From Candidatus Methanophagales archaeon (GTDB lineage: Archaea > Halobacteriota > Syntropharchaeia > Alkanophagales > Methanospirareceae): 36,444 nt of DNA. Both the position numbers and the translations under genes were made by a program. Below, one piece after another: positions 1 to 36,444 of the stretch. The DNA lies in contig QENH01000183.1 in the NCBI GenBank assembly GCA_003336485.1, positions 1 to 36,444 of the forward strand, given 5' to 3'. Under the pieces are notes generated by a model. The model did not search any database and was not told the origin of the DNA. It worked only from the letters and a program-made list of their open reading frames with translations. How positions within the stretch are numbered: position 1 is the first letter of the stretch; every line of letters begins with the position of its first letter.

Positions 1-1
1 T

Positions 2-436
2 TCCGGGACGGTATATGTAAAAGAGTCATGGCCAAGGAAGGTATATATTTGTGATTCCGGTATTTCGACACTCTTCCGATTTTCTGACTATACCGGTAGG
101 TTGATGGAGAATGCGGTCTTCTTAGAACTAAAAAGGATGCAAAATGAACGACCAATGTTGGATATATATTACTACCGCGATTATCAGCAACGCGAAGTAG
201 ATTTCGTTTTAAAAGAAGGTTTGGCTGTTAAACAGCTAATTCAAGTAACTTATTCCTCTGATAGAACCGAAATAGTGAAAAGAGAAGTGGAAGCTTTGTT
301 AAAAGTTTCAAGCGAGTTCAAGTGCAAAATTTTGATCATAATAAGCAGGGATTATGAGTCGGAATTGAAGGTTAAGGACAAGACAATAATGTGCATTCCG
401 TTGTGGAAGTGGCTTATTAGAGACAAACGTTTTTAG
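2..436 (+). CDS. DUF4143-type AAA+ ATPase, C-terminal part (5' end outside window)
   Basis: The reading frame is open from base 2, so this is the 3' end of a gene that starts before the window; the ORF-track start at 101 is internal. The translated piece has KVYICDSGI, then GRLMENAVFLELKR, then YYYRDYQQREVDFVL. This succession is typical of the C-terminal DUF4143 domain of archaeal and bacterial AAA+ ATPases (D-x-G, then G-x-L-x-E-N-x-V-F-x-E-L, then a PDDEXK-like E-V-D-F strand). The AAA+ core with the Walker motifs is missing because of the window edge. Cellular role is unknown for the family; these genes are common beside mobile and defence loci. An N-terminal fragment of the same kind of ATPase seems to occur near 28.8 kb, but the two pieces are 28 kb apart. 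Confidence 0.8.
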   Translation, partial: SGTVYVKESWPRKVYICDSGISTLFRFSDYTGRLMENAVFLELKRMQNERPMLDIYYYRDYQQREVDFVLKEGLAVKQLIQVTYSSDRTEIVKREVEALLKVSSEFKCKILIIISRDYESELKVKDKTIMCIPLWKWLIRDKRF

Positions 437-803
437 CATTTATAGATGACTCTCTGGGAGCTGCGAAGCGGTTTGATTAAAGTTTTTAAACCTTTGTCGG
501 ACCTGCTCATAGTACAGAAGAAGCAGGGTAATACCTGTGCAGGGAAGGGACTGGCAGGGGAATCGGTGGAATAGGAATATCATGACTGAAAGTTGGTATT
601 GGGATGGCATAGAGCGGATGATAATTTAAGGATGGTAAGCGGGTAGAGCTGTGCGAGGAGGGTGTTGAAATTAGAGGTGCTCGGGTTTTGAATGCTGTTC
701 GGGGGGGTGCAAATGTTTATATAGGGTGAGGATATAGAGATCTAACAGGGGTGGAGATGGGATGGCGAAGTGTTATGCTTGGATAGACAAAAGGAGTTGA
801 GGC
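437..803. other. Non-coding stretch upstream of the cas operon
   Basis: No convincing gene in either strand. It is more G-rich than the cas genes that follow and has no long open frame. A cas6 gene would be expected in this position in a type I-B locus, but I find neither its G-rich C-terminal loop nor any open frame of suitable size. The 3' end carries the probable cas promoter. Confidence 0.6.
714..725 (+). promoter_or_regulatory. Archaeal TATA box for the cas operon
   Basis: The sequence tgtttatatagg, preceded by a purine-rich gtgcaaa that could serve as BRE, lies about 80 bp before the first cas gene. A transcript starting about 25 bp downstream would have a leader of some 55-60 nt that includes the Shine-Dalgarno AAAGGAG at 790-796. 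Confidence 0.5.
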
Positions 804-2549
804 GTGATGAATGAAGTAGATTTGGAAAGTGGCGGAAAAAAGAATAATGGCAAAGAACATACGGAAAGGACTTTAAATATCTCTAATAACTCATGGATAA
901 ATAATGGTTTAATCGCCCTTGCCCAAAATTTGAGGGATTGGTTTGAAGATAAAGTAGATGTGAAATTTTATGAGGACTGTATATCTATATCTGGGCGGGA
1001 AGAAGAACTATATAATTCTATATCACAAGCTCTTCATAACCTTGCTGCTGAGGGGACATATAACTTTTCTACGGCATTTAAGATTATAAATAATGACTCA
1101 AATGCAAGTTATACAGAACCTAAGGCATATCCGGACAAAAAGGGAGATGGAAAAGTTACGATAGAAATTTCGGATTCTGAAAGAAAACTATTGAAAGATA
1201 AGAAGCAGTCTGATGGAAAGAAACAACAAATTTGGAAAATGCGAATGAGTTATTTTGGGTCAGAAGACAATTATCTGAAAATTGGGTTAGATCCTAAAGA
1301 TCAAGATGTCTTCGAAAAGTTAAGAAAATTTAAGAGTGGAAAGAATATCTGTCCAATATGTGGAACGTCTTCAAATACTATTATAGATATGAGACAGCGT
1401 TTCAATCCTTTTTCAGGAGAACATCACAATAATATTATCGAGGGTTTCAAATACGATGATAAAAACAGGAGATTTGATCCAGCAACCCATGGAAGAAAAT
1501 TAGTTCAAGCATGTCCAAAGTGCATTATTCTGTGTTATTTCGCCTTATTCAACTACTACATCCCTTTTTTCTATATCCCTGGGAACGAAACATATTTGGC
1601 AATTCCAAATACAGCAAATCTAGAAACGGTGAGGATAATAAACAATAACCTTTCCTTAAAGGGACAATATGTCGATTTTTCTGACCCTCAATGCCTTTCT
1701 TATTCAACCAATATCAGATTTTTGCCACATAAATCCAAATCTGCATCTATGCTTGCTTTGTTACATAATGTGAAGAATCGGTATTCTAAGATACCACCTG
1801 ACAAATTAAGTTTTTCTCCTTTTATGGAGGTTTCAAAAGAGAAATTTATAGATATGATCGAATGGCTATTTATTTCAAAGAATTCACATTCAATTACCCA
1901 CATACGAGCAAATGAAAAAGTTTATGAAATATTAAAACCCCTCAAAGATCCTCTAAACGAAGATGATGTGTATTTAGTTCCAGATGTCCTATGTAACCGT
2001 TCTTTCGATATATTTGATGAAAACGGTCTGGAACAATTCTATAATGGAATTTTAAAACTTGATACCAAAAAAATTTCCGAGGGATTATTCAGGATGGTAA
2101 AGGAAAGTATTTCTAAATCGAACAAAATTTGGATGATGTTTAGAGCTCAAGGAAGTTCACCACTCTTCCTATTTAAAGAAGTGGTTTTAGATAAAATAAT
2201 GGAGGTATCAACAATGTTGGAGGAAAACGTAAGAAAAGCATATAAAGAAGTGGCAAAAACCATAGGAAATGGCTTTAGCGAGGACGTCGGTATGATGACG
2301 AAGTTTGCATATGCTTCCAGTCCTGCAGATTTCAGAAATGCCATAGAAGATGCATCATTCAGGCTGGCAAAAACAAGTGCATTAAACAAAGATAAGAACT
2401 ATTGGCTGAGCGAAGATAGTATGGAAATGCTTTTTGGTTCTCTGGAAAGTGCAAAATTTGATGACATTAAGAGCTATTTCGTGGCATTCATGAGTGTCTA
2501 CGCACTTTCAGAGAATTATAAAAATAGGAAGAAACAAGGAGGTAAATAA
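804..2549 (+). CDS. cas8: Cas8, CXXC-CXXC (Cst1) type, type I-B Cascade large subunit
   Basis: This is probably the large subunit of the Cascade interference complex, which recognises the PAM and helps recruit Cas3. The 581-residue protein has two Cys pairs, CPIC at about residues 183-186 and CPKC at 237-240, the signature that gave the Cst1 'CXXC-CXXC' family its name. Overall similarity is too low to name it by motif alone; position decides: it opens a run of cas7, cas5 and cas3 in the order found in Tneap-type I-B loci. GTG at 804 and ATG at 807 are both possible starts; AAAGGAG at 790-796 fits either. The gene is A+T-rich like the next three genes and unlike cas1. Its stop codon sits 1 nt before the cas7 start codon, so the genes are translationally coupled. 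Confidence 0.82.
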   Translation: MMNEVDLESGGKKNNGKEHTERTLNISNNSWINNGLIALAQNLRDWFEDKVDVKFYEDCISISGREEELYNSISQALHNLAAEGTYNFSTAFKIINNDSNASYTEPKAYPDKKGDGKVTIEISDSERKLLKDKKQSDGKKQQIWKMRMSYFGSEDNYLKIGLDPKDQDVFEKLRKFKSGKNICPICGTSSNTIIDMRQRFNPFSGEHHNNIIEGFKYDDKNRRFDPATHGRKLVQACPKCIILCYFALFNYYIPFFYIPGNETYLAIPNTANLETVRIINNNLSLKGQYVDFSDPQCLSYSTNIRFLPHKSKSASMLALLHNVKNRYSKIPPDKLSFSPFMEVSKEKFIDMIEWLFISKNSHSITHIRANEKVYEILKPLKDPLNEDDVYLVPDVLCNRSFDIFDENGLEQFYNGILKLDTKKISEGLFRMVKESISKSNKIWMMFRAQGSSPLFLFKEVVLDKIMEVSTMLEENVRKAYKEVAKTIGNGFSEDVGMMTKFAYASSPADFRNAIEDASFRLAKTSALNKDKNYWLSEDSMEMLFGSLESAKFDDIKSYFVAFMSVYALSENYKNRKKQGGK

Positions 2550-2550
2550 C

Positions 2551-3630
2551 ATGGAAGAAAAATGTATCGTAGCGACTTGGTTGTTTAAGACAGACCTATC
2601 GAATCTGAATGCAGGGGAAGGGAGTACTAACCTAAAAGAACTAAAAACGTACAAAAGCGGGTTGCCGTATATCTCGGGACAATCCGTAAGGCATGCGTTG
2701 AGAGAAGCAATTCGAAGAGAGTATCCAGATAATTTCAGGTGTACTGTTGAGTTCCCGTGTGGGAATCTAAAAGACTGTTGGCTTTGTGACATGTTTGGAT
2801 ATCTATTGCCCAGCGAGGGGGCGAAGCGGTGGAGCCCAGTAAAAGCATCTCCTGCATTAGGACAGATTAAAAGTCCGGTTGCAACGGATATGATTCTTAG
2901 GCTTGTAAATGATATAGAATGTCCTCTGTGTAATGAAAAGATAAACCCACTGGTAAAGGGTGTACGGGAGGAAGGAAAGAAAGAGATTAAAAAAGGAGCG
3001 AAACTTAAATGCCCCAAATGTGGTAAAGTATTTGAAGCACCTTATGACATAAGACAGGCTATTGCCTACAAACAACTCATTGAGAATATTTACAGGGTTA
3101 GTGTATCCATAGATATATCGGCATTGGGTGTAGAAGAAGTGCCAATAATTGAAGGTAAAGGTACAAATGCTAAAATAATAGGGATCAAGTACAACGATTT
3201 GTATGGAAATAATAGTGAATCTGAGAGGAAAGGAAGAATCAGAGCTATTTTAGGTGCGATTTCTAATATCAGCGACTTTGCAAGTCAGAGCCGAGAATTG
3301 ACAAATGCTACACCAGACGTGATATTGCTGAGTATTCAGAAACAATACAACCATAGATTATCTTCTGCGCTGCAAATGGATGAAAAAGGATGCGTAAATC
3401 CTCAAATGTTCAAGGAGACAGTAGAAGATTGCTTAGCCATGCCTGGAACAAAAATTTATGCCGGGTTTATATCAGGAATCATCAATAACGAAGAGGATAT
3501 GATACCAATTCTAAATGATGCAGAGCTAAAAACGAAGGGTTTAGTTTTGTGTAATACACCGAGAGAAGCAATCCTGGAGGTAATCAAACTATTCAATGGT
3601 GAAACTATAAATGAAAATGCTAAAAATTGA
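2551..3630 (+). CDS. cas7: Cas7 (Cst2/DevR family), Cascade backbone subunit
   Basis: This is the backbone subunit that polymerises along the crRNA. The start at ATG 2551 is chosen because AGGAGGT at 2538-2544 lies at ideal distance; the track start at 2494 runs into cas8. The N-terminus contains NLNAGEGSTNLKELKTYKSG followed by the PYISGQSVRHALR segment, the conserved RAMP/Cas7 start in the DevR/Cst2 family. Two Cys pairs (CPLC about 124-127, CPKC about 154-157) enclose a basic 26-residue loop, suggesting a zinc-ribbon insertion in the thumb region. Length of 360 aa is usual or slightly long for the family. It overlaps cas5 by 20 nt. I see no defect in the gene. Confidence 0.9.
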   Translation: MEEKCIVATWLFKTDLSNLNAGEGSTNLKELKTYKSGLPYISGQSVRHALREAIRREYPDNFRCTVEFPCGNLKDCWLCDMFGYLLPSEGAKRWSPVKASPALGQIKSPVATDMILRLVNDIECPLCNEKINPLVKGVREEGKKEIKKGAKLKCPKCGKVFEAPYDIRQAIAYKQLIENIYRVSVSIDISALGVEEVPIIEGKGTNAKIIGIKYNDLYGNNSESERKGRIRAILGAISNISDFASQSRELTNATPDVILLSIQKQYNHRLSSALQMDEKGCVNPQMFKETVEDCLAMPGTKIYAGFISGIINNEEDMIPILNDAELKTKGLVLCNTPREAILEVIKLFNGETINENAKN

Positions 3631-4564
3631 CTTAAGAATACCTTTCTGGTGTTCTTTCACGCAATATGGAACAATGAATATACAACAAACTTATCTGTTC
3701 CCTCCACCACCAACAGTATTTGGAATGCTCCTCAACGCACTGGGAAAACCAGCAGCGCATACAATTACCGATGACTCTGCAAAACAACGGCTTATTGAGG
3801 AATATCTAGACGATTACTCTAAGTTACGATTTTCAATAGTCGTACGAGACATGGGAGAAAAAATCGATGACTACTTGAATATTTTGAAAGGGAATAGAAA
3901 AATCGAAGATGTAGAGGCGGATTTAAAGAATAAAATAACAGAAAAAATTGGATCGTTTGATGATTTAGAGATAGATAAAAAAGAACTCAATAAAATCACA
4001 AATAAATTGAAGAGGCGAGATATAGCTGATGAGTCCTTAAAAAACATCATGGATGTACTAAAACAAAAGGGTGCAACTATCAAGGAAATAACCGAACTCT
4101 TTGATTTTATTGAAAAATCTTGGCGATCATTACCCGATATATTAAAATACGAGATACGTAAATATTGGCTAAGGAGCCAGGTAAATCGGCAGAGACTGAT
4201 CCAACCGAGCTATACTATTTACATCCGATCTTCTGATGAATCCGGCGGTTATTCTCTGAACAGTCTTTCATCGCATCTAAGAAATCCTAAAAGGCCGTTA
4301 TATCTTGGCGAAAGCGATGGCATGGTTGAAGTTGGAATTAAGGGCGATGGCATAGTTGAAGTTGAAGATGACGTCTATACTTCTTCTAAGATCTCCTCTG
4401 TACTGCCCGGAATATATCAAAATACCCAATTGGTGAAGATACCCGTAAAACTGAGATACGACTCAAGTGAAAAACATAATCTATTGTGTTCCGTCCCACT
4501 TGGCGATATAGGGAAAAAAGTCCCTTGCAGTAACGTTTATGGTGAAAACATTGTCTTCCTATGA
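3611..4564 (+). CDS. cas5: Cas5 (Cst/Cas5t type), Cascade subunit
   Basis: Cas5 caps the 5' handle of the crRNA in Cascade. The N-terminus MKMLKIDLRIPFWCSF, followed by the aromatic/proline run LFPPPPTVFGMLLNALG, is the characteristic beginning of Cas5 proteins (the P-P-P-T-x-x-G-x-L stretch). Of its 317 residues, about 100 near the middle are strongly charged and likely helical (IDDYLNILKGNRKIEDVEADL region), an insertion compared with minimal Cas5 proteins. ATG 3611 and ATG 3617 are alternative starts. The gene overlaps cas7 by 20 nt upstream and cas3 by 26 nt downstream, so all four interference genes form one tightly packed unit. Confidence 0.85.
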   Translation: MKMLKIDLRIPFWCSFTQYGTMNIQQTYLFPPPPTVFGMLLNALGKPAAHTITDDSAKQRLIEEYLDDYSKLRFSIVVRDMGEKIDDYLNILKGNRKIEDVEADLKNKITEKIGSFDDLEIDKKELNKITNKLKRRDIADESLKNIMDVLKQKGATIKEITELFDFIEKSWRSLPDILKYEIRKYWLRSQVNRQRLIQPSYTIYIRSSDESGGYSLNSLSSHLRNPKRPLYLGESDGMVEVGIKGDGIVEVEDDVYTSSKISSVLPGIYQNTQLVKIPVKLRYDSSEKHNLLCSVPLGDIGKKVPCSNVYGENIVFL

Positions 4565-7058
4565 AGTTTTAGCAAAAAGTGACGGATGCACAACGTTAGG
4601 CCAACACACCGAAGATTGTGAATCGGTGCTTCACTATTTACTTTCAACGAATAAAGAGGTGCTGAAGAATTGGTGCAATCGCAATAGGGTAGATTTTGAT
4701 AAATTTCAGTTGGGTGCAGAATTAGCAACGCATTATCACGATTTTGGCAAAGCTACGGAAAAATGGCAAGAAGAGGCAAGAAAAGAAGTATCATCGCTTC
4801 CACCCCATGCTCCGTACTCAGGATATTTCCTACTTCAAGAGAATAAATGCAAAGATTTGGATGATTGTATTATTCCTTTTCTTACGGCTATTTCGCATCA
4901 TTCATTACTCACAGAATCCTCTTGGAGTAATTTGGGGTATCCCTCTAAGTTCTGCTTTGATTATTTGAAAGAGTTTAATAAAAACTCAGGATTTACATTA
5001 CCCTCTATTAATCTACCCTGGACAGATTATTTTAAATGGTTCGAGGATTATCAAAAGAATTGCCAGCGTCCAAGATTTAGAACAGTATGGGACGAGAATA
5101 AAACAATAAATACCTTATTTAAGGCGCGATATTGTCTTATGCTCTCCTTGTTTACGACATCTGATGGTGTCGCCAGCAGATTTGAAGAGGAGAATATAAC
5201 CAAGTCAGACAGAAGCATTAAGTTAAAAGAGTGGTTTCCATCGCCAAAAATGGTGTATCAGAAGATCAAAAATGTAGAGGGGCAAAAGGAATTAACAGAT
5301 ATACAGAAAGATATTTTAGGTTTATTTACACCATCTTTGTGTTTAAACGGATACATAAAGCCACTAAGAATTGAAGCCCCATGTGGTGAAGGAAAAACCT
5401 TGGCTGCTCTAATGTATGCAAAAGAGCTATTCAAAAACGAAATGATCAACAGAGTTATTTTTGTCCTTCCAACCCAAACAACAACCAACAACATGTTTTT
5501 CGAATTTGAGAATGAGTATGGCATTCCATCAGAGTGGATTGGGATATATCACTCAGAGGTGATGAGTTTCCTAATAGAAAAAGAAGAAGGAGAGGATAAT
5601 TCCAGTGATGCTTTTTCTATTAGTGATAAAAAATATTGGAGTGTTTTATATTCAAAACCGTTCAATATTTCAACGATAGATCATCTCTTGTTATCTCTCG
5701 TTAATGGCTATAAATACGCACCCAGAGCATTTGGGAATATACAGACCAGTCTTGTTGTAATAGATGAGATTCATTATTATGACTCGCATACGATCGGGAT
5801 GATTGAATGTCTTTGTGAGATATTAAGATACCTAAAAATCCCTCATATACTCATGAGTGCAACTATGCCAGAACAAGTAAAAGAAAAGTTTAGTGAAGAT
5901 TATATAAAAAGGAGGAGCAATGGGTTGGATGCAAAAGGCAATATGAAACAACCTTATAAATTCAGATATCACAAAGAACCAATATACGACTTGGAAAACG
6001 AAGTTTATTCCAACGCATTCATTGATTTAATACGTAACTCGCCAAGCCTCAACATTGGGATCATCGTTAATACTATCAAAAAATCAAAGGATATATTTAA
6101 CGAGTTGAAATCAAAATTCTCTAGGCGGCAGATATTGCTTTATAATTCCGAATTCATGCGCAAAGATAGACCGATCAAAGAGGATATTTTGAGAAAATTT
6201 GGTAAAGGCATAAAAACAGAACTAAAAAATGGTGAAATAGACTACTGTAAAAAGTTTGGTTTCGATCCAAATGAAAGTGTCATCTTTGTTGGAACACAAG
6301 TGGCAGAAATAAGCCTAAACATATCCTTTGATTTATTAATTTCAGATTTGGCGCCCATGGATTCGTTAATTCAAAGAGGAGGTAGGTTGCATAGAAGACA
6401 GAGCAAATTTATCGCTAAGGGATGTAATTGTAAGCAATGCAAAAGGCTTGATTTAGATTATGAGTACAACTTGCATATATTTGATACTGGCAAACTATGT
6501 TATCCGTATTATACTGTCGAAGATGATAAATTGATGGAAGAAGTCATAGAGAACACTAGAAAAGAAATCGCTTCTGAGCCTATTTATACATTCGAGAATG
6601 GGATAACGATGATGAATGAGGTATATAAAAATGAAAAATTGTTTAGGGTTTTTAATCCCAACGTCAGTTTTTGGAAACCATATAAAGAAGACCTTATCTT
6701 TGGAAAAAAACCGTTTAGAGATGAGGAAAAAGGAGGGCAGATGCGAATTATGACCAGAATAATAGATAGACAAAAAATTGATGTATTACCACAAATATTC
6801 GAATACGAAAACGAAGAAATAGCAGCAGGAATTTTCATTCAAAAGATACATACCGATAAAAGATTTGTAAAAAAAGGCAAATTGAATTCCTATGGTATTA
6901 ATGAAATATCAAAACATTTACTGAAAATCTCTCCTCAGAGGTATTCCTCTATAAATCGTGGCGAAGAGAATTTTATAGAATCATATAAATTCATCAGAGT
7001 TGTAAATCAAACATATACTCTCGAATCGGGGTTGCAGGATTTAGATTGTATCATTTAA
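4539..7058 (+). CDS. cas3: Cas3, HD nuclease-helicase
   Basis: Cas3 is the single-strand-specific nuclease and helicase that degrades target DNA after Cascade recruitment. The 839-aa protein has an N-terminal HD domain (H23, then THYHDFGK at about 64-71, then SHH) and a superfamily 2 helicase: Walker A CGEGKT at about 282-287, DEIH at about 409-412 (usual DEAH/DEVH box), SAT at about 438, and motif VI QRGGRLHRR from about 612. All key residues appear present, so interference could be functional. A CNCKQCKR segment just after motif VI is an extra cysteine patch. ATG 4539 overlaps cas5 by 26 nt; GTG 4542 is an alternative. Fusion of HD and helicase in one chain is the normal I-B form. Confidence 0.95.
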   Translation: MVKTLSSYEVLAKSDGCTTLGQHTEDCESVLHYLLSTNKEVLKNWCNRNRVDFDKFQLGAELATHYHDFGKATEKWQEEARKEVSSLPPHAPYSGYFLLQENKCKDLDDCIIPFLTAISHHSLLTESSWSNLGYPSKFCFDYLKEFNKNSGFTLPSINLPWTDYFKWFEDYQKNCQRPRFRTVWDENKTINTLFKARYCLMLSLFTTSDGVASRFEEENITKSDRSIKLKEWFPSPKMVYQKIKNVEGQKELTDIQKDILGLFTPSLCLNGYIKPLRIEAPCGEGKTLAALMYAKELFKNEMINRVIFVLPTQTTTNNMFFEFENEYGIPSEWIGIYHSEVMSFLIEKEEGEDNSSDAFSISDKKYWSVLYSKPFNISTIDHLLLSLVNGYKYAPRAFGNIQTSLVVIDEIHYYDSHTIGMIECLCEILRYLKIPHILMSATMPEQVKEKFSEDYIKRRSNGLDAKGNMKQPYKFRYHKEPIYDLENEVYSNAFIDLIRNSPSLNIGIIVNTIKKSKDIFNELKSKFSRRQILLYNSEFMRKDRPIKEDILRKFGKGIKTELKNGEIDYCKKFGFDPNESVIFVGTQVAEISLNISFDLLISDLAPMDSLIQRGGRLHRRQSKFIAKGCNCKQCKRLDLDYEYNLHIFDTGKLCYPYYTVEDDKLMEEVIENTRKEIASEPIYTFENGITMMNEVYKNEKLFRVFNPNVSFWKPYKEDLIFGKKPFRDEEKGGQMRIMTRIIDRQKIDVLPQIFEYENEEIAAGIFIQKIHTDKRFVKKGKLNSYGINEISKHLLKISPQRYSSINRGEENFIESYKFIRVVNQTYTLESGLQDLDCII

Positions 7059-7086
7059 CATTCATTCCTCAAACACATCAAGAACA

Positions 7087-7581
7087 ATGCCAAAAATAAC
7101 AGGCAACCTAATAAACGCATACTACGTATGCAAGAGGAAGTTATGGCTATACGCGCACGAAATATGACCAGATAGGAGCCACCAGCTATTAGAAATAGGC
7201 AGATTATACGATCAGAGCACATACAAAAGAGACAAAAAACAAATATCCATGTCCGGCATGAAAATAGACATATTAAAAAAGCGAGACGGCGAATTATTAG
7301 TAGGCGAAGTAAAAAAGACATCAAAATTTGAAGTAGCGGCGAAGATGCAGCTCGCATACTACCTTTATCGTCTGAAGGAACAGGGGATAGAACTGGACGG
7401 CGAACTGCTCGTACCGAAGGAGAAAAAAAGAGAGCGGATAACACTTGATGACGCTTTAACACAAGAACTTGAAACAGCAATCGCAGAAATAGAAACGATA
7501 ATAAATGGCGATAAGCCGCCAGTAGCAGAAAAGACGAAATATTGCGGCAAATGCGCATATGGCGACTTCTGCTGGTCGTAA
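7087..7581 (+). pseudogene. cas4: cas4 with in-frame TGA (adaptation exonuclease)
   Basis: From ATG 7087 the frame reads MPKITGNLINAYYVCKRKLW and so on, the standard Cas4 beginning with its first Fe-S cysteine (C15), runs into TGA at 7165-7167, and continues in the same frame to 7581. The downstream part has GEVKKTSKFE (PD-(D/E)XK nuclease E-V-K) and ends in CGKCAYGDFCW, supplying the other three cluster cysteines. Apart from the stop, the protein is complete at 165 codons. Cas4 trims prespacers and helps choose the PAM. The stop may be real inactivation, a sequence error or, less likely, readthrough. The gene lies between cas3 and cas1 with short gaps. The ORF track shows only the part after 7249. 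Confidence 0.85.
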
Positions 7582-7593
7582 ATAAAAATAAAA

Positions 7594-8586
7594 ATGAAAG
7601 AAACCATATATGTATTCTCACATGGCGAACTGAAGCGGCAGGCAAACACACTCTATTTCGAAGGTGAAAAAGGCAGGAAGTACATACCGGTAGAGAATAC
7701 CGCAGCGTTGATGATCTTTGGCGAAGTAACGATAAACAAGAAACTGCTCGAATTTTTATCGCAGAATGAGATACTGCTCCATTTCTTCAACTATTACGGC
7801 TACTACGTTGGTACATACTACCCGCGGGAACATTACAACTCCGGTTACATGATACTGAAACAGGCGGAGCATTACATAGACGACTCGAAAAGGCTAGGCT
7901 TGGCACGTAAATTCATCGAAGGTGCAAGTACGAACATACTGCGGGTACTGAAATACTACAACGCACGTGATTCCGAACTCGGAAGCAGCATAGCCGAGAT
8001 AGAGACGTTGCAGGCTAAAATACCGATGCAGAACGGTATAGCGGAGTTGATGGCGATAGAAGGAAACATCCGTGACCGGTATTATAGCGCGTTCAACGCG
8101 ATAATAAAGGACGAACGGTTTTATTTCGATAGACGTACGAAACGGCCACCTAGGTCGAAACTGAATTCACTCATTAGTTTCGGTAATAGTCTGCTCTATG
8201 TCGCAGTGCTGGGCGAGATATACAAAACGCATTTGGACCCACGGATAGGTTTTTTACATGCCACTAATTTCAGACGCTTCTCTTTGAATCTAGACGTAGC
8301 CGAATGTTTCAAGCCGATAATAGTAGACAGAGCCATTTTTTACCTGTTGAATAAACAGATGCTCAAAGAGACACATTTCATGACTGAGTTGGAGAAGGTA
8401 TATTTAAACGAAAAAGGGCGTGCAGTTTTCGTTAGAGAGTTTGAGGAGAAGTTGAAATCAACGATAAAGCACGATAAGCTGAAACGAAACGTATCTTATC
8501 GTAGGCTTATACGGATGGAGTTGTATAAGCTGGAGAAGCATCTTATGGGTGAAGCCGAGTATAAGCCGTTTGTCGCGAGGTGGTAG
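7594..8586 (+). CDS. cas1: Cas1, spacer integrase
   Basis: Cas1 catalyses integration of new spacers at the leader end of the array. The 330-aa product starts ETIYVFSHGELKRQANTLYF, typical of I-B Cas1. Candidate metal ligands are E in AELMAIEGNIR, H in DPRIGFLHATNFRR, and an acidic residue in the LDVAECFKP segment, matching the E-H-D/E triad of the family. ATG 7594 follows cas4 by 12 nt, and the gene ends 4 nt before cas2. Codon use is visibly more G+C-rich than in cas8-cas3, suggesting the adaptation and interference modules may have different histories. No defect is visible here, unlike the genes on each side. Confidence 0.95.
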   Translation: MKETIYVFSHGELKRQANTLYFEGEKGRKYIPVENTAALMIFGEVTINKKLLEFLSQNEILLHFFNYYGYYVGTYYPREHYNSGYMILKQAEHYIDDSKRLGLARKFIEGASTNILRVLKYYNARDSELGSSIAEIETLQAKIPMQNGIAELMAIEGNIRDRYYSAFNAIIKDERFYFDRRTKRPPRSKLNSLISFGNSLLYVAVLGEIYKTHLDPRIGFLHATNFRRFSLNLDVAECFKPIIVDRAIFYLLNKQMLKETHFMTELEKVYLNEKGRAVFVREFEEKLKSTIKHDKLKRNVSYRRLIRMELYKLEKHLMGEAEYKPFVARW

Positions 8587-8590
8587 ATAT

Positions 8591-8855
8591 ATGTATCTGA
8601 TACTAGTATATGATATAAAGGGAAGAGCGAGTGTATAAGGTATTGAAAATCGCGCGGAAGTATCTGAACTGGGTGCAGAATTCGGTGCTTGAGGGTGAGA
8701 TTTCTGATGCTGGATTAGCGAAACTGCGGCAGGAGCTAAAAGAAGTGATAAATCAAGATGAGGACTCTATCATGTTTTATTTGATGCGAACAATGAGATA
8801 CACTTCGCGTGAGGTCATGGGTATCCAGAAAGGGAGACGGGATATTATCATTTGA
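8591..8855 (+). pseudogene. cas2: cas2 with a frameshift
   Basis: ATG 8591 begins MYLILVYDIK, the canonical Cas2 first strand with its catalytic-site Asp, but this frame stops at TAA 8636. The rest of the protein continues in the +1 frame from about 8631: YKVLKIARKYLNWVQNSVLE, then ELKEVINQDEDSIMFYL, both standard Cas2 elements. A one- or two-base indel around 8620-8633 therefore splits an otherwise full-length gene of about 88 codons. The start lies only 4 nt after cas1. Cas2 bridges two Cas1 dimers in the integration complex. Either adaptation is broken or the base call is wrong. Confidence 0.85.
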
Positions 8856-9081
8856 CTGCGTCTATGTTAGATGCTGTAAGAAATAGGGGGGATCGACGCA
8901 AGAGATTTCAACGGAGATCGATGTGAATAAAAAGCAGCAGGGGCTTTCTCTCTGAAAGGTGAAAAGGCATGGATGTATTACGTCACATCAATTTTACATC
9001 ATGGACGAAAGTCTTTTATATGACCAATTTAAACTAAAGAAATGGGCGAAATACGGAGGAAAAGCGGGCTTTTTCTGGCGG
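8856..9081 (+). promoter_or_regulatory. CRISPR leader region
   Basis: A 226-bp non-coding stretch lies between cas2 and the first repeat. It has a likely TATA element, cttttatatg at 9013-9022, about 60-70 bp before the repeat, which would place the pre-crRNA start near 9045. The repeat orientation, with GAAAC at its 3' end, agrees with transcription from this side. Confidence 0.6.
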
Positions 9082-9172
9082 GCTTTTAGAATACCTATAA
9101 GGGATTGAAACTTTTGTAAACCGCCAAAGGCAGTACTTATGCTATGGCTTTTAGAATACCTATAAGGGATTG
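9082..9172 (+). CRISPR. Minimal CRISPR array: two repeats, one spacer
   Basis: The first repeat, 9082-9111, is 30 bp, beginning gcttttagaatacc and ending gggattgaaac, a common archaeal type I repeat form. The spacer is 35 bp (9112-9146). The second repeat, 9147-9172, matches the first for 26 bp and lacks the last four bases (aaac); at exactly that point sequence beginning ggctcttcgct, an IS-like terminal repeat, takes over. The array is thus either a degenerate trailer repeat or the stump of a longer array cut by a mobile element. Position directly behind cas1-cas2 shows that it belongs to this Cas locus. Confidence 0.88.
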
Positions 9173-9231
9173 GGCTCTTCGCTATTTCATGTGGGTAGTT
9201 GGAATTTTAAGTGACCCAATCGAGGGTATAT
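9173..9231. mobile_element. Solitary IS/MITE end abutting the CRISPR repeat
   Basis: The first 25 bases, starting ggctcttcgctatttcat, closely match the reverse-complemented right end of the element at 32592-32806 and resemble the end of the neighbouring element at 9232-9521. Nothing else is recognisable in the remaining 34 bp. It is probably the leftover end of one element copy into which, or next to which, another inserted. Confidence 0.55.
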
Positions 9232-9521
9232 GGCTCTTCGCTGTTTTGTATGGGTAACGCAATAGCCCTACTATCCACTGAAGTAGATTACATGAAGGGC
9301 ATGCTGAATGATGAGCGTCCGTAGTTATCAAAATCTCCAAGAATTCATAACCAAGAACTATCTTTGATATGATATCATAAGAAGCTGTATCTCAATTGCC
9401 CTCACCAACATTATCCCTCCTCCTTTTTTGGATTTGAAACGCTATTCGTCCTCTTTCTTCTGATTTGGGATTGTTTGACAGCAGCCCCACTACAGCTACA
9501 CACCTGAAACAGCGAAGAGCC
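9232..9521. mobile_element. MITE-like element, copy 1 (290 bp)
   Basis: The element begins ggctcttcgctgttt and ends aaacagcgaagagcc, a perfect 15-bp terminal inverted repeat. ISL3-family insertion sequences have ends of this general look (GGCTCTTyG), but I have no transposase to prove the family. The interior aligns with the 215-bp element at 32592-32806, with shared blocks including caaaatctccaaga and a ttggatttraarcg stretch; the copy here has about 60 bp extra near its left end. Reverse-strand translation of the left end gives YPYKTAKS in both copies, hinting at a decayed coding remnant. I find no target-site duplication at either boundary. Confidence 0.65.
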
Positions 9522-9609
9522 TTATTTTTGATCTTTTGTTTCAATGAATATGGGTTGCGATTGTGAGAATGTTATCAATACAACGTGTATGAATGTGCAA
9601 ATACGCTAG

Positions 9610-11184
9610 CTAAAGATAGTGCTGGAAATACAGCTCACAGACGAATTTCTCCTGAAAGTCAGCCTCTTCTTCAAGTTTTACATGCTCGATTCGGTTTGCA
9701 ATGGATTCTGCATCTTCCCGTTTTGTCTTAGATATTAACGCCTGCCTGGCACCTTCCAGTGCGGCATTTCCCACTTTCTTCACCTTTTCCTGCGCCACTG
9801 CAGGCAGAAGACCAATACGTATTGCATTCTCTGTGTTTATGAAGTTCCCAAACCCACCAGCCAGAAGGACGTAGTCTACCGCCTCAAGCTCGATTCCGTA
9901 TCGCTCCACGAGTGTTTTTATAGCTACTGCGACTGCGGTTTTCGCAAGATTCAACTGATCTATATCCTGTTCTGATAAACTAAACTCTTCGGCTATTACA
10001 AATTCCTTCTCATCGCCCAAGAATTTACCCCTACCGTTTATTATTCCGTTATCCAGAAGCTCAGCCAGAACATCTATTAATCCGGAACCGCAAACTCCGA
10101 TAGGTGTGGCATCATCAATCGTTTTGTATATGGCTTCTCCGTTCACAATACGCACTTCTTTTATCGCACCACTTACACCCCCGATTCCGCACGTTATACC
10201 TGCGCCCTCAAACGCGGGACCCGCAGCACAGGACGTTGCAATCAACCGGTCTCTGTTTCCCAGCATAATCTCCGTGTTAGTCCCGATGTCAATCACCATA
10301 CGTATCTTATCGCTTTTATATATCTCTGTTGCCAACGCAACAGCTAAAGCGTCAGCACCGACGAAACTACCGATCAAAGGAAGCCCATAAACTCTTGAGT
10401 TCTGATTTACCTTAAGCCTGAGCTCATTCGCAGTTTCATTTACCGCGTTTACACTCAGAGGTTCGTAAGGGCTTTTACCCAGTGACTCAACGGAATAGCC
10501 GAAAAACAGGTCTCGCATTATTGGATTACCTACTACCACCATCTCATAGACTCTACCCGGGTCTACCATAGCGGCGATCATTTCGTTCACGGCGTTTCTA
10601 ATTTCTCGTTCGAGCTTGTTCTGACCGGTTCGCGCAAATACTATCCGAGAAATAACATCATTACCGTATTTAGTCTGTGGATTTTCTCGTGATGTAACAT
10701 AAAGCACTTTCCCACTCTCAAGGTCTATTAGATACATAGCAAGAGTTGTCGTCCCTATGTCTAAAGCGATACCGTATAGCTCACCCGTATATTCGCCTAC
10801 ATCTTCAGACTCGCAAAAAACTCGTTCTCCTTCTACATGCACGAACGGCTCAAGATGTATGTCCTTATATTCACTTGATTCTAAAATGTAATAAATCCTT
10901 TTTGGTACTCGCACGTAAATGTGCTCGTCCGTTTTTAGAATCCTTGCCTGACAGGCAAGTCTGCACGTATCGTCGTGTATATATTTATTTTCCGCTTCTG
11001 TCTTATCAGAGAGAGATCCCGTTGCGCACTCAGCTTCGACCAAGCACTGACCACACTTCCCCTCGCCGCCGCAGGGGCAATTTATGTCTATTTCTAACTC
11101 TTGCAGATAAGAAAGTATGGTTCGACCCGTAACGAGTTTTGCCTCTTTTCCGTGATCTTTGAATATGATGTCCATGATTTCCAT
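9610..11184 (-). CDS. Corrinoid-protein reductive activator (RACo/RamA-like, 2Fe-2S plus ASKHA ATPase)
   Basis: This protein reactivates corrinoid methyltransferase proteins by ATP-dependent reduction of Co(II) to Co(I). The 524-aa chain has an N-terminal ferredoxin-type domain with C38-x5-C44-x2-C47 and a final ligand near C78, then a linker and a DUF4445-type ASKHA domain starting near residue 137 (GIALDIGTTT, later VIDIGTNTEIML, GPAFEGAGI, GVCGSGLIDVLAELL and LLAGGFGN). The single plant-type 2Fe-2S cluster is the RACo pattern; methanogen RamA proteins instead carry C-terminal 4Fe-4S clusters, which are absent here. It is transcribed divergently from the corrinoid protein gene 61 bp away. 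ATG 11184 or 11175 could be the start. Confidence 0.85.
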   Translation of the reverse strand: MEIMDIIFKDHGKEAKLVTGRTILSYLQELEIDINCPCGGEGKCGQCLVEAECATGSLSDKTEAENKYIHDDTCRLACQARILKTDEHIYVRVPKRIYYILESSEYKDIHLEPFVHVEGERVFCESEDVGEYTGELYGIALDIGTTTLAMYLIDLESGKVLYVTSRENPQTKYGNDVISRIVFARTGQNKLEREIRNAVNEMIAAMVDPGRVYEMVVVGNPIMRDLFFGYSVESLGKSPYEPLSVNAVNETANELRLKVNQNSRVYGLPLIGSFVGADALAVALATEIYKSDKIRMVIDIGTNTEIMLGNRDRLIATSCAAGPAFEGAGITCGIGGVSGAIKEVRIVNGEAIYKTIDDATPIGVCGSGLIDVLAELLDNGIINGRGKFLGDEKEFVIAEEFSLSEQDIDQLNLAKTAVAVAIKTLVERYGIELEAVDYVLLAGGFGNFINTENAIRIGLLPAVAQEKVKKVGNAALEGARQALISKTKREDAESIANRIEHVKLEEEADFQEKFVCELYFQHYL

Positions 11185-11185
11185 A

Positions 11186-11215
11186 CTAAACTAAAGTAAA
11201 GTAAAGTAAACTAAA
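11186..11215. repeat. Pentanucleotide repeat (STAAA)6 in divergent promoter region
   Basis: Six consecutive 5-mers, ctaaa ctaaa gtaaa gtaaa gtaaa ctaaa, directly abut the start codon of the activator gene. The tract would lie in its 5' leader or core promoter on the reverse strand. Confidence 0.8.
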
Positions 11216-11227
11216 ATTAAACATTTG

Positions 11228-11240
11228 AAGATATTATCTT
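11228..11240. promoter_or_regulatory. Palindrome between activator and corrinoid protein genes
   Basis: aagatattatctt is a perfect 13-bp palindrome (6-bp arms, 1-bp centre) ending 5 bp before the corrinoid protein ATG. Its place in the 61-bp divergent spacer makes it a candidate operator, though A+T-rich palindromes also arise by chance. Confidence 0.4.
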
Positions 11241-11245
11241 AATCT

Positions 11246-11878
11246 ATGGGAGATACAATAGTCGACACGCTGCTTGACGTAAAGAAGAAGAAGATAGAAA
11301 TATTTTGCGAAGAGAAGCTGAACAATGGTATGAGTGCGTATGCGATCCTAGACGAGCTGGGCGAAGGGCTCCGAGAAATTGGGCGCGGATACAAAGAGAT
11401 ATATTTCGACGCTGAACTTATGGTCTCCGGTTGGAACGCGAAGAAGGCATTACAAATACTCAAGCCGCTACTGCAAGAAGAGGTAAAGGTAGAAGAGAAG
11501 ATAGGTAAAGTCGTTATCGGTACGGTCAAAGGGGATGTGCATGACATAGGGAAAGAGATAGTGACTATAATGCTCGCTTCCGATGGCTTTGAGGTCATTG
11601 ACTTGGGTACAGACGTGGAAAAGGAAGCGTATGCGAAAAGCGTCCAAGAAGCAGGGGCAGATATTATCGCTATGTCTGCGTTACTCACCACGACAAGGGA
11701 ATACATGGCCGAGGTCATACAGTATTTCCGCGAAGAAGAGTTAGAAGTGAAGATCATGGTGGGTGGCAGTGCAGTGAGTGAGGAATACGCAATGGAAATC
11801 GGTGCAGACGCATACGGTAAAGACGCTGTTGATGCTGTTAAGAAGGCAAAGGCGCTTATTCAGAACCATTGCTTATAA
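11246..11878 (+). CDS. Methyltransferase corrinoid protein (B12-binding, MtbC/MtaC-like)
   Basis: This 210-aa protein carries methyl groups on a corrinoid between a substrate methyltransferase and an acceptor. Residues 1-85 form the helical cap typical of B12-binding-2 domains; the Rossmann domain follows with [11 protein letters not shown], in which D97, H99 and G102 form the D-x-H-x-x-G motif whose His is the lower cobalt ligand. The LGTDV and ALLTT segments also fit MtaC/MtbC/MttC relatives. No substrate methyltransferase (MtaB, MtbB, MtrH type) is in the window, so the methyl donor is unknown. The neighbouring activator gene is the natural partner. The 3' end overlaps the 3' end of trpS by 19 bp, on opposite strands. 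Confidence 0.9.
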
Positions 11879-13191
11879 ATTTCATGCTCCTTCAAAATAT
11901 CCTTCGCCCGTTCTCGCTCTTCCTGATGCCGAGTAATAAATGAGAACATAAGCTCAGCAGCTTCCGACTTGCAGGTATTGCACATCCGTTTCCCGTTTTT
12001 GCATTCTTCAAAGATCTCTTTTATATGTGCGTCTTCGTCTATCAGATGATACATCATAAGTTCATAGACCGTGCATTGTGCCGGTAACCCGCCAAGTTTC
12101 TTCTGCTCTTCTACTGTTACTCGACCGCCGGTCTTCGCCCTTTTCACTTTCCGCGCGGCTTCTTCCGGTGGTTCAGTAAGCGCAATATGGCTTTCCGGCA
12201 CGCTGGAAGACATTTTACCGCCGGTTAGCCCCTGCATAAACCGGTGATATGTAGCAGCCGGTAAAAAGAACCCATATCCACCGTATTCCAGCTCCACTGC
12301 CCGCACTATTTCCTCTATCTTCTGCATATTTCTAGCAATCTCAGCAGCTTCTATGCCAAAGACATCAATGTGCATATCATATACCTTCTTTGGACCTTCT
12401 ATTCGGCTCGCAACCGCATCCAATGCGCCCCTATCCGCTTGCTTCTCCCTCACACTTATATACGGTTTTCGATCCTTATCAAACCGCTGTTCTACCAGGA
12501 ACATCCGCATTCGCGATGCTATGTCCCGAGTCAGTCGTATATGCGGGTCTTGATCAATGCCAACTGGGATGACAACGGGTTTGGGCCCTCCAAATTCAAG
12601 AAGCTGCGGCTGTAATATGTCCGCGTTCTGCACCAATACGCTTATCATGTGTGATATATTCACATCGCCCGAGAATCCGTATATCGCACTTAGTTCGCTG
12701 AAGTTAACTACCTTTCCGAGTTCAAAAGCGAGATCACGTAGTCTCTTATCGCCCGATTGGAAGTATATATGGCCCTTATCAGGATCGAAACCCAGCGCTA
12801 CAAGGCTCACAATGTATTCGTTCAGCCCGATTTCCCTGCATTTGCTCCACGGGACGCCCCGGACCGAATGCGATTCCATATCCGCAATGCACGCAAAAGC
12901 GTCACCACCCATACGCTGATGCCATATGATCTCATCCATCACCATCTTACCGCCGAGATGGACTCTCCCGGAAGGCATGAAACCGCTCATTACCGCGAAT
13001 TTGGTCCGCTCATTCATCGCTTTTAGCACTTCTTCATAACCGCGATGCCCGACTATTATATCTCTTCGCATGTAACGATACGGCCCCTCTATCTCATCTA
13101 GTATCTCCTTGAATCGCGAGATACCAAACTCGTCAAATAGCCGCGTATAATCCTTTATATCCGCAACACCCCACGGGTCTATCTCCATCAT
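11860..13191 (-). CDS. trpS: Tryptophanyl-tRNA synthetase, archaeal type
   Basis: This enzyme charges tRNA-Trp. The 443-aa class I synthetase has SGRVHLGG at about residues 74-81 in place of HIGH and GGKMSSS at about 325 as the KMSKS signature. The opening, with DPWG and [11 protein letters not shown], and the FMPSG context distinguish archaeal TrpRS from TyrRS. A C-terminal Cys pair ([12 protein letters not shown]; also ECKNGKRMC) may bind metal. The ATG at 13191 overlaps the purS stop by 4 nt (ATGA type), so translation is coupled in a purS-trpS operon. No second TrpRS is in the window. Confidence 0.95.
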
Positions 13192-13439
13192 CGCACCACA
13201 CTTATTTTATAGTCATGTATTACAGGATTGGCAAGAAGCTTTTTACACATCTCTTCTACTTCGTACTTCACGTCACTACCTCCTTCGTCCGCATCTATTG
13301 CTATCCTGAATGTTTTCATTGATTTCACACTATGCACGTTCTTAAAGCCAAGCAGGTTCAACGCTTTCTTCGTGTTCTCGCCTTCGGGATCTGTAACGCC
13401 ACGTTTCAGCTTTATTGTTACTTCTACTTCTACGGTCAT
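13188..13439 (-). CDS. purS: Phosphoribosylformylglycinamidine synthase subunit PurS
   Basis: PurS is the small structural subunit that bridges PurL and PurQ in the fourth step of purine synthesis. The 83-residue product has the family pattern [20 protein letters not shown], then [10 protein letters not shown], and a C-terminal [15 protein letters not shown], very close to the consensus. Full length for the family. It is followed by trpS with a 4-nt overlap; purL and purQ are not in the window. A T-rich ttttttatc element 35-40 bp before the ATG may be its TATA region. Confidence 0.93.
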
Positions 13440-13733
13440 CTTACCTATATTTAGATATACAATTAAGCGATAAAAAAGTTATTGATCATGCCGGAACGTC
13501 AACGGCTGGACTAAATTCTTGCTCAGTATAACTCAAATCGAGGAACCTAAAAATATTAAGTTACCCGAACAGTAGGTATCATTTTCCAAAGATTCCATAC
13601 AACCTTTCTTCGCCCACGTACAATCGTGAAACTGAGCGGCAGATCTTCAAGTTAGAAGGAAAAAAAAATGCAGTGATGGATGGTGAAACCATCCACCGTC
13701 TTTTTAGTTGTTTGTCCTCTATTTTTTACCTTT
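13440..13733. other. Intergenic region between purS and the secreted-protein gene
   Basis: This 294-bp region holds no supportable gene. It carries the purS promoter at its left end and a hairpin terminator at 13677-13695 near its right end. The middle is A+T-rich without clear structure. Confidence 0.6.
13660..13704 (-). terminator. Hairpin terminator of the secreted-protein gene
   Basis: tggatggt (13677-13684), a gaa loop, and accatcca (13688-13695) form a perfect 8-bp stem. On the reverse strand it is followed, after 8 nt, by nine T residues (13668-13660), fitting the end of the gene at 13734-14681. On the forward strand five T residues follow at 13700-13704, so it may work in both directions. 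Confidence 0.6.
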
Positions 13734-14681
13734 TTACAGTACCCATATGCAGTCATGGCCTTTAATAAATGACTTGCCATCCTCGTCGAGTTCGCCAGTT
13801 AGTGTTAGTGTAAGTGTAAGTGGAAGTATATCTCCTACGACTTCCGCCAGGTTCAATTCAGTGACCAGATCCTGTGTCTTAAACTTGAGTGTCAGGTCAA
13901 TATACCCATCGTCCCCGAGATCATGGCAGCCGCATAGTTCTCCTTCGTATGGCGTTCCAACGTCCTCATAGCTCCATCGAAGTGGCTCAACAAAATCTTC
14001 ATACCCTTCTCGCGTTAGCTGGATTGTGCTGTTATCAATGGTAGAAACATCGAAGTCCAGAGTGCCTAGAACAGCGACCGACTGCAGTCCCTGCTTCCCT
14101 ACATTAATCGGATTTGGACATGATTTTGGCTTGATGTCTATATCTATATATACGTCCGCCGGCTCAAGAGGGCTAGGTCCTGCCACATCAATAGTCAATA
14201 CAGGATCTTCTATATACTTTGATCCACTATAGGGGTTAGTTATGTTTGTCCAAACGTAGGGGTATCCGCTCACATCCAAGTCAATGATGAGATCGTAGGT
14301 GCCCGGTGTGAGCGGCGTTGGCCATACCATTTCAAAGTAGGACCCAAGGCCAAAGTTATTTCAACCGACAGTCTCAAACCCGTCACTGCTTACATCGGTC
14401 AGGATAGTTCTGTTAACCCATGTGTCACGGTGCTCTACGACATAGATCCGCCCACCACAACCATCCGGACATGGCAGATTACCCCACGTATGCGAATAAT
14501 CACCGAAGACACCATAGCCATAAAGATTATCTGTTATTGTAAAATTATCTTGACTATCAGCTATCCACATTTGTTTGCTCCCAAAGATAGTAGCCGGACT
14601 ATCTGCCGCGGCGGAGCCCACGAATACTGCCATCGCTATCAGACCTGTGAACATCAATGAACATATCGTTTTTCTTTTCAT
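13734..14681 (-). pseudogene. Secreted surface protein gene interrupted by in-frame TGA
   Basis: Two ORFs (14361-14681 and 13734-14330) lie in the same frame and are separated only by TGA at 14361-14363, so I treat them as one gene of about 316 codons. The N-terminus has a Sec signal peptide (MKRKTICSLMFTGLIAMAVF, cleavage likely after SAAA). The C-terminal half carries an extracellular module beginning VYIDIDIKPKSCPNPINVG and ending in an acidic DDGYIDLTLKF and a LTGELDEDGKSF segment, widespread in archaeal and bacterial surface proteins; the Asp-rich loop suggests calcium binding. A strong AGGAGGTGAT precedes the ATG. Role unknown. The residue at the TGA could have been Trp, but that is a guess. 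Confidence 0.7.
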
Positions 14682-14985
14682 CTTTTTGTATCACCTCCTA
14701 TTTTTTTTTGTTCCATCATCTGGACAATAAAAAATCACATCCGAAAAACTGCACAGGATTTTGTGTGATCGTATTACTTGAGGGTGTGGTTTGGCTATGA
14801 TATGTATGCCTCTTGTCTTGTATCGCACCATAAGTCAAACACATGACAGCTAAAACCGATCAGCCGCACATAATACCGTTTCTATGTTATTGTGTTAGTA
14901 ACATTAAAGCAGCATTTAAATAGCAAGAGATATTTAGATTGTACGATGGATATTAAAAAAAACAAAAGGAGGTGAAAATATTATT
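14682..14985. other. Divergent promoter region, secreted protein / nik operon
   Basis: This 304-bp non-coding region separates two divergent genes, each with a strong Shine-Dalgarno at its edge (AGGAGGTGAT on the reverse strand near 14690, AAAGGAGGTGA at 14965-14975 on the forward strand). The nik-side promoter and a candidate operator are listed separately. No RNA gene or recognised riboswitch is apparent. Confidence 0.6.
14884..14922 (+). promoter_or_regulatory. nik operon promoter with candidate operator
   Basis: An inverted repeat atgtta-N9-taacat (14884-14889 and 14899-14904) sits immediately before the TATA-like atttaaata at 14914-14922. This is where an archaeal repressor such as a NikR-type protein could block TBP/TFB. 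The promoter region of the second nikK gene has related ATGTA/TACAT half-sites, which supports a shared regulator. NikR itself is not in the window. Confidence 0.45.
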
Positions 14986-15999
14986 ATGGAAAGAAGAAAA
15001 AGGATGGCGACTATAACGGCTATTGTCCTAACAGGACTATTTCTTGCATGTGCAGTAGGCATAGCGAGTGCGCATTTTACGATGATCTTCCCTAGCGATA
15101 GTCAAGCTACCATATGGGATGTGGCACCTGAGGACTACATAGCAGAGCTTGGCGAGACAAAGACAGTCTATATTATGTGGGGACATCCCTACGAGCACAT
15201 ATCTTTTGATATGGCATCGGCACCCGAAGTCTCAGTAATGAAACCAGACGGCACAATTGAGCAACTTAGTACTGAACAGCTCACCGTTGAGGGTATGGAC
15301 GAAGAAGGGAATCCAGGAACCTTTGTAGCGTACAAAGCATCGTTCATTGTGGATCAGAGAGGTGATTCCGTTGTCTTTGCGCGATATGAAGACGAAGGCG
15401 AGAATCTGATAGACTGCACCAAAGCAGTGATCCACTGTGGTGAAGAGGTCTGGGAAGGCTGGGATGCTGAAGTCGAACTGAAGACCGAGATTCTACCTTA
15501 CATGCGGCCCTATGGCATGGAAGAAGGTTTTGTATTCGCAGGGCAAGCGATGTACGACGGTAAGCCTCTTGCCGGTGCACCGGTAGAGGTTGAGATATAC
15601 CACACACTGGACCTTGGTAAAGAGATCGTAGAAACCGCAGAGAATATGTTCCCGTATGACCCACCGATGATGTTCACAAGACTTACCAAGTCCAATGAGG
15701 ACGGCGAGTTTGTATATACGCTCGACGAGCCCGGGATATGGTTTGTTGGCGCGACTATGGAACCCGCGAGTGGACGTAACGTAAGGGGCGTCTTCATCGT
15801 GCCAATACTTGATGCGTTCCCGCCAGTGGAAGGAGCAGAAGCTGCGGCGTCTGCGGAACTCGAAGGCGTAAAGACCCGTTTAAAAACGTTAGAAGACAAA
15901 ACGGATACTTCTACACGGGGTACTCCCGGATTTAGTGCGATAGCGGTGATAGCAGGGTTGTTTATCGTCCTGTATCTAGTAAAAAGGAAAGAGAGGTAA
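14986..15999 (+). CDS. nikK: NikK-like exported nickel-binding subunit (DUF4198), PGF-CTERM-like anchor
   Basis: DUF4198 proteins accompany nickel ECF-type transporters and are thought to bind or hand over metal outside the membrane. The 337-aa precursor has a signal peptide (cleavage expected after GIASA, exposing His as new N-terminus: HFTMIFP), two beta-sandwich-like parts with AVIHCGEEVWEGWDAE and PYMRPYGMEEGFVF, and a repeat-like EDGEFVYTLDEPGIW. The tail TPGFSAIAVIAGLFIVLYLV plus KRKER resembles a PGF-CTERM sorting signal for archaeosortase. Start ATG 14986 follows AAAGGAGGTGA by 10 nt. It is the first gene of the nik operon; a paralogue lies at 22303-23232. Confidence 0.85.
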   Translation: MERRKRMATITAIVLTGLFLACAVGIASAHFTMIFPSDSQATIWDVAPEDYIAELGETKTVYIMWGHPYEHISFDMASAPEVSVMKPDGTIEQLSTEQLTVEGMDEEGNPGTFVAYKASFIVDQRGDSVVFARYEDEGENLIDCTKAVIHCGEEVWEGWDAEVELKTEILPYMRPYGMEEGFVFAGQAMYDGKPLAGAPVEVEIYHTLDLGKEIVETAENMFPYDPPMMFTRLTKSNEDGEFVYTLDEPGIWFVGATMEPASGRNVRGVFIVPILDAFPPVEGAEAAASAELEGVKTRLKTLEDKTDTSTRGTPGFSAIAVIAGLFIVLYLVKRKER

Positions 16000-16011
16000 A
16001 TAAGAAAGAAA

Positions 16012-16662
16012 ATGGTACATATATCAGATGGAATTTTATCTCTGCCTGTATTGGCAGCGGGATGGGCAATCACAATTGCGTTGCTTGCAGTGGCACTGTG
16101 GTGGAGCAAGAAGAAGGGTAATTTAGAGGAGGAGATACCGAAGTTATCGGTGATGACAGCGGCATTTTTTATCGCCTCTCTCATCCATATACCCGTAGGA
16201 CCGACAAGCGCACATTTAATACTCAATGGCTTAGTGGGAGTAATACTAGGGATATTCGCCATTCCCGCCATTTTTATTGGTGTTGTACTCCAGACTGTTC
16301 TCTTTCAGCATGGCGGCATAACCACCATAGGCGTAAACACGGCGAACATGGGCATTTCGGCTCTGATTGCTTATTGTATATTCAAGTGGGGGAATAAGGT
16401 TGGTAGGTCAATAATGAGAAAGGATCTATCCGTAGGGATATTTGGTGCTCTCGCAGGCGGTGCAGGGGTATTCCTGGCGGTGATATTCACAGCGTTTTCG
16501 CTCATTCTCTCAAGTAAAGAGGCTTTTTTTGCCATTGCTATCGCACTTATCCTTGCACACATTCCCATAATAGTAATAGAAGCGATAATTACAGGTTCTA
16601 TCGTGGTGTTTCTGATGAAAGCAAAACCCGAGCTAATAGGAGGATTAGAAAATGATGAATAA
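16012..16662 (+). CDS. nikM: NikM/CbiM-type substrate-specific membrane subunit
   Basis: This is the integral S-component that binds Ni(II) (or Co(II)) and passes it through the membrane. The 216-aa protein has about six to seven hydrophobic segments, starts MVHISDGILSLP, and has the conserved PVGPTSAHLILNGLVG stretch that supplies the second His ligand. In studied NikM/CbiM proteins the metal is held by the N-terminal amine and His2 plus this internal His. Here Val lies between Met1 and His; Met removal before Val would restore His as residue 2. Gene order with nikK, nikL, nikQ and nikO and the GPTSAH form favour nickel over cobalt, but specificity is inferred. It follows nikK after 12 nt. 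Confidence 0.92.
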   Translation: MVHISDGILSLPVLAAGWAITIALLAVALWWSKKKGNLEEEIPKLSVMTAAFFIASLIHIPVGPTSAHLILNGLVGVILGIFAIPAIFIGVVLQTVLFQHGGITTIGVNTANMGISALIAYCIFKWGNKVGRSIMRKDLSVGIFGALAGGAGVFLAVIFTAFSLILSSKEAFFAIAIALILAHIPIIVIEAIITGSIVVFLMKAKPELIGGLENDE

Positions 16663-17133
16663 ATGAACGTGAAACAGATGGCTTGTGTTTTTGCTGTGCT
16701 CGTAGTGCTATCGTGTTTGAGCATAAATGTTGCGAGTGCACATCGCATGCATGTAGTGCATACGCTGAGCGAACTAGAAATAGAAGCGTACTTCGGTGGT
16801 GGAGCTCCTGTCCGGGATGCAGAGGTAACGGTGTATGATAAAGCAGGTAATTTGTATTTGGAAGGCGAGACAGACGAAGAAGGTAAGTTCCGTTTCCCAC
16901 CTAAGATCGGTATGGATGAGTATAAAGTGGTCGTGAATGCGACACACATGCCAGGCCATAGAGGCGAAACAACAATAAACTTAGGTCATGACGTTGCAGA
17001 AGCCAGTGGGACGGGCGCAGAAATGCCGTTATATACTAATATTATCGCAGGTTTTGGGTATTTAATAGGAATTGCGGGTTTTGCAATGGCATATATGTAC
17101 CGGAAGCAGAAAAAGAGGTACGAAAAGGAGTAA
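16663..17133 (+). CDS. nikL: NikL-like accessory subunit, exported beta domain with C-terminal membrane helix
   Basis: The 156-aa protein has a signal peptide ending VASA, after which the mature N-terminus would be HRMHVVH, very rich in potential metal ligands. A carboxypeptidase-regulatory-like Ig fold follows (PVRDAEVTVYDKAGNLYLEG, then DEEGKFRF), then a membrane helix (IIAGFGYLIGIAGFAMAY) and a short basic tail. Such NikL/NikN-type small proteins belong to nickel ECF transporters and are needed with NikM for uptake. The ATG directly follows the nikM stop codon; AGGAGG at 16638-16643 lies rather far upstream, so coupling to nikM translation is likely. A paralogue is at 23229-23675. Confidence 0.85.
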   Translation: MNVKQMACVFAVLVVLSCLSINVASAHRMHVVHTLSELEIEAYFGGGAPVRDAEVTVYDKAGNLYLEGETDEEGKFRFPPKIGMDEYKVVVNATHMPGHRGETTINLGHDVAEASGTGAEMPLYTNIIAGFGYLIGIAGFAMAYMYRKQKKRYEKE

Positions 17134-17144
17134 AAGTAATAGAA

Positions 17145-17915
17145 ATGGTAGAATATCCGGAGATTGACAAGTATTCAGCACTCGATTCGCCAATGCACCG
17201 GTTTGACCCGCGGGCAAAGATAGTTGCATTCATAGTCCTCATATTCGCGGTCGTTCTAGTCCCAAACCTGAAATTGGCTCTTATCGCGTTGATCGGTGCA
17301 ATCCTCTTTCTTATCGTATCAAAACTACCTCTTCGGTTTGCTCTGCAGCATATCAAATGGGTTTTTTTGTTCGTTGTTCCTTTTATCGTCATCATGCCTT
17401 TTACAGTACCGGGAACAGAAATATTCAGCTTCTTCGGTTTAACGATGACATACGAAGGTCTCGAATACGGTATTTTAGTAGCAGTGCGGGCTTTGTCTGC
17501 GGTCATTCTTGTTTTACCGATGATCGCGACCTCAAAGTTTAACGTTACAATAAAGGCATTGGGAGAGCTAAAAATGCCCAATATGCTTGTTCAAATGTTT
17601 ATGTTCACGTATCGCTACATCTTTGTCTTTGTGGTCGAGTTTCAAAGGACCTGGCGGGCGATGGTGGCACGGGGGTTCCAGTTGAAGACGAATCTATATG
17701 CGCTGAAGATGATAGGGAGAGCGCTGGGAACGCTTTTTGTCAGAAGTTATGAACGCGGGGATAGGGTATATCAGGCATTGCGGGCGCGAGGTTATACAGC
17801 AAAACCAAAAACGCTGGTTGAGTTCAAGATGCGTGCGAGTGATTATGTATGGACTGCTGTTATAATCGGGTTTGCTGTTTCTTTGCTTGTAGTCCCCTTT
17901 GTGGAGGTATTATGA
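17145..17915 (+). CDS. nikQ: NikQ/CbiQ transmembrane (T) component
   Basis: This is the ECF transporter T-component that couples ATP hydrolysis by NikO to movement of NikM. The 256-aa protein has several hydrophobic helices and the T-component signatures: an N-terminal YSALDSPMHRFDPRAKI stretch, and the A-R-G motifs MVARGFQL and ALRARGY in the cytoplasmic coupling helices. It lies 11 nt after nikL and 6 nt before nikO. Length is usual for CbiQ. Confidence 0.93.
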   Translation: MVEYPEIDKYSALDSPMHRFDPRAKIVAFIVLIFAVVLVPNLKLALIALIGAILFLIVSKLPLRFALQHIKWVFLFVVPFIVIMPFTVPGTEIFSFFGLTMTYEGLEYGILVAVRALSAVILVLPMIATSKFNVTIKALGELKMPNMLVQMFMFTYRYIFVFVVEFQRTWRAMVARGFQLKTNLYALKMIGRALGTLFVRSYERGDRVYQALRARGYTAKPKTLVEFKMRASDYVWTAVIIGFAVSLLVVPFVEVL

Positions 17916-17921
17916 ATAAAA

Positions 17922-18833
17922 ATGAGAGAAGCAATAACAGTAAGAAACCTGAGTTACAGGTATCCGGACGGCTCGCAAGCGCTGGAAGATGTAAATATGG
18001 AAGTGTATGAAGGAGAGCGGATTGCGGTAGTGGGACCGAACGGAGCAGGGAAGACAACATTTATGCTGCATCTCAATGGCACTTTACGCGGCAGCGAAGG
18101 ACAGATAGAGATATTCGGTAAGAATCTGGAGAAGATGAAAAGAGAAGAGATAGTAAAAGAAGTGGGAATGGTTTTTCAGGACCCTGATGACCAGTTGTTC
18201 ATGCCCACCATCTTTGATGACATCGCTTTTGGCCCGATAAATCTGGGGTTAAAAGAAGATGAGGTACGGGAACGAGTGGAAAAAGCTATTTCGTCGCTTG
18301 GGCTTTCGGGCTATGAAGACAAGTCGCCACATCATCTCAGTTTCGGCGAGAAGAAGAAGGCGTCATTGGCTGCGGTTATGGCTATGGAGCCGCGGATATT
18401 GGTGCTTGACGAGCCGACAGCTAATCTTGATCCGAGGAGCAGGGCAGAGTTGATAGGGATTCTAAATGAATTGAACGAACGAGAAGGAATTACTATGGTG
18501 ATCGTAACGCATGACGTAAATGCTATTCCTGAGCTTGCAGATCGTATATACGCACTGAACCGTACGATAATAGAAACGGGTACGCCACGAGAGATATTTT
18601 TCAATGGTGCGTTACTGAAGCAGAACAAGCTGGATGTGCCGGATGTGTTTAAAGTGTTTGAAGTGTTGAGGTGTTTTGGCGTTAATTGCGAGAAAATACC
18701 TTTGTCACTGGATGAAGCAGTATCGGGATTAACAAAGATGATAGAGACCGAAGGCGGACACATACATCTGCACATCCATGAGCATACGCACGACGAGATA
18801 GAGAAATGGAGGAGTAAGTATGAGCATCATTAG
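17922..18833 (+). CDS. nikO: NikO/CbiO ATPase with His-rich C-terminal tail
   Basis: This is the ABC-type ATPase of the transporter. In its 303 residues: Walker A GPNGAGKTT near 39-47, Q-loop VFQDPDDQLF, signature LSFGEKKKASLA, Walker B ILVLDEPTANLD and switch His in VTHDV. All catalytic residues are present. The last 25 or so residues include HIHLHIHEHTHDE and end in HH, eight histidines in all, a probable metal-binding or metal-sensing tail beyond the usual C-terminal domain. It closes the nik operon; the next gene (nas1) starts 364 bp downstream with its own promoter. Confidence 0.93.
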   Translation: MREAITVRNLSYRYPDGSQALEDVNMEVYEGERIAVVGPNGAGKTTFMLHLNGTLRGSEGQIEIFGKNLEKMKREEIVKEVGMVFQDPDDQLFMPTIFDDIAFGPINLGLKEDEVRERVEKAISSLGLSGYEDKSPHHLSFGEKKKASLAAVMAMEPRILVLDEPTANLDPRSRAELIGILNELNEREGITMVIVTHDVNAIPELADRIYALNRTIIETGTPREIFFNGALLKQNKLDVPDVFKVFEVLRCFGVNCEKIPLSLDEAVSGLTKMIETEGGHIHLHIHEHTHDEIEKWRSKYEHH

Positions 18834-19197
18834 TACAAACCAATTGTATTTGATTTGGTGCCTGGGATTTTGCTAAACAAATAACAGATCTTTCTATGGA
18901 TACAGGGTAAAATAGGGGTTCCTTATTCAGAAGGCAATCCCACTCCTTATTACCGTAACAGCTAATAATCTGTTTTTATTTTTGATAGTTTTGTCGCTTT
19001 TTGTCAGACCTGACCGCTTTTAAACCAGCTTCATTTTCACACCGAAATAGCCGCCGTGTTACGAACCAAAAAAGGGTCACATTTAATATCATCTATTTGG
19101 ATTTTATCTGAAATTTTAGGTGATGATTTAGCTTCTTTATTAAATCGGCCCGCAAATATCGAAAGATTTAAATAGTACTCTTCTTTCATCTCATATT
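18834..19197. other. Intergenic region between nikO and nas1
   Basis: No gene is supportable. The first 160 bp are A+T-rich and unremarkable. From about 18997 onward the sequence is a diverged copy of the block in front of the fourth synthase gene (listed separately). Confidence 0.6.
18997..19197 (+). promoter_or_regulatory. Conserved upstream block and promoter of nas1
   Basis: About 200 bp align with 23826-24025, the block before the truncated nas4. Shared pieces include gaccgctttt, accgaaatag, gtgttacga, gtcacatttaatatc and ctatttggattt. The TATA-like gatttaaatag at about 19164-19174 lies about 25-30 bp before ATG 19198 with no Shine-Dalgarno, so the transcript is probably leaderless. The whole block is longer than a core promoter needs, suggesting regulatory content or simple recent duplication. 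Confidence 0.6.
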
Positions 19198-20148
19198 ATG
19201 GCTGCGGTTAATAAATATGTATTTCCAAGTAACAGTACATGCTATTGTGCAGAATCAATAACCGAAGAAATCATGGAGATATATTCATCCCTCAAGGGAC
19301 TTAAGGATGATGTGATATATCAAGACCCTTCGAATCATCTAAAGACCGTGTTTCAAAGACTGGACTATCTGATTGCACAGGATATAGATGATGAATCAGC
19401 AGAAGCGATCCTCTCTAATTCTGAATTTAATTCTGCTCTTGATGTTATCACGCGGTTTAGAAGCATGTATACCGCGAAATTGGAAATTGAACATACAAAA
19501 TCCATACTAAAAAGCAGCGACTCATGGGAAGTCCTCAAAAATTTTGCATATCTTCCCAATTACCTTCAACTGGCACAGACAGAGTATCAGGGAGCTGGGC
19601 TTAGACCAGGCGACTGTGTACTGTTTCTTGGAAGCGGACCTCTACCTATAAGTCTTATAGTGCTGTGTCATCAGTATGGACTCAGAGGGATCGGGATTGA
19701 ACAGGAACCCGACAGAGCGGAACTTTCAAGAAGAGTGCTGGCGAAACTGGGGCTTTCTGATCAGATAAGAATAATCGAGGGAAACCATTCGACACTGCCC
19801 TTAAAAGAGAGGACCGAGCTTATCATGGTAGCCGCGCAAGCGGAACCCAAGAAGGAAATCTTCGATCATCTGGCAAATGTTTTGCCGACGGAAACAAAAA
19901 TCTCCTATCGACTCTATGATAAGGGTCTTAGAAGGCTGTTGGACACTTTTTATCGTTATGAATTACCTGAACCGTTTGAGGAATATCTCAGGGTCCGACC
20001 AAAACCGCCTGCCAACAATACCGTTGTGTTTCTAACTACCAATAATATTGGGTATATCTCAACCACTGACGGTCAGTTAAGCGAGAGATGCCTAACATTT
20101 AACGATGAAGAGATGCAGGATATAACCCAATCGCCGGAGATATGTTAA
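19198..20148 (+). CDS. Nicotianamine synthase-like enzyme, copy 1
   Basis: Nicotianamine synthases transfer aminopropyl groups from S-adenosylmethionine to make nicotianamine or, in archaea, glutamate-capped thermonicotianamine, a chelator of Ni and Fe. The 316-aa protein has an N-terminal helical part with EIEHTKSIL near 97-104 (candidate region of the catalytic Glu), the FAYLPNYLQLAQTEY segment (NAS pattern Y-x-x-N-Y-x-x-L-x-x-x-E) at 116-130, and a Rossmann core starting LFLGSGPLPISL at about 142-153, the family's most distinctive motif, followed by GIGIEQEP. A C-terminal extension after FLTTN is absent in the other copies. First of three tandem intact paralogues directly after the nickel transporter. 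Confidence 0.85.
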   Translation: MAAVNKYVFPSNSTCYCAESITEEIMEIYSSLKGLKDDVIYQDPSNHLKTVFQRLDYLIAQDIDDESAEAILSNSEFNSALDVITRFRSMYTAKLEIEHTKSILKSSDSWEVLKNFAYLPNYLQLAQTEYQGAGLRPGDCVLFLGSGPLPISLIVLCHQYGLRGIGIEQEPDRAELSRRVLAKLGLSDQIRIIEGNHSTLPLKERTELIMVAAQAEPKKEIFDHLANVLPTETKISYRLYDKGLRRLLDTFYRYELPEPFEEYLRVRPKPPANNTVVFLTTNNIGYISTTDGQLSERCLTFNDEEMQDITQSPEIC

Positions 20149-20260
20149 AGCCTCCATTGACCGGGTCGTAATTTTTGCCTGATGATTATGCTTTATTTAT
20201 TTTTAAATTAACCAGTATCTATCGGAATTATTAATTACTGTACTTCTTTTATTATATTTT

Positions 20261-21133
20261 ATGGCTGCGATTAATAAAAACGCACTTCTGAGTAATAGTA
20301 TGTGTAATTATGCAGAACCAATAATTGGAGAAATAAGGGAGATATATTCTGCGATCAAGGGTCTTACGGATGTAGAGATATATCAAGATACTTCGAACCA
20401 TCTTAAGACCATCTTTAAACGATTGGACTATCTGATTGCACTGGATATATCAGATAAACACGCAGAAGAGCTCCTCTCGAATTCCGGATTGAAGGTAGCA
20501 TTTGATGTTATTGCCCGGTTCAGAAGTACGTATATTGCGAAATTGGAAATTGAACATGCAAAAGCCATACTAAAAAGCAGCGATTCTTGGGAAGCGCTAA
20601 AAAATTGGGACCATCTACACAATTACCTTCAACTGGCACAGACGGAATATCTGGGCTCTGGGCTTAGACCTGGTGACTGTGTCCTGTTTCTTGGAAGCGG
20701 ACCACTGCCTATCAGTCTTATAATTCTTTGTCGTCTGTATGGACTAAGAGGGATCGGGATTGAACAAGAACCCGACAGAGCGGAACTTTCAAGAACGGTG
20801 CTGGACAAATTAGGGCTTTCTGATCGGATAAAGATAATCGCGGGAAACCATTTTTCAGTGCCCTTAGAAGAGCGCCCCGAACTGGTCCTGGTAGCCGCGC
20901 AAGCGGAGCCCAAAAGGGCTATCTTTGATCATTTGGCTAAGGTTCTCCCCGCGGGAAGAAAGGTATCATATCGTATCTATGAGAAAGGGCTTAGAAAGTT
21001 GTTGGATACCTTTTATCGTTATGAATTACCTGAACAGTTTAAGGAATATCTCAGGGTTCGGCCAAAACCGCCTGCCAACAATACCGTGGTTTTTCTGACC
21101 ACACGGAGCCGTAAAAAGGGCAAGTCTGAATGA
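20261..21133 (+). CDS. Nicotianamine synthase-like enzyme, copy 2
   Basis: A close paralogue of copy 1 over its full length (same MAA-N-K start, same EIEHAKAIL, NYLQLAQTEY, LFLGSGPLPISL and GIGIEQEPDRAELSR motifs). At 290 aa it lacks the C-terminal extension of copy 1 and ends in RSRKKGKSE. It has its own A+T-rich upstream region and no Shine-Dalgarno, so a separate leaderless transcript is likely. The upstream region is not related to the block before copies 1 and 4. Both copies keep all motifs, so they may be redundant or make products with different numbers of aminopropyl groups; that is speculation. Confidence 0.85.
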   Translation: MAAINKNALLSNSMCNYAEPIIGEIREIYSAIKGLTDVEIYQDTSNHLKTIFKRLDYLIALDISDKHAEELLSNSGLKVAFDVIARFRSTYIAKLEIEHAKAILKSSDSWEALKNWDHLHNYLQLAQTEYLGSGLRPGDCVLFLGSGPLPISLIILCRLYGLRGIGIEQEPDRAELSRTVLDKLGLSDRIKIIAGNHFSVPLEERPELVLVAAQAEPKRAIFDHLAKVLPAGRKVSYRIYEKGLRKLLDTFYRYELPEQFKEYLRVRPKPPANNTVVFLTTRSRKKGKSE

Positions 21134-21292
21134 ATACCGCTTATCATGGCAAAGGCGGTATAATAAGGAGCTTGAACGGATGAAAACGGATTAAGAATGA
21201 CTTTGAGAGGCTATAAGAACTAACTTTAATAAAGTAATAATTAATTATGTTTTAATAGATGTAAGTAATATTATAAAGGGGGAAGTAACATT

Positions 21293-22102
21293 ATGGGCCA
21301 TTCGCGACAATCAATAATTAACGAACTAGGGCGAATATATTCAATGACAAAAGATCTTAAAGATCAAGAAATCCTTCACAGCCATTCGAATCACCTTAAA
21401 ACATTTTTTCAGCGATTGGACTATCTGGCTGCACTGGATGTAGATGACCGATTAGTAGAAGATATCGTCTGCAAACTTGGATATAACCCCGCACTTGAGG
21501 CTATTGTCAGATTCAGGAATCTATATAGTTTGAGGCTCGAAATCGAAAATGCAAATTCCATACTGGCCAGTAGAGCTCCATGGGAAGTACTAAAAAAATT
21601 CACCCATTTCTCAAATTATACTCAACTGGCTCGAACCGAATGTCAGGGAGCTGAACTAAAACCCGACGATAATGTTATTTTTCTTGGCTGCGGACCATTG
21701 CCTTTAAGCCTTATAATGCTGTGCCATCAACATGGACTTAGAGGAATCGGAATTGAACAGGAACCGGAGAGGGCAGAACTATCAAGAAAAGTGCTGCAGA
21801 AACTGGAGCTTTCTGATCAGATCAAGATAATCGCGGGAAACCATTTCACATTACCCCTAAAAGAGAAGCCCGAACTTCTCATGGTGGCTGCAGCAGCAGA
21901 ACCCAAAAAGGAGATAATTGATCATCTGGCTATGGTGTTGCCTGAAGGAACAAAAATAACCTATCGAATTTATGAGAAAGGGCTTAGAAGATTATTGGAA
22001 AACTCTTCTTTTACTGAATTGCCTGAACAGTTTAAGGAATATCTCAGGATCCGACCTGAACCACCAGTCAACAATACCGTTGTATTTCTTACCTCTCTTT
22101 GA
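21293..22102 (+). CDS. Nicotianamine synthase-like enzyme, copy 3 (divergent)
   Basis: The most divergent of the intact copies, at 269 aa. It lacks the first 20 or so residues of copies 1 and 2, has GCGPLPLSL instead of GSGPLPISL, and FTHFSNYTQLARTEC instead of YLPNYLQLAQTEY. The acidic helix (EIENANSIL) and GIGIEQEPERAELSR are kept. Unlike copies 1 and 2 it has a Shine-Dalgarno-like aaaggggga before ATG 21293. Its stop codon lies inside a short relic of nikK sequence (see 22095-22169), so its 3' end was set by a rearrangement. The substitutions at ligand-binding motifs suggest a changed substrate or product. Confidence 0.83.
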   Translation: MGHSRQSIINELGRIYSMTKDLKDQEILHSHSNHLKTFFQRLDYLAALDVDDRLVEDIVCKLGYNPALEAIVRFRNLYSLRLEIENANSILASRAPWEVLKKFTHFSNYTQLARTECQGAELKPDDNVIFLGCGPLPLSLIMLCHQHGLRGIGIEQEPERAELSRKVLQKLELSDQIKIIAGNHFTLPLKEKPELLMVAAAAEPKKEIIDHLAMVLPEGTKITYRIYEKGLRRLLENSSFTELPEQFKEYLRIRPEPPVNNTVVFLTSL

Positions 22103-22169
22103 CTGCATTGATATTCCTGAGGTTTGAGACGAAAAAGATCTGGAGGGTTAAGATGAAGAGTGGTTTGAT
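22095..22169 (+). pseudogene. Scar of a deleted nikK-nikL copy
   Basis: 22095-22112 (ctctttgactgcattgat) is identical to 22501-22518 inside nikK copy 2, and similarity runs a little further. 22123-22169 matches 23199-23246, the end of nikK copy 2 plus the start of nikL copy 2 (including a shine-dalgarno-like ggagg and atgaagagyggtttgata). The two parts are joined with about 680 bp missing. The frame stops after a few codons, so nothing is made. Confidence 0.75.
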
Positions 22170-22197
22170 ACATGAGATGTCGAAAAAAAACAGAAAA

Positions 22198-22241
22198 GCT
22201 TTTTATATGTTATGTACTTTACATGCAGTATGTATATAAAA
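22198..22241 (+). promoter_or_regulatory. Promoter region of nikK copy 2 with ATGTA/TACAT half-sites
   Basis: atgtactttacat (22212-22224) is a palindrome with 5-bp arms, and a further atgta follows at 22230-22234, giving three alternating half-sites. They lie between or over two TATA-like runs (tttttatat at 22199-22207 and tatataaaa at 22233-22241). The resemblance to the atgtta/taacat repeat before the first nik operon suggests a common regulator. Confidence 0.45.
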
Positions 22242-22302
22242 ATAGGTCATTTGCTTTCGCGGTTAGTACAGGTGACTATCGAATGGTGGAGAGTGTAGGA
22301 AT

Positions 22303-23232
22303 ATGGGTAACAGAATAAAATATATTATTGTTATGCTCGTGGCGGTTACGATTGTAGGAAGCGGTATCGTGGGTATAGCATCTGCTCACTTCACGATGCT
22401 CTTTCCGGGTGGAGGCATGGATGTTAGTCCTGAGGATTACATTGCAAGTTTGGGAGAGGAAAAGACCGTGCTGATCACTTGGGGATGCCCATTCAAAGAA
22501 CTCTTTGACTGCATTGATGTCCCTGAAGTATATGTAAGGGCTCCTGATGGTAACATCACGCAGTTAACCCCTGTTGAGACATCAGTTGATGGTGTGAAAG
22601 CGTATAAAGTATCTTTCACGATTGACAAACGTGGCGATTACATTGTTTCTGCCGCGATGAACGTATCAGCGATTAAGGGTGAATTTGTTGATCATGCAAA
22701 GGCGGTAATTCACTGCGGTCAAGCGACATGGAATGGGTGGGATGCAGAACTTGGTGATAAAGTCGAGATAATCCCTTACATACGCCCTTACGGGATAGAA
22801 GAAGGGTTCGTATTCAGAGCAAGGGCGCTTCAGGATGGCGAACCACTCACAAACACAACGGTTTATATCGTAAAGTATCGTCTGAGCGATGATCCGGAGG
22901 TGCTCAAGAAAGCTGAGGCTATCTATCCGCAGGACTCATGGATGATGGTAAAAGGCTACACGAAGACAGATTCCGATGGCAACTTTGTATACACACTCGA
23001 TGAACCCGGGGTATGGACTATCGCGGCCTTTGGTAAGGGTGTGATGGAACGCAGCATCCTCATCGTACCGGTATTCGAGTCTTTCCCGCCCGCGGAGAAA
23101 GGGGACTACTCAACCATCCCCGAAGCAGATACAACACCTGAGACACCAGCAGTCGGATTATTCACAACAGTAGGGCTAATTGGGCTTATCGCTGTTCTTT
23201 TGAGACGGAAAAGATCAGGAGGACTCAGATGA
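22303..23232 (+). CDS. NikK-like exported nickel-binding subunit, copy 2 (DUF4198)
   Basis: A paralogue of the protein at 14986-15999, 309 aa. The signal peptide ends GIASA and the mature N-terminus is again HFTMLFPGG. Shared segments are SPEDYIASLGEEKTV, AVIHCGQATWNGWDAE, PYIRPYGIEEGFVF and GNFVYTLDEPGVW. The tail ends in a membrane helix followed by RRKRS; the TPAVGLFTTVG sequence only loosely resembles a PGF-CTERM signal. Its stop overlaps the start of nikL copy 2 by 4 nt. No additional M, Q or O genes accompany it, so it presumably works with the first transporter or with an unseen one. Confidence 0.85.
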   Translation: MGNRIKYIIVMLVAVTIVGSGIVGIASAHFTMLFPGGGMDVSPEDYIASLGEEKTVLITWGCPFKELFDCIDVPEVYVRAPDGNITQLTPVETSVDGVKAYKVSFTIDKRGDYIVSAAMNVSAIKGEFVDHAKAVIHCGQATWNGWDAELGDKVEIIPYIRPYGIEEGFVFRARALQDGEPLTNTTVYIVKYRLSDDPEVLKKAEAIYPQDSWMMVKGYTKTDSDGNFVYTLDEPGVWTIAAFGKGVMERSILIVPVFESFPPAEKGDYSTIPEADTTPETPAVGLFTTVGLIGLIAVLLRRKRSGGLR

Positions 23233-23675
23233 AGAGCGGTTTGATACTGGCAATTCTTGTTATTGTGGCATTTGGTCCCGCTCTTGTATCCGGGCATGCA
23301 CTAGTCGTAGATTATGGAGTTGAGTCGGTCTATATCGAGGCATACTACGGCGGTATTATAACTACACCTGTACAGGATGGAGATGTTGAAGTATTCTATC
23401 CTGATGGAAAGCTGTATGTAGAGGGTAAGACCGACGAAAACGGCATGTTTAGCTTTGATCCAAAATTTGGGAAGGACTGGCTGGTTGTTGTTGAATCAAC
23501 AGGTCACAGGAATGAGAAGATGGTCAATCTAAGCGCCGCCGCCACAGGTGAAGCAGGAAGCGAGATGCCACTTTATCTCAAGGTCTTTGCAGGTCTGGGT
23601 TATATTCTCGGTATTCTTGGTTTTTTTTTATGGTACAAGAGTTTCAAGCAAGCTCGCCAATCAAAGGATGAATGA
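23229..23675 (+). CDS. NikL-like accessory subunit, copy 2
   Basis: A 148-aa exported protein: signal peptide ending LVSG, mature N-terminus HALVVDYG, a carboxypeptidase-regulatory-like beta domain (GDVEVFYPDGKLYVEGK, DENGMFSF), a membrane helix (VFAGLGYILGILGFFLWY) and a basic tail. It has a good Shine-Dalgarno (aggagga at 23217-23223) and overlaps nikK copy 2 by 4 nt. The protein shares layout and GSEMPLYLK-type juxtamembrane sequence with nikL copy 1, confirming that nikK-nikL was duplicated as a pair, separate from the membrane core. Confidence 0.83.
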   Translation: MKSGLILAILVIVAFGPALVSGHALVVDYGVESVYIEAYYGGIITTPVQDGDVEVFYPDGKLYVEGKTDENGMFSFDPKFGKDWLVVVESTGHRNEKMVNLSAAATGEAGSEMPLYLKVFAGLGYILGILGFFLWYKSFKQARQSKDE

Positions 23676-23696
23676 TTTTGCATTGAGATGCGTCCG

Positions 23697-23815
23697 CCTT
23701 TCCATTCTTTCACCACCTGCGCATACCTGCTCCCCTTGAAATGCGCCTTTATTTTCTCGACATAAGCTTCCAAACAGTCGGTTGTAATCAATCCCGGCAC
23801 ACATTGTATCTGCAA
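23697..23815 (-). pseudogene. Transposase fragment (DDE type, possibly IS1-like)
   Basis: Reverse-strand translation gives PGLITTDCLEAYVEKIKAHF followed by YAQVVKEWKGGRI. The T-T-D-x-x-x-A-Y and Y-A-Q-V-V-K pieces look like the middle of an IS1-type or related DDE transposase (second catalytic Asp region). Neither end of the gene nor the inverted repeats remain. About 40 codons of relic sequence; the ORF beyond residue 45 is not related. Confidence 0.55.
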
Positions 23816-23825
23816 AAAATCATGG

Positions 23826-24025
23826 GATTTTTGTCATGCCCGACCGCTTTTGAGCTATCTTTGCATCACCCGAAATAGCGGTCGTGTTACGAGCCGAACA
23901 AAGGTCACATTTAATATCGCCTATTTGGATTTAATCTGATTTTTTAGGTAGTAATTGGGCGTCGTTCTTAAATTCACCCGCAAATATTGGGTCCTTTAAA
24001 TATTGGGGCTCCTATATAGTACATC
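23826..24025 (+). promoter_or_regulatory. Conserved upstream block and promoter of truncated nas4
   Basis: Diverged copy of 18997-19197. Here cgaccgct (23841-23848) and agcggtcg (23877-23884) form perfect 8-bp inverted arms around 28 nt; in the nas1 copy the right arm is changed, so the stem is weaker. A TATA-like cctttaaatatt ends about 22 bp before ATG 24026, again implying a leaderless transcript. Confidence 0.6.
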
Positions 24026-24577
24026 ATGGCTGCGATTCATAAAAATGGGCGCCTGAGTAATAGTATGTGCTATTATGCAGTAGAATCGGTAACAGAAGAA
24101 ATAATGGAGATCTATTCTGTAATCAGGAGCATTTTCGCATATATCCCCAATTACCTACAACTGGCTAAGACCGAATATCAAGGATCACCGCTTAAGCCAG
24201 GAGACAATGTTCTCTTTCTCGGTAGCGGACCACTACCTATCAGTCTTATAATTCTTTGTCGTCTCTATGGGCTAAGAGGGGTCGGGATAGAGCAAGAACC
24301 AGACAGGGCAGAATTGTCAAGAATTGTGTTGCAGAAACTGGGATGTTCTGATCAGATCAGAATAATCGAGGGGAACCAGTATACGTTGCCCATGATAGAG
24401 AAGTTTGAACTCATCATGGTAGCGGCACAAGCGGAACCCAAAAAGGCGATCTTTGATCATCTGGCAGATGTGCTGCAATTTTGTTTTTATCTTGCTTTGC
24501 AGGAACAGCATCTGCGAGAACATTGTCTGTTGATGATAGCGGCGGGGCAAATTTTACGAGGATACAAGATGCAATAA
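24026..24577 (+). pseudogene. Nicotianamine synthase-like copy 4, internally deleted and 3'-truncated
   Basis: The frame begins like copies 1 and 2 (MAAIHKNGRLSNS) but about 80-85 residues between IYSVIRS and IFAYIPNYLQL are missing, an in-frame deletion that removes the EIEHAK helix thought to hold the catalytic Glu. The Rossmann core with LFLGSGPLPISL and GVGIEQEPDRAEL is intact up to IFDHLADVL at about 24474; beyond this the translation (QFCFYLALQEQ...) is a shadow of the beta-helix gene in another frame. The C-terminal third is thus lost. It cannot be an active synthase of the normal type. Confidence 0.8.
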
Positions 24578-25161
24578 ATAATGCCTCGATGGGAGATATG
24601 ATTTTAGTTTATTCCGGTGTTTACTACGAGAATGTGGTTGTGGATAAATCGGTTACACTAAGAGGGATTGGTCATCCTGTTGTGGATGCAAAGTGGAGCG
24701 GAAATGCTGTTACATTAACTGCTGATGGGATTACGCTTGAAGGGTTCGATATAACAAACGCTGAAGGTTCAAGGATAGGCGCAGGGATCAAGATAACTTC
24801 AAACAACAATAACATTACTGGCAATAATGTCTGTAATAACAATGATCACGGTATCAACTTAGGTACATTTTCTGAAGATAACTTAATCTATCTTAACAAC
24901 TTCATAGACAACATGGACAACGTTTATGACAATTCTCTTTGGACTACCATCTGGAATTCCAAAGAAGAAATAACCTACACTTACAACGGTAACATGTACA
25001 TAAGCTACCTTGGCAACTACTGGGCAGATTACGACGAGAAATATCCGTATGCTGAAGAGATAGACACAACAGGGATTTGGGATACGCCATACAGCATATA
25101 CAAGGAGTACAATAAGGACTTTTATCCGCTGATGGAGCCTCGGGAGAGATACTTACCCTAG
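24475..25161 (+). pseudogene. NosD-like right-handed beta-helix surface protein, 5'-truncated at fusion with nas4
   Basis: The frame contains FLSCFAGTASARTLSVDDSG, the end of a signal peptide with its cleavage site, then GGANFTRIQDAINNASMGDM, the standard beginning of NosD/PbH1 beta-helix proteins, repeats such as NNNNITGNNVCNNNDHGINL, and the end motif GNYWADYDE...GIWDTPYSI...DFYPLM. The initiator and first part of the signal peptide are missing because the nas4 sequence joins at about 24475; TTG at 24481 is the only start in frame. Function of the parent was likely cell-surface carbohydrate or matrix binding. Without a complete signal peptide it is probably not exported. Confidence 0.65.
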
Positions 25162-25261
25162 AGTTTGCTTATCTTTTCGGTTCCTTTCTCGATTCAGAAA
25201 GCCTTAATGTTATCAAGATCGATTTGAAATTCGGGCACTCCCGTATCCACACAGAAAGAGT

Positions 25262-26023
25262 TTATTTCTCGCCAAGCGCTAAAAAGAGATATGGCTTGTT
25301 TGCTATTTTATATGGCAAGGGTCGGTTTTTAGTTTCAAATGCCCTCAGCTTTTCAAGATTATTCACTGATATTTTCTTTAATCCGACCTCAGTAAATAGA
25401 TCAACTACATCGTTTGGCGTAATCCCGTTAAAAAAGGGTAATTGAGCTTTTATCGTAGCGTAATAGCTCGAGAACATGCGAGGATTTCGGTTTTCTGTTA
25501 TAAGAACGATTATACTAGCAATGAATCGTCGTAAACGCATATATATTGCAGGATCGTGCCACCGGCCATCAATAAGTATGAGTTTACCACCGGATTTTAC
25601 AACGCGGCTCCACTCATTGACTGCTGTTTTGGGGTCGGGTAATGTCCAGAGAAGATACCGGTTCATCACGATGTCGAAAGAGTCATCATCAAACGGCAGG
25701 TTTTCCGCATCGCCATGCATGAAATTAACAGCCAACTTCTGTTTGTATGCGTTAAACCGTGACTTTTCTAGCATAGATTTGGATATATCTATTCCTGTTA
25801 CCTTATGCCCAAGTTCCGCAAAAAGGAGCGCTAAAAAGCCTGTCCCTGTTCCGACATCTAAAATATTGAGATTTTGCTCTGTCCCGATCTCAGTTTTTAG
25901 TATGGACTTCCAGAAGTCTTCAGCGGCATTTTGCGATTTATATACATTTCTGTCATAAGTCTTGCTTCTTCTGTCCCAATACAACCCCACCTTACTTTTC
26001 ACATCCATCACAAAACCCACCAT
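25262..26023 (-). CDS. Class I SAM-dependent methyltransferase (UbiE/Methyltransf_11 type)
   Basis: The 253-aa protein has SAM-binding motif I ILDVGTGTGFLALLF, motif II with the acidic end VTGIDISKSML, GDAENLPF and SFDIVMNRYLLWTLPDP, and a post-motif GGKLILIDG, all typical of Methyltransf_11 enzymes. The N-terminal WDRRSKTYDRN segment is also usual in this group. Substrate unknown. ATG 26023 or the MDVKSK methionine at 26008 may be the start. It lies on the opposite strand from the nickel/nicotianamine cluster, so a tailoring role there is possible but unsupported. The divergent neighbour is cobyric acid synthase; corrinoid-ring methyltransferases look different. Confidence 0.8.
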   Translation of the reverse strand: MVGFVMDVKSKVGLYWDRRSKTYDRNVYKSQNAAEDFWKSILKTEIGTEQNLNILDVGTGTGFLALLFAELGHKVTGIDISKSMLEKSRFNAYKQKLAVNFMHGDAENLPFDDDSFDIVMNRYLLWTLPDPKTAVNEWSRVVKSGGKLILIDGRWHDPAIYMRLRRFIASIIVLITENRNPRMFSSYYATIKAQLPFFNGITPNDVVDLFTEVGLKKISVNNLEKLRAFETKNRPLPYKIANKPYLFLALGEK

Positions 26024-26239
26024 ATATCATAACATTGTTTTATCATATCATATTATTATTCACTTATATATTCCGTATCAATATGAATGACTATTACGAT
26101 ATATTTGAAATGGTGTATTTAAAGTAGTATACAAAAGAAAATTTAGCCTGTGCTAAAAGAGAAAATATTTCTTTTTATAAGACTTTTCTTTCTAAGAGAA
26201 TGTTTTTTACCACCGAAATCGAAGCGGTAGTGTATAAAG

Positions 26240-27775
26240 ATGACAACAAAAAAGATAATGGTGCAGGGCACGGGGTCAGGCGTGGGCAAGAGTATAATTG
26301 TAGCTGCGCTTTGCCGCATATTTACCCAGGATGGCTATAAGGTCGCACCCTTCAAATCACAGAACATGGCTCTTAACTCTTATGTTACTGCAGATGGCCT
26401 CGAAATAGGGCGTGCGCAAGCGTTTCAAGCGTTCGCCGCATCTAAAGAGCCGACAGTGGAGATGAACCCGATCTTGTTGAAGCCGACAAGCGATACCGGC
26501 GCCCAGGTCATCGTACGTGGCAAGCCAATAGGCAATATGACGGCAAAGGAATATCATGATTACAAGCCAAAAGCATTGGCGCTCATAAAGGACTGCTTCG
26601 AGCATCTCGCACGTGAAAACGAGATTGTAGTGATAGAAGGTGCCGGCAGCCCAGCGGAAATAAACCTCCGTGCGAACGATATAGTAAACATGCGCATCGC
26701 GAAACTTTTAGATGCGCCCGTGCTGCTTGTAGGCGATATAGACAAAGGCGGCGTCTTCGCCTGGCTTGTGGGAACGCTCGAACTGCTTGAGGCAGAAGAG
26801 CGCGAGTTGGTAACGGGTATACTGATAAACAAGTTCCGCGGTGATCTGGACATACTCAAGCCCGGCCTGGAGTACCTAGAGAAAAGAGTCGGTAAGCCGG
26901 TATTAGGCGTTATACCATATTTTCAGGATATTAAGATACAAGAAGAAGACTCGCTAGCACTGGAAAAAGGAAAGAAAAATTCGCCGGTAGAGGAGAAAGA
27001 GATAAAAATAGTAGTCGTTTACCTGCCACATATATCAAACTTCACGGATTTTGACGTTTTAGAAGCGGAGGATACTGTCTCGCTGCGATATGTTGGTATG
27101 GCTGAAGAAATAGGCGAGCCGGATGTGATAATTATACCGGGGTCAAAGAATACCATTGGCGATCTGCAGTATCTTAAAAGTAAGGGTTATGCAGCCGCGA
27201 TAGTGGAAAAAGCAATGAGCGGTAACTGCGTTGTTTTTGGCGTCTGTGCCGGTTATCAGATGCTCTGTACTACCCTGATAGACCCCAAAGGTGTGGAATC
27301 CAAACTCCGTGAGATAGAAGGCTTTAACCTGCTGCCGGCTACAACGGTATTTGAAAGTCATGCACAGAAAATGACGAATCAAGTGCGTGCGATAGCGGAT
27401 TTGGAGTTCTACAAGGGGGCTATATCAGGCTATGAAATACATATGGGGCGGATTCATTTCGCTGCGGGCGCAATAAAAAATGCCTTTACGATTGTTGAAC
27501 GCTCAGGAGAGAAGGTTATGGCTGATGTCGGTGGTGCGGTTTCCGGGAACGTCATAGGGACGTATATACATGGCATATTTGACAACGATGGATTCCGACA
27601 TGCTTTTTTGGACTACATAAGAAATAAGAAAGGATTAGCTAGTTACAAGAAGGGAGACAAAAGTGGTGGGATTGATTGGGACATAGAATATAATAAATTG
27701 GCAGATGTCATGCGTAAAAATAGCGATATGAACAAGGTGTATGAAATCTTGAATCGCAGTATCATACAGGAATGA
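26240..27775 (+). CDS. cbiP: Cobyric acid synthase (CobQ/CbiP)
   Basis: This enzyme amidates side chains b, d, e and g of adenosylcobyrinic acid a,c-diamide with glutamine and ATP in corrinoid synthesis. The 511-aa protein has the N-terminal MinD/BioD-like ATPase (QGTGSGVGKSIIVAALCRIF; FKSQNMALNSYVT; EIGRAQAFQA), a middle segment, and a C-terminal class I-like amidotransferase with GVCAGYQML (nucleophile Cys) and GTYIHGIFDN (His). All catalytic residues are present and length is standard. It has its own promoter (ctttttataaga at about 26172-26183). It links the window's corrinoid-dependent methyl-transfer genes to cofactor supply; nadE follows after 33 bp. Confidence 0.96.
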   Translation: MTTKKIMVQGTGSGVGKSIIVAALCRIFTQDGYKVAPFKSQNMALNSYVTADGLEIGRAQAFQAFAASKEPTVEMNPILLKPTSDTGAQVIVRGKPIGNMTAKEYHDYKPKALALIKDCFEHLARENEIVVIEGAGSPAEINLRANDIVNMRIAKLLDAPVLLVGDIDKGGVFAWLVGTLELLEAEERELVTGILINKFRGDLDILKPGLEYLEKRVGKPVLGVIPYFQDIKIQEEDSLALEKGKKNSPVEEKEIKIVVVYLPHISNFTDFDVLEAEDTVSLRYVGMAEEIGEPDVIIIPGSKNTIGDLQYLKSKGYAAAIVEKAMSGNCVVFGVCAGYQMLCTTLIDPKGVESKLREIEGFNLLPATTVFESHAQKMTNQVRAIADLEFYKGAISGYEIHMGRIHFAAGAIKNAFTIVERSGEKVMADVGGAVSGNVIGTYIHGIFDNDGFRHAFLDYIRNKKGLASYKKGDKSGGIDWDIEYNKLADVMRKNSDMNKVYEILNRSIIQE

Positions 27776-27808
27776 TGACGATAAGATATTATGTTATAAG
27801 GTAAGAAT

Positions 27809-28546
27809 ATGGATGTTGAGGCAGAAGAGCTAAGCGGATGGATAAGAAAGAAGGTGGAAGAAGCATCTGCCGAGGGTGTTATTTTAGGTATGAGCGGTGG
27901 CTTGGATTCTTCCGTAACTGCGGTATTATGTAAGAATGCATTCCCTAAAAGCACACTTGGACTGTTAATGCCATGTTTCAGTGATCCTGAGGATATCGCG
28001 CATGTGAAACAGGTAGCGGAAAAGTTTGATATAGAAACAAGGAATGTTGACCTCTCATCTGTATTTCTCACGGTCCTTGAAACGCTTGGATCTAAGACAT
28101 ACGAGCGGGATATAGCAACGGCGAACCTTAAGCCGCGTCTGAGAATGCTTGTGCTGTACTATTTCGCAAATAAGCTGAATTATCTGGTTGTCGGTACAGG
28201 AAACAAAAGCGAACTCATGATTGGATATTTCACCAAATACGGCGATGGTGGTGTGGATCTACTCCCATTGGGCGATCTTCTGAAGACAGAGGTGCGAGCT
28301 CTAGCTGAGACGCTGGACATCCCAAAAGCGATAATAGAAATGCCGCCTTCTGCGGGGCTCTGGGCTGGGCAGACGGATGAAGCGGAGATCGGAATGTCTT
28401 ACGAGGTACTTGATAAGATATTGGCAGCGATAGAGTCAAATGATTTCGCAGGTTGCGATCGAGATAAGGTCGTGAAGGTGAAGGACATGGTTAAGAAGGC
28501 AGGACATAAACGCGAAAAAACTCCGGTTGCTTATGTATGTATATGA
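27809..28546 (+). CDS. nadE: NH3-dependent NAD synthetase
   Basis: This catalyses the last step of NAD synthesis, amidation of deamido-NAD. The 245-aa protein has the ATP-pyrophosphatase P-loop GMSGGLDSSVTAVL near residues 30-43, the VGTGNKSELMIGYFTKYGDG substrate segment, and LGDLLKTEVRALA and SAGLWAGQTDE, all diagnostic. No glutaminase domain is present, so ammonia is the nitrogen donor. It follows cbiP after 33 bp on the same strand and is probably co-transcribed. Confidence 0.96.
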   Translation: MDVEAEELSGWIRKKVEEASAEGVILGMSGGLDSSVTAVLCKNAFPKSTLGLLMPCFSDPEDIAHVKQVAEKFDIETRNVDLSSVFLTVLETLGSKTYERDIATANLKPRLRMLVLYYFANKLNYLVVGTGNKSELMIGYFTKYGDGGVDLLPLGDLLKTEVRALAETLDIPKAIIEMPPSAGLWAGQTDEAEIGMSYEVLDKILAAIESNDFAGCDRDKVVKVKDMVKKAGHKREKTPVAYVCI

Positions 28547-28738
28547 AGACGGATGAGGGAATGCGATGAGAAGCATATTATTATATTCTGTTGATCGTGA
28601 TGAAGTCATAATTATATCAATCCAATATATTAGAATGGTTATCCCATAAAGATTACGAAAGGAAGTTTAAGTATTAAGTTGTTTATGATAATTGGATAAT
28701 ACAAAATCAAAAATCCGTATTTTTTTGTTACCGCATAT

Positions 28739-28773
28739 CAAAAAGGTTTAAATATTATGACAGTCAAATGTCA
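28739..28773 (+). promoter_or_regulatory. TATA box and TGACA palindrome before the chimeric ORF
   Basis: aaaaaggtttaaatatt (28739-28755) is a good TATA element. tgaca-gtcaaa-tgtca (28758-28773) follows within the expected initiation zone, 18 bp before ATG 28792. The same half-sites recur in the palindrome at the window's right end. Confidence 0.4.
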
Positions 28774-28791
28774 ATTAATTAGTGACAGAAG

Positions 28792-29370
28792 ATGGAACTG
28801 AGACAGATAACAGAGCAAAATCCGTGGTGGGAAGACAAAGAGCGAATAAACGAGGACGAAAAGGTAAGGGGAGCCGTATCAAAACGGCAGAAAATTGAGT
28901 TTGCGTTAAAAACGAGAATAGCAAAAGAATCGGCAGAGAGTGAAGACGTAAAACTACTCATGGGTATTCCTGGAGTGAATTACTACACGGCACTACTACT
29001 AACGAGTGAGATAGGCGATTTCAGCAGGTTTTCAAGCGCAAACAAGCTTGTCAGTTGGTTAGGTTTAGCGCCAAGGGTTCATCAGAGTGCGAATACGATC
29101 TACAACGGCAGAATAACAAAAGAAGGGTCACCGAGGGTGAGGTGGGCTCTGGTACAAGCAGCTCGATCTGCAGTTCGGTGGTTGTTACTTCTCATTTCGC
29201 CTTTTCTATTGGCTTTAGATGTTCTAATGGCATTATTAACAAGAAACGTAGAGGCTCTAATATCTGGATTGTCGGGGTTATTGGGTTTATTAGGTTTATT
29301 AGCAGGGATGTTTTTCCCCTCTGTTTTTTCTTGGTGGGTTAAACAGAGGCTCACGCGAAAAATCGAATGA
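28792..29370 (+). pseudogene. Chimeric ORF: AAA+ ATPase N-terminus / IS110 transposase C-terminal domain / hydrophobic tail
   Basis: Residues 1 to about 37 (ITEQNPWWEDKERI, then EDEKVRG) look like the start of archaeal DUF4143-type AAA+ ATPases. Residues 55-129 are the Transposase_20 domain of IS110-family elements: LLMGIPGVNYYTALLLTSEI, FSSANKLVSWLGLAPRVHQS, and GSPRVRWALVQAARSAVR. The DEDD catalytic half of an IS110 transposase is absent, so it cannot transpose. Residues 130-192 are hydrophobic with a GLLGLLGLLAG repeat and match nothing I recognise; this may be out-of-frame sequence. The ORF has a TATA box and may be expressed, but I treat it as debris of recombination. The junction points are estimates. 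Confidence 0.65.
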
Positions 29371-29406
29371 TTCTAGTAGTGTACATATCTCGCCACAGTT
29401 CTAAAT

Positions 29407-31116
29407 TCATAAGAAAACACCGACTATTTCTCGTTTCGTCACATCTACCAACCCCTTGTCTGTTATCTTCAACTTCGGTATCACCGGTAAAGCGAGAAAA
29501 GACATCGTAATAATAGGCGCAGGCAGTTTACAGCCCATCACGGAAATGAAATCATCCATATCTTTTTGTTTTCGCATCACATAATCCAACCCTTTATCGC
29601 TCATGAGCCCAGCAATAGGCAGTTCCAACTCGTTCGTTACTGTTTTGCCGTTGCAGAGAACAATTCCACCACCTATCGCCTTTAATCGGTTGCAAGCGCG
29701 AGCCATATCTTCTTCGTTTGTGCCGATAACGACAATATTATGCGAGTCATGAGCGATAGTGGACGCGATTGCACCGGTATTCAATCCAAACCCTTTTACG
29801 AAACCCAAACCAATATTACCAGAGTAATGGTGCCGTTCAATAACACCGATTTCTAATATATCACGAGCTATATCTATGCCGCTTATCGATTCTACGAGCT
29901 CGTCCGTCAGGAGTTCTCCCTCTATCAAACCGATTATCCTCGCTTTTGTCGCGCATTCTTGCTCTATCACGAAATCAGCAGGTTGTACTTGCATTATCCT
30001 TACACTTTCGCGATATTGTGGATAGTTAAAGCTATATTCAGAAGGAGGTGCAAAATCGAACTTCCCATTTACTAGCACCTTATCGACTTCAAAAGTATCT
30101 AAATTATTTAATAGTACGATGTCGGCGATTTTACCAGGTGCGATTCCGCCTATTTCGGCATCCAACTTGAACCATTGTGCGGGATTTATCGTGCACATCT
30201 GTACCGCCTTCACGGGGTCTATTCCCTCCTCTGTAGCTCGTCTCAAAACATGATCCAAATAACCCTCGTCATTCAAATCGAGCGGTGTTCGGTCGCCGTC
30301 TGTGACAAGCATGCAATTCCTTGTATCTACGGTCCGCAACAAAGGCGCGATACTTTTTAGGTTTTTAGCTACAGAACCTTCCCTCACCATCACACGCATA
30401 CCCAGCCGGAGCTTTTCATGCGATTCCGCGTATGTCGTATTCTCGTGGTCCGAGCCTGCACCACTTATGATATATGCGTTTAGCTCTTTACCGCTGAGTG
30501 AAGGTGCATGCCCATCAACAGGCATTTTTAGCAGCTTTGCGAGCTCCATCTTATCCAATACCTCTTTCTCTTTTGCTATGACACCAACGTAGTTCATCAC
30601 CTCTGCTAGGCCGATGATTCCGTCCGTCCGCAGTAGTTTCCTTATTTCTGTATGGTCTATCATCGCACCTGCGGTCTCGAGCCCCAGCGAAGGGTCTGTA
30701 GACGGCACACAAGAAGGAGCCATACAAAATACTTTTAGTGCTGTGGTTCTTGCATCATCTAAAAGCGCACTTATTCCTGCGATACCTAATACATTCGCTA
30801 TCTCATGCGGGTCCGCAACCACAGCAGTCGTACCTCGTGGCACTACGGCCTTTGCGAATTCGCGTACCGAAAGCATACTCATTTCTATGTGTGTATGCCC
30901 GTCTATCAATCCCGGAACAGCATAGTTATCATGGGCGTCTATCTCTTCCCTGCCCTTGTATCGCCCTAATCCGGCTATCAAGCCATGAGCGATTGCAATA
31001 TCTGTCTCGTATATCTCGCCACTGTATACGTTCACAAGGTTCACATTTTTCAGTACTAAATCCGCTTTTTGTTCGCCTAAGGCGATGTCCACTAAGGTAT
31101 TCATTTTTGATTCCAC
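29407..31116 (-). CDS. ade: Adenine deaminase
   Basis: Converts adenine to hypoxanthine and ammonia in purine salvage. The 569-aa amidohydrolase has the beta-sandwich N-terminus (ADLVLKNVNLVNVYSGEIYE), metal site GLIDGHTHIEMSML, ADPHEIANVLG, GHAPSLSG, SDHENTT, and the D-G-D-R segment VTDGDRTPLDL, then a C-terminal domain with HDSHNIVVIGTN and GGGIVLCNG. These are characteristic of the Ade/AdeC family, with usual length. It is monocistronic on the reverse strand, 25 bp downstream of the cyclase-Nudix gene, so the two may be co-transcribed. Confidence 0.95.
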   Translation of the reverse strand: MESKMNTLVDIALGEQKADLVLKNVNLVNVYSGEIYETDIAIAHGLIAGLGRYKGREEIDAHDNYAVPGLIDGHTHIEMSMLSVREFAKAVVPRGTTAVVADPHEIANVLGIAGISALLDDARTTALKVFCMAPSCVPSTDPSLGLETAGAMIDHTEIRKLLRTDGIIGLAEVMNYVGVIAKEKEVLDKMELAKLLKMPVDGHAPSLSGKELNAYIISGAGSDHENTTYAESHEKLRLGMRVMVREGSVAKNLKSIAPLLRTVDTRNCMLVTDGDRTPLDLNDEGYLDHVLRRATEEGIDPVKAVQMCTINPAQWFKLDAEIGGIAPGKIADIVLLNNLDTFEVDKVLVNGKFDFAPPSEYSFNYPQYRESVRIMQVQPADFVIEQECATKARIIGLIEGELLTDELVESISGIDIARDILEIGVIERHHYSGNIGLGFVKGFGLNTGAIASTIAHDSHNIVVIGTNEEDMARACNRLKAIGGGIVLCNGKTVTNELELPIAGLMSDKGLDYVMRKQKDMDDFISVMGCKLPAPIITMSFLALPVIPKLKITDKGLVDVTKREIVGVFL

Positions 31117-31141
31117 GTTGTAATTAGAAGAAGGACGATCG

Positions 31142-32161
31142 CTATGTGCGATTTTTGTACATTTCTATGAAATTGATAAAATCATCTTTAAGTCCCGGAA
31201 TAAATTCCTCTGGTGGGATCAATTTTAATTCCTCTTCGCTAACCCATCGGATTTCCGAGTGATTTTTAGATTCCTGAGTACCCGCACTGTAAAGGCACAA
31301 GAATTTTATCCCCGGTATCAACGGTTCATTTGGCTCTTTTATTTCATAAAAATTGTGGATACGCTCTATTACATCAACATCTATATCCATTTCTAACCGA
31401 AAGTGTCTTTTCACACCATCAATAAGAGCTTCCGAATATGCGAGTTGGCCGCCACAGCCCTCATATAGCCCTGGATACAGCTTTCTGTTCGTTTCTCTTC
31501 TTGCTATTAATGCCATTATATTGCCTTTCGCAATCTTTATACATAAACCTGCAACATGAATCTCCGGTGCTTCACGCATTTTTTCTCGTGGTGTAAACAA
31601 AGTGGCTATTTCGTCCGTTACCCAAACCTTAACATCACCTACTATACCTCCAAGTTTTCTCGTCTGTGGCCTAAAATTATATGTTGTGTCCCGTGGCAAA
31701 GTAGGAAAATCATCCTTTTCTATTACTATACCAAAAGGTCTGGCAATACCGCATAATCGAGCACATTTGTTGATATTTGCACCAATAAAATCACCGTTCA
31801 GCTTTTTAACAACACCTCGCACTAATCCCCAGCCCAAATGACGTTCTGTCCGATATCCATATGATTTAAAAAAATCGTTACACAAGTCTTTAAATTTCGC
31901 CTCAACCTGCCGAAGTTTATCTAAATTCTTGGTCAACATGTCTACTACCGATTCAATTGTAACATCAGTTTCTATTACTTTAACCACCATTGCGCCATCT
32001 CCAAGTTTCTTTAGGTATATCTCTGGCGGAAATTGTTCTTTTAGGATGTCACAGAATTTATTAATGAATATGTCAATATATTGAAAAGCTTCTATACCTT
32101 TGGACCATTTCGTAAAACCGCGAATATCTGTGAAAAGTACAATTGCGTTTGTTATCTCCAT
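31142..32161 (-). CDS. Class III nucleotide cyclase domain fused to a degenerate Nudix domain
   Basis: Residues 1 to about 180 are a cyclase homology domain: VLFTDIRGFTKWS with metal ligand D12, KKLGDGAMVV with D55, and DFIGANINKCARL with N131 and R135, which match the transition-state Asn and Arg of class III adenylate/guanylate cyclases. Both metal sites are kept. Residues about 205-335 are a Nudix fold: CGGQLAYSEALIDGVKRHF aligns to G-x5-E-x7-R, but the following REUXEEXGU core is RHFRLEMDI, so two of three catalytic Glu are lost and hydrolysis is doubtful. The Nudix part may bind a nucleotide or ADP-ribose-type ligand as a sensor. The protein is soluble, 339 aa. Start ATG 32161. Confidence 0.8.
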   Translation of the reverse strand: MEITNAIVLFTDIRGFTKWSKGIEAFQYIDIFINKFCDILKEQFPPEIYLKKLGDGAMVVKVIETDVTIESVVDMLTKNLDKLRQVEAKFKDLCNDFFKSYGYRTERHLGWGLVRGVVKKLNGDFIGANINKCARLCGIARPFGIVIEKDDFPTLPRDTTYNFRPQTRKLGGIVGDVKVWVTDEIATLFTPREKMREAPEIHVAGLCIKIAKGNIMALIARRETNRKLYPGLYEGCGGQLAYSEALIDGVKRHFRLEMDIDVDVIERIHNFYEIKEPNEPLIPGIKFLCLYSAGTQESKNHSEIRWVSEEELKLIPPEEFIPGLKDDFINFIEMYKNRT

Positions 32162-32200
32162 ATTTCATCCCCGATACCATCTTTATGGCTTTGTTTTTAT

Positions 32201-32228
32201 TTTCTTTCTTTCTTTCTTTCTTTCTTTC
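32201..32228. repeat. Tetranucleotide microsatellite (TTTC)7, GAAA on the gene strand
   Basis: Seven perfect tttc units lie 40-67 bp upstream of the cyclase-Nudix start codon, between it and the TATA-like gttttatataac (reverse strand, about 32255-32268). The tract falls in the 5' untranslated region or just after the transcription start. Confidence 0.9.
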
Positions 32229-32591
32229 TATTTATCTATAGTTTAAGAAGAATAGTTATATAAAACTATCGCAAGTAACAAAATTAGTGTAGCAATCCTA
32301 AGGAAACTACCAGTAAATAGTTTACCCTTTTTGATAATTTAAAAAGCGCTACTCTACTTTAAATCTGCGTTAAGCGTACCTTCAGGCGCTGTGATGATTC
32401 GATAAAAAGTCGCTGTTAATAAGGTATCTTCTCCTCAGAATTCTCTTTTATCTCTGATCTATGTCGGACAATAGACGTTTCTTCAGTTCGACTGGATTTG
32501 ATTGTATTCGGTCCTCTTTTTTGAGTCAGAACGGCGTAACGTTTATTTATTCTGATATTTCTGCTATTTCTGTGCATAATACAAATTTTTA

Positions 32592-32806
32592 GGCCCTTCG
32601 CTGTTTTGTAAGGGTAACTCAAAATCTCCAAGATCTCATAATCCGAGATATGATGTCCTACGAAACTGACTCACAATTGTCATCACTAAGATCAATCATC
32701 CTTCTTTTTGGATTTAAAGCGGTATCTGTCCCTTTTCTCTTCTGATTTTTGATTGTTTGACTGCCTCCTAACCACATCTATCACCCACATGAAACAGCGG
32801 AGAGCC
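32592..32806. mobile_element. MITE-like element, copy 2 (215 bp)
   Basis: Begins ggcccttcgctgttt and ends aaacagcggagagcc, imperfect inverted ends matching those of the 290-bp copy at 9232-9521 with two base changes. Interior similarity is continuous in the right two-thirds (for example tttttggatttraa and gattgtttgac). It lacks about 60 bp found near the left end of copy 1. No transposase gene is present, so the element is non-autonomous. No target-site duplication is visible. Confidence 0.65.
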
Positions 32807-32845
32807 ATAAAATCTAACTTCTACCTACCTACATATTTAATTCAT

Positions 32846-32912
32846 GACGCAGATTTACACGGAGTCACACAGATTTGATCTTTTTCTGTGTTGGTCCGTG
32901 TTAATCTGTGTC
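32846..32912. repeat. Long imperfect hairpin behind dnaK (dispersed palindromic repeat)
   Basis: Two 28-nt arms (32846-32873, gacgcagatttacacgg...; 32885-32912, ...gtccgtgttaatctgtgtc) pair with about six mismatches around an 11-nt loop. The cagattwacacgga theme is familiar from dispersed palindromic repeats in many prokaryotes. Ending 21 bp after the dnaK stop, it could also terminate or stabilise the dnaK message. Confidence 0.65.
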
Positions 32913-32932
32913 AATATTCCATTTTATTCTTG

Positions 32933-34783
32933 TTATTCCTCGTCATCAACCACCTTGTATTCTGCATCCGCTGTGCCGGTTTCACCTTCTTTTGGACCAC
33001 CTGCCTGCTGCTGTTGATGCTGTGCTCCAGCCCCTCCTGCCTGTTGATATGCTCGAGTCGAAATCTCGTGAAATGCACGAGTCAATTCTTCCATCTCCGC
33101 CTGTATCTTCTGCACATCATCGCTCTTTATCGTCTCTTTGAGCCGTTCGACAACAGCATTTATTCGTGTCCGTTCATCACTTGTGACCTTATCGCCCAGA
33201 TCAGCAAGAGACTTTTCCGTGGTATATATAAGATTTTCTGCCTGGTTCTTAGTTTCCACAGCTCCGCGACGCTTCTTGTCTTCCTCCTCAAATTGCTTTG
33301 CCTCGTTAACCATCCGATCTATCTCGCTTTGTGCTAATTTGGTCGACGCGGTGATTGTAATTGCCTGCTGCTTTCCTGTGCCCATGTCCTTGGCGGTGAC
33401 ACTCAATATGCCATTGGCATCAATATCGAAGGTAACCTCAATTTGTGGCACACCCCTTGGCGATGGCGGAATATCCATCAGATGGAACCGCCCCAGTGAC
33501 GTGTCATCCCGTGCAAATTCGCGCTCGCCCTGCAAGACATTGATCTCGACACTTGTCTGGTTATCTGCAGCCGTAGAGAATGTTTCACTCTTCTTCGTGG
33601 GTATTGTAGTGTTCCGTTCTATTAATTTAGTGAATACGCCACCCAAAGTCTCAATACCTAGCGAGAGGGGAGTAACATCCAGCAGCAGGACGTCCTTTAC
33701 TTCGCCTGTTAGCACACCTGCCTGTATAGCTGCGCCCATAGCCACGCATTCCATAGGATCAACGCCACGCTCGCCTTTTGAGCCCACGTAATCCTCAACA
33801 AATTTCTGCACTATTGGCATCCGCGTCGGTCCGCCAACGAATATGATTTTGGTAACGCCACCAGAAGCGAGTTTTGCATCCTTTAATGCCAGATCTATTG
33901 AAGTTTTGCATTTGTCCACTATCGGTCGCACGAGCTCCTCTAATTTCGCACGCGAGAGTTTCATGACTAGATGCTTCGGTCCCGATGCATCTGCGGTGAT
34001 GAACGGCAGATTGATATCAGTCTCAAGCACATTAGAGAGCTCTATCTTCGCCTTTTCGCTCGCCTCATGGAGCCTTTGCAATGCCATACGGTCATTCCTC
34101 ACATCTATTCCCGATTGTTTCTTGAACTCTTCCGCGACGTAATCCACGATTGCGTTATCCATGTCGGTTCCACCCAATTCCGTGTCGCCACTTGTGGATA
34201 TAACCTCGAATACACCCTCGCTGAACTCCATTACCGTTACGTCTAGAGTACCACCGCCGAAATCGAATACCAGTATCTTCTGCTCTTTCTCCGTTTTGTC
34301 AATGCCATAAGCGAGTGCCGCGGCTGTGGGTTCGTTTACTATTCTGACAACTTCCAAACCTGCTATCGCACCTGCATCCTTCGTTGCGGTACGCTGGTTA
34401 TCATTAAAGTATGCCGGCACTGTCAATACTGCCTTATCTACTTTATCACCCAGGAATGCTTCCGCATCGCGTTTTATCTTTTGTAGCATGAACGCAGTTA
34501 TTTGCTGTGGCGTGTATTCCTTGCCTTGTACCTTCGCCCGATAGTCAGTACCCATCTTCCGCTTGATGGACATCACCGTTCCTTCGGGATTGGACACTGC
34601 TTGTCGTTTCGCGGGTTCTCCAACCAGCATTTGCCCATCTTTCGTGAATGCAACATAAGAAGGAAATGCCTTACCGCCTAGGCTCGTACCCTCTGCGCTC
34701 GGTATTATCGTGGCCTTTCCTCCGATCATTGCAGCCGCAGCGGAATTGCTCGTCCCTATATCTATACCTATTGTTTTTGTCAT
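32933..34783 (-). CDS. dnaK: Chaperone DnaK (Hsp70)
   Basis: ATP-dependent protein-folding chaperone. The 616-aa protein starts [20 protein letters not shown] and has the Hsp70 signatures [59 protein letters not shown] and a substrate-binding domain with [16 protein letters not shown] and [11 protein letters not shown]. The C-terminal lid ends in a Gln-rich linker and [10 protein letters not shown]. Length and motifs are those of a complete bacterial-type DnaK, which archaea acquired by lateral transfer. It lies 94 bp downstream of grpE; dnaJ does not follow and is not in the window. Confidence 0.98.
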
Positions 34784-34877
34784 CTTTTAACTCATCTCCA
34801 AAAAAAAACATTACTTTATACTTATGTTTATTCAATATAAAAAAACCCCTCTCTTTCAAAAAGAAAGTATGAGTAAA

Positions 34878-35423
34878 CTATTCTTTTAGTTTCGATACTT
34901 TCACCTTCGATGTTCTTATCACTTTCGAGCCCAGCATATAACCTTTCTCAAACACTTCAAGAATTGTGTCCTCCAGATGATCATCATCTGTGACCGTCAT
35001 TATCACTTCATGTTTATATGGGTCGAACTTCTCGCCTACTGCCGCTATTGGTTTCAAACCTTCTTTCGCCAGTACTGTGATCAAATCTTTATGTATCAAC
35101 GCAATTCCTTCTTCAAAGGCTGTGTTATTGCTTGCAGATGCAATAGCGCATTCAAGAGTATCAATAATCGGTAATAAATTCTGTATTAACGTCTCTGTTG
35201 CGCACATTTCGTACTGTTCTCGCTCGCGTACAACCCTCTTTTTATAGTTCTCAAAATCCGCCTGGAGGTATTTTAGTCGCGATAAATATTCGTCTGCTAA
35301 CTTAGTCTTCTCGTCCAATTTGCTCTCCAATGACTCTGCTTCTGTGCTTGTAACCTCTGCTCCTTCCTCTTCTCCCTGTTCCTTCATCTCCTGGTTTTTA
35401 ATACCCCCGCTAAACAAATACAC
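34878..35423 (-). CDS. grpE: Nucleotide exchange factor GrpE
   Basis: Exchanges ADP for ATP on DnaK. The product has an acidic N-terminus, a long coiled coil (LADEYLSRLKYLQADFENYK) and the GrpE signature: LIQNLLPIIDTLECAI, KDLITVLAKEGLKPI, GEKFDPYKHEVIM and a C-terminal LEVFEKGYMLGSKVIRTSKV. Start is uncertain: GTG 35423 gives 181 aa and would suit a leaderless transcript, whereas ATG 35387 gives 169 aa and a typical acidic start but has its AGGAG with no spacing. It forms an operon with dnaK and is divergent from the CPBP gene. Confidence 0.93.
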   Translation of the reverse strand: MYLFSGGIKNQEMKEQGEEEGAEVTSTEAESLESKLDEKTKLADEYLSRLKYLQADFENYKKRVVREREQYEMCATETLIQNLLPIIDTLECAIASASNNTAFEEGIALIHKDLITVLAKEGLKPIAAVGEKFDPYKHEVIMTVTDDDHLEDTILEVFEKGYMLGSKVIRTSKVKVSKLKE

Positions 35424-35458
35424 TGTCTTTATAATTGTAAGTAGGCTTTATATAATTG
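35424..35458. promoter_or_regulatory. Shared promoter region grpE / CPBP gene
   Basis: Only 35 bp separate the outermost start codons. tttatata at 35447-35454 reads as a TATA box in the forward direction, and attataaag-like sequence reads in the reverse direction, so the two promoters must overlap. The exact initiation sites cannot be fixed from sequence. Confidence 0.4.
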
Positions 35459-36236
35459 ATGAAATTACAGTTAAGAAAATCGTTCCAAACGCTGTTCATA
35501 CTCCTGATATTCGTGGGGATCATTGTCACGGAATGGGTATTTGTGTATGAGAATGTGGGCTATGGCATCATGCTCGCCCTGTTTATGGTGCTTGCAATAT
35601 ACACAGTCGTCTCTGTGACACAACCGAATAGACATTTTTCGGATTCTGCAGAATCTCTTGCTCTTCTACCACTCTATATATTATTTACGTCCTCGCTTCC
35701 CTGGTTCTTTATAGATCAACAGTTCCTTATCCCTGCGGTGTATTCCCTCATTATCGTTCTTTGTGGTTGGTACATCTATGAGAAAGACATTAGCTTAACC
35801 GAGATCGGGTTTAAAAAGGATAATCTATTGGGATACATATTGCTGCGCATGTATAGGAATACCAACAGGAACTATCGAGTACTTCATTCTTTTGCCTGCA
35901 CCTGCATATCCTATCTTTGAATTCAAATACTTGTTTAGAGACCTGATTTACATGACCTTTTTCGTGGCACTGGGAGAGGAGGTGCTATTTAGGGGGCTTG
36001 TTCAGCGCAACTTGACGAAGATGTATGGATGGGGAATTGCTTTATTAAGCACAGGATTCCTTTTTTCTGTGATGCACTTAACATGGCGGTCCGTTCCCGA
36101 GCTCGGATTTACCTTCTTTGCCGGCATTCTGTTTGGATATATTTATTATAAGACTAAAAGTCTCGTAGCACCTATTGTTCTGCATGGGGTCAATAATGTG
36201 ATGCTAGTAGCAATAATGCCGTACGTATTTAGTTGA
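35459..36236 (+). pseudogene. CPBP-family intramembrane protease (CAAX/Abi) with frameshift
   Basis: Two ORFs (35456-35920 and 35892-36236) make one membrane protein of about 260 residues if the frame is shifted near 35840-35855. Before the shift: four or so hydrophobic helices and EKDISLTEIGFKKDNLLGYI; after it, in the second frame, GIPTGTIEYFILLPAPAYP leads into the conserved core. The core has EEVLFRG (E-E-x-x-x-R), FSVMHL and HGVNN, the metal-binding and catalytic motifs of CPBP proteases, with hydrophobic helices between. Function may be processing of prenylated or membrane peptides. The ATG at 35459 is preferred to TTG 35456. One indel, natural or technical, separates the halves. Confidence 0.8.
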
Positions 36237-36246
36237 TGGTGAAAAA

Positions 36247-36420
36247 ATGGCTAAATGTGTTGCCCTTAGGGCTGATATAGACACGGTAAAGGATGCAGAG
36301 GTTCTCCCAGTGCTCCTTGCAATTCTCGATGAATACGAGCTCAAAGCGACTTTTTTCGTTACTACTGGCAAGGACAACCTTGCCAAGAACCTAAAAAATT
36401 ATCGCAATCCTTTAATTTGA
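36247..36420 (+). pseudogene. Polysaccharide-deacetylase-like N-terminal fragment
   Basis: Too short for the ORF track. ATG 36247 gives 57 codons: AKCVALRADIDTVKDAEVL, then LLAILDEYELKATFFVTTG, and stops at TGA 36418. The D-x-D near the start and L-L-x-x-L-x-E-Y-x-x-K-A-T-F-F-V pattern is the beginning of a polysaccharide deacetylase (NodB homology) domain. The similarity ends at about KDNLAKNLK; A+T-rich sequence with a palindrome follows. The gene is therefore truncated, perhaps by insertion of an element that continues past the window. Confidence 0.65.
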
Positions 36421-36432
36421 CAATGTCAAATT
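36414..36432. repeat. 19-bp perfect palindrome at the window end
   Basis: aatttgaca-a-tgtcaaatt, 9-bp arms with a 1-bp centre, lies exactly where the deacetylase similarity ends. It could be the terminal region of an inserted element or an operator. The TGACA/TGTCA half-sites also occur at 28758-28773. Confidence 0.7.
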
Positions 36433-36444
36433 ATTATCAATTTT

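Follow-up and report, generated by a model that had tools for sequence, protein, structure and literature searches.

Class III Cyclases and Nudix Domains

Class III nucleotide cyclases are regulated by many kinds of sensor domain. A protein encoded in the window analyzed here (the whole stretch of DNA studied, 36,444 nucleotides of a contig from a Candidatus Methanophagales archaeon) shares with the class III enzymes Rv1264, Cya2, CyaC, CyaB, and Ma1120 the fold of the cyclase homology domain (CHD), the two metal Asp residues, and the Lys/Asp and Asn/Arg pairs. Known class III cyclases have regulatory domains of other kinds (N-terminal, receiver, GAF, PAS, etc.), whereas in this fusion the CHD comes first and a Nudix domain follows; the CHD of the fusion is also scarcely detected by Pfam, unlike that of the known enzymes.

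With MutT/Nudix hydrolases (MutT2, RppH, and MTH1; PADLOC PDC-S07), the fusion has in common the fold, the spacing of the Nudix box, and the equivalents of Glu44, Arg52, and Glu57, but throughout the fusion family Glu53 is replaced by His, Glu56 is lost, and a cyclase is attached. In Nudix sensors such as NrtR and the NUDT9H domain of TRPM2, an altered box is likewise tied to an output module, which is DNA binding in NrtR and a channel in TRPM2, as against a nucleotide cyclase in the fusion. The NUDT9H domain was reported to bind ADP-ribose without hydrolyzing it (PMC4974056). A winged-helix DNA-binding domain of the NrtR type is absent from the fusion, the partner of its Nudix domain being the CHD. 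Class III cyclases gated by ligands have been described, as have Nudix domains of the sensor type, and the combination of the two is apparently new: our search of non-subscription literature found no report of a class III cyclase with a Nudix partner.

Domain Architecture of the Fusion Protein

The first-pass annotation had proposed a nucleotide cyclase domain fused to a Nudix domain, and sequence profiles as well as predicted structures back both halves: the protein is a class III CHD joined to a C-terminal Nudix domain (Table 1). Its open reading frame begins with ATG and has no internal stop codon. Pfam Guanylate_cyc (E=0.011, 15.8 bits, cut-off 21.9) and Pfam NUDIX (E=0.0011, 19.4 bits, cut-off 21.1) both score just under threshold, so that routine annotation could miss the CHD and the Nudix domain alike; a homologue from Methylobacterium lies above the cut-offs for both. 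A five-row family profile run against the PDB matched solved cyclases (AC5, sGC, and CyaB) and MutT proteins. Structure prediction, which had been proposed as a check, gave a concordant picture, in that Foldseek placed the full-length model with class III cyclases (E of about 1e-11 to 1e-9) and the Nudix half alone with M. smegmatis MutT2 (dCTP, 5-methyl-dCTP), RppH, and NrtR (ADP-ribose), among others, from E=8e-7. The Nudix domain proper spans residues of about 200-332, and its model has a Nudix fold at moderate confidence (pLDDT 65); the full-length model (pTM 0.54) does not fix the placement of the two domains relative to each other.

Table 1. Features of the CHD-Nudix fusion gene, in window coordinates
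Feature	Position	Strand	Basis or remark
CHD-Nudix fusion gene	31142..32161	-	339 aa + stop; sole full-length copy in genome
Class III cyclase homology domain (CHD), residues 1-187	31601..32161	-	Pfam, profile vs PDB, Foldseek
Metal Asp D12 (FTDIRGF)	32126..32128	-	Family alignments
K51, adenine-type base-specifying Lys (Asp55 minus 4)	32009..32011	-	Alignment; role from PMC4215837
Second metal Asp D55 (KKLGDG)	31997..31999	-	Alignment
D124, second adenine-type base-specifying residue (Asn131 minus 7)	31790..31792	-	Alignment; role from PMC4215837
N131, transition-state Asn	31769..31771	-	Alignment
R135, transition-state Arg (Lys in L015)	31757..31759	-	Alignment
Linker, residues 188-199	31565..31600	-	Flexible; low model confidence; pLDDT <50 at residues 190-203
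Nudix domain and C-terminal helix, residues 200-339	31145..31564	-	Pfam/NCBIfam/PADLOC, Foldseek of half alone
Altered Nudix box GQLAYSEALIDGVKRHFRLEMDI, residues 238-260	31382..31450	-	Alignment
H253, replacing catalytic Glu53 (MutT numbering), invariant in family	31403..31405	-	Alignments
E257, retained Glu57 (MutT numbering), invariant	31391..31393	-	Alignments

Family Members and Distribution

An architecture search, which had also been suggested as a check, yielded four further full-length CHD-Nudix proteins, all with the same domain order: those of Candidatus Methanoperedens (L014, 59% identity), 'Armatimonadetes' bin.262 (L015, 54%), the Methylobacterium aquaticum megaplasmid pMaq22A_1p (L012, 43%), and a second genome in the phylum of L015 (L034). 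Two pieces were found in the window's own family, namely a C-terminal piece lying on the edge of its contig (L003, about 70% identity) and a 36-residue N-terminal piece (L004, 78%) next to a transposase fragment where its contig ends. In the scan of genome contigs, a single-sequence query found nothing and a two-row alignment query recovered the family.

The fusion is rare: counting the window genome, 3 of 394 genomes of the phylum carry it, as do 1 of 34 genomes from the Methanoperedens family, 2 of 125 from the phylum of L015, and 1 of 72,556 plasmids. No copies were found in phages and viral contigs, and two bacterial class samples, of 385 and 369 genomes, also yielded none; having no known positive, these samples only suggest rarity. 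The high similarity across domains of life despite this patchy occurrence suggests, at the level of sequence comparison, that the family spread by horizontal transfer; trees of the CHD and Nudix halves have too few rows and too long branches to date or prove transfers. Other CHD matches (L016-L029) were rejected as family members, as they have no recognizable Nudix half. Among them, L016 (8001-9125) and L017 are Nitrospirota CHD proteins with ~30% identity to the fusion CHD and a different, uncharacterized C-terminal domain.

Catalytic Residues and Expected Product of the Cyclase Half

The first-pass annotation held that both metal Asp and the Asn/Arg pair are kept, and the alignments bear this out (D12, D55, N131, and R135), with K51 and D124 present besides. 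D12, K51, D55, and N131 occur in all five full-length members, and D124 and R135 in four of five each, D124 being Glu in L034 and R135 being Lys in L015. The cyclase activity that the annotation had considered possible is, judging from these retained residues, probable. Another explanation is that the CHD is inactive and that the protein merely binds nucleotides or rides mobile DNA as a passenger, as the two substitutions and the scattered occurrence near IS elements and phage-like genes might suggest; however, all six catalytic residues are intact in the window, L014, and L012 copies, and both the CHD and the Nudix half are constrained at the protein level, and we consider such a pseudo-cyclase improbable.

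In Ma1120, K101 and D157 specify ATP (PMC4215837). When the fusion is aligned with AC5 and Rv1264, K51 and D124 fall on these positions, which leads us to expect ATP as substrate, and the product is most likely cAMP. The ATP specificity stays a prediction, since Lys also serves substrate recognition (K104) in one clade D uridylate cyclase (PMC11224242). Archaeal class III cyclases are few, and most archaeal cAMP synthesis is without an assigned enzyme (PMC8646023); their rarity, stated in the annotation, is also seen in our comparison, in which 2 of the 59 related genomes have a Pfam CHD match. The window genome also encodes, on contig C116 (L039, 1423-2202), an ordinary CHD cyclase of 259 aa that exceeds the Pfam cut-off. 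Together with the fusion, it gives this genome two class III cyclase-type genes, where most relatives show none.

An Altered but Conserved Nudix Box

The canonical hydrolase box, Gx5Ex7REUXEEXGU with its catalytic Glu residues, is not matched by the window Nudix half, which has G238, QLAYS, E244, ALIDGVK, and then R252-H-F-R-L-E257-M-D-I260. In MutT numbering, Glu44, Arg52, and Glu57 are retained, and Glu53 is changed to His, Glu56 to Leu, and Gly59 to Asp. The segment R52-H53-[F/Y]-x-x-E57 is fixed in the six copies for which the box is available, with position 56 varying among Leu, Ser, and Asn. The longer pattern G-x5-E-x7-R-H-x3-E is likewise present in six of six, and the spaced motif arose in 19 of 20,000 shuffled versions of the Nudix half; the recurring pattern is not due to chance. 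The box had been called degenerate in the first-pass annotation; two catalytic Glu are indeed lost, but the change is uniform, not random decay, and the third Glu of REUXEE (Glu57) is kept.

In most comparisons, the Nudix half equals or exceeds the CHD in conservation, with identities of 57-61% vs. 41-60% for L014, L015, and L034 and 48 vs. 39% for L012. The changes between the window and L003 are mostly synonymous (pN 0.157 vs. pS 0.622). Together, these observations indicate that the altered Nudix domain is kept by selection, and its invariance across phyla under strong purifying selection strengthens the idea of a sensor. Comparison of the copies favors a retained ligand-binding role over decay, and a domain that binds a ligand without hydrolysis, for which NUDT9H of TRPM2 offers an experimentally tested precedent, would be the simplest reading.

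From MutT enzymology, a Nudix domain lacking the Glu53 and Glu56 equivalents should be crippled in canonical catalysis. Some hydrolysis could nevertheless be supported by the conserved His and Glu, and the protein may then be a bifunctional enzyme whose Nudix half still hydrolyzes, with its metal site rearranged (His253, Glu257, and Glu244), and removes an NTP, a pyrophosphate-type product, or a signal made or used by the CHD. That His253 is invariant and not drifting, that the Glu44, Arg52, and Glu57 equivalents are retained under strong selection, and that the closest folds are active pyrophosphohydrolases such as MutT2 would all agree with this explanation; the disappearance of both the Glu53 and Glu56 equivalents, position 56 being unconstrained in the family, makes it unlikely in our judgment, although it deserves consideration. 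In type I IPP isomerase, the catalytic Cys sits directly ahead of the box Gly. IPP isomerase chemistry was rejected, as this position is Gly237 in the window protein and Gly in the other copies.

Proposed Mechanism

We propose, as a reading with about an even chance of being right, that the fusion proteins constitute a rare family of soluble class III cyclases switched by a Nudix domain that binds, but does not hydrolyze, a nucleotide-type ligand. The enzyme would act as a soluble homodimer, as other class III enzymes do. Its Nudix domain has lost canonical hydrolase residues while keeping the fold and part of the Mg/phosphate site, and through this reduced site it would bind the nucleotide-like ligand; binding would then turn the CHD homodimer on or off and so set the rate of the cyclase. 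We observe the fusion and its retention in distant lineages, the catalytic positions of the CHD, a uniformly changed box, selection acting on the Nudix half, and two defense neighborhoods; cyclase activity, product, dimerization, ligand binding, and gating are steps that we infer. If the Nudix half gates the cyclase, the protein would link a nucleotide-type metabolite directly to a cyclic-nucleotide output. The fusion protein is small, soluble, and encoded by a single gene, and hence, cyclase and ligand assays should be straightforward.

Defense Loci and Mobile DNA

The Methanoperedens copy lies 138 bp past an HmaB-like DUF1156 methylase and 18 bp ahead of an HmaA-like SNF2 helicase; the first gene of this operon encodes a DUF499/HmaC ATPase. 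It resembles the genes embedded in Hma, a Type-1 BREX-related, DUF499 defense system, as a single instance between HmaB and HmaA. Genes embedded in Hma operons have served to nominate defense genes, some of which were validated (PMC12988326). The text of a 2026 DUF499/BREX survey mentions neither Nudix nor cyclase (PMC12839542). The Hma-like operon (L014, 2904-5324) also has a DUF7680 gene, an HD phosphohydrolase, and a gene weakly similar in PADLOC to the C-terminal part of DarG. Upstream of the L015 fusion are a DNA methylase, a Bpu10I endonuclease, and two small uncharacterized ORFs, and downstream it overlaps a radical-SAM gene by 4 bp. Embedding in an Hma operon and a restriction-modification neighborhood were seen in one genome each (L014 and L015, respectively), and the window copy lies outside both kinds of locus. 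A terminase-small-subunit-like gene is also present on the L035 contig, and the L012 copy neighbors only an IS1595 transposase. Such surroundings are consistent with a mobile accessory gene, and they may point to, but do not establish, a role in defense.

More weakly, we infer a role in antiviral signaling, with an infection-altered nucleotide as the ligand. An immune module, in which the non-hydrolytic Nudix domain detects an infection-changed nucleotide (e.g., a dNTP that is modified or out of balance) and thereby gates the synthesis of a cyclic nucleotide, embedded in or neighboring DNA-modification defense systems of archaea and bacteria, is a tentative extension that we hold to be rather doubtful. 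If true, it may represent a new nucleotide-sensing alarm, rare across distant archaea and bacteria.

A CHD cyclase in or near defense loci recalls Pycsar, and an antiviral cyclase of this type, making cUMP or cCMP for an effector elsewhere in the genome, was considered. Besides the location of some family members in defense loci, a weak PADLOC match to PycC in L015 (E=1.5e-4) and the Lys-based substrate recognition of the clade D uridylate cyclase speak for it. However, the match of PycC to the window protein is weaker (E=0.042), the Lys/Asp pair is of the ATP type, and the fusion differs from Pycsar in having a Nudix domain and no effector partner: a PycTIR/PycTM-type partner is annotated at none of the window, L014, L015, L035, and L012 loci (the two small L015 ORFs have no assigned function), and no cyclic-nucleotide-binding effector adjoining any copy was identified. 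We therefore give this explanation little probability. PADLOC PDC-S07 was discarded as evidence of defense, as canonical MutT scores 1e-47 and the full-length copies 1e-9 to 1e-13; the match indicates no more than a MutT-like domain. On a Priestia plasmid (L041, 1-1554), a canonical MutT of this kind is flanked by a restriction endonuclease and a DUF3578 gene.

Metabolic Neighbors of the Window Copy

The first-pass annotation took the nearby nadE and ade genes as a hint that NAD or purine metabolites are the signal. A housekeeping regulator sensing such metabolites would accord with the position of ade, which begins 25 bp downstream of the fusion gene on the same strand, and with the presence of ADP-ribose-binding NrtR among the fold matches. 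Nevertheless, ade is common in relatives (a clear match in 23 of 29) and never adjoins the fusion gene there: apart from the window genome, none of those 23 has the fusion gene, nadE, or dnaK in the roughly 1.5 kb of flank covered. The neighbors of the homologues are unrelated and the gene is sporadic in its phylum. The hint is thus not sustained, and a housekeeping role seems to us hardly probable, in comparison with the ligand-switched cyclase proposed above.

Several further features of the window were recorded. A remnant of an IS110-family transposase lies between nadE and ade (28792-29370), and a TTTC tetranucleotide run (32200-32235) immediately precedes the start of the fusion gene. A CRISPR-Cas operon that includes Cas3 and Cas1 (804-8586) is situated about 22 kb from the fusion gene. 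Three tandem similar ORFs of about 270-316 aa (MAA(V/I)NK...EEI.EIYS...) occupy 19198-22102, with a fourth, partial one near 24026, and a probable CPBP/CAAX-type membrane protease gene at 35456-36236 is apparently frameshifted into two overlapping ORFs.
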